DNA of 64,000 nucleotides from Siphonodentalium dalli (Eukaryota; Mollusca; Scaphopoda; Gadilida; Siphonodentaliidae). The DNA lies in NCBI GenBank assembly GCA_032622095.1, contig CP136066.1, positions 173,413,164 through 173,477,163 on the forward strand. Direction: 5' to 3'. The translations under genes were made by a program, and so were the position numbers. Under the pieces are notes generated by a model. That model saw only the letters and a program-made list of their open reading frames with translations, was not told the DNA's origin and ran no database searches. Below are positions 1-64,000 of the stretch, piece by piece. Position 1 is the stretch's first letter. Each line of letters begins with the position of its first letter.

Positions 1-795
1 TTATATAATTTACGTTTCGGTTTCGGTTTTAGTATGCAATCACTTAACATATAGCAATTACTGCCAAATTGAGTGTTAATTAGTCCCACAGGCACAACCA
101 GTTACAGAGTAGCATGGAGCATCAATTTCCTTGATAAAAGGGATGATTATTGAAGAAGTTTTGGGTTGCTTCAACTACGATGTCTGTTTGGTCACTCAAT
201 TGAATTGATCATATTATATCACAACAGGGAGGAAGAACGGGAAGAGTGAAGACATTGTGCAGCTGATCTCAATCTTCAAACTTTGTCGACTTACATAGTT
301 TTTATAAACCCCACTGTAAAACAGTTTTATATATAGTATGTCGTGGTGTGGTTCCAATTTGAATCCATGTTGCTTCGTGCAGTATTAACTATTAAGTTAC
401 GAAAGCATGCATTGCCACACAACGCCACTTTTACGTTGTCACTTCCTTGTGTGCATTCAGACTTGATACACAGTGATTGCACACGTGCTTTTGTCGGAAG
501 AAAACTTCAAAGGGTCGGAATTGATTGAAGGTCGCCGACACTTCCAGACAGTTCGAGAATTGCTACTAAGTATCTGATACTACCGCGTGTACCAATTAAT
601 GCTTGCATTGCACTCTACTATCGGTGGCACAGAATTTAATATTAGTTTTGCATCATTTAACCTAATATTTTGAGGATTATTCACGTTCACATTCAACTGA
701 CAACGGGATGCGGTTAAGTCCGGTTCATTTTTTTCTAACTGGTTACGTCGCTAACCGGATGCTAACTGGTTAACCGTCTAACCGTTTCAGCTCTA
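1..795. mobile_element. hAT-like element, right end only
   Basis: The terminus at 760-795 ends in CAGCTCTA. It carries the same GGTTAACC-rich subterminal sequence and nearly the same terminal repeat (TAGAGCTG.GACGGTTA on the other strand) as the complete hAT at 45048-47244. The left end is not in the window, so the target duplication cannot be checked. No coding sequence is visible between 1 and 760. Family assignment rests on similarity to the second copy. Confidence 0.55.
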
Positions 796-1145
796 GCACT
801 GAGTAGAGAACCTTTTTGCTTTAATATTGTAAAAACAATCATAATTTTAAGAAATAATAATAAAAATTTCGAGTGTTGAAACCATTGTAAACAAATCTGT
901 TACAAACATCGCCAATTGTCTTGTAGGTTCAATTAATTTAGTCGAATATGATTTTCAGAATAATTTTCAATGCTTTAACCTTTCCAATGTTTGATTAAAC
1001 TTTGGTGTCTTATTGGACTAATAGGACTTTTATTGGTACTTTCACTGTAACAGTAATGTTTATATAACAATGATTTTGACATGTGAAGTCTCTTATTGGA
1101 GAGTTATTAGTACTGAAATCTATTTTTTATGTACTCGTCGATGAC

Positions 1146-1397
1146 CAAGCCTTGAAATAGTGTGTCTGTCATTTGCAGAATGAGGTCCCCAGAGGGTGAA
1201 TTTAGTGATGCTACCCCGCATAGCGGGCTAGCATCACCAAATTCACCCTCTGGGGACCTCATTCTGCTTACACATCAGCAGAATGAGGTTCCCAGAGGGT
1301 GAATTTGGTGATGCTAGCCCGCTATGCGGGGTAGCATCACTAAATTCACCCTCTGGGGACCTCATTCTGCAAATGACAGACACTATTTCAAGGCTTG
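1146..1397. mobile_element. Four-armed foldback MITE (family A)
   Basis: The ends CAAGCCTTGAAATAGTG and CACTATTTCAAGGCTTG are inverted. Inside are two consecutive hairpins built from the arm GCAGAATGAGGTCCCCAGAG, so the arm order is A, A', A, A'. Flanks TCGATGAC (1138-1145) and TCGATGAG (1398-1405) match at 7 of 8 positions, which suggests an 8-bp target duplication. There is no coding capacity. Other copies lie at 11431-11760, 48905-49312, 49328-49497, 54512-54872 and 62871-63124. Confidence 0.8.
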
Positions 1398-1405
1398 TCG
1401 ATGAG

Positions 1406-2202
1406 TTGTTTTACAGACTTTTATGTTATTTCGTATGAACCCACTTCTCACAGATAGTTTACTTACCCATAATGGATGGTTCACAATTTTCCTCCATGTT
1501 TTACAAACTTTGCCTACCCTAAAATGTAGGAAATAATGAGTTCAGAAGTTAATGAAATTTTTTCTGGAGATTTTCCAACAGCAAGGTGGTTTCGAGTTGA
1601 TGAGTATCACGCATTCAAAATAGCCGAGGCGATTGCAAAAGCGGCCAGAAACTAGAAAAAAGGTAATAAACTAGGATAATGATATATTACATAGTATTTT
1701 GGCAGCTACGAGAATATGTTATACTATTTTTCAAACAAGCTGATACCTCATGCATGTCCAAACTCACAGTTGTTTGCTCTAACATTCTGACCGAAGTTGT
1801 CAGTCAAATATTTCTCCTAGATGTATGGACGTGTGTATTCCACGAACCTCTGATTGGCAACTTTGGTCAGAAAGGTATAGAAAACTACTGAGTATTTCTA
1901 AAACAAATAAGGTATCAACATGTTCTAAAAAATAAACTAGCATATGCTCGTAACAGTCAAATTGCTATGTTTTTGTATCAGTTTCTCATATATTATGTTT
2001 TTGTGCGTTTGCACATTTTGAATGTGTGGTACTCCCCAACCTTGAAACCACATCATTTCCAACCGTGAACAGAAAGAAATGAGAATAAAAATTACCCTCA
2101 AGAGTGTCAAAAAAAAATTTTGCCCTGAAATTTTTAAGAAGTAATTTCTGATTGCAAAATAATTGACGACAATAGTTCCCTATTTTCCCCTAGTTATGTT
2201 AT
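1406..2202. other. Noncoding stretch with one very short ORF
   Basis: Probably intronic to, or beyond, the minus-strand gene. The only coding-like signal is a 39-codon plus-strand frame at 1536-1655 (starts MSSEVNEIF, ends IAKAARN). It has no visible partner and could be chance or a transposon scrap. A short segment near 1409-1436 recurs near 62598-62630, so part of the region is dispersed repeat. Confidence 0.4.
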
Positions 2203-2384
2203 TTATAAGTTAGGCGAGACTAATCTAATAAGTTGGTTTATGAACCCGCCAACAACCTTTAATGCAAAAAAAATAAAAATAAAATACCCCAGATCAATAG
2301 TATAAATATACAAATACCGTAATTGCAAAAACAATACAACTCCATAGCAAAATGAGCAGACCAATGATGTCCAAATATTCAGAT

Positions 2385-2836
2385 ATTTTCTAATATATTT
2401 CCAACTAAATACCAACCTAATCAAATCTATAATGTCCAAATACTCAAATATCTTACAACTAAATACCAACCTAATCAGATCTATTGTGTCCAAATACTTG
2501 AATATCTTCCAACTAAAATCCAACCTACTCAGAACTATAGTGTCCAAATACTTGAATATCTTAAAACTAAAATCCAACCTAATCAGATCTATAGTGTCCA
2601 AATACTTGAATATCTTCCAACTAAATACCAACCTACTCAGATCTATCGTGTCCAAATACTCGAATATCTTCTGACTAAATACCAACCTAATCAGATCTAT
2701 AGTGTCCAAATTCTCAAATATCTTCCAACTAAATACCAACCTACTCAGATCTATCGTGTCCAAATACTCGAATATCTTCTGACTAAATACCAACCTAATC
2801 AGATCTATAGTGTCCAAATATTCGAATATCTTCCAC
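2385..2836 (-). repeat. 54-bp minisatellite over an exon end
   Basis: Eight copies of a 54-bp unit lie head to tail with an exact period; the words ATATCTT at 2448, 2502 and onward to 2826 are 54 apart. On the minus strand each unit encodes KIFEYLDTIDLIRLVFS-like residues, so 18 codons per unit keep the frame open through all copies. Each unit also carries the likely splice donor of the exon, GGTTG|GTATTT. Exon-end positions would be 2791, 2737, 2683, 2629, 2575, 2521, 2467 and 2413. The GT is changed to GA in the copies at 2575 and 2521. Confidence 0.9.
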
Positions 2837-3927
2837 AGAGTGTCATATCCTCCATAAAGATTCTTAAAATAACACACTGAAGGATCAATTCCTGCTTTCC
2901 GTTTTCGGACTTTCTTTAGAATGTCAGTTTTTGAAGGTTTATCGGCATTGCTACTACCACATGTACAGCTCCCGTCAGAAGAACCAGGAGTGCTTGGTGG
3001 TTTTGAAGAGTCCTTCATTGGCGATGTCACAGGAAACGTAGCAGCAGGAACAAAAACTTTGAGTCCCTCCCCCGTCTGGAAGAAACACGATGGAGGAATA
3101 GTCACTGTACTGTTTTGAATTTTTAACGATAAAGGTTGATTAAGGTTGAGTCTTTTGATGACGGCTGCAGGCAATGTTAGAAGCTGTCCATCCTTAACAT
3201 TTTGGAAATTTCCTGACGCCAAAGACGACGATGTATTTGATGTGATGGGCGTTTGTGGAGTCGCTGGCGATGCAGTTGGGGATCTCAGTAACGGTGGAGG
3301 TGGAGGTGATAGCACTCCTGATAATGATGAAATAGATGCGTTAGATAATCCATCAGATTGTTTAACTGTAGTTATGAGACCTGGAGCATGCAGAAGTCTC
3401 GGAGGCGGCGGCTGATTGTTCATAAGCGGAGGTTGACTATTCAAAGGAATGTTTGAAACAACTTTAGGTACGTTCAGGCTGAACGGAGGAGGAGGTTGGC
3501 TCACCAAAGGCTGCCGTAAATGAATGCCAGATCCGACCAATGGAATTGGCATCATGTTGCCTCCAATCCCAGGTGGAGGTCCGACGGGTTGGAATTTGAA
3601 AGCACCATTTGCCTGTAACATACTTTGTATGGTTGAAGAATTCGCAGTCGTTGTTTGAAGTCCTTTTGGAGTCACTCGAAACACATGAACTTGTTTGGGA
3701 CTTCCTTCTCTGGACTGGTTCTGGTTTACGGCGGAGACGCCTGATTTTTGTTCTTTCCCCGATTGTTCATCGGGCTCTTTTTTCATGTTCTCCAGAACCG
3801 ATGATATTTCTGCACCGATGGTTTCTGGGTCAAACATCGCAGCTTCTTCGATGGGAGATGATGGAGGTTCCTCGTCAATTTTATCTTCATCAGAACCGCC
3901 ATCAGAAACATCATCTCTTTTACAGCG
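2791..3927 (-). CDS. Gene 1 exon: proline-rich region and F-box-like start
   Basis: This is the fifth main coding exon of the minus-strand gene. The acceptor is a pyrimidine run ending in AACAG just before 3927, entered in phase 0. The first codons (RCKRDD) supply the last zinc cysteine of the PHD finger begun in exon 9185-9050. An acidic stretch follows, then proline-rich low complexity (PPPP, SPTASPATPQ). A block that looks conserved comes next (LTLPAAVIKRLNLNQPL ... VPPxCFFQTGEGLKVFVP-like, about 3240-3030). The end is CYFKNLYGGYDTLWKIFEYL, which resembles the first helices of an F-box. The frame stays open to 2203, but the most natural end is the donor at 2791. The rest of an F-box is missing here and should lie left of the window. 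Function is inferred as chromatin or ubiquitin-ligase adaptor; the protein is not identified. Confidence 0.7.
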
Positions 3928-4434
3928 CTGTTGTAAGAAATCAAGAGGAGATATTTAACGGACATGGCTCATTTTGAACCCTAAACTTATGTATACATAA
4001 CTTGGTAAGAGGTATCTCAAAACATACATACGTGGAAGATTTTGGAATAAATTTGGCGATATAGTGCAGAAAACACTTGTTTCTTAAATTTTTCAATAAA
4101 TATGAGATCTTTTCGTTTGTGACAGTTAAATTGTTTTAGTTGGTGATCGGGTAAAAATTGCAACTGTAGTAGGCATGAGAGATACGGATCTGGATATGTA
4201 TCCCAAAACAAGGTTCACGATATAAATATGTATCAGTATATCTCAGGTAAATATGCAGGGCCTAGATAAATATGTGCTTCTGCTATGGAGCCTTGTTTCG
4301 GGATGGTTGGTACCTGTTGGTTAGGAAATAATTTCTTCATATTTTTAAAGTATTTTCTAAACCTCACATTGTTAGTCGCACAGTAGTTAACTTGTCAGTT
4401 GTCACTGTAATCTATCCATTTCTTTTGTAGTATC

Positions 4435-4895
4435 CTTTTCTAACTCGGTTTGTTCAACTATGTTAAGTAAATATATTTGTTATTCCCGATGACACTTGCT
4501 TCGCTTGACAAATGGAAATGTGGTTTACCGTCAAGACAAATTTGACAAATGAGGTTCAGTCTTTTAGCGAAGTCCAGACACACGTAGTACATAACTTTTG
4601 GAATTCGGCCAAGCAAGGACACCATGTATTTTTGGGCAGGTTTGAAGCTCTAATTCTATACAATTGGTTTTAACCAATCACAGTGAGTGGTTTCTTCTAG
4701 ACGAGAAGAGGGCGGTATCTTCGCTCATTTATTATTTTGATTGATGGTACATGTGCATCATTGTGCTGAAGGAAGAGGCGGGGCATAACTGACAATCATA
4801 TCGATCTATCACCTGATCAATCGTCGATTCATTTTGGTAGCATTTACGAAGAAAAAAAACGTTGCATTGACCGTATAACCAGGAAGTAAAGGAAT
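4435..4895 (-). repeat. Fragment of hAT family present at 56408-58515
   Basis: The sequence aligns by eye, in reverse orientation and with only scattered differences, to 57745-58155. Landmarks are TCTAGACGAGAAGAGGGCGG near 4697 and ATGTGGTTTACCGTCAAG near 4520. No terminal repeats or target duplication are visible at this copy, so it is a partial relic. Confidence 0.75.
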
Positions 4896-5566
4896 AATCT
4901 ATTCGTGGAATGACCTCATAGGCATGTGTCCCTTCGATTAAGTTCCTGCCTTCCTGAGTTAACCACAACATTAGAGCGAATTACAGGCTTACGGAGTCCG
5001 GATGACTGCCGTGATTACCAATGGAGACACCAGCGCGTGGACAATAGCTCGCGCATACAAACAATTACGGAACATTTGTTAATGAACCATTGAATACGCG
5101 AACAAGAGAATCCTAATGAATCATTGAACAAGATGGACCATGAGCAGTCATTCAACAATTTATTGGTCTAAATGAAGCCCCAAAATACAACCGTCGCAGT
5201 CAAAGTGTCTCATGTCATTGATAAGAAGATAAGAGAATGGGACGAGAAGAAATCAGAGTGACCGAGAAAAGTGACTTCTAATCAACTGTCCACTAAAGTA
5301 GTCAACAGGTGGTTGCAAGCCTTGAGATTCAATGAGAACCACCAAAACTATTCTCGTAATGATTCTCGCGAAACTTTTCAAAGTTCAGTGCTGTATGACT
5401 AACTTGATTCAGCATTTGATGCTCACAAAAGTAAATGTATTTGGAGCCTGGCGTTGATATGTTTCACGGTTTCAATAAGACTTTCCATTTCCAACCTGAC
5501 GATATTCAATATGTTGAAATACCGGCCAGCTCCAAAGTTAAACCCAACTGAGAAATCACAGGAAAC

Positions 5567-7440
5567 ATGCACCGTGATTGTGGCACCAGCCCAAAACCAG
5601 CAGAAAACAGATGGCAGGTTGGATTAGTAAAATACAGAGACCCAGGCGCAGTGCGCCCCCAACCATTCTTGCTCTTCTGGCTGACCCCCGACGGGTGGAC
5701 GGTTCAAGGTACCCCTTCTGGAACGGATGGGGTGCCCCTCCGATTGCACCTTGTTCTTGAGATAACCACCGCCCGAAGCGCGAATCTAGTGGGTGGATCA
5801 TATGATCTGGCATCCTACACCCAATGCTAGTGAATATCACGCACGAGGGGAAGCATCTGGCAAGGATCTTCTTCAGTCTGTATGAAGTGTGCACAACGTT
5901 ATTAATATGTTGCCCCATAGACGCAACATTATCCTGCAGTGGTGATCTCAGAGGTCAGCAATGGACCTTGCCTTGTATATTAAATGAGACCACTATGCGA
6001 ACCAAGCACTGTCAGGAAAAAACAAAACCATTGCGTACCGACAACAGTGCCAATAAGAAGAATTACGAATTAGAACCAAAGGCCGATATCACAGAAGACT
6101 GACGCGCTGTGTCGCCCATTAAGCCCGAGCGGGATGGCTGATATAGACCTCACTTCAACTGCCGAGACCATGTCACAAAATCATGTAATTAAATCCCATA
6201 GTCGTCCCAACATGCTGATCACGTATAACTTCCTGATTATGAGAATGTGCATTGCATTGAGTAATGTGAATCGTGATGAGAGGAAATCAGTTGCGTTCTG
6301 AAGATGAGCATATGTCTAGTATGTATAATGGACTCATATATATTATTATCTACGAAACTGAATTTTAATTAGAATTGAATGCAACCTGCAGATAAAAATA
6401 TGCGGATGCACCCTCGTAAAATATATAACCCACATGTACCAAGATATTTTTTATACCTATTTATGGGTATTTATTTGTCAACCATAGGTGGTATGAAAGT
6501 CAAGAATATTAACGGTCGCGATTCATATAGTGACCCAGTGTATCATTACCGCCCTTAGTGATATGACTGACCCATCATCCAAAGAATATTCCTGAAGACT
6601 ATCGACACAGGCGACACTCTATTCCAGCAATGACCATGACCTCGCAGGAGCTGGATGGCACATTGAAAGAAGTAACAACTTATAAAGCAAGGAGTTGAAC
6701 AATAAAATCCGAGAACAATAAAACTTTTGCATACCTCTCAGCTGGGTCGATCCCATGTCGCCAAGTTTGCAGTCCGATGGCATAACCACTCAGCTACGGC
6801 GACGCTTGTCTGCATCAGAGAACCCCGAACAACGAACTGAGTTCCCTCATGAGCGCATATATGGGTGACCCCAAAGGAATGTCCAAAGCCTTTTCACCTC
6901 GGGCTGGAGCTACAGCTCGTCCCGATCCCGATATCCATCCGTCCGAACTGGCGATGGTTTGTTAGGAGGGGCAGGGTCCTAAGCATGCCTCCTACTAGAA
7001 CGGCATCGGGGAACATAAATTTTTGTATTAGGGTTCAAACCCGAAAGTACTGGCTGCTGTTGATCAGAAGGTGGTCAGTAACTGAAATTCCAGGCCCACG
7101 GACATGGAGTTGGCCAACAAGGAGGAAGCATGATTGGGAATTTCGGGCACCAGCCCAAACCCAGCAGGGACCGAAGGCATATAGGATTATAATATGGACA
7201 GGGCAAACCCCCAGCCATGCTGACCCAGAGATGTCGACTTGTAGCGATGGACGGCATAGTGCGAGTGTTAGTAGCGCAGAAAACAGCCGTACCTGGGCAC
7301 GCCAACCCGCCAACGGACGACCCGAGGGTACAAATTGGCGTCCCGTACGATAGTCCAGGGAGCCCACCAATTGTGGCCGGATGGGGTGCCCCTCCCGCTC
7401 CCTGTTTGGTGTGACTATCACCCCCGAGTCGCAAAGAAGG
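5567..7440. repeat. Two diverged repeat blocks
   Basis: Blocks at 5567-5840 and 7140-7440 share GCACCAGCCCAAA.CCAGCAG near their left sides and GGATGGGGTGCCCCTCC near their right sides, in the same orientation. Both hold modest open frames on both strands (for example 6865-7353 plus and 7075-7434 minus). The proteins resemble nothing I recognise and are rich in W, P and R, as expected from GC-rich noncoding DNA. I do not call genes here. Confidence 0.45.
6738..6806 (-). repeat. tRNA-derived SINE head or tRNA pseudogene
   Basis: On the minus strand there is an A-box-like TAGCTGAGTGG (6796-6786), then a B-box-like GGGATCGACCC (6754-6744). Their starts are 42 nt apart, close to normal tRNA spacing. 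GTCGCCGTAGCTGAGTGG resembles the 5' half of a tRNA. The anticodon arm pairs poorly and the B box deviates from GGTTCGANTCC, so this is a SINE promoter or decayed tRNA copy, not a working tRNA. Confidence 0.55.
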
Positions 7441-7667
7441 TATTTTAGTGTGATTGCACTGTCAACACCATTCAAGTCTTTTTGACAATTGCTAACAATC
7501 AAAATTACACCTGTTGATTTGTGTTATGTTGATAAGCACCTTGGCTGTGGCAACTAACGGCAATAAGCTAATCGATTGTATTGACGAATAACCCTGGTTT
7601 GCACTAAATAATTTTTTTTTTTAACATAATATTATTAAGTTGAAATTTTTTTTTAACAAGTGCAAAT

Positions 7668-8460
7668 TTACTGCTTCCGTCAGTTGGACACCAGACGACG
7701 ACTCTCATACATGTAGTATAAATAAACCTTGTAGCGACAAAGCCGTCAAACAGCCGAAAGTAAGTCAACTAATTTTGTGATACCGTTATCGCACAGGCCG
7801 GAGCATGTGGCACCTTCGCTTGGACCATAGAATAAATTGCACATGTATGCAATAGATTCTTGCTATAAAGATGAGCGTATTTAGTCGTATCCAAATGTGC
7901 ATATAGTATTCTGCCTCTCGGCGACAAATATTATGCCAATTTTTTTTTTATCGGCTTATTAAATATATGGAAAACAAAATTGCTTTAAAACAAAATGAGT
8001 TTCCATACAAAGCCGGGATATATTGCATATCCTTACAATCCGATGTTACAAGAGTTAAATACTGCTTCCAGTCAGTTGTACACCAGACTACGACTGTCAT
8101 AGTATAAAAAAATATATATTGTAGCTACAATTTACAAGGCCGTCAGACAGCCGAAAGTAAGTCACCTAATGTCATGATACCGTTACTATACAAGCCGTAG
8201 TACGTGGCACTCGCTTAGACCATAGAATAAGTCGCACATGTATGCAATAGATTCTTGCTATAAAGAACCTATGAGCGTCTTTAGTCATATCCAAATGTGC
8301 ATCTATTATTCGTCCGTTCGGCGACAAATATTATATAAAGATGCCCTCTTTTATCGGCTGTTTAAAAATATGGACAATTTTTTTTTTCCGTTAAAACGAA
8401 ACGAGTTGGCCACAAGAACTGACAAGCCGATTACGATAATAAAAACGCTATAGAAACGCG
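7668..8460. repeat. About 390-bp tandem duplication
   Basis: Two adjacent direct copies (about 7668-8043 and 8058-8460) share in order CTGCTTCC.GTCAGTTG, CAGCCGAAAGTAAGTCA, CACATGTATGCAATAGATTC and GGCGACAAATATTAT. Differences are scattered, so the duplication is not recent. No long frame is shared by both copies, and the function is unknown. Confidence 0.75.
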
Positions 8461-9049
8461 AGTCTGCTCGCGTAGTCTTGTCAATTGCATACAATCAATA
8501 ATAATCAACGGAAATAATGTTTTTTGTATCACACAAAAAACAGTCAACACTTAGCTTCTGATGTTGTCCCTCCCGTTGACAAGGAAAAAGTGAAAGAATG
8601 CTATCTGGCTTCGAGTTAAATGGTCATTTGGAGATCACGTGGTCAGAGGTTACAGGAGGTCATGAAACATGATAGAATGTACCATAGAATTTTTGTACCG
8701 TTTTCAACTAAGGGGTTTGTTAACCCTTCTTTGTTAACATTGGGAATATACCATATAGTTCAGTGGGCAAGATAACTTAGATGGAGATATGCCATTGCAA
8801 CTGTTTTTGCAGTGTTGTAAGTAAGGTTGAGGTTGGCTGCTTGAGCCTCAAACATCTAAGAGATGACACAGCCCCATTAGGCAAGGAGAAATTAAACACA
8901 AATTCTCTGTATAATAAGTTCAACAAACTGTCTATAAATATCTGAATTATTTTAAGGGAACTATTTATCAAATCAACGAGTGTTTAGTAGTAAAGGTTCA
9001 ATTGAATTAGGTTGACAGCATCCATACACCTGAATTTAAAATTACATAC

Positions 9050-9185
9050 CAAACACCTGAAGTTCTCAGGAATATCATACACATTGACACACCTCGAGTG
9101 GAACAGGCACATACACATTTTACATTGCAGTGAAGGAGCTTCGTTCTCCATTCCAGGACAATTAACTGTACACAGTTGAGGCAAC
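9050..9185 (-). CDS. Gene 1 exon: PHD finger
   Basis: A 136-nt exon with acceptor GCTTTGTTTCAG before 9185 and donor TTG|GTATGT after 9050, entered in phase 2 and left in phase 0. It encodes LPQLCTVNCPGMENEAP, SLQCKMCMCLFHSRC and ENFRCL. With RC from exon 3927 this gives the PHD pattern C-x3-C ... C-x2-C, H-x2-C, C-x2-C. PHD fingers commonly read histone H3 tails, so a chromatin role is likely for the gene. The exact completion of the last C-x2-C pair across the intron is strong evidence for the splice. The frame runs on past the donor to 8984, but that extension would replace the second cysteine environment and is probably intronic. Confidence 0.82.
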
Positions 9186-9660
9186 CTGAAACAAAGCATT
9201 GTAATATTAAAGGTACGGTTGGCCTTGGCGGTGGGTATCCTGTAAAAATATTTCCACCCGTCAAAAACCACCACAAACAGAAAGAACATCAAAATGTAGA
9301 GACTTTGTCCGTATACAAATAAGAAATATCGCATAAACAGTATGTTATTGTCATATATTTGACTATTGTTATGTAAACAAAAGCATAAAAAGTTACTTTT
9401 CTGGGGTTTGTTTATATTATGATGGTAAAAATAAAGAGCGTTGTTTGTGGGTGAATTCCTGATATGGAACTAATAAAGAGCGTTTATGCCATTCAGGCTC
9501 TTGCTTAGGTAAAATATAGTAGGTCTTTGTGATAACATGCTGTTTACGCGATGGTCATGGTATATATGAACGAAACTGTATGCGTTTTAATGTTTTTCTG
9601 TTTACGGTGTTTGGAACAAATATGAATATTTTCGACAATTAAGGCCTCACGTGCCTTTAA

Positions 9661-9844
9661 CCCTTTCGTGATGGGAGCTTCGCTGGTAAGAGAATGCACT
9701 GGCTTACAAAGTTAAGGTAAATATTGTTAGGCCAATGTATTCTCTTATATATGAAAGGCTCCCTGTGGGAGACTCGCGTATATAAGAGAATGCATTGGCA
9801 CATGATTTTCATAAACATTTCCGTAATCTCCAGTCATGGAAGTG
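9661..9844. mobile_element. TTAA-flanked MITE (family C)
   Basis: TTAA at 9657-9660 and 9845-9848 borders ends CCCTTTCGTGATGG and CCAGTCATGGAAGTG, which are roughly inverted. Internally it has the palindromic word TATATATGAAAGGCTCCC / GGGAGACTCGCGTATATAAG typical of the family. TTAA targets are used by piggyBac and Kolobok transposons, and the ends beginning CCCTTT favour piggyBac-like. There is no coding content. Confidence 0.7.
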
Positions 9845-9848
9845 TTAA

Positions 9849-11430
9849 TGATATCCGCACACACAATAAGCAATAAGGTGAAATAAATACGTGTTATATA
9901 CGCAATGTGTTTTTACCGATTCAGGTATCGCAACGAGGCCTGTTTTTTTTGTCATAGAGCGATGAGGCGACCTTGGTTGCCGAGTCGCTATATGACCGTG
10001 AAAAACAAGCCGAGTCACGATACATGAATCGGTACAAATACATTGTGTGTATAACACATTTATCTACCATTTGTGTGACAGAATCTACCACACAAATTAT
10101 ATTTTAAGAGTTTTTTTTTATTTGTGTCCGACGGTTAGCGTTATTGAGTAAATTCTCCAAATCTGCAAGTGTAACTGCTCTAAATTCTCCCAACTGCAAT
10201 TGCACGTGCATTTGTCTAACAGAAATTGAATTAAATGGACAAAATCTCTTACACTTGCATTTTTTATATAATTAAATAATAAATAGTCAACAAATACTTT
10301 CTGATATGTTGTACCATATTACCCACGATGGGAGGCAATCAAATAACGAGCGCCTTGTATCGCAACTTCATTAACGATACAGATGCTTTTATCGCCAATT
10401 TTATCAGGGAATTTCATAGGAAATGGTAGATAAATAAAAATACTGAAGAGGGGCTTACCATATTTTTATTTGCAAATTCACTAATAATTTTTCAAGAGTA
10501 AAAAAATATTTATCCTCAATTAGAAATTTAGTCCAGAAAAATATTTATAATACATCAATTAACCCTTTCATGACTGGAGCTGCGCAAGTTGATATGACAT
10601 AAGATCGGACGAATGCACAGATATATGGACGGATGGACAGACAGACACAGCTCATTTCTATATTTCCTTCTCCAGTGCTAGTCAGTAAAATTTGCCATCA
10701 CTGCCAAATACCAAGTTCCATCCAGACACATTTCTTTTCCATGTTTAGCAACATATCAGAAAATAAGACTAATGCAAAACATACAGTAAGTAATTGGCCT
10801 TTAAAGCCACATGGCGGTTTGCGCTCCAAAATACACCTAATAATATTCGCTTTTGAATTTTTCCCAGTATCGAAACAGGTTGATAAATACCTGAACTACC
10901 TTTCTATGGGCATTATACCTTATACTTCAGATTTAATTCTTAAATTACATAATTTGATGGTTCTAAATTTCAGTCTTATATGTCACAGAAAGACACATTG
11001 AAGTCATAAAAAATAGAACGTTCAACATAGTGTTTGGGTCCCAAACAAACAATGCCATGTGCCTGGCATGAAACAGAAAAGAGCGTTCTGTGTTTGTCCA
11101 TTCCTGATATGGTAGAAATAATGAGCATTTGTCTCCCTTCTGTGCGAAAAATTTAAAACAGCTGGAGAATGGCAGTGACCATGGCAAATAAATTTTAGAG
11201 CACATGGACGATGATGGACCTGGTAAAATATTTCATGTATTAGTCAACTATCTTATACTGCCTTCCAAATTAAGTAGACAAAATTTGAAAGCTCGAATGG
11301 ATCCACGTCCATCTATTAACTCATAATATCATTATCTGTGGTCCAATGAGAAAATGTCTTGCTATGAATGACTGATGAATTGGTTATACAGATTGTGGGT
11401 CATCATCAGGCCTGAGAGTATGGTGCGGGA
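9849..11430. other. Gene 1 intron, little structure
   Basis: Mostly AT-rich sequence without convincing exons. A solitary TTAA-type end (CCCTTTCATGACTGGAGC) sits at 10560-10585, with no matching right end nearby. Open frames at 10633-11001 and 10963-11205 have no recognisable domains and no good splice context. Confidence 0.5.
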
Positions 11431-11760
11431 CATTTTCAGAATGAGGTCCCCAGAGGGTGAATTAATAACGTTCGCTTCCCTGCATAATGGGTTAGCATCA
11501 CTAAATTCATCCTCTTGGGACCTCATTCTGCTTAGGCCTCATCTTCTCTGGAAAAACATTTTTAGTTTCTTTAAAAATTTCTTTAGCAAGTTTCTTTTTA
11601 GTTTAGTTTCTCTATATCCCCAAATTGACAAAACGATACAATGCATAATCAAGGTGCCCAATGGGTGCACATCATAATATTCACCACCTGGGAACTTAAA
11701 ATCTGAGTCTAGATCTCCCATATCACCTTCTGGAGACCTCAATATTCAAATGTCCAGCAC
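11431..11760. mobile_element. Long variant of foldback MITE family A
   Basis: Begins CATTTTCAGAATGAGGTCCCC and ends with a diverged inverted counterpart (GAGACCTCAATATTCAAATG). A complete A/A' hairpin lies at 11435-11530. The middle, with ATATCCCC.AATTG and AATGCATAAT.AAGGTGCC, is shared with the copies at 48905-49190 and 54512-54872. These define a longer, non-four-armed form of the family. Confidence 0.7.
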
Positions 11761-11779
11761 CATATTTTGAGGCAATCTA

Positions 11780-11974
11780 CAGTAATGCCCAAAGTAATTG
11801 ACCACTTAACCACAGCATAATTATGGGTAACTTTTCAGGAATTAGTCGGAAATATGGCTTGTTGCCATTCATCGGAAAGCTCAGCTCTCAACAAGCCATA
11901 TTTCCGACTAAATCCTGAAAAAGTTACGTATAATTCTGCTGTGGTTAAGTGGTCAATTACTTTGGGCATTACTG
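11780..11974. mobile_element. TA-flanked palindromic MITE (family B)
   Basis: Ends CAGTAATGCCCAAAGTAATT and AATTACTTTGGGCATTACTG are perfectly inverted and flanked by TA on both sides (11778-11779, 11975-11976). Nearly the whole element is one hairpin. The TA target and CAGT start fit mariner/Tc1-type MITEs. Its right end lies 12 bases from the end of the coding exon at 11986. Other copies: 19551, 22816, 44800, 50518, 60854 (half) and 61364. Confidence 0.88.
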
Positions 11975-11985
11975 TAACAACTTAC

Positions 11986-12535
11986 TTTGATGGCGATACT
12001 TGCAAGTCAGTATCATCATGCTTCTTGAACTTGGCCTGGGTTGTACTTTTCTTTGCAACCATCCTATTATAATATTTTGGGAAATAACGTCCACTCAGCG
12101 ATGTACTTTTTCTGGCCACCATTTTCTTCTTTATTTTATCCAGTGTGCTTCCTTCTTCTACCTGCCTCTTCTTGGATGGCTGTAGCATCGATTCGGAATC
12201 AAGAATGGAATCTGACAACCGCTTCGGCACCGATCTGACTCTCGGAGGCCTCGCGACAACAAGAGACTCTCCTTCTCTTTTGATTTTAATCTTTGTCGAA
12301 AAAGCCTTTGTTGAAAAGTCTGTTTCCTGCCCATTATTTTCAATGACAATCTGAGGTTTCTCTCTTGGAGGACGTCCAATTCTTTTCGGTGACTTGGTTG
12401 CCTTCGGAGTTTTACTTGCGCGCGATCCAGCACCGCCCCTACCAGCCTGTCGTACTATTTCAAATGGGGCGCTTGATATTGCTCTTCTGGCAAATGAAAA
12501 ATTTGCTTCTGTGAGTGGTGATTTGTGGTCTCTCA
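11986..12535 (-). CDS. Gene 1 exon: basic, AT-hook-like region
   Basis: A 550-nt exon with a long pyrimidine acceptor (TTTTTTCAG, 12536 side) and strong donor CAAA|GTAAGT. It encodes RDHKSPLTEANFSFARRA, then GRGGAGSR, the AT-hook-like RIGRPPREKP, and long Lys/Arg/Ser-rich stretches ending KKHDDTDLQVSPSK. AT-hooks bind the minor groove of AT-rich DNA, in keeping with the PHD finger encoded by the next exon. The exon fits phase 1 if joined directly to exon 17026-16970. If the microexon at 13464-13491 is included, the in-frame acceptor would be four bases further in, after CAGTGAG. Flanking MITEs lie just beyond both splice sites. Confidence 0.78.
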
Positions 12536-12588
12536 CTGAAAAAATGAAAAAAAAATATGTTGAATTCTTTGAAGATATTTTTCCTTAA

Positions 12589-12985
12589 CCCTTTCATGAC
12601 AGGAGCCGTGCTGGTGCAGCTTTTAAGATCCTGTGCCAGTGCATTCTCCTATATATGCGAGTCTCCCATAGGGAGCCTTGCATATATAAGAGAATGCACT
12701 GACTTACAAGGTCAAGGCAAACATTGTTAGGCCAATGTATTCTCCTATAAGATTTACTTGAAATAAGGTTGGTTAGTCAGCCCAATGGTATGATGAATTC
12801 CAAGACCGTGGAATGCCTGTGTGTGCTATTTTGGGACTGATCAGCTGTTGTACATTATTTAACCCTTCCATGACTGGAGCTTCCTGAAATTTAGCGAAAA
12901 CTCTGTGCCAATTCATTCTCTTATATATGCGAGTCTACCATAGGATCATTAATACTGCACCAGCACAGCTCCCTTCATGAAAGTG
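12589..12985. mobile_element. Two overlapping TTAA-flanked MITE copies (family C)
   Basis: One copy begins after TTAA 12585-12588 with CCCTTTCATGACAGGAGC and contains the hairpin TATATATGCGAGTCTCCCAT / GGGAGCCTTGCATATATAAG; it lacks a clear right end. A second begins after TTAA 12859-12862 and ends CCCTTCATGAAAGTG before TTAA 12986-12989. Both are noncoding. The first begins only about 50 bases upstream of the 12535 exon acceptor. Confidence 0.65.
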
Positions 12986-13455
12986 TTAAACCCATAGTTT
13001 TGTACATATCCATATGTAGAATATTAAGAAGCTAATAATATATGAAATTTATCATGTCAAAAGATATGGTATACGAGAATGCATTGGCCTAGCAATATCT
13101 GTGCCAATTCATTCTCTTATATATGCGAGTCTCCCATAGGATCATTAATAATGCACCAGCACAGCTCCCGTCATGAAATGTTAAACCCAAAGTGTTGTAC
13201 TGATCCATAAGTAGAATATTATGAAGCTAATAATATATGAAATTTATCATGTCAAAAGATATGGTATACGAGAATGCATTGGCCTAGCAATATCTGTGCC
13301 AATTCATTCTCTTATATATGCGAGTCTCCCATAGAATCATTAATAATGCACCAGCACAGCTCCCGCCATGAAAGGTTAAACCCAAAGTGTTGTACTGATC
13401 CAGTAGAATATTATGAAGCTAATAATATATGAAATTTATCATGTCAAAAGATATG
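12904..13455. repeat. Tandem array of three ~195-bp units
   Basis: The word TGTGCCAATTCATTCTC begins near 12904, 13100 and 13295. Each unit contains the right half of a family C MITE (CACCAGCACAGCTCCC) followed by GTTGTACTGATCC, AATATTATGAAGCTAAT and TGTCAAAAGATATGGTA. The array therefore arose by amplifying a MITE end together with flanking intron. The third unit runs into the candidate microexon. Confidence 0.85.
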
Positions 13456-13463
13456 GTACTTAC

Positions 13464-13491
13464 ACCATGAGACGAGCATTACCATTGATCT
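13464..13491 (-). CDS. Candidate 28-nt microexon of gene 1
   Basis: On the minus strand a strong acceptor (CTTTTTCTTTTTCAG) and strong donor (GGT|GTAAGT) enclose 28 bases encoding EINGNARLM in the phase left by exon 17026-16970. Including it shifts the phase to 2, which then needs the acceptor after CAGTGAG at the next exon instead of the first CAG. It may be alternatively used, or a decoy. Confidence 0.45.
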
Positions 13492-13542
13492 CTGAAAAAG
13501 AAAAAGAAGAATATGAACAGTAACCACCAGTAATTATCTTAA

Positions 13543-13920
13543 ACCTTTACCCAACAAAACGGCCAAAACCGGCCAAATAAAGCTTCAACAGCCTAAAATA
13601 TCTTCGGTCTGTCTCAATAGAACCATACAAATATGGATATCATTGGAACCGGCTCCTTGACCACATTGTGATAGTTACAGTTATGCCCTGTGCCAATGCA
13701 TTCTCTTATATATGCGAGACGACCATAGGTCGCCTCGCATATATAAGAGAATGCATTGGCGTAAACACTTTTTACCATTTCTTTTTTTACATTCTTTAAC
13801 AATTTTATAATTTTTAATGTGTTAAGCCAATGCATTCTCTTATATATGCGAGGCGACCTATGGTCGACTCGCATATATAAGAGAATGCATTGGCACAGGG
13901 CCCTTCTGTTGGGTAAAGGG
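13543..13920. mobile_element. TTAA-flanked element with two palindromes
   Basis: TTAA at 13539-13542 and 13921-13924 flank ends AACCTTTACCCAACA and TGTTGGGTAAAGG. Two near-perfect hairpins of GCCAATGCATTCTCTTATA lie at about 13687-13760 and 13827-13897, in opposite order of their loops (GACGACCATAGGTCGC and GGCGACCTATGGTCG). The same hairpin recurs at 63733-63801. The element is noncoding. Confidence 0.78.
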
Positions 13921-13946
13921 TTAAACACCTAAATGATGTGAATACT

Positions 13947-14699
13947 GTACTGCCCTAAATAATTGACCCAGTCACTAAGGTTATTATGTATTTTTATTAC
14001 ACTCCAATGCACGATTTCCATTGAAAACGCTGTTAATTAAAAATTGTAATGTCACTAGTGAATTATGTCATTTCCTGTGACATCATTGACGTTACAACGC
14101 TTACTGATCTATACAGAATTTTCTTTGGTTGATCTTTCTCCACATCGGGACTTTCATGCATTAATTCTGTGTGTTTTAATCATATTTGGCGAACCAAATT
14201 GATGCAGAAGTGTAATAAATAGAGTAATCAATTAGTTCCGAGAATTACGTTCAATAATTCACTCGAGGCAAGAGACGTTTGGATAAGAAACTCATGCGCT
14301 AACGTGTACTCATTCCTTACCGACGTCTCTCGCCTCTCGTGAATTATTTAACGTAATTAACGGAACCAATTGATTACTCTCTATATAACTGTGTGAAAAC
14401 CATAACTTCACCACAATTAATGGTTCTATGACTGCTGTGACACCTTCATTATAAGCGGTCAAGGAACCCTGGTTTATATTCCTTGACTGCTGATACACTG
14501 TAGCTAACTGCTGACTGTTTCATTTGTTTTGCAATTGTACTGGAAGCTACAGTTTCATACCAGTTGATTATTACATGCATTTTAACCACACACTCCTCTG
14601 GTTGTCTTGCAGTTCATATCGGCATTTAGAGTCAAATTGAAATGCGGTCCAACTGGGGTGCCACCTCGGTTCAATGAGTCATTTACTTAGGGCAGCAAA
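13947..14699. mobile_element. Non-autonomous element related to mariner-like family B
   Basis: Ends CTGCCCTAAATAATTGACCC and GAGTCATTTACTTAGGGCAG are inverted and resemble the family B terminus. The left flank is TA. An inner inverted repeat spans 14214-14282 and 14321-14392 (GAGTAATCAATTAGTTCCG and its complement). No transposase is recognisable. Confidence 0.6.
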
Positions 14700-16258
14700 G
14701 TAGGTCCACATTGAAGATTTCATATGGAAAGCATCCTTGGAAATGGCTATCAGTAGATTACTTTGATCACACAATAGTGTTATTTTAGAAATGGGCATGT
14801 TATAATTAGTGAGATTTTATTGCCAAAAACATCGCAAATCGAAATGGTACGCATTGAAACAGAAAATTATCTGTTTGCAAACTTCCTGGTAAAGGTTATT
14901 AAAAAATACATATTTGGCCCGCAATGAACTTGATTCTTGAACACCCGGACAATTAAGAAATAATTTATGTATCCACAGAAAAAGAATGCCACATCGGCAC
15001 GTTGTTTTTAGGCGAATAAAGTAACAACAGGTGAGCTTCAATTTCAAACCACTGATGATTCAACGTATTTTAATGATCACGGTACGAACAGTAATATCAG
15101 GACATGATTCATATGAAGTTTGGTGATGATCGAATGAGTGATGTGGTCTGTTGGGTGTGCCAAAGGATTAAGTCATGCAAAGAGTAAAATCCTTGCTTTT
15201 AATCGAAAATAGTTCAAATTCGATAGCTACCATCTGGAGGTCATTCAGGAGGGCATGTTTTCCAATGAAATTCAACAAAAATTTATAGCTCCATGTGGTC
15301 ACCTCGAAGATCAATATGAAGTTTGGTGACAAACTGATGAGGGATATGGTCTGTAGGATGTGCCAAAGGATTTAGTCATGCAAACAAAATTTGAAAAAAT
15401 TTGACGGTTCCAATTTAGTGCCAGGCCGAAGATCCATATGAAGTTTGGTGATGATCGGATGAGAGATGTGACCTGTAGGGTGTACAAACAGAAATTGTTG
15501 ATGGACGGACGGACCCGCGGACAGATGGCAACCCATGGCAATAGCTCAAACTTGACTTTGTCAAGTTGAGCTAATAAACTTGACTGAAAAATGAAGGAAT
15601 ACAACTCACACAAAGTTGTGTCAACCGACAGACAAGCTGATTCCAGTATACCCCTCCCCTATAACTTTGTTACAGGGAGGTATAATCAAATTGGCAAGGT
15701 TCATGGTACATCAGGCACAGGAACATTATAGGTTGCATTAAAAACATTGATATTAGTCGCGAAATCTGCCAAATAATTGGCTATTGGTTCCTGACTGCAT
15801 TGACTATCTGTTCAACATTGACTCTGGGTATCAAATGAGTTTGGAAAATTTAAAAATGTACATGTTTTTGGCTGTTTAATTCAAATCGGTGAGAAGATAT
15901 GAGAAGATCACACCTTGTTGTCATGGACTGGTGACAACTTGAGCCCTCATTATTACACAATACCTACATTGGCATGTTCACTATTTTCGTGTCCATGTGG
16001 GAGGTGGTATTATAAATTGCATGGCCAGGTAGAAATTCCCGATATTACACAATATCTACATTGGTGTCATACTCACTATTTTTGAGCCATGAGGTGGGTG
16101 GTAGTATACATCACACGGTCTTGCCTTCTTAGTACCGCCAGATCCTATCTCATTGAACACACCACGATGGACTAGTTCTCTGGTCCAACCTAAAATTATT
16201 CATGAATAAATCATAATTTAACAAGATGTCAATGCACACAACACTGATACGCGAGTGG
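14700..16258. repeat. Intron with family D-like dispersed repeat
   Basis: From about 15090 to 15690 the word ATATGAAGTTTGGTGA is repeated three times (near 15113, 15315 and 15437) together with GATGTGGTCTGT and GTGCCAAAGGATT.AGTCATG. The right end, GACGGACGGACCCGCGGACA followed by CCCCTATAACTTTGTTACAG and a GGTATAAT tail, matches the tail structure of family D copies (31712, 43207). The sequence outside those limits shows nothing recognisable. Confidence 0.6.
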
Positions 16259-16262
16259 TTAA

Positions 16263-16469
16263 CTCTTTCAGTGCCAAGTCCGATTTTTGTATCAACCCAT
16301 ATTTCCTTGATCATTTTTCAAATTTATTGATTATAATAATGTGATACATTGATGGAAAGAGCTCTTAGAGCTCTTTCCATCAATGTATCACATTATTATA
16401 ATCAATAAATTTGAAAAATGATCAAGGAAATATGGGTTGATACAAAAATCGGACTTGGCACTGAAAGAG
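16263..16469. mobile_element. Perfect 207-bp palindromic TTAA MITE
   Basis: TTAA at 16259-16262 and 16470-16473 flank two arms of about 102 bases that I found identical when read as reverse complements. The arms begin CTCTTTCAGTGCCAAGTCCG and meet at GAGCTCTTAGAGCTC. Identical arms and intact TTAA suggest a recent insertion or gene conversion between arms. It is noncoding. Confidence 0.92.
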
Positions 16470-16969
16470 TTAAATGCTGAAATACACAAAAACTATATAT
16501 CTCAATAAACCATAAACTGTTCGTGAAATTGCGAGTGATTTTAATCAAGAGGTTCATATACTTGATAAATTTTATTGACATAACTTTGTTGAAACCTAAT
16601 AGAAACATGAGTCACATGTGTATCTTTAAAACATCAAATTATACCGCAATTCTCAGAGGGGATAGATAGAACAAAAACAATAGACTATGCTGGACAATGC
16701 GAATATTAAAGTTCTTTTCAACTTCTGCAGATTTGATTTGGAACTGCGCTTTGAAAGCTTTTATACATTATAACCATAAATAAATTTTGCATATTTTTGT
16801 TTATAAACATTCATGAATATGATTTGTTTGTGCAATACATTTTAAGTTTCATAGAAATCTGCTAACATTATCATGAATATCTTTTTGAAAGTAAATTAAT
16901 GAAAGGAAGAAACCTAAAGATAATGAAACATTTATATTTAAAATTTTGTTTAGTTATGTCAACACTTAC

Positions 16970-17026
16970 CAAAGTCGAATGGTTTTTCTAATAAACCCTT
17001 ATCAAGTGGTGCAGTTCTACTTGCTC
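16970..17026 (-). CDS. Gene 1 exon of 19 codons
   Basis: A 57-nt exon with acceptor AAATTTTTCAG before 17026 and donor TTTG|GTAAGTG after 16970. It is entered and left in phase 1, matching the donor of exon 21721. It encodes RASRTAPLDKGLLEKPFDF. Strong splice sites at both ends, correct phase and absence of stops support it. No domain is recognised. Confidence 0.75.
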
Positions 17027-17747
17027 CTGAAAAATTTGAATGATAAATAACTACCATACATGTATGTGGAATTATTATATAAATATATATAAATATATAT
17101 AAAATAAAAAAAATATATATACAAAAAAAACATATGCAATGCTAAGCATGCATGCATATTATCGACACTCCGAGAGTGGGCAATGCTAAATGATTCTATG
17201 GATTGGAAAATAAAATGGATAATTTTTTTATACAAGTATTAATACTACGGCCATGCAAAGTCAATTTCCAATTTCTCGTGCCAAAACAATTTTGAAAAGC
17301 ATGCATGCGCAGTATTTAATTAAATATTTTATTTCTGGGACACAAACCAACACGGATTTCACATCTGCATCAGCTATCGCTGGGTTTAATAATAAAATAA
17401 AATTTCAATTGCCTGTGACCATTATTTTCCAAACAGATGTCCATAAAACTTAGAGGATAGATTCCATGCGTTAATTTCATCATAAATCCCCAACAAAGTA
17501 TCATTGATACATTTTTTTGTTGTTGCAGACTCTACATCACATGTTTAATACATGTTAGAACACAGTTACCAATTCACCATCATGAATCGGAAATTTGAAA
17601 TGGGAAAGGGAATGTTTGATATCACTTTGTATAAAAAATGTACCACAATTATTTTGTACTGATTAAAAATATTCTCAACAGCTTAATGCGCATAAAAAGG
17701 TTGCACGTGCATGGTTTCGGGACATGCATGCAAGCCTGATAACAGGC
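17027..17747. other. AT-rich intron with simple repeats
   Basis: Includes a TATATATAAA-rich stretch at about 17078-17132 and no exon-like frame with splice sites. Confidence 0.6.
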
Positions 17748-17755
17748 ATTTTTAC

Positions 17756-18839
17756 TAGTGATGTTCCGATAATCGGAATCGGAATCGGCCATCGGCCGAT
17801 AATAGCCCATCGGAAATTAATTGTACCTCGCAGTTGAACATCGGCTTTTACCGATTGTCAAAATAAATAAAAACGTTCTAGTATCTAAGCGCAATGTGCA
17901 CGCTTTAATAAACATACGCAATACAACTGTAGTATTGAATGTAAAACGCAGTTGTAACAGCCTAAAAAGAAGCCATTGGCATCATCAAAGCAGTCTGATA
18001 TGATGATATATTATAAGAATGGCAATACACATGCCCGACATCCCGTGTAATATGAAGTTATTGGTTCAATCGCGTTGACACGAAATAGATTCAAAGAAAG
18101 CTTTAATTAAAAAGCTGACCTGATTACAGTGAGGCTTCCTCTAGAGCACGTGTCATGTGACGTCACATGCTATGTCAATAACTTGAAGCACACACTGAAT
18201 GAATTAATACAGTTGTTATCAGAACTGTCTTCAATAACGATCAACGTTAGTAGGGGCATAATTAGCTTTTTCGTCTGTACAACGTATGCTATGAAATACG
18301 CTTAGCTCCACGTTGAACTTGCGAAACAAAAATTGAGCAGGCGGAACTATAAAAGCTTCCGAGTTGTTAAAAGATAAAAGGTGTGACCAATGGAAACTTG
18401 GGGGAAATCTCAGACAAATATGACAGCAATTATTATCCATCAATCAAAATTTAGTTAATAATCATCGCCATTCCATACATTGTTGCAACTTACATGTATT
18501 CAATCAAGACTTTTACTCCGCATGCAAGTGTTCCACACATGGTCATAACGTTACTCTGAGTCGGCACCTTTGATCTCTTTGTCAAAACAACTACCGGTAT
18601 ACATCAAAGGAAGCACACAACCGACGTCGGCAGAAATACTGTCACGACAGTGTGTATATATTTCTTTGATGTATTTGGCTTTGAAACTATGCGGGATATG
18701 GAGTGCATTGGGTGTATATAAGTCCATTATAGGAACAAACGCACACTATATATAAACATCGGAATCGGAAATCGGCCGATTGTGCCTCCAGTTATCGGAA
18801 ATCGGTCCGATAAGCTTTTTCATTATCGGAACATCACTA
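17756..18839. mobile_element. hAT element 1, non-autonomous
   Basis: The terminal repeat TAGTGATGTTCCGATAAT is inverted at the right end as ATTATCGGAACATCACTA. The 8-bp duplication ATTTTTAC is at 17748-17755 and 18840-18847. Subterminal zones are dense in ATCGG words (AATCGGAATCGGCCATCGGCC). No transposase domain is visible in the 1.1-kb interior. Confidence 0.93.
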
Positions 18840-18847
18840 ATTTTTAC

Positions 18848-19550
18848 TTTGTGTGACTAAATGAATAACAGTAGCATTTGTATTTCTGTAGTGTGAATTT
18901 GGATATTTCAGTTTATTCATCCAACATAGGGCAATGATAATCTCAACTAATTAGTTACATATAGTCATTTAGAATTGTAGGGATGCTGGAGACCAACACT
19001 GCAAAAGACATTACATTCTAGATAATAATCCAAGCAATAATTGATCTTGAGGTATCAAAATCAGACAAATATACTGTAGTCTCAATCTGCTAAAAGTAGA
19101 TATCACTCAACATTATGGGTGAGTCTCGGACAATCATCGGTGCTTCTTGCCCTTATCTCTTGGCATTTATGGACCCACTGCAAATTTGTAACAGGAATTT
19201 GATTCTTTTTGGCTCTAGTACCTATTTTGTGTCTATTATGTAAATTTTCCGAGACAATTTTATTCAACAATATACTGTACATGTAGGTAGTCCATAACAC
19301 AATTCATCGTTCTTTTATCTCTCCCTCGTTGTTGGGGATATGAATCACTCAACAAATAGAGACCTCCTTGGCAGTGACAGGTGAACATTCTGAACCCTGC
19401 AAGTTTATTGCCAATCAATGTAGGAATGTCACTCCATCTATATCAACATTTTAAATATGTATTCAAGGTGCCAGATCTCAAGTTACAACAACATAAAACA
19501 AATTCCCATGGTTTTCTGTTTGTTCTGTTGAGAACCAGATATGACATGTA
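18848..19550. other. Intron without recognisable features
   Basis: No exon, RNA or repeat structure could be supported in this stretch. Confidence 0.5.
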
Positions 19551-19750
19551 CAGTAATGCCCTAAATAATCGACTCCTTAACCACAGCAGAATTATGGGTA
19601 ATTTTTCAGGATTTAGTCGGAAATATGGCTTGTTGCCATTCATCGGAAAGCTCTCAGTGAGAGCTTTCCATTCGCTGACAAGACATATTTCCGACTAAAT
19701 CCTGAAAAATTACCCAAAATTCAGCTGTGGTTAAGGAGTCGATTATTTAT
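19551..19750. mobile_element. Palindromic MITE family B
   Basis: Starts CAGTAATGCCCTAAATAATC after TA, with the hairpin centre at GAAAGCTCTCAGTGAGAGC. The right end is decayed (GATTATTTATAAACC in place of the usual GGGCATTACTG). Confidence 0.85.
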
Positions 19751-20094
19751 AAACCTGACCTGTAAATAATAAAGACTATCACTTTTTTATTGGAAAAATT
19801 ATCAAAATAATATTTGGTGTCCCCATAAAAACATCAAAACGATATGAAATAAATAGATAGAAAAATGGCACCTTTCATATACCGTAGCACTTCATATTCA
19901 AAACATGCTATTTCATAAACCAAAAAATCGACATAGAACGTAAAATAGATTTTGTAAAATTTAGCCTGGAACCCTGATTAAATCTTTAAAGCCACTCGTA
20001 ATTTTAAGGCCTCAAATCTTAACACTAAAAGATTGAAGTAGCTTTATGTCAAAGAAATCACACAAACACACATCAGAATACCAGTAACGTTTAT

Positions 20095-21700
20095 ATATGG
20101 TCACCATTAAAGATGCATTATCTGAATTAACGCTCCTAAATCAGCCTAAATGACTATTTCTTTGGCTTCGGACGTAAAAAATATTTGATTCGAGTCGAGG
20201 AACCCACCTATCAAAGCTCAGAGTTATCAGATATCTATTTTTGAAGTATGTTAATTCTCAAGATGTGCAATTATTTGTGGCCCAGAAAAATGTGTCAAAC
20301 GGAAGGTCTCGGTAAAAATTGCGGATGAAGATGGATAACTAAAATCAAGTGATAATACGGCCATATTTAGTTGAACAAAATGTTGATAAATAACATGTTT
20401 TGGGAAATTTGATACCATAGTTAACAGTGGCTACTCTCGGGATCCAAATAAGCGTACCCGTACGCTTAACTATTTTCAAGGAGAAATCCCCCCTGTACGC
20501 TGCTTATTTGGGACCCTACGTTTATTAATTTCTGGGGGTATAAAATTTACACCATGTTGTCAATATCACGACCATGGATCACAGGACTTATTCTACAATT
20601 AAAATGTTTTTTTTAACCCCAAAATCAGTTCCATAATCACAATTTATACTGAAAAACGATGTGCCTTGAAAATAGGCAACGCGAAACACCCAAAAAAGCG
20701 CTAAAATTTACCAGTTTGACTGAGTGTTTTCTGCATACAAATAATTTCATGAGAAGCATTAAAGTATATTCCTTTAATATTGAGATATTTAAAGAACACA
20801 GTTTCATACTTTTTCTGTTTTAATGCATTATTTGGTGAGAGAAATGTAAAATAGATCGTAAAACTTCGAAAAAAAATCTATAGATGATCAAATTAGACTT
20901 AATGTAAAATTGAGTATGATTCTGGACAAGAACACTACTAGTACACAAGTTTCAACCTAAATATATTAATCAAATGAATTATACAATGAGTGAATTACTA
21001 GAGTTAACTGTCACTCTTTGATTGATTGATTTTATTGACAATGATAATAACACATATATAAATACAATTGATTGCTGATATATAACTTAAAAGGAGCAAA
21101 CACATAGAATTGTACATAGTTTGTTCAGCCTCAGATATCCTTTTATTTGTGATGTTAAAAATGGGTTGTTTTGTGCAACACAACTGAAAATCATACTAGT
21201 AATGGGGGAAGTTTGAAGAAAAATAAAATCTGAGAAACTGAGCACATTGTTGACATGGTGACACCAGAACATCAGCTCTTGAATATTTAAAGCAAATGAG
21301 ATAATTTTGGAGACGTAATTGTGTCCAGATGCCTCATACCTTGAATAGAAATTTTGAAAAACAATTTATTTGTAATGATTTAGGATGAAAAGTTCTTGTC
21401 ACAAATTTTCACTCCTTCCAATCAACCTTAATTATATTACTTGTACATGCAGTAGATAATTTTTTTTACATTATAACCCCGTACTATTATTGCGCCCCCG
21501 TACTTTTATTTAATTTCAAAGCAATTCTCCCCCCTGTACTATTATTCCGCCCCCTACTATTATTTGGATTCCGAGAGTAGCATTATTTTGTTGCAATTAA
21601 TTGATTCTGATAACGAAGCGTATTTTGAAGAAATGTTGTTGTTGTTGATTCTTGATGATATGGAGACCGTCTGATCGGATTGAGTACCGTTAAGGGTTTT
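20095..21700. repeat. Dispersed repeat family F, interrupted copy
   Basis: The flanks 20095-20432 and 21578-21700 align with the continuous copy at 55985-56400. Shared words are AAATATTTGATTCGAGTCGA, GGAACCCACCTAT and GATGAAGATGGATAACT on the left, and CATTATTTTG and CGGATTGAGTACC on the right. The copy here is split by a TA-flanked element and ends about 20 bases from the donor of exon 22734-21721. Confidence 0.8.
20434..21575. mobile_element. TA-flanked DNA element in repeat F
   Basis: Inverted ends CTCTCGGGATCCAAATAA and TTATTTGGATTCCGAGAG are flanked by TA on both sides. The paralogous copy near 56280 reads GTGGTTAGCATTATTTTG, i.e. the unfilled site with a single TA. Subterminal CGTACGCTTA and CCCCGTACTATTATT words are repeated. 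The 1.1-kb interior shows no transposase. Confidence 0.82.
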
Positions 21701-21720
21701 TTCTCATTTAAAATACTCAC

Positions 21721-22734
21721 GATTTCTCTTTCTCGAGGGACTTCCAAGAGTATCATCATCATCGTCATCATCCATCGTCTGATTCATGCTGTCATTTACA
21801 GTAGTGTTAACGCTGTCATTGATGCTGTCATCCACAGTTGTGTTTACGCTATCATTTATGCTGTCATTTACAGTTGTGTCGATGCTGGCGTTAACACTCA
21901 CGTCCATGCTATCATTTACTGTAGTGTCCATGCTCTCATTAACATCCTCATTATCAGATATCGCTCTGTCGTTGTCATTATCTTTTTCTTCGCCATCATC
22001 CCGTACAGATTTATCAAACTGGCGTTCCATACCTTCATCAGCAGATTCGGTTGCAGCTAATTTTGCAACATCTAAGTTATCCAAAGAAAAACTTGATGAT
22101 TCAACAGGTTCAACTTTAATTTTTGTTGGAGTATCATGAGATATAACGAGTCCTGGCTCATCATCGTTATCATCACTTCCAACATCCTCACTCCTAGTTT
22201 TTGAAAATGCAGACTGTTCGCCATTTTCATCAACATTACTTTCTTTTTCAGAATTATTTTCTTCCTCCCCATTCTTTTCCTTTTGCTTCACAGCAGAAAT
22301 GTCCTCGAGATTCAAATCCGCTGTATCCGTGTCCTCATCGAGATTAGATTTATCATTTGAATTCACTGAATCCGTTTCTCTTTCAGATACGTCCATTGCT
22401 TCGTCAGCAGCAGCATCACTCTCAACAGAATTTGTTCGGGAGACTTCGTCACCTTCTTGAAAAGTAACAGCTTTTTCAGCTGAGTCACCTCCATCTTTAG
22501 ATGATGAATCCATTTCGTTTAGATTTTCAACAGAGTCTGATTTCTCAGTCAAAGGCACATTTGTAGGGACAGGCATTTGTTCATTGAACGTAGTTGGTTC
22601 TGAATTTGCCTCTGTTGTCTCTGGTTCTAACGTCGGCTGCGTTGTCTCTGGTTCTAACGTCGGCTGCGTTGTCTCTGGTTCTAACGTCGGCTGCGTTGTC
22701 TCTTGTTCTGAAGTTGGCTGTGTCACTTCTGGTT
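21721..22734 (-). CDS. Gene 1 exon: acidic repetitive region
   Basis: A 1014-nt exon with acceptor AACTTCAG before 22734 and donor AATC|GTGAGT after 21721, entered and left in phase 1. It starts EPEVTQPTSEQETTQ, then three TTQPTLEPE copies (27-bp tandem, 22612-22700), an acidic Ser/Glu/Asp-rich middle (for example EDISAVKQKEKNGEE), and a run of T[TV]NDS[MI] and SINDSVNTTV repeats before DDDDDDDT and the basic SPSRKRN. It has no globular domain and is predicted disordered and nuclear. Repeat-driven length variation between individuals is likely. Splicing to exon 17026 is in phase. Confidence 0.78.
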
Positions 22735-22815
22735 CTGAAGTTGATTTAAAACAATATTTATTGACATCAATTACAGTTCAATAATACAGAGTTTGAATTA
22801 AAGTTTTTAGAGATG

Positions 22816-23026
22816 CAGTAATGCCCTAAATAATTGACTCCTTAACCACAGCAGAATTATGGGTAATTTTTCAGATTTAGTCGAAAATATGGCTCGACGC
22901 CATTCATAAGAAAGCTCTCACTGAGAGCTTTCCGATGAATGACAACAAGCCTTATTTCCGACTAAATCCTGAAAAATTACCCATAATTCTGCTGTGGTTA
23001 AGGAGTCGATTATTTAGGGCATTAAT
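22816..23026. mobile_element. Palindromic MITE family B
   Basis: CAGTAATGCCCTAAATAATT on the left and TTATTTAGGGCATTAATG on the right, with the standard central AGCTCTCACTGAGAGCT. The flanking TA is partly mutated. It lies about 80 bases upstream of the acceptor of exon 22734. Confidence 0.88.
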
Positions 23027-23067
23027 GCATATGATGAAAGGGATCTAGTGGCAAGGGATGTCAGGCC

Positions 23068-23400
23068 TAAAAAAAAATACTATTGTTTCTGGTAACATAC
23101 ATGTAGGGACAAAATGTTGGGGCAGGTGGTTTTTCATTTCTTTTTTTGGAAACATCCAGAACATCATACATGGAATATAGTCATTCTGAATATATGACCC
23201 TGGCAGAACAAATGATATAACAGGACACATTGAGCACATTTACTGTAGGTTTTTGGAGGGATAGTTAAGCCTAAGGCGATTTTGTTTCATGGGTTTTTTA
23301 TCTTATTATTTTGTTTAAGGGGGTCAATAAAATTAGTAGGGGCGGATATCTGGACTAGGGGCGAGCAGGTTACCAGAAACATCACCCTTTTTTTAGGCCT
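23068..23400. mobile_element. AGGCCT-ended element (family E), short copy
   Basis: Ends AGGCCTAAAAAAA ... TTGTTTCTGGTAAC and GTTACCAGAAACA ... TTTTTTTAGGCCT are inverted. The same terminal design is at 32742-34016. No clear target duplication or coding content is visible. Confidence 0.65.
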
Positions 23401-23901
23401 CATGCACAGGTTAAGGCATTTTCATAGAAAAATTGAGAATTTACAGGCCTGCTAATTTGAGGCAAACGACGGTTCAGTTCGCCTGAGGTTATCTGAAATG
23501 AAAATGCTGCGAACGAAAAACAGGTTGTGCCAAAGTTTTATAAATGCAGGTTTCGTGATAACTAATTTTCACCTTAATTATTGCTCAATCAAGTCCCAAA
23601 GTGAGACATTCAAATTTATTATGGTAGTTCAATGAGTTGCCCATTTGTAATAATACCAGTTGTACTGATTATAACAGTTTGTGTAACTCTCCCGCTAACC
23701 TATGGTATGGGTACCTAAGCACAAACCAGGCGACCGAAAAATAGGTTACACATAATTTTGAAACCTGTAGGCCTGATTTGGAAATGAGACTTAAGAGTGG
23801 CTGGAGAGCCTAGCAAGGATCCAAGTGAGTTCTGAAAAATAATGGTTGATATAAATAGGAAATGATAAAGATGCGGTGATTTGAACAACATAATGAAATA
23901 C

Positions 23902-24914
23902 AGTAAAGCCTATCCAAACTGAACATCAATTAGACCGGCCCTTCTGTTCGGTTTAGAGAAGTGTTCGGTTTATAGAAAACCGCACTACGATCGGAATGTA
24001 TGGCCGTCATTACTGAGAGTTATCGAAGCACAACCAACACATTATTGATTAATTACTAGTAAACTTTATTCAGTCAAGTACCAAATAAAATTTAAACAAC
24101 AATGGATAAAACATGGTATAATAAGAACTAAAATATGGTATGTTAAGACATAATATATGTATAGATAATACAGGAAACATGGAAACGATAAATTTACGGT
24201 GAATCGCAGTTTTTGAAAATGTCACTGATATAGTAGCATAGGTACATGTGTATAGTAGTTTCTTCCTCTTGCTTTTGTGTACCAATTTAATTGGCGGTAT
24301 ATTGTTCGGCAAACGATTAGAACCAGATTATAACTACAGGTATCCGATTTAGATAAATGTATGCTTATTTCACACATTGAGTGAACAATGGTGACCTCTA
24401 GACGGAGAATTAACGCAATGACACTTTGTTTTTACATCAGTCATTGCGCCAAGTTTGGCTCTTATTTTTACAGCCACGGTCCAAACTAAACACTAATTCC
24501 TCAAAGGACACGATGGTAGTGCATTGTCACCAATGCAGTTTTTATCAACCTATCACAATGAATGAACCGTCACAAAAACTACCGCTCAGAGTTGAATGCA
24601 GGACAGAAATTTTAATTTACAAAAAATCCCGAGTCCACAACAAAGCCAACAAGAGCTCATCGTCAAGTATGTTAAATCTACCGCACGTTCATTCGATTCG
24701 TATCGCTTTTCATGTTCGGATTTTGGACATAAAAATGAATGTATTCGTTCACTTATGGACTAAAAAAAGCCGTCTGATGTTCGAAATAGGGAGGCTCCAG
24801 TTTACAGAGGTAATTTTTAGTGAGAATACACTTGGGTGAATTCGAGACTGGACAATTTGTTCGGTATGGAGAGGGATTCGGTTTATAGAGGTCCAGTTTG
24901 GAAAGGTTTTACTG
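23902..24914. mobile_element. Mariner/pogo-like non-autonomous element
   Basis: Left end CAGTAAAGCCTATCCAAACT after TA; right end CCAGTTTGGAAAGGTTTTACTG. TTCGGTTTATAGA appears near both ends in inverted orientation. The right TA is lost. An open frame at 24426-24839 shows no transposase motif, so I treat it as noncoding. Confidence 0.7.
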
Positions 24915-25380
24915 TTCTAGTATGAGAAGAGAAACCATTAAAAGTAGTTACATGTAGCTGTTGTTTTAAGGTTTATGCATATAAATCAGGTATGAAATGA
25001 GTTTTATCATCACAAGACTTTTCCGTCAAGCAGTGATGGAGGGTTTGTTAAAATTATATTGCCGAAATACACATTAGTGACATTACAACATTGATCACTC
25101 ACCGGCATAATTTAACCACGTCAAGATAATGAGTCTACAGTTACATTCAAATTTTGGAAAATCTCTTCGTCCTTGTGGTGCCCGATTCTGTGGCCATGAA
25201 AATGATATGATTTACATCTAAGGTCAGTCTGGATGAGCTGTTAACTCGGCATTGAGTTACAAATATCTAGTTATTAATAATTTATTAATATAGTTATCAA
25301 TATTTTAAGAGATTTTGATTTAATTTGGCAAAATATGAGATGCAGGTGAGTATGAAAAATTTGAGCTTTACGAGTCGTAC
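24915..25380. other. Intron 1 remainder
   Basis: No recognisable features. The open frame of the next exon runs into it to 25274 but follows the donor at 25381. Confidence 0.6.
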
Positions 25381-26537
25381 CTTCAGAAGTTTGTTGTGTC
25401 TCCGATTCTGAACTGTCTTTATCCTGTTTATCGTTGGATTTCTCGGTATCCTTTCTCACAATTGTCTGCTGCAGATCTTTGAAAATTCCTGATAAACTAA
25501 ACGTCGCTGAAATCCTAGTATTAACTGATTTTACTTTTTCACTATCTGCATTTACTTGATCAACCGTTTCTGTGCTCTGCGTTTTATCTCCAGTTTCTTG
25601 AATATTCGACTCTTCCAATGACCTTTCTGAATTGTTGTTGCAATTTACGACAGAATGAGAAACTTCACTAGCTGCACCTCCGTGCTGGTTAACTGGTCTC
25701 GCACTTTGAGTGTCACCAACAAGATTCTGCAAGTCCTTCAATATATCATGGGTAGAAGCTTTTCCAAGTAAGTTAACTCTACCACTGAGAGGTACTTCTT
25801 GCCGTTGGGCTGTCCTATCAGGTTGTGTCTTCTCAGCGGCCTGCTTCAAATCCCGGAATATATTCAGTTTCGGAATCTGAGACGAACCAGAGCGGTGACT
25901 TTTATTTTTAGATTTATCAGACTCGGACGGCTGGGGAACTGAGGTAAGTTTTGAAAGCTCCTCCTTCTTTGTTAGCTTGTTTCGCGATATATTAAACTGA
26001 CTGAAATCCTGATGTTCATCGTCAAATGTATTATTCTGAACAGGAACAGGATGGCTACTTTTCTGAAAATTCCTCAAAGGTGGAGGTTTACTTGGGGGCC
26101 AATCAGATCTGTGGGACTGAACAACTTCCTTGTTGATATGTTGCGCTGAATATTGAACCAAGGGAGGAGGCAACTGACCTGGAGGCTGTTGACTTTGATG
26201 CAACGGTGGTGGTTGTTGCTGCAATGGAACAGCCTGATATGGAAAACCAGTGGGTAAGTTTGGCTGCGGAGGAAGGCGGTGACCCACCGGGTAACAGTTG
26301 AAGGCTTCGGGTGGCTGCTGATGTACTATTCCTGGTGGATTAACATGGCGGTGCCCTTGTTGATATCTAACAGGTGGATTTGGTTGACGATTGATTGAGT
26401 TGAAGTTGACGAGACTAGGATGTGGCTGATTATTTGGAAAGCGATTGAAAGGATGTTGCATAATGAAGCCGCCCACTGTTCATCTCACATGATTCTTTGG
26501 ACCGTTGTCAGTCCAACATGAACCAAAAACGAGAAAT
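25381..26537 (-). CDS. Gene 1 first coding exon
   Basis: The exon opens after acceptor TATTTTTCAG (26538 side), with a 76-nt leader. The start codon is the ATG at 26461; an in-frame TGA lies just upstream. It codes 360 residues and leaves in phase 1 at CTTCTGAAG|GTACGA. Residues 1-130 are Pro/Gln-rich (QQQPPPLHQSQQPPGQLPPP). Residues about 150-360 are Ser/Lys/Glu-rich and contain three spaced copies of a short motif: IFRDLKQAAEKTQ (201), ILKDLQNLVGDTQ (240) and IFKDLQQTIVRKD (326). These look like amphipathic docking segments. No enzyme domain is visible. A noncoding first exon must lie further right. The protein is not identified, and its nuclear role is inferred from later exons. Confidence 0.8.
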
Positions 26538-26609
26538 CTGAAAAATACAGAAAACAAAATTTCAATGAAAATTAGTTTTAAGGTTAGCATGCAGGGTTTC
26601 CACTAGCCA

Positions 26610-28910
26610 AACTAGAGGTGTGACTGTCACAATGGGACTAAGGTAGCAATACACGATTTCCAGCAATTTTGCTAACCTGGGAGGGGGTACTGTATCTTTG
26701 GCATAGGTCCCATCAAGCATGTTTTAATTTCGACAGAAATTTTAGGTTTAATCATTTGTCTGTACTTTAGCTTCTTCGTACAATTTGTAATTGAGTTATG
26801 CCCTTTGGTTTGCACACACAAAACGCTCAATTTTACCCATTTTTCACTCAAATTGACATTTTCAACCCAAAAACAGACCATGATAGAGCGAATGTCAGTA
26901 AATAAGCTTCTTCCACCTGATAGAGCTATGTTAGAGCTGAGAAATATTTGAAATAGAAAAAAAGTTATCGTATCAATTTGAAAAAAATGTCTTGCGAGCC
27001 CAGATGACAGAATTCAGGGGAGAGAAATCGTGCTATTTTCCTGTAACCAATAACACAGAGTTGGCCTTCACTGAATATGAAAACCCTGTTGCATATCCAA
27101 ATTTTTCACATTTTTGAGAACTTTCCCAGTTTTGTCAAATAAATAAACCTTCAAACCAGTAATAACACAGTTAACACAGGCTTCACTGGCTGTTATGCCC
27201 CCCAGATACTTATTTTTCTATTTTTCAGACCCCCTACAACCCGTGAAATTGTGTACTGCTACCTTAGTATACCCCGTGTTTTTAAAACACCAAGATGTTT
27301 CACATGTCAGTAAACATTAAGTTAAATTAATAAAATAACAGATTCCTATTGCAGGTGCACAACTCTAACCCCTAACTCTAAACCTATTGACTGAAAAATG
27401 TAGGAATAAAAGCTCAGACAAAATTCTGCATGTTGCGAAAATGTTCTGTCGAAAAATGGGAATAACTCCACACACAAAAAAGTCGGATTGCAAAAAAAAA
27501 TGTCTAAGTAAAAAAGGGTGATAACTCCACCAAAAAAAGTCAGACAGACATCATAATCATAGGTACACAGGTACTAAATATCTGTGCCAAGTTTAAAAAA
27601 AATTGACCAAAAAATGTATGAATAAAAGCTCGGACAAAATTACCGGTACACACATGTACATGTTGCGAAATTTTTGTTAGCATGAGGTCCTTATTATTAA
27701 AAGCTCGGACAAAACTATACATGTTGCGAAATTATCAGTCTATTAAGGGGGATAACTCCACAAAAAAAGTCTGACAGATGTCATAATCACACGTGCACAG
27801 GTTCCTATGGTGGTTGATGTCTGTACCAAGTTTCACGGAAAATGATTAAAAAACTAAGAACAAGGGTACGCATCTTAAGATGCTTTTGTCAAGTTTTTTG
27901 GCAGTCGAACCAAACTTCTGCCAATAAGGTGCACAACCCCTGGGAAAAAAAGTTGGACGTTGGTATATTATTGCAATAGACCTATATACCAAATATCAAT
28001 TGAATCCGTTAATATTTCATTGAGTTATCGCACGAACGGTGATAAAATTGTGATTAAATTAGACAAACTGAGACCCATAAGTTGGCCATAACTCCGGATT
28101 TTTTTTCCGGACAAACCAGGTTTTCGAACTCGTCAAAGATATTGTTGCAATAGACTCATATACCAAATATTGTTTAAATCGGTTAATATTTCATCGAGTT
28201 ATCGCGCTAACAGTGATAAAATTGCTAAAAATAGACAAACTAAGACCCATAACTCCGCGAAAAAAATTTGGACAAACCTGGTTTACGAACTCGTCAGAGA
28301 TATTGTTGTAGGAGACTCATATACCAAATATTGTTGAAATTGGTTAATATTGTTAATATTTCATCGAGTTATCGCGTTAATGGTGATAAAATTGCTAAAA
28401 ATAGACAAACTAAGACCCATAATTCAGCGAATTTTTTTTGGACAAACCTGTTTTTCGAACTCGTCCGAGATATTGTTGTAGGAGACTCATATACCAAATA
28501 TTGTTGAAATCGATTAATATTTCATCGAGTTATCGCGCTATCGGTGATAAAATTGCTAAAAATAGACAAACTAAGACCCATAACTCCGCGAAAAAAATTT
28601 GGACAAACCTGGTTTTCGAACTCGTCCGAGATATTGTTGCAAGAGTCTCATATACCAAATATTGTTGAAATTGGTTAATATTTTGGGAGCAACTGCCATA
28701 CCAAATTTTTTTTGAATCCGTTCACAAATGTCAAAGTTATAAGGCATTCTTTAGGGCCGCCCGCCAACCGTCCCTTGCCAAACCATAAGTCGAGTTTTTG
28801 AAAAACTCGACTAAAAACTCGAGAATTTTTGTTATCCAGACGGACGAACCGATAATCTTATTTCACTATACCCCCCCCCCCCCAACTTTGTTGCAGGGGG
28901 TATAATAACC
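26610..28910. repeat. Family D dispersed repeat with internal tandem array
   Basis: Starts with AGAGGTGTGACTGTCACAATG and ends GGGGGTATAATAA after a 14-C run at 28867. Shared inner words are GGGGATAACTCCAC, GTCATAATC, GTGCACAGGTTCC and AAGCTCGGACAAAA. From about 28060 to 28690 a unit of 160-170 bp is repeated four times (TAGACAAACTAAGACCC near 28061, 28232, 28402 and 28562). Related complete copies lie at 31712-32460 and 43207-43806. No coding capacity; the transposition mechanism is unknown. Confidence 0.75.
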
Positions 28911-29975
28911 TAAATGTGGCCGTTCGGGGGAAATCCAAACCTAACGGCGCAACAGGCTTTTGGGAATGAAAAGTAGCCATTTCCTTGCAACTGAGACAAT
29001 ATGCGGGAACACTGAAGCTTTACAAGTACAGAAAGCAAACCAGGGTTTTTGGTTGGGGGAAAATAAATGAAGCCGTATTGGGGAAACACACTTTATGACA
29101 GGTCGATTATGGTTCGCCCTGGCAGGAGAAAATTCAGATTTTTATTACTGAAAAAGTAGCCTTTTGCTACCTGAAACAAGAAGGAACCTCAAGTTAATAA
29201 ACTAAAAGCATGACATGTAAGTGACACAATGTGTAATTTAAAATGCGAGTGACTGGCTACCATTCAACTGGCAGGTTGTTGAAAACAGCAATAAAATACT
29301 TTTGATTGACAAGGTACTAGTGTTGAATGATGAGAATCACAGAACTAATAATTCTTGTTTCTACATACATGGTAAATCTTGCGATGAAATAGTCAAGCAA
29401 ATAACAATTTGTCAAACTAGAAAAATTTCGGGAAAGCTTACCATGTGGTATTGTTTACGTGGATTGAGGCCCAAAAGAGGGTAATGTTACAACCGCAGAT
29501 CATTATACCCCACGCTAAAACAGGCGGAAAAATCAACACTATTTGCTGCTATTACTACAATGTGGCATTGTTGACATACCGATACATTGTAGGTTGAGGT
29601 TCCAAAGAAATGAAGATAGAAGTGATCCCCGGGCACTGCTGGGCCACAGTTTACATTTATAAAAAACTTCCGTGACGCATATTGATTTTGAATGTATTCA
29701 CTTTGTGAATGTATTCAATGACACTTCAACATTTCATTCGAGTCACTGGAACTGAGTCTGTGGTAGTGATGTGCGGTTTATAAATTTTGAAAAAATATTC
29801 ATGTATCAAAATCATATCCCGATATATTATGTCTGAATAAATACATGTACTCTATGTCAGGAGACATCAACCACCACACACTCCAATGTACTGCCAGTCA
29901 GCTGACTGCAGAGTTAGTGTTGCAATGTAGCTACCTTGACCTCAGCCAGTTCCTTGTTTCTGCAAAACTATGACT
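28911..29975. other. No recognisable features
   Basis: Noncoding stretch upstream of gene 1. A 60-codon frame at 29302-29484 has no recognisable content. A promoter for gene 1 could lie here or further right, but I cannot point to one. Confidence 0.4.
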
Positions 29976-29983
29976 ACCAAATT

Positions 29984-30874
29984 TAGTGTTGAAACGATTA
30001 ATCAACTAGTCGAAATCGACGCGATTATTAAATTAGTCGATCCTGAAATCTGCTAGTCGACTAGTCGGGATAAAGCACTACCTATGTGCTATCATGTCAG
30101 CAGTGCCATTGCAAGGTCATATTATCATGTAATCTGTAACAGTTAACACATATTAACTTCTTAAAGCCTTATTGCATTGTTCCTTCAACGAAGCCACTGC
30201 CAGTCATGCACGGGCGGTGAACTCCACGACCTGAACTGAACCCAATGTATGCACGGTTTCTTTTATGTTGATCATCAAAGACATGAAGTGTCGCTGCCGA
30301 CTGAACAATAGTTCAATGGGACGCAATTGACCAGTGATAACTTTTCACTGTGGCACGTGTAATACTGGAGTAATGATGCAACAAAATGGCTTCAATGATA
30401 TACAAAGCATAATTCACGACAAGTCAAGCTGTTAAAGTCAACTCAGTAACTGAATAGATTCTAGATCATTCTAATACCCATACCCCTACCCCCCCCCCCC
30501 ATGACATGAGGCGCCAATTCAGAGAGACAATAGAACACACACGACATCTTGTTAGCGAGACTTACGAACAAGACTTGCCTATTTATTTCCTGGTTACCGG
30601 CGACAATTTTGTTTAAATAAAATGTTTACCTGTATTCCCCAAACCGTGAGATTATATGGAGGTTGCAGGAGAGCCGGGTTTAAGACATCAAATTGGGAGA
30701 CTCACATTTGAACGTTCTGAAACGAAGAACTGGATACGATGCCACATGGCCCATTTTATACGTTATATGGGCATAGAAATGGGAACTCTTAGAAGGGGTC
30801 CGACTAGTAGACTAGTAGTCGATTACCTCTGGCGACTAGTCGATTCCTTAAAATCGCTAATCGTTTCAACACTA
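29984..30874. mobile_element. hAT element 2, non-autonomous
   Basis: TAGTGTTGAAACGATTA is inverted at the right end as TAATCGTTTCAACACTA. The 8-bp duplication ACCAAATT is at 29976-29983 and 30875-30882. Subterminal zones repeat ACTAGTCGA. The 97-codon frame 30656-30949 runs out of the element and is not a gene. Confidence 0.94.
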
Positions 30875-30882
30875 ACCAAATT

Positions 30883-31711
30883 GGAAAAAACGTACCATTA
30901 CCATTGGACAAAACCTACCATTAACTTTGGACAAAATGCACCTTTATAATTAATAGGTATGTTTTGTCCTGGCTTATTGGTCAGAACATACCTACTTTTC
31001 GGTTACTCCAAAGAGAGGTAACTCTTAATCGGATATGCACCTCTGCAACCTTGATGCATAGAATGGAACTTTCATTATATTCTTTACAAGTTTTGAACTA
31101 TTTTACTGTGAGAATGACTCTTGGGTTTCGATATTCAGATGGAACTTGGTTTGAATAACTTTTCAATAATGAATCAATATCCAAAAAGTTTTGTTGTGTA
31201 ATTATAGCAATATATTTGTATTCATACCATAGTTGGTCCACTTGTCTCACAGATAAACAAGTTTGCTAATGTTATTCATGAAGTCTCAATAAAGTTACGA
31301 AACATGTTGATGGTATATCAGAATATTTCCTTCTCTATGCTAGTATCTTCTGGAATACGGTTCATTAATATTGTTTTTATGTTCAATCAAAGTAAGTGAA
31401 AATTTGGTCAGAACAAATCCAACCAGTCATGTTCAGAACGACGTTAATGTACTATTCTGAGAACGAAATTCACCATTTCTATGGAAATTTATGTCTTGAT
31501 TGTTAAAACTTTGCATTTCAAGATGTGCTCTTTAGGTGACGTTGAGCGGAGTGCAAAACAATTCCAAAAGTGATAATAATAAATAATATAGTAAATTTCT
31601 CAGGAATATGTTCAGTTTTGAATTTTGAGTATCCCTCTCAACGTTTTACAGGGAAATGAATCGGCTTACATGGAAAATAAAATGGGATGTGTACTAATTT
31701 TGCAAAATCAA
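30883..31711. other. No recognisable features
   Basis: AT-rich sequence with no supported gene, RNA or repeat. Confidence 0.4.
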
Positions 31712-32460
31712 TTAGAGGTAGGTGTGACTGTCCCAATGGGACTACGGATACCCCCCTGTTTTTAAAATACTAAGATGTTTCACATGTCAGTAAACATTTA
31801 GTTAAAATAATAAATTAACAGTTCCCATTGCAGGTGTACAACCATAACCCTAATCTTAAACCTATTGACCGAAAAATGTAGGAATAAAAGCTTGGACAAA
31901 ATTATGTCGAATAACTCCACACAAAAAATGTCGGACAGACGTCATAATCGCAGGTGCACAGGTTCCCATGGTACTAAATAACAGTGCCAAGATTAAAAAA
32001 CATTGACCGAAAAATGTAGGAATAAAAGCTCGGACAAAAGTATACATGTTGCGAAAAAAGTTTCTAAGTCGAAAAAGGGGGATAACTCCAGCAAAAAATG
32101 TCGGACAGACGTCATAATCGCAGGTGCACAAGTTCCCATGGTACTAAATATCTGTGCCACGTTTTAAAACAATTGACCAAACAATGTAGGAATAATAGTT
32201 CGGACAAAAGTATACATGTTGTGAAAATTTTCTAAGTCGAAAAAGGGGGGATAACTCCACCAAAAAAAGTCTGACAAACGTCATAATCGCAGGTGCACAG
32301 GTTCCCATGGTGGTTGATGTCTGTGCCAAGTTTCACGGAAATTGATCAAAAAACGACTGAGAAAAACTCCGGACAAATTTGTGTCCACGGACGGACGGAC
32401 GGACGGACAAGCTGACTCCAGTATACCCCCCACTAACTTCGTTGCGGGGGGTATAATAAA
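31712..32460. repeat. Family D repeat, fairly complete copy
   Basis: Begins TTAGAGGTAGGTGTGACTGTC, followed by AAGATGTTTCACATGTCAGT, repeated blocks of GGGGATAACTCCA, CGGACAGACGTCATAATCGC and CAGGTTCCCATGG, then CGGACGGACGGACGGACAAG and a GGGGGGTATAATA tail. The tail can pair with TATACCCCCC just before it. Same layout, reversed, at 43207-43806. Confidence 0.75.
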
Positions 32461-32741
32461 ATGAAAACGGTCGGGGCGCTGGAATTGGGGCGTGTGGCTC
32501 ACCAGAAACACAGGGCTTTTTATTTTGGCCTTACTGTTAACAGAGACCATAAATTTGATTGTATAATTTTGTCACAAATAAACGTTACAACCAATTAATC
32601 TGGGACAGTGTTTTACGGCTGCATGCAGGTGTAGGAGGTCGGAAAACAATTTAAATTCATAATTTTTCAATTCATCATCTTATTATGTGTTACTGCCATT
32701 GTATTATTCATGTGTGTATTGTAAATAAATTACCCTATCCT

Positions 32742-34016
32742 AAGGCCTAAAAAAATAAATACATTTGTTTCCGCTAACGAGCTGAAAAAAATTAGGGTAC
32801 CGGTAGGTAGGTAGGCTTAACTTTTTTTTTTCAGTATCTTTAAAAATAATTGTATAATAACCCAAACTATGCACTTCTTAGCCCCAATCAGGTTAACCCA
32901 GATGACAGAGGAACTAGAAACTCCAATTCAATCTTACATATGCTTTAATATTTACATATATACCAGTCTATATACTAATATAGTCTTTGATAATCCTAAT
33001 ATTTCCCATATGGTCTGGCGACAACTGGAGTCAGTCCAGCGCCACTGCACTCTTCACATATTGGAGTGACCATCTTGTACCAATCTCTTAATGATGGCTT
33101 CACAACACTACCTTCTCCTCCGCATTCAGTGAAGGATCTAGGTATTTTTTGGGGACACCTGATTTTGGGCAATGATATGCCGAAGGCATAACCTGAAGGC
33201 CTGAGCGGAGGAAGGTTTGGGAGGGATGACCCCCTGCTGATGGTGGGGGTTCTCCCCCTGGAATTTTTTTGAAAATCCATTGCATTTAGAGCTAATCTAG
33301 GGCACTTTGAGTCAGTATTTGAGAGGTCAATATGATCTAGTTTCTCAAGCATAACTTTGGAATATTTTTTATATATGTATGGATTGGAAATGCTTATAAG
33401 TCATTGCCAGATATCTTTTGGTTCAATGGATTATGCTTATCCTGCTTGAAATGAGACTTACCGGTACCATTATCACTCTAATTCATATAATTTTAATAGG
33501 CTATTTTATAAAATTCAAGTGAGACATACATAATATACTACATGTAGTACAGAAACAATGTCTATTAAGTTAGTAATTACTATTTATAGTACTAACCACT
33601 GTGTTAATTTTTTTTCATTTGGTATTATGAGTCTATGAGATCCCATCTGATAAACAGGTTGATTCGATCAAATTGTTAATGTTCCTGTACTGTATTTGAT
33701 TGAAATACTGAAGTCTGAAGGCTGAATGATAACAAACCTGAACTGAAACTATTTGAAGTTTTCACAGATGAAAGCTAGATAAAGCCAAACATACTTTACA
33801 GTATGATTCCAACTGTTAAACTTAAATCTTTTTGTAAACTTAAATTTCTTATGTCAATATATATAAATGTTTTGCATCTTGTTATGATATGAATTGGAAC
33901 TAAATTGAAAAAAAAAAAAAAATTTAAATAAAAAAAAAATTTAGGGTCGGCAGGGGTCAGGGGTTTAAAATAGGGTCGGTCGGGTTAACGGAAACAAATG
34001 TCTTTTTTTTAGGCCT
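32742..34016. mobile_element. AGGCCT-ended element (family E), long copy
   Basis: Inverted ends AGGCCTAAAAAAATAAATAC plus TTTGTTTCCGCTAAC, and GTTAACGGAAACAAATG plus TTTTTTTTAGGCCT. The outermost flanks share TA. Inside lie A-rich runs and AGGGTCGG words. No transposase seen; the minus-strand frame at 32996-33352 resembles no known protein. Confidence 0.65.
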
Positions 34017-36735
34017 AATCATACAGGTATCTATCTGCCAGACCCAAATCCGGATAAAGGATGAAGGGAGTTTGCACAGTCATAGTGGCCCAACATCAAT
34101 TATCACCTATCGCGAAGTAGTATGTACCAAGCAGTACCGGTAAACGACGAAATACCAAGCTGAAGTTTTCGCTCACTGTTTTCTATAGATTTACGCTCGC
34201 TATGTCATCAAAACTCAAATAAAATTACGCTACGTTGCATTATTTTGTTTTATTTCTTCATTACTCAGCACAAAATATGCTTTAAATGTCATATGTTCCG
34301 CCTTATTTCCCCCAGCTTGGTTCTGCTTGGTTCAGCAGAAGAGGTAGTCAATGCCGATACACTAAATCACTTCAAAAATTGACTCGACGAATATTGGAAA
34401 GAACAGGAGGTGAGACTTGATTACAAAGCTAAACTAGGGATGACAAGTTCTCAGATGAGTCGGGCATTGGCTAGACTCAAATAGTGATGAGCCGATTGTC
34501 AAATAGAGCCTCGTGCCGATTATTTGAGATCACAATCAGCCGATTCAGGTGCCGATTCCGATTATTGTAATAATTATACCAAAATATGTGATATGTGTTA
34601 TATACTACCTTGATTTGGAAGCAACAACATCAGTAATATACCAGTATACATAAGTATACGTTTGGGTAAGTATAAAGGAAGGTATGGGTGGACTTGTGAA
34701 CGAATTCCTGCGTCCCGACAACCAATACACATGTTAAACTAGAATGCACCCACTGGAGCTGCCTATACTTGCGCCCATCACACATTTGGCATGTTTTGTG
34801 GTGTCTTACCAAAAACAGTTTAACCAAGAGTGCTGGCCCCTCGTTTGAGATCGATAACAAAAATCTAGATATAAAATCTCAGTTCATCCATCGCTGAAAT
34901 AGTCATGTGTACCGACTTAATATCTCTGTTATCTCTAGTTGATCCGTTACACTAATGATAGTCTTAGTAATACGTACGAGTTGTTTGACATTTTAATAGA
35001 ACAACGTAGACGTCGTGCATATAAAGGATGTGAAGACGATTGGTTGCCGATGATGCTATATTATATACAATTTGGGTTAAATTACTAATTTGATTAGAAT
35101 GATATCAAGTGTGTATGCCATTGCACTTCAGTGGCAAAAACATAAAAGTAAATTACAAATACCGACACAATTAAATAAAAGACACGCGACCATTGGCTAA
35201 TCTTTGATTAACAGTGCCCTTAGCGACTGATCTGTACAGTCTTCGGGAACATAACATCGGGTAGTCTATTGCGTTGATAACGAGAAAGCTTGTTTTCCCA
35301 GTTAATTAATAAGGGATTTTAATAATCCATGTTTTCAACTTTTCACATTCACATTGTTCAGTGCAATTGTTTTTCAATTGAACCACACGAACGACTGTTT
35401 GGCCGGACAGGATTTATATGCACCAGGATCTTTCGAAAATGTTTTGAACTTTCCAGAAATACGTTCGCACCTCACGGTCTCTACGAAGAAAAAAAAACGA
35501 TTCCGCACAGATCTTTTAGACATGATCTCAACTCATTTCTCCGAGTTCCAAGTTACATAAGATAGGCTTCTAATGGGCAGTACTATTGCTCACCTTTGTT
35601 TTCCATGCAGTATATATATATATTTATAACAATAAAACACGAAGTTGCTGGCAGATGGAATGGTTTGGCCGTCCGTGTAATATGAGTCTCAGCTGTCTGG
35701 ACATCGACGCGATTATGTCTGGTGTTTTGCGCGCCCATGTAGCTTGTGACGTCCTGATGTGCGTCGTGACGTCATCGCGTCTTGATCGGTTTCCAGAAAT
35801 AAATCAGTCAATATTGTTCATTTATGAACGATTTATTACCAAAATAAAACCAGATAACAAAGCAAATTAAGTATGTATGAGGATTTAAATTACAATTGAT
35901 GCAACCATTTCATATTATTTCGTGTGCATTCTTTACAGTATGTACTTCCGGTATGACATAACATATTCACGGAAGGACAGACAAATAAACAGACAGACAA
36001 ATATCCGCACAGAAAACATTACTTGCGTCCAGCATGGACTGGCGCAAGTAATTATGCTAAATTTACCGTAGATTTATGTCTACAAGTCGCTACTTGTTGA
36101 CCCAGTATTTCTCCTCAAAATGTGCACGCGCCTTATACAACTACCGTAAGTCAACAGGGGTCTGAATTCTGGCTACAATCACACAGGTGAGTTTTGGCAT
36201 TCGCCGCGATGACAACTCAGAAGAGTGCATGACCGTCAAGAGATGAAAGAGGGTACCTCTTAAAATCCCTGAAACAGAACGCAGCGAAGCCCAGCGCAGC
36301 GAGGCGAAAAAAATTTGGCCGGGGTCCAGGGACCGCATAGGCCCCTGGAAGCTCTAGGGTTTTTGAAGCTCTGAGATTGATTCTCAGCCTCTCCTGGCAG
36401 CTTTTCTGGCTTTATTATAGTGGCATTTTTTGGCTGGAAAGTTCAAAATTTTGGTCTATATCACAATATTTTAGGAGATCCTCCAATTCATTATATTATT
36501 AGATTAAGAACATACACAAATATTTGATAGAATGATAACCATACCTCAAAAAGTATTGATTGAGACCATTTGCATTTATACAGAGGTGCTGTTGTCCATA
36601 CAGGTACTGCAGTAATTTCACATAGATAGAACACACATTGGAAAGTTCCTTTAGAGTCAGTTGAAGTTGCAAATTAAATAAAGTTAACTCATCAATACAC
36701 TGTACATACAGGTATGGTAAACATAAGATGTTTAC

Positions 36736-37347
36736 TTTTCCATTTTCTTTCTTTTTGGGATTGTGTAGTTTTTTAGTGTCCCTAGCCATCTCTTTTGCAT
36801 ATTTTATCAGATGTGGTGTAAGTGATAACGGAAGAGAATTCTCACACAAAAATGCCAATGTTCGGCCTTCTGCATACGATTTTCTATCAATAATGTTCAC
36901 AAAAGGTTTCACATCTGGCTTCCGAATGTTATTGGAACACAGATTTCCATCATGCACATTAAGAGGTGCCCCATAGGGGAGAGTGCACCTTTCACGATCA
37001 CCACCACCAGGAAGGGATTGTTTTTCTTCTGGTTGCAATATGCCCTGCTTGACTTTTACATTGAAGAAAGTTGCAGGTAGGGACTGATTTGTTTGTATGT
37101 TTTTACGATGTCCACGATGTAGCACTGAGTTTGAATGTACTTTTAAGGCCTTCTTTCCTTCGTTTCCGTAGCTGATATCTTTGTTGCACCACAAACATTT
37201 TGCGAAGCCAGGACGGTCAATTTTTCACACAAAGTCAGACAAATAGTCACCATTAGCATCCTTTTCCTGAAGCCAGCTCCATTTAAATTTATTCTTAATA
37301 CTCTCCTCCTTTTTCGAAAGATCTTCCTGACTTTTCAATTCCATCAT
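36736..37347 (-). pseudogene. hAT transposase N-terminal exon with BED-type finger
   Basis: Minus-strand frame starting MMELKSQEDLSKKEESIKNK, then FKWSWLQEKDANGDYLSDFV and KIDRPGFAKCLWCNKDISY with GKKALKVHSNSVLH: a C-x2-C ... H-x5-H zinc finger of BED type, the DNA-binding head of many hAT transposases. One in-frame TGA lies between SDFV and KIDRPG, at about 37226-37228. Further on, LPLSLTPHLIKYAKEMARDT resembles the helical segment that follows the finger in these proteins. A donor (GAAAA|GTAAAC) at 36736 probably ends the exon; the frame runs on to 36499 without further similarity. The remaining transposase is absent from the element. Confidence 0.72.
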
Positions 37348-38483
37348 TTAATGCCGATAACACAAAATAATTATCGCCGATCGAGCAATAAACACTTCGA
37401 ATTGTTGGAAATATATTGGCGCCAGATCGGCACCGTAATTTCAATGTATAATCCATCGCGATTGGCTGATATTGAAGTATGGCAGAGTCTCTTGCAATAG
37501 CAGCGCCAATCAACAGAGGCATCGTAAATAACTTTGGCTGTGACCGGTGAATCGGAAAGTTAGCCGGTGCTCGTAATAACGGCCGGCTTTTTTTTTTACA
37601 AGAACAACAAATCGCCGGCGAACTTAATCGATGTCCGATTTTCGCTTCGCAAACCTCACCCCCTATAATTTTCGTTCGGATTTGTAGTTATCTTAAGAAA
37701 CAATAACCCAAAGCTGCTTAGTAATGAATATTGATGAAATAATTCTGGAATTAATTTTCATTCCGGAAGACTTGTGAATTTTTTTTTTGAAAATCCCGGA
37801 ATTCCGTCAAATTCCGGAAAACTTTCATCTCTGATGACCGTTCACACCAAAACAGGAACGAAATGTTTAATTACAAATAAAAACAATTAAATAATATTAA
37901 TAATTGTTACCAGTGTATTTATCACTATCGAAATAATAAAATACAAGAATTCAACATGAGACCTCCGTCTGAGGAAGAGAATTTTGATGTTATACCACAA
38001 TATCCTGAACTCAACTGTAGACTGTAGAGACACTGAATACCAAGGATGACGCAACACTTGTTTACTGTCTACATGTTTTTTTTATGTCAGCTTTTAGATA
38101 AGAGGTCATTGAGGTCACTGGCTGACCTGGAATCAGTTTGAATACAGGTGATTAGCGGCCACTACGTTGAATAGTAGTTGTTAATTTGTGAACAATGGGG
38201 GATGTTGTAAACACACTACACTATATAATGGGTCTCGTCGGGATATTTTACATATTTATTTCAATTCATTCGATATATAATAACTGAAGCATGGTGAATG
38301 CAGTGAACAACGTAATTATGTGTCAGGTGATGTTGTAGCATCTTTTGGACGCCATCCGACACCGGTGACTCTGTCACCGATGTCAAAGGTCACGAACCAG
38401 TCTCCAGGCACTTGAAACTGACAGACCGAACCATGAACACGCACGAATATCGGAGAAGCAAACGCTGATATAGGGACTTGCCG

Positions 38484-39355
38484 CAGGGACCAGCCTAGAC
38501 CAGATTTTCAGGGCGAAATGACTTCGCCCTACTATAAAAATAAGGCGAAGTGGCCGTTCTATAGGGCGAAGTGAGTCTACAAAATTTAAATTGATCAGTA
38601 CTACGACAGGAGTCGCTATAGAACGAAAATAGGAGAGATGAAATATGTCAATTAAACTTATGAAACAATGGTTGAAATATGGAGTCATTATGTTCACTTC
38701 ATGACCCTAATAACTATTAATAATACCCAAACATAATTGTGAGAGGATAGCAGCATTTTATATCGTAATTGTGAGAGAATGACAGGATTTTATTTCATAT
38801 TTTTCGGGTTGTTAAAAATGCCAACAATATTTATCAAACAGAAACGAAACGAAATCATGAACGCTTTTACTGCGCTCTGATAGTTATTCCGTTTGAAATT
38901 TTAATATGCTTCACAAATGAATTTGTTTTAAAATTTCTTTAACCAAACTCCATAGAGGGAGTGATGAATTGACACATTGTGAGAGGTGTGAGTTGTAATC
39001 TTCATTGTAAGGTGTGGTAATCTAAAAATAACAACAACCAGATTAACACTTGAGGCCCGACGATGTTTTCACAGCTGCCAGTAATCAGACTCCATTGTCA
39101 ACGTTGTCAGATTGGAGCATTACAGGTGTTAATTGTTTTATAACACCATGATACACCCTGATAGTGGAGTATTGTGTGCAATCACAGTTGACAGTTGTAA
39201 ATTATCATAAATTATTTGGGGCATTTTGCCGAATTTCGTCAGTCAACTTTGGAATTTTTAGGGCGACTTGAACTTCGCCCGACTGCCAAAATAAGGCGAA
39301 GCGGACGGCGCTAGGGCGAAGAAGTCGCTCACGTCGCCCTCTCGGCTGGTCCCTG
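38484..39355. mobile_element. hAT element 4, nested in element 3
   Basis: CAGGGACCAGCC is inverted at the right end as GGCTGGTCCCTG. The 8-bp duplication ACTTGCCG is at 38476-38483 and 39356-39363. Subterminal zones repeat GGCGAAGT and ACTTCGCCC. No coding content. It inserted after element 3 was already in place. Confidence 0.94.
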
Positions 39356-39709
39356 ACTTGCCGGCCGGCACGAAAAGGATCCAACATATGAAACTCTATG
39401 TAAGTAGATCTAGGATAATGGCGGGCAAGAGTTGTAGTAAAGACACTACAATGTGTACTTTCGGGGGTTTATACCTGTGTTATCATCAAATTTGTGTTTG
39501 GTTACACTTTCCCCATGTTTACTGGTCATTTATTCAACAAAACATCGTTATATTTAACACAGTTTATTGAAGAAAAACAAGCACCTGATTATTATTTAGA
39601 CAATCGGAAATGCCGATGTTGAAACCCGAGTACCGATTGTCATCCGATGGGCCACAATCGGCCGATTCCGATTGTCGTTTCCGATTATCGGCTCATCACT
39701 AGACTCAAA

Positions 39710-41782
39710 CATATAGGGCCTGAATTTGGTGAATTCGGGGAACCAGACACAGAAGATGTGGACATAATGGCACAAGCCAGCATCCACAAACAGCATAAGG
39801 TATCATAAGGTATGAGTGTTCATATAATAATCAAGTTCTTGGGTTTTGAACTGATGGAATATGATCTTTATACTACTAATTGTCAACTTGCCTGCCTCGT
39901 CAACTTACGTCAAGGTAAATTTCAGAAAGATGCCTAAGAATATTAATTTTCGCAGGTAAAGGTGTGGCAAGAATTGAACCAATCAGAAGGCAAGAATTTT
40001 TTTCAATTAAATACAGGTGAGTTGACATGTGTGGTGGAAATCCGTCTGTGTCAAAGGTCAAAATATTGAATCAAAGACCTAGTTATTACTACTAGAAATG
40101 CCGCGCACTCGAATTAATTTATTTGTAGACAAATTGAACCTGACATATATTTTTCTAAATCGCAAAAAAATCTCATTGCAATATTTACCTTCACTGACAG
40201 AGTGTTATTTACAGTGTCACTGTCAGTGATTACCGGTATACTTAAAAGTTAAATACAAAAATGTCAAAATACAATTTTTAGCCATTACGTTCTTTATTGC
40301 GCTAATTAAAAATAGCATAAAATGAAAATGACATGACCAATATTCACATTATAGCCTCATAAGTAAAACTATGTTGCACACTGCTGCATGTGAGTTGTGA
40401 CCTAGATAATAATAGACTGGTTCCCCAAATCAACAAGTCCAAATCAAATGAATTGAAGCGCATCATCTCATTTGTCAATATGCTACACAAGAATATTCAG
40501 CACAAATAATTCTACAATATCATGTTTAAACAGTAGAATGATAATATTGTGATAAACTCAATAGTGGACTAATTATCAACAAACAGTTATGCTAGAATTT
40601 GGTAAGGAAGTCACCTCCCTTGCATGTTTGGTCTGGCCAAGTCGAAAAATTCAATGTGAAATCTACGGTCAAAATAACACTGTCAAATGACGACAGCAAA
40701 ACATGATCTAGGACGACATTTTATCATAGCATATCTAGAATATATATAGGGTGTGCCTATACATATTTTAGCTCGCAGCGACTATTATTAGATGGAAAAT
40801 TCTTACTTTTAAATACAATGATAAATACTGCGTGCACGTCTGCGCCAGAAGTTCTAAATGTTCATTTCCGGTCAATGACGTAGTTCGCTTACGCTAAAAT
40901 AAAAATTAAAAAGTTATCTATATAATTATTTTAGCATATAAACGTTTAATTTATTAACAATACTTAAGTGAATAATTTACAAAACAAAAGTTTAAATTTA
41001 TATACCGCTTTGCCTAAGGCATGTCATTATTATTAACAATCAACATTGAAATTGAATGATTTTTTTATAAACATAAGCGTCATATGGCAAGCTCGCCCAA
41101 TTCGTTTTCAATCGAGGATGACGAGAATCTTATTTTTCATATCATGTGGCTTTATAATTTTTATGAGTCAAACGTGAACTTCACACATTGACATCTATAT
41201 AACATTTGTTGTTAATTGTAAAATAGATCATTCATCGGAAACATCAACACGTCACGTGTACGTTATTCTTTCAACTTTGAGTTTGAACTTTAACCTTTCA
41301 CAACTAGACTAGTTCAGTTCTTCCTAACACTGCACATCATTAGCATACATGGCAATGGTCAAGTGTTAGCAACAACACTCAACAGTTAGTGACTCATCAC
41401 TGATGTCATACCTACCCCATAATACTAATATTTGACTTGGTTTGGATGAGTGCTGATTATCAAGCCGAACTGTAATTTGAAACTGATCGCTATAAGTTGT
41501 CATGTTATCGCGCCTTATAATCTCCTGTGCCAGGCTATGACTCATAAAGTTAGCGTAACATTAAAGCGACATTTAATTTTCAAGCCTCACATTATGAAAC
41601 ACTGTGGATCGAGTTGTCGCTTTTCTGCAATCAAAATCGGTCAATAAATATATGTAGGCGACATCAATTTAGTTAGGTGTTGTCGTGTAATTATAAATTA
41701 TGAACCCGTCAGCAACTTTTTCACCGAAGCTGCAAAAAAAAAAAATTATCCATATTTATTTTTTTACCACTGTTCTTCAGTA
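39710..41782. other. Intergenic stretch, little structure
   Basis: No supported gene, RNA or repeat. Open frames are short and have no recognisable motifs. Confidence 0.45.
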
Positions 41783-42389
41783 TGGGAGACCGTTTTCACA
41801 TTTATTAATAATTCGACATTTGTGTGCTTAATTACTAGTAACTGCAATTCAATTGCGCATAAGCGCAATTACTCATATGAGTCATATCTCTGCCCAATTG
41901 CTCTTTAGCCATAACAAACTTTCACCCCTGAAGATAAAAAATTAAGGTCCATCACAATTTATGTAACTTTTTTCTTTTTTTGCCGGAATCATTCACATTT
42001 TCTCACATTTACTGACTCAATTTTAAAGTAGCCTATGTGACAGTCTAGACATAGGAAATGGGTTGGTAGCCATCTTAAATTAAGAAATCCAAAGTTCATC
42101 TGCTCCAGCCCCAATATTTCAAAACATGACCAATGAACGATTATAATATTTTACCTGATAGTCATGAATGAAGAATATTTCATTAGAATTAAAGGGATTT
42201 TGTTTGTAATGCTCAATAAGTGCAATTGCTGCCCAATGTTAATGTTAAATGAATTGCAATTCAATTGTGCTTAATCGCAATTCAAACACAATTATTTAAT
42301 AAATATGAATACGGCACAATTCAATTACTGGTACATGTATACAAGTTTAGTCCAATTATTATTTAATAAATGTGAAAATGGCCTCCCAT
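41783..42389. mobile_element. Short inverted-repeat element
   Basis: Left end TGGGAGACCGTTTTCACATT followed by TATTAATAATT; right end ATTATTTAATAAATG followed by TGAAAATGGCCTCCCA. The terminal repeats are about 35 bp. Inside each end, GCAATTCAATTG and GCGCAATT words form subterminal repeats. A target duplication is not clear, so the superfamily is left open. Confidence 0.6.
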
Positions 42390-43079
42390 TCTATATGAAT
42401 TATCTGCAAACCATTCTATTAGTCATAATAGCATGAGAAAATGAGAATAATGGCGATAAATATACTAAATGTCTTGGTTTTATTTATTTTTATTTGCATA
42501 CTCGGTATATGAGATTTGCATTCACCAGTGAAAAAATTGCTGTGGCCTTATTCTCATATATGCACAATTAATATATCCTGTAAAAACAATTCCCGGAGTG
42601 ACTATTAATTGTCATCTCAAAATGAAAAGGTTTAAAGGGTCCCTTTAGGCTGTTTTCCGGAAACGGAAACTTTTGACAATAATAGATTCTCATTGCTACT
42701 ATTTTCATGATACATGTATAGTGAAATTAAAGAGTGTAAACTTATTTCAATCAGCACCGTGATGAAAATTAATAAATTATAAAAAAATAAAAAATATTAC
42801 AACATTTTTTGTTGAAGTTAAAAAAAAAATTCTTTCATTGAAATCTGAATAGGCCTACTGTTAGTTCTCCAAACAATCTACAAAGGCTGGGAATCTAATC
42901 CGTTATACCAATGCATTCTGCCATTATTATACCGATGCATTCAATATCCACAGAAACCACAAGCAATGTAGGTTTATGTGCCAATATGATCCCATTGAGG
43001 GATTAGATATGCATATGAATGGCTCCACCAATGTACCGTACAACGCTTTCCCGATCAAGGGGTGGGGTGGAGTTGAAAT

Positions 43080-43206
43080 CTTTTTAGGACTCTCCAATTC
43101 ACCAGAAGATCTGAACCAAAGCTAGTATGTGTGTTTCCCAGCTTAAAATACAGGCCAAATTCGAATATGGGTTCTGTCCAATTATTTTCATATGAGTTAT
43201 AGTGCT
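43080..43206. repeat. Short repeat shared with 62013-62432
   Basis: Contains, in the plus direction, TTCACCAGAAGATCTGAACC, AAGCTAGTATGTGTGTTTCC and CGAATATGGGTTCTGTCC. These match units of the tandem repeat at 62013-62432. It abuts the family D repeat. Confidence 0.6.
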
Positions 43207-43806
43207 TTTTATACCCCTCGCAACGAAGTTGTGGGGGGTAAACTGGAATCAGCTTGTCCGTCCGTCCATCCGTTGACTGTGGAACAAATTTGTCCGGAGT
43301 TTTTCTCAGTCGTTTTTTGATAATTTCCCTGAAACTTGGCACAGACATCGGCGACCATGGGAACCTGTGCACCTGCGATTATGACGTCTGTCAGACATTT
43401 TTTTGTGGAGTTATCCCCCTTTTTCGACAGAACATTTTCGCAACATGTTTAATTTTGTCCGAGCTTTTATTCCTACATTTTTTAGTCAATTTTCTTTAAA
43501 CTTGGCAAATATATTTAGTACAATGGGTACCTGTCCACCTACGATTATGAAATCTGTCCGACTTGTTTTTGTGGAGTTATTCCCCTTTTTCGACTTTGAA
43601 CATTTTCGCAACTTGCATAATTTTGTCCGAGCTTTTATTCCTATATGTTTCAGTCAATATGTTTAGGATTAGGGTTAGGGCTTAAGGTTGTGCACCTGCA
43701 ATTGGAATCTGTTATTTTATTATTTTAACTAAATGTTTACTGACATGTGAAACATCATAGTGTTTTAAAAACACGGGGGTATCCTTAGACCCATTGGGAC
43801 AGTCAC
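43207..43806 (-). repeat. Family D repeat, reverse copy
   Basis: Reverse orientation relative to 31712-32460. Begins TTTTTATACCCCTCGCAACG, contains CCGTCCGTCC and three blocks with GGAGTTAT.CCCCTTTTTCGA, and ends GGGACAGTCACACCTCTAG. No coding. Confidence 0.78.
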
Positions 43807-43809
43807 ACC

Positions 43810-44799
43810 TCTAGTTACATGTAGACTTAGAATTTGACTGTATTTTGGCATTGAAATTAGGGCTATATCAGATATTCTTTGTAAGCTCAAATTGTTATTG
43901 TATTTTGCGGTAGTATGATTCAAAATGGCTAAAGCGCTTATTTTGCCGCTAAAGGCCATTTTTCGATGCTCTTGTTATATCTATTTTCAGCCTGGTACAT
44001 GTATGCTAGTGCTATAATTAGTAAGATTTACTATACCGTAAATGGCGTTTTTTGTTTATAATCGGTAAACCTTGAAGACGGTATTATCATGGTTTAAAAA
44101 CATGTCATGCCGGCGCGTTACCGGGTACATTGTGGTTTACCTTTATCGGAATACAAAGAAACAACTTGGTTTCTTTACATGTATTTCATTGAAAACAGAA
44201 CCACAGGCACCGAGTAAGTGTTAGGAGATACATGGGGGGAGGTGTTGTTGTAAATTGGGCTGGAGTAGCTCCTAGACTAAGTGTTGCAGCTTTGGTTTAT
44301 TAGGTCGCCCGCGAATATATTGCAAGACTTATTTGTACGTTGTGCAGTGCGCACGCCACATATATGCTTATCAACCACTTTAAAATGACTAGTCTGTTTC
44401 AATGACTGGCCTGTGCTAATTTATGCTACACCTTATATGCGTCATTCTGCTCTATTTTTAATCTACTGAAAACGTGGGACAGCTCATTATTTCCCGGGTG
44501 TTATCGAGTGGGAATGATTGATTACGTTCATAAACATGGATTTAAATGTAGGAATTATAATAATTCAACCGGTAAGTGAATAATAGTTCTATAAGATATA
44601 TACTTTGAAAGTAATACACCTTATTTCCCAGCATTTAAGAAAAGCATTATACTATTTCACACCCAGCAGAACATTCCAATATCCAACATCACAGTGTTCT
44701 GTACGAGTCAGCATTGAGTCACCGGGTGGGGCTTGTGTATGACTTCGCTGAACAATGCTAGCAAAACTCGCAATTATTACTGTATTTGAGATCAGTGTA
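43810..44799. other. No recognisable features
   Basis: The first 80 bases resemble the 62-kb repeat (GGTATTGAAATTAGG relative). Otherwise no supported structure. Confidence 0.4.
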
Positions 44800-45012
44800 C
44801 AGTAATGCTCTAAGTAATCGACTCCTTAACCACAGCAGAATTATGGGTAATTTTTGAGGATTCAGTCGGAAATATGGCTTGTTGCCATTCATCGGAAAGC
44901 TCTCAGTGAGAGCTTTCCGATGAATGGCAACAAGCCATATTTCCGACTAAATCCTGAAAAGTTACCCATAATTCTGCTGTGGTTAAGGAGTCGATTACTT
45001 AGGGCATTACTG
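44800..45012. mobile_element. Palindromic MITE family B
   Basis: CAGTAATGCTCTAAGTAATC and GATTACTTAGGGCATTACTG are flanked by TA on both sides. Both arms are almost complete, meeting at AAGCTCTCAGTGAGAGCTT. It stands about 35 bases left of hAT element 5. Confidence 0.9.
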
Positions 45013-45047
45013 TACCTATTGTCTTGAATCCATGCATGCAGACAAAT

Positions 45048-47244
45048 TAGAGCTGGGACGGTTATGGGTTTTTCGTGACCGGTTATGAACGGCAAAAAAC
45101 CGCGATTAACCGGTTAACCACATATTATAGGTACTATTATGGGTGGGTAAGCCCAGTATGCAGAACGGCGATGATTGTGATGCTCACTGACATGGTAAGT
45201 TTGAGAACGGCTCCTGCCCATTATACAAAGAAGTTGTCACCCATGACACACATAATCACATATCTAATTAAGTACTGTATACACCCCGTCAGTAAGCCCA
45301 GGGGGCACGTGCACGTTTTGTCAAAGGATCCCCCCGTGCAAAATCTCAGTTAGCCTTGAGATGCTGGTTTACCATCGTATTTTATACTGATACCAAGAGT
45401 AGTTGTGTTATATAAAGAGAATGATGCGTTTTATTAAGATAAAATCATATAATAACAAGATACAGATGTCGACAGGTAAAACAAAAAATACAATTTATAC
45501 GTTGTAAACATGCGTATGGAACGGTTAATAGCGCACATAAATAGCACAAAGTTCAAACAACAAAGTTCAGAAGACGACAAGTCCATCGTCGTCGAAACCA
45601 TCGAACTCCAGGTCGTCGTCAGAATCTTCCTCGAAGAAGAAAAAATTTATGAATTTCGCGGTAATCGACGAAACGTATTATGTACGTTCTGCAACAAGAA
45701 CAATAACTCTATAAATTCGAGGTGGATTAATATTCGAATGGAAAAACTCATTATCTGATACTATTTTAAATGTAATGGTTCAAAAATGATTTAATATAAA
45801 TATTAGCTGCTCTGATATATATATTGCCTCATGTTAAAATGAAATAATCCAAGATTAATTAACGGCAATTGAGCCACAAAGATTGTAAACGAATTAACAC
45901 CAGAGAACGTGGCAACTTTTAAAAGTATATCATAGAAAGCAGGACTGCTCGTGGAAATTATTGGGCTCAATTTATATTTTCTTGGGATCAATTTGAAAAC
46001 ACAATAGTTGTGTAAGATAGATAGATAGATAGATCTTTATTGCACGACCACAAACAAATACATTCGGGTATGGCAATATACATGTACATGTACACATACA
46101 AAAAATAAAGAAAAAAACAGACATATAACATGGTATGGAAATCAATGGGTAATATACAAGCATAAATTGTGAAATATAAAGTTTGTGTCTGGCATTGGCC
46201 CGTTATTGTCACATTATTCGCGTCTTAAATAAGAGGCTGTCTGAATAAAATTACTGAGGGCCCTATTACAAAGTCGATCATCAACAGAAAAAAGAATACG
46301 TAGTTTTGCGTTAGCGTCAAGTTCCATGAAATTTGTTGTAATTTGTTCCATTGTTTCATATAGTAATATCTGTTGGATATTATATCGAGGACAGTATATT
46401 ATAAAATGTTCCTCGTCCTCAATGACGCCTGTATGACACTGTTTACATACACGGTCCGGCCTGAGGGTAATAGGCTTAGTGTATCGGCCGCGTTCAATAT
46501 CTAGATTATGACAGCTGGTCACTAATTTAGAAATCACTTTACGGCTACCTCGCGGTAAATTTCTGAGGTAATTTGATAGCTCGTATGTATCGGTCGGTTT
46601 TATTTTGGATATGAATTTTACCTTACTATTCTCAGTGGGTTTTCCATAAATATCACTGACTTGCCATGAACTGGCATAGTTTTCTTTCATGGTTTGGAGA
46701 AAATTGTTGGAAAATGTTTGTCGGTCTATATTACGCGGGTTTTCATATACGTTTTGAAAGCCATATGTAACCATGATTTTCCGGACAGAGTTAAGCCATG
46801 CGCAATTAGTCCATGTTTTCATTTCTGCCAGACATTTGGCCGGCAGTCTATTGGTGTCCATATTTTCTAGACGGAGCCAAAATTTTACCATATCTCTCAG
46901 AATATCTAGTCTAATTGGGAATCTCCCCAACTCCGCAAGTGCGGCTACATTTGTTGCAGTGTAATGAGTTCACACCCAAATTTAGTTGGAGTAATGCTAA
47001 TTAAATGCTAATTAATCAAGCCCTCAAAGAGCCGACACACCGCGTTTGATGTTGTTCCGTCAATCTCGGATTCATTTTAATTGACGGAGACAGATTAACC
47101 CTCTTATAGCCAGTTATAGCTGACCATCACAGTGATCATACACTATAATAGTGATGTTACGGTTAACCGACCACGGCGAATCCGTGACCGGTCACGGCCA
47201 TAGTTGGTGGTTAACCGGTTAACCGCATAACCGTCCCAGCTCTA
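45048..47244. mobile_element. hAT element 5 carrying a LINE insertion
   Basis: TAGAGCTGGGACGGTTATG is inverted at the right end as CATAACCGTCCCAGCTCTA. Its 8-bp duplication AGACAAAT is at 45040-45047 and 47245-47252. Subterminal sequence is rich in ACCGGTTAACC. Around 45567-45640 the minus strand reads an acidic segment (EEDSDDDLEFDGFDDDG) that may be a transposase or host-derived scrap. A LINE fragment occupies about 46017-46966. Confidence 0.93.
46017..46966 (-). mobile_element. 5'-truncated LINE, C-terminal RT-protein fragment
   Basis: An uninterrupted 238-codon frame (46930-46214, minus) contains a C-x2-C-x9-H-x4-C knuckle (CKQCHTGVIEDEEHF then IIYC) typical of the C-terminus of LINE endonuclease/reverse-transcriptase proteins. 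It is preceded by helices such as TYELSNYLRNLPRGSRKVIS. About 190 bases of 3'UTR end in AATAAAG followed by an (ATCT)n tail, seen as TAGATAGATAGATAGATC on the plus strand. The RT catalytic domain is missing, so this is a dead-on-arrival copy. The intact frame suggests a young insertion. It sits inside hAT element 5. Confidence 0.85.
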
Positions 47245-47252
47245 AGACAAAT

Positions 47253-48330
47253 GATACATTGTTACTGATTGGTAAATCCATAATTTTATAAAACGGAGCG
47301 TTGGGTTTGTTTTTCCTTATTTATTGTAAACTATATAGCTATACGATTTCCTTCAAAGAACACTTGACTTGTGCACCAAACGATCACTACTTAATGACGT
47401 TTTAGGGGAATAGTTGAAATAATCGGTAACATGGTATACCGCAGTTTGATTTTAGGATTAGCGCGGTATTTTTTGGCTTAAATGCTGCCCAGCACTAATG
47501 TATGGATAAGAGTGAAAGAGGAGTTGATTACATATTTTAGAGTAATTTTTTTTTAACTCTACATGCTGCAGAAGACTTCAAACTCCAAGTCTTCTCACTC
47601 TCTATTATCTGATGTTTGACTCAACAGTCATTGACTTTCTTGTTTAGTGGAGTTATCCTCCTTTTTCGACTAAGAAATTTCCACAACATGCAGAATTTGG
47701 TCCGAGCTTGTATCCCTTCTGTTTAAAAAAAATAATGTAGCCCAATTGCACGGCAAGGGGTATCCTTAGTTCCACTGAGACACGTACTCCCCACCTCTAG
47801 TTTATTCTGGATCAACATTGACAATGTGTTTGATTGGAAATTGCAATGATCGTATGAATGATTTCATCCTGATTGCCAGCTGATCATATATATATACTAA
47901 CACATTCATTGCCGACTATGAGTTGATCTCATACTTTTTTCATGTAATTGAATGGGTGTAGGCAGTGAACATGTTAAAATGTGGGTAGGGTGGCTGCAAA
48001 TAGAGCTCTTTTTAATAGTGGCCTTGTAGATCATTTACATTTAGATTATTAATATATTAGATGTAATAAATGGATGATTTGTTATTATTAATTATTATAT
48101 ATCAGTGTTATGAAGGCATGGTCTCAGCATTATACTGAGTGTTCATTGCTTCAAATGTGCTTGCTTCAGTGAGCGTGAACATATTATCATTTCTTATCTA
48201 AATGGCCATGTATCGATCAAAATAGCACATGTTGGGTCCGAACTTGCACCAACCTCATCTAACCACCTCCGCTAAAGGACACCCATTCACCAATGTATAC
48301 TATATAGACAGAACTCAATGATGCACATTT
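47253..48330. repeat. Intergenic, with decayed family D piece
   Basis: From about 47640 to 47808 GTGGAGTTATCCTCCTTTTT, GTCCGAGCTTGTATCC and GGGGTATCCTTAGT belong to family D in the same orientation as 43207-43806. The remainder shows nothing recognisable. Confidence 0.55.
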
Positions 48331-48900
48331 TAATCAAGAATCTTTATCGAATGTTTTGCGGACAGCGCAAAAATATATTTCACGAGAACGGAATTCAAGT
48401 GAAATGTGACAATGTGATTAGGTCGCAAGTGGAGACTAGTCAAGGATACGCCACGATTTTGCATCTAAAATCAAACAGTGCTTGATATTATTTTTTTACT
48501 TGCGATCTTGAAGTGAGCATGCGCAGTTTTCCATTTACGATTGAATTGTGGTCGTCTGAACATTCACTTAATCTAGAATCTTTTATCGAATGGTTGCGGA
48601 CGGCGCAAGGATATATTTCACGAAAGCAGAGCTTGCATGAAATGTGATAATGTGTCATTGGCAACGAGTTTGATAAAAGATTATGATGCAAATTGTGTTC
48701 TGTATTTATTCCCCACACATTGTGTCTGATAAGTTTAATCCATGAATGGCCACCATTGATGCTATATATAACTACTGATATTGTGATTTAAGTCTGATGA
48801 AAAACCTGCAAATATCTATGCATCACTCCGAGCAGATCGTTGAAGTCATGTACATCAGCAGCAGAGTTGAATACATGTACCCAAGTCTGAATTTATTGTA
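48331..48900. repeat. Dispersed repeat H, uninterrupted copy
   Basis: Two related segments (48331-48450 and 48571-48640) share AATCTTT.ATCGAATG, TTGCGGAC.GCGCAA and ATATATTTCACGA. The right part (ATGATGCAAATTGTGTTCTG, ATTGATGCTATATATAACTA, GAGCAGATCGTTGAAGTCAT) aligns with 61160-61720, where a family B MITE is inserted. Confidence 0.75.
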
Positions 48901-48904
48901 TCTG

Positions 48905-49312
48905 ACATCTGCAGAATTTGGTCCCCAGAGGGTGAATTTAGTGACCCTACCCTGCACAGCAGGTTATCATCACCAAATTCACCCTCTGGGGACCTCATTC
49001 TGCTTAGGCCTCATCTTCTGAGAAATATCGATAATCTCAGTTTAACATTGTTTGTAGTTTCTTTTTCCCTTCTGTTCAATTTCTATATCCCCTAATTGGC
49101 AGAAGATAAAATGCATAATTGAGGTGACTAACTTCAACTGGGTAACTTCAATCTGAACCTAGGTCTCCCATAGCAGTTGAGGCCTAAGCAGAATGAGGTC
49201 CCTGGAGGGTGAAGTTGGTGAGGCTAGCCCGCTGAAGCAGGATAGCATTACTAAATTCACCCTCTGGGGACCTCATTCTGCAAATGACAGACACACTAAA
49301 CTCAGGCTTGCA
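48905..49312. mobile_element. Foldback MITE family A, long form
   Basis: Contains an A/A' hairpin at 48912-49000, the shared middle (CTATATCCCC.AATTGGCAGAA) and a second hairpin at 49190-49282 ending CAAATGACAGACACACTAAA. It lies immediately upstream of TFB2M coding exon 1. Confidence 0.7.
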
Positions 49313-49327
49313 TGTACCCCATGTCCA

Positions 49328-49497
49328 CAAGCCTTGAAATTCACCCTCTGGGAACCTCATTCTGCTGAGTTGTAAGCAGAATGAGGTCCCCAGAGGGTGA
49401 ATTTGGTGATGCTAGCCCACTATGCGGGGTAGCATCACTAAATTCACCCTCTGGGGACCTCATTCTGAAAATGACAGACACACTATTTCAAGGCTTG
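49328..49497. mobile_element. Foldback MITE family A, short form
   Basis: Begins CAAGCCTTGAAATTCACCC and ends CACTATTTCAAGGCTTG. It is a deletion form of the four-armed element that lost the first arm. Its right end is 35 bases upstream of the first base after the TFB2M exon acceptor. Confidence 0.75.
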
Positions 49498-49553
49498 GGT
49501 GGGGAATAACAATTTGTCCTGAATTTTTACAGATTTCAAGTGCAAGAGTAAAG

Positions 49554-49875
49554 ATGGATATTATCATAAAAGGTGTTTTGCAGTATATAACTCTTCATGG
49601 ATCTCTTCATGGGAGAATTCTTGGCACCCAGAGATGCTTACTCCATACACGCAAGCTTCGTACAAAGAACTATGTCAATCCAACATTGTTAAAGAAGAGC
49701 TGCCAGAGAGCCAGTGTGATAAGAGGCATTTCGGGGTGTGAAGGATTATCAAAATATATTTATCACGAGGGAATTCTACAGAAAATTCAAATTTCGAGAA
49801 GATATATCTTTAGTCGACAAACTTCATCAGAAGCTCGGTTTGTTGTCAATTATATTCGAAACAAAAAAGAAGCCG
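49554..49875 (+). CDS. TFB2M: TFB2M-like coding exon 1
   Basis: The start is the ATG at 49554, just after an acceptor (TTTTTACAG, exon from 49533). The first residues MDIIIKGVLQYITLHGSLHG then RILGTQRCLLHTRKLRTK are hydrophobic and basic with no acid after D2, as in a mitochondrial targeting sequence. The exon ends RFVVNYIRNKKEAG at donor GCCG|GTAAGT, phase 1. RFVVNYIRNKKEA corresponds to the RYVTDRRLAE segment before the methyltransferase core of human TFB2M. TFB2M is the mitochondrial initiation factor that helps the mitochondrial RNA polymerase melt promoters; it descends from KsgA/Dim1 rRNA dimethylases. The last part of the exon is duplicated downstream. Confidence 0.82.
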
Positions 49876-50160
49876 GTAAGTAATACTTATAAATAGGCAA
49901 TTGACCCATATGGTACCTCACCCTGACCATAGCAGACAACTCACTACTGAACCTGGTTTTATCCATGTGGGTCTCCATATGGATCTCAAATGCTTTTGTT
50001 GTCAAGTATATTCGAAGCAAAAAAGAAGCTGGTAAGCAATACTTATAACTAGGCAATTGACCCATATGGTACCTCAGGGCCACAGAACCTGGTTTTATCC
50101 ATGTGGGTCTCCATGTGGGTCTCAAATGCTTATGTTGTAAATTATATTGAAAGCAAAAAA
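49842..50160 (+). repeat. Tandem duplication of TFB2M exon 1 end
   Basis: Three direct copies start at 49842, 49998 and 50134 (periods 156 and 136). Each begins GTTGT.AA.TATATT.GAA and includes the last 34 bases of coding exon 1. The first two copies keep the splice donor (GCCG|GTAAGT, GCTG|GTAAGC); the third has lost it. Shared intronic words are AGGCAATTGACCCATATGG and CTGGTTTTATCCATGTGGG. Confidence 0.9.
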
Positions 50161-50182
50161 AAAATGGAAAGTGATGCTTTAA

Positions 50183-50758
50183 CCCTTTTATACTAAATGG
50201 ATTCTTTTATTCAGTTATAAAAATATATAACGGAATGGTCTATTATTAATTTGGAGGGATGTTCAGGTAACACAAACATACAGACGAAAAGCTAATATAA
50301 GCGCAGAAGGATTCATATTCTTTGGTGGGAAATGTTCAGATAATAAGTTCAACAAATTACCAATGGTAGTTTGTTGAACTTATTATCTGAACATTGACTT
50401 TCAATAATTATGATTCCTTTCTACTCCTTCTGCACTTTTGTTATCTGCCGTGTGTTTAATTTTCCTGAACACCCCTTCAGATGAATAATAGACCATTCCA
50501 ATGTATAGTTTTCTAACTAATACTCCAAATAATCGACTCCTTAACCACAGCAGAATTATGGGTAACTTTTCAGGATTTAGTCGGAAATATGGCTTGTTGC
50601 CATTCATCGGAATGCTCTCAGTGAGAGCTTTCTGATGAATGGCAACAAGCCATATTTCTGACTAAATCCTGAAAAATTACCCATAATTCTGCTGTGGTTA
50701 AGGAGTCGATTATTTAGGGATTTACTGTAATCACAATGAGTGTTTAGTAAAGAAAGGG
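50183..50758. mobile_element. TTAA-flanked element with a nested MITE
   Basis: TTAA at 50179-50182 and 50759-50762 flank CCCTTTTATACTAAA and TTTAGTAAAGAAAGGG. A hairpin (AATGTTCAGATAATAAG / CTTATTATCTGAACATT) lies at 50334-50397. A family B MITE occupies about 50518-50728, so that MITE jumped in later. A related right half with a similar hairpin lies at 51220-51370. Confidence 0.78.
50518..50728. mobile_element. Palindromic MITE family B, nested
   Basis: Starts near TAATACTCCAAATAATCGAC and ends GATTATTTAGGGATTTACTG, with the usual inner hairpin. It is slightly more diverged at the termini than other copies. Confidence 0.82.
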
Positions 50759-50762
50759 TTAA

Positions 50763-51795
50763 TATTCCCCTAATCATTCTCCTATAGCAGCTGTCACTCA
50801 TTTAGGCAATTATAATTACACCCCCATATTGTAGACTAAAATTTCCAACTGATAACTCAAACTTTCCAACATCTCCTAGCTAGGGTTAGAACATTTCCAA
50901 TCACTGCAGTCTAAATCTTTTACTGAAAATGGGAAATATTCAAATCTTGATCCAAAAATGACATAATTTACACAAGATGTTGGTTGTCAACTCAAACTAT
51001 CTAAACAATTTCAACCTGTTTTCACTCAACCTGTTTTAAAATCAATAACAAATTTGGCGAGAATCAAAATATAGCATGTCTACAGTGAATCAAACTAAGA
51101 ATGATTGTGATCCTTGTCAGATTTTAAGCCCTGCTATTCCCAACTATTGTTGATTCAGCCATAAAAGTTTAACTGTTGAAAATTTTGACCAGGGGGAGGG
51201 TCTGAGAATCACATCTCTTCTTATTAGAAAGAGCAGACTGAATCCTATTCATTGGTGGGAAATGTTCAGATAAGTTCAACATCATCATATGGTCGTTGTT
51301 TAACTTATTATCTGGACATTTCCTAAGGGATAACTACTCGTCAATGAGTATTTAGTATAGAAAGGGTTGTATGTTCTTTGTTAATTGGCATTCCATAATA
51401 ATAATCCTGTTGTCAAATTTAACCAATACAAGTTTGAAAAGAATTACCGGTAAGAATATCGTTTTGTCATACCTTCCAACCCAAATAATTTGAATATGGA
51501 ATGCATTTGTAATCTGATTTCCAATGGTGTATTATTTTAATATTGACTTATTTCTTCATACAACCTGGGTGCAAAATTTTCAGGGGTTTAAAATTATGAA
51601 CATCATTATTTACATATAATAGATTGCAGACATAAGATGAGATTGATGCCGCCAGTTATTTCCCATCTAGGTTTATTACAACACCATCATAGCCATAGCT
51701 TGCGATTAATTTGAAAAAAAAACTAAATAAAATGAAAGACTTATTTCTAAGTATTCAGTATTGTTGTTTCTCACTATTAATGGAAATTATTCCAG
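50763..51795 (+). other. TFB2M intron 1 remainder
   Basis: Apart from the TTAA-type hairpin relic at 51220-51370 there is no recognisable structure. Confidence 0.55.
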
Positions 51796-51864
51796 ATATT
51801 ATCGCAGATCATATACAAGAAAACAGATTGAACAAAAATGGTGCATTGATAGTGATGAATCCAG
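51796..51864 (+). CDS. TFB2M: TFB2M-like coding exon 2
   Basis: A 69-nt exon, acceptor TTATTCCAG and donor CCAG|GTAAAT, entered and left in phase 1. It encodes DIIADHIQENRLNKNGALIVMNPG when joined to its neighbours. The final MNPG is the start of the SAM-binding loop and matches LLECNPG of human TFB2M. The exon is short and flanked by an 8.7-kb intron on its right. Confidence 0.85.
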
Positions 51865-52049
51865 GTAAATCTTAATTATTATTTACGCTAGAGCCAAATG
51901 GCTAGATCCAATACGTTACGAGGGGGGCCCCGAAGACTGAATCAGTGAGGTTCATTAGGACAACACGACCCATCAGTCAATGGCGAAGCTGGTTAAAAAA
52001 ATATTCTGTATGGTATTACATGCTCTGAAGTGAGATGTTCTTTTTAGCT

Positions 52050-52400
52050 CACTTGAGACGAAGTCTCCGGTGGAGATATAGTCATCACTCCTCGTCCGTC
52101 GTACCGTTCTCCAGATCTATAAGACAGAATGGGTTCATATTTGGTGTGAATGTTCCCTAGGTGACTCACATTCAGATTTGTTCAAATGAGGTCACCAGGT
52201 CTATTAGTTGTGAAACCAGGGCCATAACTCTATTCCTCCATAGTAGTTCCTAGAACGACTTCTTGTCAAGAACCATTGAGCCGATTTAGCTAATATTTGG
52301 TATGGAGGGTCCTTGGGTGACTGGTGTTCAGATTTGTTCAAATGGAGTCACTGCTTCAAATAGGGGCCGAGCCAGGGACATAACTCTTAAAAAAAATATA
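52050..52400. repeat. Dispersed 'AGCTCACTTGAGACGAAG' repeat
   Basis: TTTAGCTCACTTGAGACGAA is followed by GTCGTACCGTTCTCC, GGTGACTCACATTCAGATTT and GCCATAACTCT. The segment GTTCCCTAGGTGACTCACA recurs near 55095 as GTCTCCTAGGTGACTCACA. Noncoding. Confidence 0.65.
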
Positions 52401-52978
52401 TTGTTTTCATTTTAACCCTTGATTTTTTTTTAGACACACCAAAACACCCCATTCCACCCCCTTGTAACATCCACAGTTATAAAAAACCAGACAGAGAGAG
52501 TTAATAACACACAGTCAAAATGAGATGTTATCTGGCAGACAGGTGTGTCATTAAAATCAAATCAAAACAAAATGCTGTTCCCAAACCTGTGTGTCATTTT
52601 TTCACTCACCAGCTAGCTGTTGAGCAGACAAGTCGCATTGCTTCGCTCTGCGTCTTGTCGCTGTTCCAGCTAACTGAGCCCGGATCGCTTGTGAGTTGTG
52701 TGGTCATTCTGAAAAGAACCTAGCCGCCCGAGCGATTCGGCGTGAGCTATTTATGGACTTGGCAGAGGATTACGGAGCTAATCGCCTCTGCCGTGGTCGC
52801 AGTTGGACAGATTGCGCATTGTGGATATCCTTAGCTGGACTCTACACCAGGCTAAGGTAGGCTTTGTGCATCTGTCCGTGGAATACAGGACTGCAGCAGC
52901 TGGATGCTACCAGAAGTTCAGTCCGGGAGCGGTCTGAGAGATGCCCAGACCACCCCTCCCCCGCTGGAGTGCTGACTG

Positions 52979-53203
52979 ATGAGATCCAGACAGCTACTGC
53001 AGATAGAATCCTCATTCAACCCGATGACTCCGGAATACATCAGCCTGGAGTCATCCATCTCCACCACAACCAGCAGCACCAACAACAACAGCACCGGCTC
53101 CACTTACTCAGTGGAAAATGACCCTATTGTACAGAGTGTTTTGGAGTCGATGAAATTGGCAAAAAAGGCATGGCATATTCCGCTGACCTCAGTGCTAGGT
53201 TAA
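52979..53203 (+). other. Small Ser/Thr-rich open frame
   Basis: Encodes MRSRQLLQIESSFNPMTPEY, then a Ser/Thr/Asn-rich run, then DPIVQSVLESMKLAKKAWHI. Composition and the GC-richer context (52650-53200) look more coding-like than the surroundings, and a GT follows at once (CTAGGTTAAA). No homology is recognised. It could be an exon of a nested gene or of a transposon. Confidence 0.3.
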
Positions 53204-54072
53204 ACCAGGCTTTCCGCTAGTAGGGCAGGGGGTCCCTTTAAGGGTCCCATCCCCCCAGCCAATTTTTTCCCTTCTGTCATACCACAGGACATATTCCATA
53301 TGCATAAAGATGTTTACTTCTCAATTTTGTTGGGACAGTGCTAAGAAATTAAAAAAGTTGTCAACTTTATTTGAAATTCTAGCGAGAATACACACTCGGA
53401 CCGATCTACATGTAACACTAAAAGTTGGATGTCAGTATGTCTAGGACGGAGCTAACATTCAACGTGCAGGGTCTATGTGTTCCATTTAGAATATAGAGTA
53501 CACTTTATTTAGTTTTTACTGAAATGCTCCGGATTCTGAACAAGCACACACGGCTCTGCACGCTAGCTCCAACCTGCAGACACAGTTGGATGAACGGAGG
53601 AAGTGATCAAACCCGACATCGCTAGAACACATGCGTTGGAGTCCGCTGGTTACGTTGCTGCGGTTAGTTTACGAAAAATGACTACCGATAATTTATTCAT
53701 ACCCACTGATTCTATCTTCATGTCGTAAAATATATATATCACTCCATTTTTTTCAAAGCATCTTATCTATGTTTATTATAATTTAGCTTGATATTTAGAA
53801 CTAAAACATTGCGCCTTTATTCTATTCCTTCATTGCTTCCAACCTGCTAATCGTCTATCTGCTGAGTATTATATTCCGGCACGTTATGTATCCGAACTAT
53901 CTGCCGAGTCTTGAATAGTGAGTCGTTTAACTTCAACGGGCATGTTTCCGTATACTGGAAACAATGCAAGGCCTTCACCACCAGTGACATTAACCTGGCA
54001 ATTAATTTTTATCTAATAAATTTTCTAGGTTTTAAAGTTATTGCGGTTGATAGCATAGAACTTGGGTAGAAA

Positions 54073-54297
54073 ATGGATGCAAAACGATTAGCAAATCTAC
54101 TCTCTGATTCTTCTATTGGCCGATACAACAAAAGTAGGTCCACTAGTGTTTCCACGACACTGAAAACATTGACTGCATTTCCCCCTCGGCGGATACTGGA
54201 CCCGTTCCCCAAAACCTGGTTAAACAGACAGCGTGAAGAACGAGACAGTGTCATCAAACTCCAAGACAGGGCCATCGCACTCATACAACATCAATAA
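54073..54297 (+). other. Small Arg-rich open frame
   Basis: Encodes MDAKRLANLLSDSSIGRYNK, then TLTAFPPRRILDPFPKTWLN and RQREERDSVIKLQDRAIALI. It is followed by CAA/CAG-rich and Lys-codon-rich DNA (54298-54352). Arg/Gln/Lys-rich C-terminal ends of this kind occur in DNA-binding proteins, including Myb-like proteins of Harbinger transposons, but I cannot identify it. Perhaps related to the frame at 52979. Confidence 0.3.
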
Positions 54298-54511
54298 CAA
54301 CAACAGCAGCAGCAACAACTGAAAGAAAGAAAAAGAAAGCCACCAAAAAAATAGATCATTTTCATCCACCATTTCACCTTCATGTCAAATGTTTAACCAT
54401 TTCATGATTCATCAATCATATTCCAAGTGGGTTGTAGGAAAGGGCATACTGCCCTTTCAAATCCTCCCGGGGTCCCCTCCCCAAATCCCTAATAAATGTG
54501 TGTCTGACATT

Positions 54512-54872
54512 TGCAGAATGAGGTCCCCAGAGGGTGAATTTAGTGATGCTACTCTGCACAGTAGGCTATCATCACCAAATACATGTACACTCTCCAGGGT
54601 CCTCAGTCTTCTCAGGCCTCAACTTCAGGGAAGTATATAGGGTCTTAAATTGACATTTCTACTTACTTTTTCCCTTCTGTTTAGTTTCTATATTCCCTAA
54701 TTTGCTGAAGATAAAATGCATAATTGAGGTGCCAAATGGGTGCACATCACCAACTTTAACTGGAGAACATCAGTCTGTTCCTATGTCTCCCATAGCAATG
54801 CCTGGCAGGATTGCATCACTAAATTCACACTTTAGGGACCTCATTCTGCAAATGTCAGACACTATATTCAGA
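54512..54872. mobile_element. Foldback MITE family A, long form
   Basis: Begins GACATTTGCAGAATGAGG and ends CCTCATTCTGCAAATGTC. It has the shared middle (AATGCATAATTGAGGTGCC) and imperfect inner arms. Confidence 0.78.
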
Positions 54873-55984
54873 CTTGGCTGTTCCAATATTATATTATTAA
54901 CCACCACCTGTCCAGTTGAACTCATTATACCCTGATTTGCAAAGAAAATATTGGGGGTATATTGGATTGAATTTGTCTGTCTCTCTGTCAGTCTGTCCTC
55001 CCATCCATCCCTCTGTTGGGATGTCTCCATCTGTCCATCAATTTTTTCTTCTCCAGATACATTTTAAATACCGAATGGGTTTATATATTTTGGTGTGGAT
55101 GTCTCCTAGGTGACTCACATTCAGATTTGTTCAAATGAGTTCATCGGGTCATATAGGTGAGAAGCCAGGGCAATAACTCTTTCCCTCCATAGTAATTCTT
55201 AAAAAAACTTCTTCTCAAGAAGGGTCCTTCTTTCCTACTTTGGGTTAAACTGTTAGACCGAAATGGCCACAAATTTTAACTTTATGGGCGAAGTCATGTT
55301 GGTAATTTCCAAGTTTGAGAGCTTGAAGTACTGGTACCGGTTGTAAAATTTAATTCTAAGAGGGATGTGCAAAAGGAATTTTGTGAACTTAGGACTGTGG
55401 TCTGGTTGTCTTTTTTAAAAAGGGTAAGGGGTTGGAGATTTGTCAGTGGTGTGCAATTAAAAATTGTGAAGAGCCTTGCTCATCTGAGAACCTCCAGCTA
55501 TGTTCCTGTTTAGAATTACTTGTCTTAAGTGATTTTGACAATTACTGACTGTTGTAGTCTTCAGAGTCCCTGTCTTCTCAGTTTTTACAGCCAGGTGAGC
55601 GACCCCACAGTCATTGACTGTCTTGTTCACGTGATTCAATGTCTGGGTACGTTCCAAGGGGTTACTCAGAGCAGCACCCAAACAACTTCCTGTTTATTGT
55701 ATTTGTTGTAAACAGCTTTCCAGTTGAACTCGATTACATAAGTCCTGGCTGAATAGTGACATATTTGATGTGCATTGTCAATAGAAGGATTATCACTTTG
55801 ATAATTGTGGTTTTGTTGCAAAGTTTATTTTTCGGCCAAATGCACAAATATAATAATACATGATTCGACCATGTACTTAAGGAGAACAAAAGTCACAAAG
55901 TTTCTGCTCAAATATTTTGATGTAAGCAGGCAGTGTCATTAGAATTATGCAAATATATTGATGTTACATATTCAAAGGGTTAAA

Positions 55985-56400
55985 AGATGCATAATCCGAG
56001 TAAAAGCCCCTCAATTAGTATTTATTTGGATTCGTGGGTAAAAAATATTTGATTCGAGTCGAGGAACCCACCTATTAAAGCTCAGTGTTATTAGAAATCA
56101 ATTTTTGAAATCTATTGTTTTTCACCATCGAGACTTATTAGTGGCCCAGGGACCAAATTGCGGATGAAGATGGATAACTCTAAAATCAAGAGGTTTTCTG
56201 TTGATAATAAGGCCATATTTCGTCAACAACATGTTGATAAATAACACGTTTCGGGCAATTTTATACTATAGTTGACTGTGGTTAGCATTATTTTGGGCAA
56301 TTAATCTATTCTGATAGCTGAAGCAGCATTTAAAAAAATGTCGTTGTTGTTGGAATCTGATTATATGGGGACCATCGAATCGGATTGAGTACCTTTAAGG
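55985..56400. repeat. Repeat family F, uninterrupted copy
   Basis: Aligned with 20095-21700 minus its inserted element. It reads GTTGACTGTGGTTAGCATTA across the site that is filled at 20434. Its right end meets hAT element 6, whose target duplication GATGTATT starts at 56400. Confidence 0.8.
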
Positions 56401-56528
56401 ATGTATTTAGTGCTGGGCTGTTTCCCGATTAATTGACAATACCTGGTTAAAATTTCAATATTGACAGTAATATCGTCTAAACTAAAATAATCGTAATATC
56501 GTCGGCAATCAGTAGGTGCCAGACAAAC

Positions 56529-57505
56529 TAGGGTCCTGCGAATATTCGATATTCGATTCGAGATTCGATTCGAAAGTCAAATTCGATTCGAATTCGATTC
56601 GAAATTGCCAACTCTTTGTGCCATTTAATTACAGAAAATGATGTATAGATGTACCTTATAATTCTCATTGTACATCGCGATTATATATATTAAATATAAG
56701 TATAGACAGCAATTAGCCACTATAGGACAACTAAATACGTTTGATTTCTATCTTTGAACATGGTCCGCAAAAGCTCGGAGATCGTCGATGGACCGACGAC
56801 GCGCGTAAATTATAATAGCAATGAGACTGATCAACCGCTAGCGTTATCCGCGGTCTATCCATCTCAGATTCCGCGTTATGTAATATAGCTCAGAATTTAA
56901 ACAACATGTGTTCCCGGCATCGAAAACTGCATTTTGGTGGTGTTTTCTTTTGAAGTTTACTTTCAATTTCAATGATAAAGCTGCAGGCTTACACATGTGA
57001 TGAATGCAACATGGTGTATAAATCGCAAGCATCTGGGACAACGACCCATCTATGGAATCATCTGTCCAAGAGGCATCCAGCACTACATAAACAGGCTACA
57101 CTGCGACTGTTGTTGCATCTTCAAGTTTATAACAACGGGTGATTCCGAATGTTGATTTGCAATTTTGCATGCACATGCAATCAGTACAAATTTTGTAGTT
57201 CCAATAATCCGTTTAGTGGTTATATATTAATCGTCGTGACGGCCGCATGGACGTTTTAATCAATTATAAATTGAAGTTAATAGTATTGCAAATGACGGTT
57301 CATCGCCACATAAGTTATGATGGAACTTCGTGCATGTAGTTCATAGAACGTTTCACAAATCGTCTAATCGTTGACAAAACATGCCCAATTGAGAATACAA
57401 CATACATATATGATTCGAATCGATATTCGATTCCATATTCGATTCGATTTCCTGAATTCGATTCGATATTCGATTCGATCAAAATCTCCAATTCGCAGGA
57501 CCCTA
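56529..57505. mobile_element. hAT element 7, nested, with BED finger
   Basis: TAGGGTCCTGCGAATATTCG is inverted at the right end as TTCGCAGGACCCTA. The 8-bp duplication AGACAAAC is at 56521-56528 and 57506-57513. Both ends are packed with ATTCGATTCGA words. A BED-finger fragment lies at about 56972-57139 (plus). Confidence 0.94.
56972..57139 (+). pseudogene. BED zinc-finger fragment of hAT transposase
   Basis: Reads IKLQAYTCDECNMVYKSQAS then GTTTHLWNHLSKRHPALHKQ, up to a stop after LQVYNNG. The pattern C-x2-C ... H-x4-H (CDEC ... HLSKRH) with the GT..LW.HL core is that of BED fingers, the DNA-binding head of hAT transposases. No initiator or downstream catalytic domain is present in the 977-bp element. 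An upstream ATG frame (56760, MVRKSSEIVDGPTTRVNYNS) stops before it. Remnant of the parental transposase gene. Confidence 0.75.
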
Positions 57506-58743
57506 AGACAAACATAAGCGTATACAAACAAATAGTTTAACTCAAGCCTAAATTGAGTTATTTAAGTTTTAAATTCCAACTAAATCCTCGTGTCCTGATT
57601 TTTTCAACATTCAATCATCATAGTAAACAACGTTTAGAACGACTAACGAAATTAGGGGAATATGAAAACCCAGAATACGTCCCCCTTTCACTCACAATAT
57701 TACACAAACCCTCCGACTTCCCTGCGTAATATTTATTACAAGAGAATTCACCAAATGAATTGACGACTGATCAGGTGATAAATCGATATGAATGTCAGTT
57801 ATGCCACGCCTCTTCCTTCAGTACAATGATGCACCGTCAATCAAAATAATAAATGGAGAAGATACCGCCCTCTTCTCGTCTAGAAGAAACCACTCACTGT
57901 GATTGGTTAAAACCAATTGTATTGAATTAGGGCTTCAAACTCGCCCAAAAATACATGGTGTCCTTGCTTGACCGAATTCCAAAAGTTATGTACTACTTGT
58001 GTTTGGATTTCGCTAAAAGACTGAAACTCATTGTCAAATTTGTCTTGACGGTAAACCACATTTCCATTTGTCAAGCGACGCAAGTGTCATTGGGAATAAC
58101 ATATATATTTACTCAACATACTTGAACATACCGAGTTAGAAAAGGATACTATAGTATAGAACACTTTTAGTTTTGGCATAGACGAGATAATGGTTTTATT
58201 TATTACCGGTATATACCAGAATTTGTCAAGTCACCGGAACGAGATTGTCGGAATAGCAGAATTTAACCAGTGAATTTACTTTTCATTCCGAATATTGGAC
58301 GAGCATGAGGTTGTCACTGGTTGAGTGGTTGTGTATGTTATTCCCGACGTCAACTTGTCAAAATTAATGACAATGATGTGATTCTAGTGAACAGTGAGAA
58401 ATTGATTTAAGTTTCTAGTATCTGATGTTTTTAAAAAAACGCGATTATATCGTTAACCGTGGTTTTAATTTCCAAAAATCGCGGTTTTTATTTTCGTTAA
58501 TATCGTCCAGCCCTAGATGTATTCATGGTTCCAGACCTCCATTAACACTAATGACATCTATATTGTCTTTGTCCCACTTTTGTTAGAAAACACATGTTAC
58601 ATATAAAGTAGCCTTATAAATACCATCTGTCATGCTAGTATCACTAATATTATGAATATGTGAGGATTTTAGCATCTATTGGACGAGGCGCTGCTCAGTC
58701 TAATAGATACCAAATCTCTTGAGCAAACATAAAAAGAGTTTAA

Positions 58744-58999
58744 CCCTTCCATGACTGGACCTTCCTGAAATTTTGCGAAAACCATGTGTCAATGCATTCT
58801 CTTATATATGCGAGTCTCCCATAGGGAGCCTCGCAGATATAAGACAATATATTGGCCTAACAATATTTACCTTGACCTTGTAAGCCAGTTCATTTGCTTA
58901 TATATGTGAGGCTCCCTATGGGAGACTTAAATATAATAGAGAATGCACTGGCACAGGATTTTTAATGCTGCACCAGCGTGTTGCCCCGTCATGAAAGAG
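58744..58999. mobile_element. TTAA-type MITE family C
   Basis: TTAA at 58740-58743 then CCCTTCCATGACTGGA. The right end CCCCGTCATGAAAGAG is followed by TTGA, one change from TTAA. Two hairpins of TTATATATGCGAGTCTCCC type lie inside. Noncoding. Confidence 0.78.
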
Positions 59000-60526
59000 T
59001 TGAAAATTTACTGGTTCTGATAATTTATAGATATTTCAGAACATAAAAAACATTTCCTGTTTTTCACAGTTTGTATCAATTGCAGTGAATTAAGGACAAG
59101 ATTTTTTTCAAATGTTCCAAACTGCAATGATGTAATTTAGGTCAGTTAACATTCTATACAGTTGTCGCCCGCTGCCGAGGGAGACATTCCATTCTCAAGT
59201 AGGTGACAAATCTCAATCGTCAATATTGTTCCATGCAATGTAAACAAATAAGCCATAGAAGTATATTATGTTATCCCCTTCTGCAATTTGGCATATTCAA
59301 TGTTGTCTTGTGTGCGGAATTTACTCGCGATGTTAATTTCATTATGATCTTCCCCGAAAGCTATAAGGAAGTTGTCGATTTCATGAATGTACATTCATAT
59401 GTGTCAATACTCCAAAGTACATCATGATCCCTACACAAAATACTTCTATTATCACAATGCAGTCACCGCGGAGAGGTCTGACATGAGGGATAAGCATACA
59501 GGATAATTCATTTGCGACAAACTTATGCATTACGAGGTACACCAGCTGGATTATTTTATAACCAACCGACCTCAAGGGATCGACTCTTCAATATTGCACC
59601 ATACTGTTGACATAATGTTGAAGATATTGAATCACACAGATGTTTCGATGTAAAAAGTACATAATAACACTTTTCAGATAAAAGTATAAACTTAAAAGTT
59701 TCAATATTAGTGTTCACTAAATACATGCAAATTAGCAAACACCACAACTGGTGATTTTTTCGAATCCGTGGGGTATATAAGATTTATGATTATATTACTT
59801 CATATTGTGATGTGAAATAGCTGAGTTACTACAATGTGTGTGCTTGGAGATGTTCTTGCAACATAACATCAGATGGGCGACAAAAAAGCAATATCTCCTG
59901 GCCCAGCCGGCGACAGTGAGATTTGTCGGCCTGCATGTGACAGGACTTGGACCAATGAGAGGGTGGTAAAATATGGAGGAGGGTAACAATGTCCCTTGTT
60001 ATTTGCATACCTGTATATAATTGCATCATGAAAGTTGTGACAACCTAATAAAGCTATGTTGACATAATAAATGTAATGTTTAATAAGTAGGCTTTATGTA
60101 GGCAATAGAGGTAATGAGAAGTAGATAAATTATAATATGCCATCAACTGATGGCTTGTTTTGTTAGAGTTTATCGTCATTTCAGTCTCTTGGTCTAGTCT
60201 AGACCATAATATCTAGACCTTTCCTTGATACTTGAGTCAGGTTGGTGTACATGTACATTCGAGTAAATTACAAATTCATGCTAGTTGAGAAATGAACCAG
60301 GTCCCTGTACTATAAAGCTCTGAGCAGTTGTACTTGTAGGAAATTGGCCGCTATTCCCAATTGTAAGGCAATATGAATGCTCCTTTGTCTAGAAAAATAC
60401 CTTGGGCCATTGGGGAGAGTTTTCGGGCCTTTCATATTTTTTCAGGCAAATTATCCCAATGGCCTCCTGATGCCTGAACATTGGACGCAACGGATTCATC
60501 TAAACACTTCTTGATTATTTTTGTAG

Positions 60527-60618
60527 GTCGTGGCGATATAGTGACATCTCTTCTTGACAGAAATGCTAAGGGACTCATGCTTCTGGAATCTGGACTTGAG
60601 TTTTTTCCCGACGTGCAG
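60527..60618 (+). CDS. TFB2M: TFB2M-like coding exon 3
   Basis: A 92-nt exon, acceptor TTATTTTTGTAG and donor GCAG|GTAACT, entered in phase 1 and left in phase 0. Joined to exon 2 it gives NPGRGDIVTSLLDRNAKGLM then LLESGLEFFPDVQ. This matches the SAM-binding motif I and the acidic end of strand 2 in human TFB2M (NPGPGILTQALLEAGAK, LESDKTFIPHL). The frame stays open to 60795 and a second donor follows at 60712, but stopping at 60618 leads directly into KLKENSEEIKYVQCD and gives the expected spacing. Confidence 0.87.
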
Positions 60619-60853
60619 GTAACTCTTCGTCAGAACAATTACGACGTTTACGTTGATAAATTTATAACCTCTCCCATCAAGCATCCAAAGAATATACACT
60701 CTATACCCATGGTAGGAAAATATTTATCCAGTATTGATACAGTTATGTTCTATTTCCAGACAACATCCATGCTATGTTTCACAGTAGTTCTTTAGTAATC
60801 AGTGAGACACGGAATGTACCATATTATAGTTATTATGAAATGAGGCGAGTACT

Positions 60854-60969
60854 TGTAATGCCCTAAATAATTGACCCCTTAACCACAGCAGAATATCGGT
60901 AACTTTTCAGGATTTAGTCGGAAATATGGCTTGTTGCCATTCATCGGAAAGCTCTCAGTGAGATCTCCT
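60854..60969. mobile_element. Half copy of MITE family B
   Basis: The left arm GTAATGCCCTAAATAATTGA runs to the centre AAGCTCTCAGTGAGA and then breaks off; the right arm is missing. Confidence 0.8.
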
Positions 60970-61159
60970 GCCATATCTTATTAGATGTTATAGTCTGCTT
61001 ATGCTTGACCAGCGAAGTTTGAAGTTTTTCAATCTAAACCTCCTCATTGTTATTCTTTGGGCACCCTTGCCTGACTGTTATTTTTGATCACTACAATATC
61101 TTAATAAAGAAATAATTTACAAGTGCTCCTGATATAAATAAACAGAATTTTTTTTAATC

Positions 61160-61720
61160 TTTTATAGAATGAGTTGCGGAAGATGCAAGGATATGTTTCA
61201 TGAGCTTGAGAGAAATGTATCTATGTGTCGTCCGCAACAAGTTTGATTAAAATTTCTATATTATGATGCAAGTTGTGTTCTGTATTTATTCCGCACCCCT
61301 TACGTTGCCCTTACGTTGGATAAGTTTAATCCATGACAGTAACCACCATTGATGCTATATCTACAGTAATGCCCTAAATAATTGACTCCTTAACCACAGC
61401 AGAATTATGGGTAATTTTTCAGGATTTAGACGGAAATATGGCTTGTTGACATTCATCGGAAAGCTCTCAGTGAGAGCTTTCCGATGAATGGCAACAAGCC
61501 ATATTTCCGACTAAATCCTGAAAAGTTACCATTATTCTGCTGTGGTTAAGGAGTCGATTATTTAGGGCATTACTGTACCTTTATTGTGATTGACGAAATA
61601 CATGTAATTGTCTGTGCATCACCTGGAGCAGATCGTTAATGTCATAACTTTCGGCAACAACATCAATGTGATGTAGTTCTGGCTAGGATTCCCCTTGTGG
61701 CATACAACAATATGTATTCA
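61160..61720. repeat. Dispersed repeat H, interrupted copy
   Basis: Aligns with 48571-48900 on either side of a family B MITE (61364-61575). Shared words are ATGATGCAAGTTGTGTTCTG, ATAAGTTTAATCCATGA and GAGCAGATCGTTAATGTCAT. Confidence 0.78.
61364..61575. mobile_element. Palindromic MITE family B
   Basis: CAGTAATGCCCTAAATAATT and GATTATTTAGGGCATTACTG are flanked by TA (61362-61363, 61576-61577). The arms are almost complete. The unfilled version of its target is at about 48766-48780. Confidence 0.92.
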
Positions 61721-62012
61721 CTGGCTGGGATTACGTTGAATACATGTCCCTCGTGTCAACAGATGTGGAATAAAAAAAAGAAATAAGACTAATCCGATTT
61801 TGAAATTTGACTTGATATATGTTCTCTGTCAATCACTCAAAATCGAACTCAACTCAGTTACAAACTTAATGTCTTGTGGCAGTTTCAAATCATATCTTTT
61901 CATGAATTCATTTTTCATTGTATTATGTAATCAGTCTGTCTGTCTGTCAATCTGTCTAGCTATTGAACTTCCGTCGGGGTGTCCGTCTGGTCCTCCGTGC
62001 ATTAACATTTTT

Positions 62013-62432
62013 GGTTTCCGGTCGGTAACTCTAGTTTGGATTATTTTATCTGAACCAAAGTTGGTATATGTTTTTCCCAGCTAAAGATACAGGCCATGTT
62101 CGAATATGGGTTCCGTCCAATTATTTTTACATGAGTTATGGCCTTTTTCGATTTGAAAGCATTTTGGTATTGAAATTAGGAGTATATCAGATATTCTTTG
62201 TACCTAAAATGAGTTCATAATATTTTGGTTTCCGACCGGTAACTCCAGTTTGGATTATTTGATCTGAACCAAAGCTGGTATGTGTGTTTTCCAGCTAAAA
62301 CTACATGACAAGTTCTAATATGGGTTCTGTTCAATTATTTTCACATGAGTAACGACCATTTTTCGATTTGAAAGCATTTTGGTATTGAAATTAGGAGTAT
62401 ATCAGATATTCTTTGTACCTAAAATGAGTTCG
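62013..62432. repeat. Two ~207-bp tandem units
   Basis: Units at about 62013-62214 and 62226-62432 share GGTTTCCG.CCGGTAACTC, GATCTGAACCAAAG, CGATTTGAAAGCATTTTGG and CAGATATTCTTTGTACC. The similarity between units is high. Relatives flank the family D repeat at 43080-43206 and 43806-43890. Confidence 0.82.
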
Positions 62433-62693
62433 CAAGCCAGGCTTTTTGACAAAATCCCACCTCTTGTTTAGCACATACTGAGAACGCAAACATTATTGAG
62501 AATGCACTTCCCCAACTGCACAATTCGGCGGAGGATACCGCTGTCTGCGACTGCTTGTTTTTTTTTTTACATGTACCGGTACTTGTTGATGATAGATGTT
62601 TTACAGACTTTTATATTATTTCGCATGAACCTAATTCGAAGGCCTGGAGTCGCTTTAAATAAAAAAAATTTTTTTTTTTTTTTTTTTTTACAG

Positions 62694-62826
62694 AAACTGA
62701 AAGAAAATAGTGAAGAGATAAAATATGTTCAATGTGACACTGCTTACAAATATGGTTACGGCTTCACCAAACGTCACGACGAAGAAGCACTACTCAAGAT
62801 AATAGATAAGGTTCCATGGGAGTCAG
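62694..62826 (+). CDS. TFB2M: TFB2M-like coding exon 4
   Basis: A 133-nt exon after a very long T tract and ACAG, entered in phase 0 and left in phase 1 at TCAG|GTCAGA, a weak donor. Encodes KLKENSEEIKYVQCDTAYKY, GYGFTKRHDEEALLKIIDKV and PWESG. VQCD corresponds to the IHCD segment of motif III-IV in human TFB2M, and VPWESG to VPWTAD. The remaining C-terminal half lies right of the window. A family A MITE starts 44 bases after the exon. Confidence 0.87.
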
Positions 62827-62870
62827 GTCAGAATAGTCACCTTTTATGTTGGCAAACATTTTATCTCCGT

Positions 62871-63124
62871 CAAGCCTTGAAATAGTGTGTCTGTCATTTG
62901 CAGAATGAGGTCCCCAGAGGGTGAATTTAGTGATGCTACCCCTCATAGCGAGCTAGCATCACCAAATTCACCCTCTGGGGACCTCATTCTGCTTACACCT
63001 CAGCAGAATGAGGTCCCCAGATGGTGAATTTAGTGATGCTAGCCCGCTATGCGGGATAGCATCACTAAATTCACCCTCTGGGGACCTCATTCTGCAAATG
63101 ACAGACACACTATTTCAAGGCTTG
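62871..63124. mobile_element. Four-armed foldback MITE family A
   Basis: CAAGCCTTGAAATAGTGTG and CACTATTTCAAGGCTTG ends with two A/A' hairpins between, as at 1146-1397. Flanks ATCTCCGT and ATCTCACT match at 6 of 8 positions. Confidence 0.85.
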
Positions 63125-63725
63125 ATCTCACTTGACTTTCTAAGCTTAATCTGCGCTTGTGATTGGTTGCTTGGCATTCGCTATTTCCAATAGTTCCATC
63201 CTTAACTCGATTGTCCGCTTCCTAATTTTAGCACACCCACTATCGCTGGGGAAAGTTAGGAATATATTTTTAGATCAATGCTATTCCGTAAAGGTACATG
63301 TATTTTGATTTGATAATCATTAGTCTTGATTTATTTTATTTGATAATCATTAGAATTATTAATTCGAAAACAGAGTCAAATTCTTCAAAAAGACTGAATA
63401 TATTGAAGCCTTTTCCTGCGTATTATGTACTTATTTCACTGCTTCAAACTGATATTTTGCGACTCGGCCACTACACCCATTTGAAGAATGTAACAATAAA
63501 ATATTATTATCGAAAAATTCAACAAGGATGTTCCATTTCATAAAACATGGCATTTAAACTACGCAAAAATTTAAACAAACAGTCTGCCATTCGTTCCGAA
63601 ACAAATTGCTAATAAACAAACAAGAATGATTTGCTAAACAGAGTCACTATGTTTGAATTATATTATAGAATGACATTGTGTGCTGGCTATTTTGATGCAA
63701 AATTAATTTTTGTACCAACCCATAT
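63125..63725 (+). other. TFB2M intron, no recognisable features
   Basis: AT-rich intron. The frame 63298-63543 has no recognisable domain. Confidence 0.5.
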
Positions 63726-63729
63726 ACCC

Positions 63730-64000
63730 TGTGCCAATGCATTCTCTTATATATGCGAGTCGACCATAGGTCGCCTCGCATATATAATAGAATGCATTGG
63801 CCTATAAACAATTGTTTTTTTTTTACAATTTTAATAATTTATTCTTATATTCTTTAACAGACTTATTTTGTAGGTTTAGGGCCGATGAGATCAGCCCCTG
63901 GCACTCAAATGGTTAACCCTGTGAGTGCCAGGGGCCGATCTCATCGGCCCTAAACCTACAAAATAAGTCTGTTAAAGAATATAAGAATAAATTATTAAAA
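63730..64000. mobile_element. TTAA-type palindromic sequences at the window edge
   Basis: 63733-63801 is the GCCAATGCATTCTCTTATA hairpin of family C. From about 63828 to 64000 a long inverted repeat has arms AATAATTTATTCTTATATTC ... GGCCGATGAGATC and their complement. They meet around GGTTAACC near 63911-63918. The right arm is cut by the window edge, so the element boundaries are uncertain. Confidence 0.7.

Follow-up and report, generated by a model that had tools for sequence, protein, structure and literature searches.

This work identifies, in a 64,000-nucleotide stretch of the genome of the scaphopod Siphonodentalium dalli (hereafter the window), a 54-bp minisatellite in which a pre-existing 5′ splice site of an F-box gene has been amplified in tandem together with its flanks. 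Read through the predicted splice junction, the repeat unit corresponds to the N-terminal half of a genuine F-box plus a donor, and the next exon would complete the F-box. In principle, each of the eight donors could give one complete F-box, with between 0 and 7 additional 18-residue half-boxes in front of it.

The array was reported by TRF at positions 2395-2835 (8.2 copies, 88% matches, 0% indels, score 686). Together with a worn copy at its intronic end, it comprises:

2832 to 2401, minus strand: eight exact 54-bp units, set by TRF and by the register with the minus-strand frame, indel-free
About 2398-2337, minus strand: degenerate ninth copy that has lost AG|GT, starts irregularly and shows a one-base gap against the unit

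The first-pass annotation had placed eight exact-period copies of 54 bp at the 3′ end of a coding exon, which both TRF and the eight indel-free units bear out. In pairwise comparison, identity between units ranges from 45 to 54 of 54 bases, with no difference between copies 2 and 4 and three differences between copies 1 and 3. The ninth copy reaches a local alignment score of 51, against a maximum of 33 among 500 single-base shuffles. In a search of the 2.2-Gb genome, which gives a lower bound for repeats, the sole match of the array was the array itself. The exon carrying it had one genome match (all 38 of 38 candidates scored), and the same 38 candidates included no retrocopies showing the spliced form.

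The exon with the array, its donors and the exon to which they would be joined are as follows:

3927-2795, minus strand: coding exon with the array, starting in phase 0 after tttcttacaacag and ending in phase 2 at donor 1
2794..2795, minus strand: donor 1, TTAG|GTTGGT, last exon base 2795, phase 2, predicted to complete the F-box, U1 pairing -8.5 kcal/mol
Last exon bases 2741, 2687, 2633, 2579, 2525, 2471 and 2417, minus strand: donors 2 to 8, with AG|GT and phase 2 in 7 of 7
1518-1467, minus strand: next exon, 52 nt, VGKVCKTWRKIVNHPLW, with a ttttag acceptor, a phase-2 start and the donor TTATGG|GTAAGT; predicted second half of the F-box

The array exon lies in the minus-strand open frame 3954-2203. 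It must end in phase 2, because the first base of the next exon completes a codon, and with a 54-bp unit and a phase-2 donor, the frame is preserved when any of the eight AG|GTTGG donors is joined to the next exon. The repeat thus carries a 5′ splice site at the exon end, where its first unit lies: the donor AG|GTTGG[T/A] is intact with the frame kept in all eight regular copies, and the degenerate ninth copy is without AG|GT. If donor 1 is the site used, each unit consists of 38 nt of exon end and 16 nt of intron start. In six copies, AG|GTTGGTAT pairs with U1 at -8.5 kcal/mol, which is stronger than seven of the eight other donors of the gene (-5.6 to -11.9 kcal/mol), the latter having been chosen by eye with slightly unequal flank lengths; copies 5 and 6 have the weaker donor GTTGGA (-5.5 kcal/mol). 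All pairing energies use what we take to be the letters of the U1 5′ end. Further phase-2 GTs occur within the units (A|GTATTT in six copies), with U1 pairing of -3.4 to -4.7.

A different donor had been proposed in the first-pass annotation, namely GGTTG|GTATTT (2412..2791, minus strand), with six usable sites and an exon end at 2791 in copy 1. Its description of the letters was correct, as six copies preserve GTATTT and two have GATTT instead, but the role as a donor was rejected on phase, on a stop codon and on weak U1 pairing. This site is in phase 0, and its join to 1518-1467 runs into a stop after LGRQSL in all eight copies; its U1 pairing is -4.2, falling to -1.5 for the two copies that lack the GT (5 and 6). 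When both candidates were compared, the phase required by 1518-1467 came from AG|GT alone, in eight of eight copies. Instead of six donors there are consequently eight, the first of which would end the exon 4 nt further upstream, at 2795. The proposal that donor choice could lengthen the protein in steps of 18 residues survives with AG|GT, which is in frame in all eight copies, and fails out of frame with the donor originally named. Likewise, the picture of an F-box-like helix duplicated together with its donor stands in outline, although the block amounts to half of a real F-box and the donor had been misplaced.

The split of the F-box across the junction is indicated by profile scores. Against the F-box-like model (cut-off 24.3 bits), a single repeat unit scores 14.2 bits, the copy-1 exon end alone 18.0 bits, and exon 1518-1467 with WRTVNLHN from the following exon 23.9 bits. 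Once joined at donor 1, the two halves reach 48.7 bits for PF12937 and 40.4 bits for PF00646 (cut-offs 24.3 and 20.5), and are recognized as an F-box. Joins at donors 1 to 8 score 48.7, 46.0, 43.0, 46.0, 46.3, 40.1, 46.9 and 46.2 bits for F-box-like, so that all eight exceed the Pfam cut-off, with donor 1 highest and copy 6 lowest. Copies 2, 4 and 6 carry an I-to-S change in the F-box helix, and copy 6 additionally D-to-V. As a control, the array without the next exon was scored and passes the F-box cut-offs too (41.1 against 20.5 and 39.6 against 24.3 bits); this pass is a sum over several half matches, and the halves lie below the cut-off when taken singly, whereas the whole array does not. 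The donor-1 join also aligns through the junction with solved F-box chains, namely FBXL3 (E = 0.0024) and FBXW8 (E = 0.0069), while the cross-junction matches to KDM2A/B have E-values of 0.39-0.69. FBXL3 and KDM2A/B are F-box/LRR proteins, which the present gene would resemble in its F-box followed by exons that look leucine-rich by eye.

Whether the array itself is translated was judged from its variation. The minus-strand frame, reported at first pass as open through the copies, is indeed open in all eight, with no stop and no indel. It nevertheless says little about coding, because stops result from just 8 of 162 single-base changes to the unit and because a plus-strand frame is likewise open over the whole array (2368-2880), the consensus unit being open in two plus-strand frames; the open frame was rejected as proof of coding on these grounds. 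Variable columns number 4, 5 and 5 at codon positions 1, 2 and 3, respectively. At least 19 changes distinguish the copies, of which 6 are synonymous (counted by hand from the variable columns, with changes in codons 15 and 18 scored as non-synonymous), against an expectation of 30 in 154 non-stop substitutions. The probability of 6 or more synonymous changes among 19 is P = 0.15 in a test that has low power (54 bp, eight copies) and leans to more synonymous change than expected. The copies thus appear to vary much as neutral sequence would, with no clear sign of constraint, a result with which mild constraint is compatible. One AlphaFold run on the array as a single sequence, a weak test, gave a mean pLDDT of 37.9 and supports no fold.

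Upstream of the array exon, three further exons were assigned:

9185-9050, minus strand: exon with a PHD-like finger, ending in phase 0 (TTG|GTATGT), 5′ end uncertain
12535-11986, minus strand: probable coding exon, basic, with GRPPREK, which we presume to be AT-hook-like; open frame, ttttcag, AAA|GTAAGT
16189-16077, minus strand: probable exon that by eye looks like the opening half of a methyl-CpG-binding domain

Joining 9050 to 3927 yields FRCLRCKRDD, which would supply the last cysteines of the finger. The cysteine pattern across this join is suggestive of a PHD finger, and for 9185-9050 with the 3927 join Pfam stayed below the cut-off (PHD_5 18.4 against 27 bits, PHD 16.4 against 24 bits). 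No Pfam family matched exon 12535-11986, nor the joined piece containing 16189-16077, from which one exon may be absent. JmjC and CXXC gave no match in the minus-strand stretches submitted to Pfam, namely those outside 3955-8000, the region right of 28000 and L005. By eye, a candidate gene start lies at an ATG at about 26461. Minisatellites also occur in the minus-strand open frame 22777-21704, at 22614-22741 (27-bp units) and 21782-21944 (36/24-bp units). Their periods are again multiples of three, and this frame is possibly an upstream exon of the F-box gene.

The gene extends past the left edge of the window, to about -28.5 kb. After 1518-1467 follows an exon at -2191, and leucine-rich exons were found by eye at about -18.3, -19.5, -20.6, -26.3 and -28.2 kb, the last of which ends in a stop; some further exons between the mapped parts may have escaped. 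LRR models gave only matches below cut-off on the gene (LRR_14 14.5 bits, cut-off 40). An open frame of F-box/LRR type located at -6147 to -5572 (L002:1853-2428, minus strand) was considered as the last exon, as its phase fits, but was discarded as a member of a dispersed family. It has at least 62 genome matches (150 of 847 candidates scored), and at least 14 matches, itself included, have 83% identity or more across no fewer than 141 of the 181 residues. In the seven relatives compared, the alignable DNA, about 91-97% identical, covers all or nearly all of the 3.5-kb segments examined or the greater part of them. Because the family is dispersed and the flanks are alike in the relatives, the frame is a repeat element inside a later intron, and a mobile or amplified element bears an F-box gene there.

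Other repeats were noted in the window. The same element with a 103-bp period and an inverted-repeat structure (GCAGAATGAGGTCCCC...), perhaps a small transposon, occurs at 1175-1370 and 62900-63095. Arrays with a period of 161-170 bp lie at 28109-28683, 31911-32353 and 43357-43658, of which the latter two, by eye, share a related unit on opposite strands.

Several known systems share parts of this arrangement. In intron 7 of the human factor VII gene (F7), each 37-bp unit carries a 5′ splice site. There too, several candidate donors lie in a tandem repeat at an exon end, and oriented scanning normally leads to use of the most upstream donor only (PMC6627357). The F7 period of 37 bp is not a multiple of three, whereas the period here is 54 bp, the donors are all in frame and each join is predicted to complete an F-box; moreover, oriented scanning was described in mammals, and the present array lies in another animal lineage. 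Tandem units with AG|GT or a proto-splice site also characterize the Rogers model of intron gain, in which an AGGT-bearing exon segment is duplicated in tandem; examples are SPOG_01682 and SOCG_00815 of fission yeast and vertebrate ATP2A1 (PMC4974935, PMC3629103). The fission-yeast site is given as AGGT in PMC4974935, and as AGGC in the original report, PMC3629103. In those cases, new introns arise inside exons, whereas here the donor of an existing intron has been multiplied. The prawn Rlec lectins combine an in-frame coding minisatellite of 30/33 bp with alternative splicing; in the extract considered, their donors are not described as lying inside the repeat unit, as the donor does here (PMC7536079). 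Among the matches listed from the open-licence literature for the domain set of the gene and for donor-bearing repeats, none described this locus, and those listed for donor-bearing repeats included no array that keeps all its donors in one phase while each join yields a complete folded domain. Donor-bearing repeats and AGGT-bearing tandem duplications are already known, and the all-in-phase array, with its predicted domain-completing joins, is a variation on them.

The array probably arose from a single duplication of the exon/intron boundary, followed by unequal exchange or slippage. The identity of copies 2 and 4, and the small difference between copies 1 and 3 (3 of 54 bases), suggest that its growth included a recent two-unit (108-bp) step. 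As to which donor is used, we lean, with slightly better than even confidence, to a dominant donor 1 and to copies 2 to 8 as mostly intronic spares, with longer isoforms at a low level. Use of donor 1, which the factor VII precedent suggests with the others as spares, would yield an F-box of normal length; the absence of clear coding constraint and the worn copy at the intronic end of the array point the same way. Leakage to the spares would lengthen the protein by 18 residues per copy and cost no frame, as 54 is a multiple of three. Such a minority of isoforms is plausible, because regulators can shift the choice between neighbouring donors in either direction (PMC5585400). Against a dominant donor 1 stands the retention of donor, frame and F-box score in all eight copies, which selection or the youth of the array would also explain.

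That retention bears on a second possibility, doubtful in our estimation, in which several of the eight donors are used appreciably and 0 to 7 extra 18-residue half-F-box blocks precede the complete F-box, so that copy number and donor choice would tune the distance or folding of the F-box. Eight donors of one phase, six of them with equal U1 pairing, eight joins above the Pfam cut-off and eight copies without stop or indel are what such an isoform series would need. Set against this are variation without clear departure from neutrality, the helix substitutions in copies 2, 4 and 6 (copy 6 having the lowest score), a single-sequence array model that supports no fold, and the one donor used in factor VII. 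Where donors compete, the intron-proximal site often wins, which here would favour copy 8. Preferred use of this donor (exon end 2417) would make the array coding throughout and place 126 extra residues before the F-box. The frame is open to copy 8, donor 8 equals donor 1 in U1 pairing and its join scores 46.2 bits, yet synonymous change is not in excess beyond chance, the array lacks a predicted fold in the weak single-sequence test and donor 1 gives the best F-box, which makes this outcome improbable. Finally, the exon may be unexpressed, or the array removed otherwise, for instance as introns between copies, since every copy holds both GT and AG and the TTTAG of the units is also in phase 2. 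Between 9185 and about -28.5 kb, however, the gene retains open exons with proper signals, the clean F-box junction among them, which makes a non-working gene or an array without effect very improbable.

With eight near-identical donors of the same phase at 54-nt spacing, the locus constitutes a natural experiment on 5′ splice site choice outside mammals. If several donors are used, a tandem repeat would change a folded domain while leaving the frame intact throughout. It is an unlikely prospect, but the minisatellite may then act as a dial that sets the length of a ubiquitin-ligase adaptor, in which donor choice would place 0-7 extra 18-residue blocks before the F-box and individuals with other copy numbers would have other sets of isoforms.
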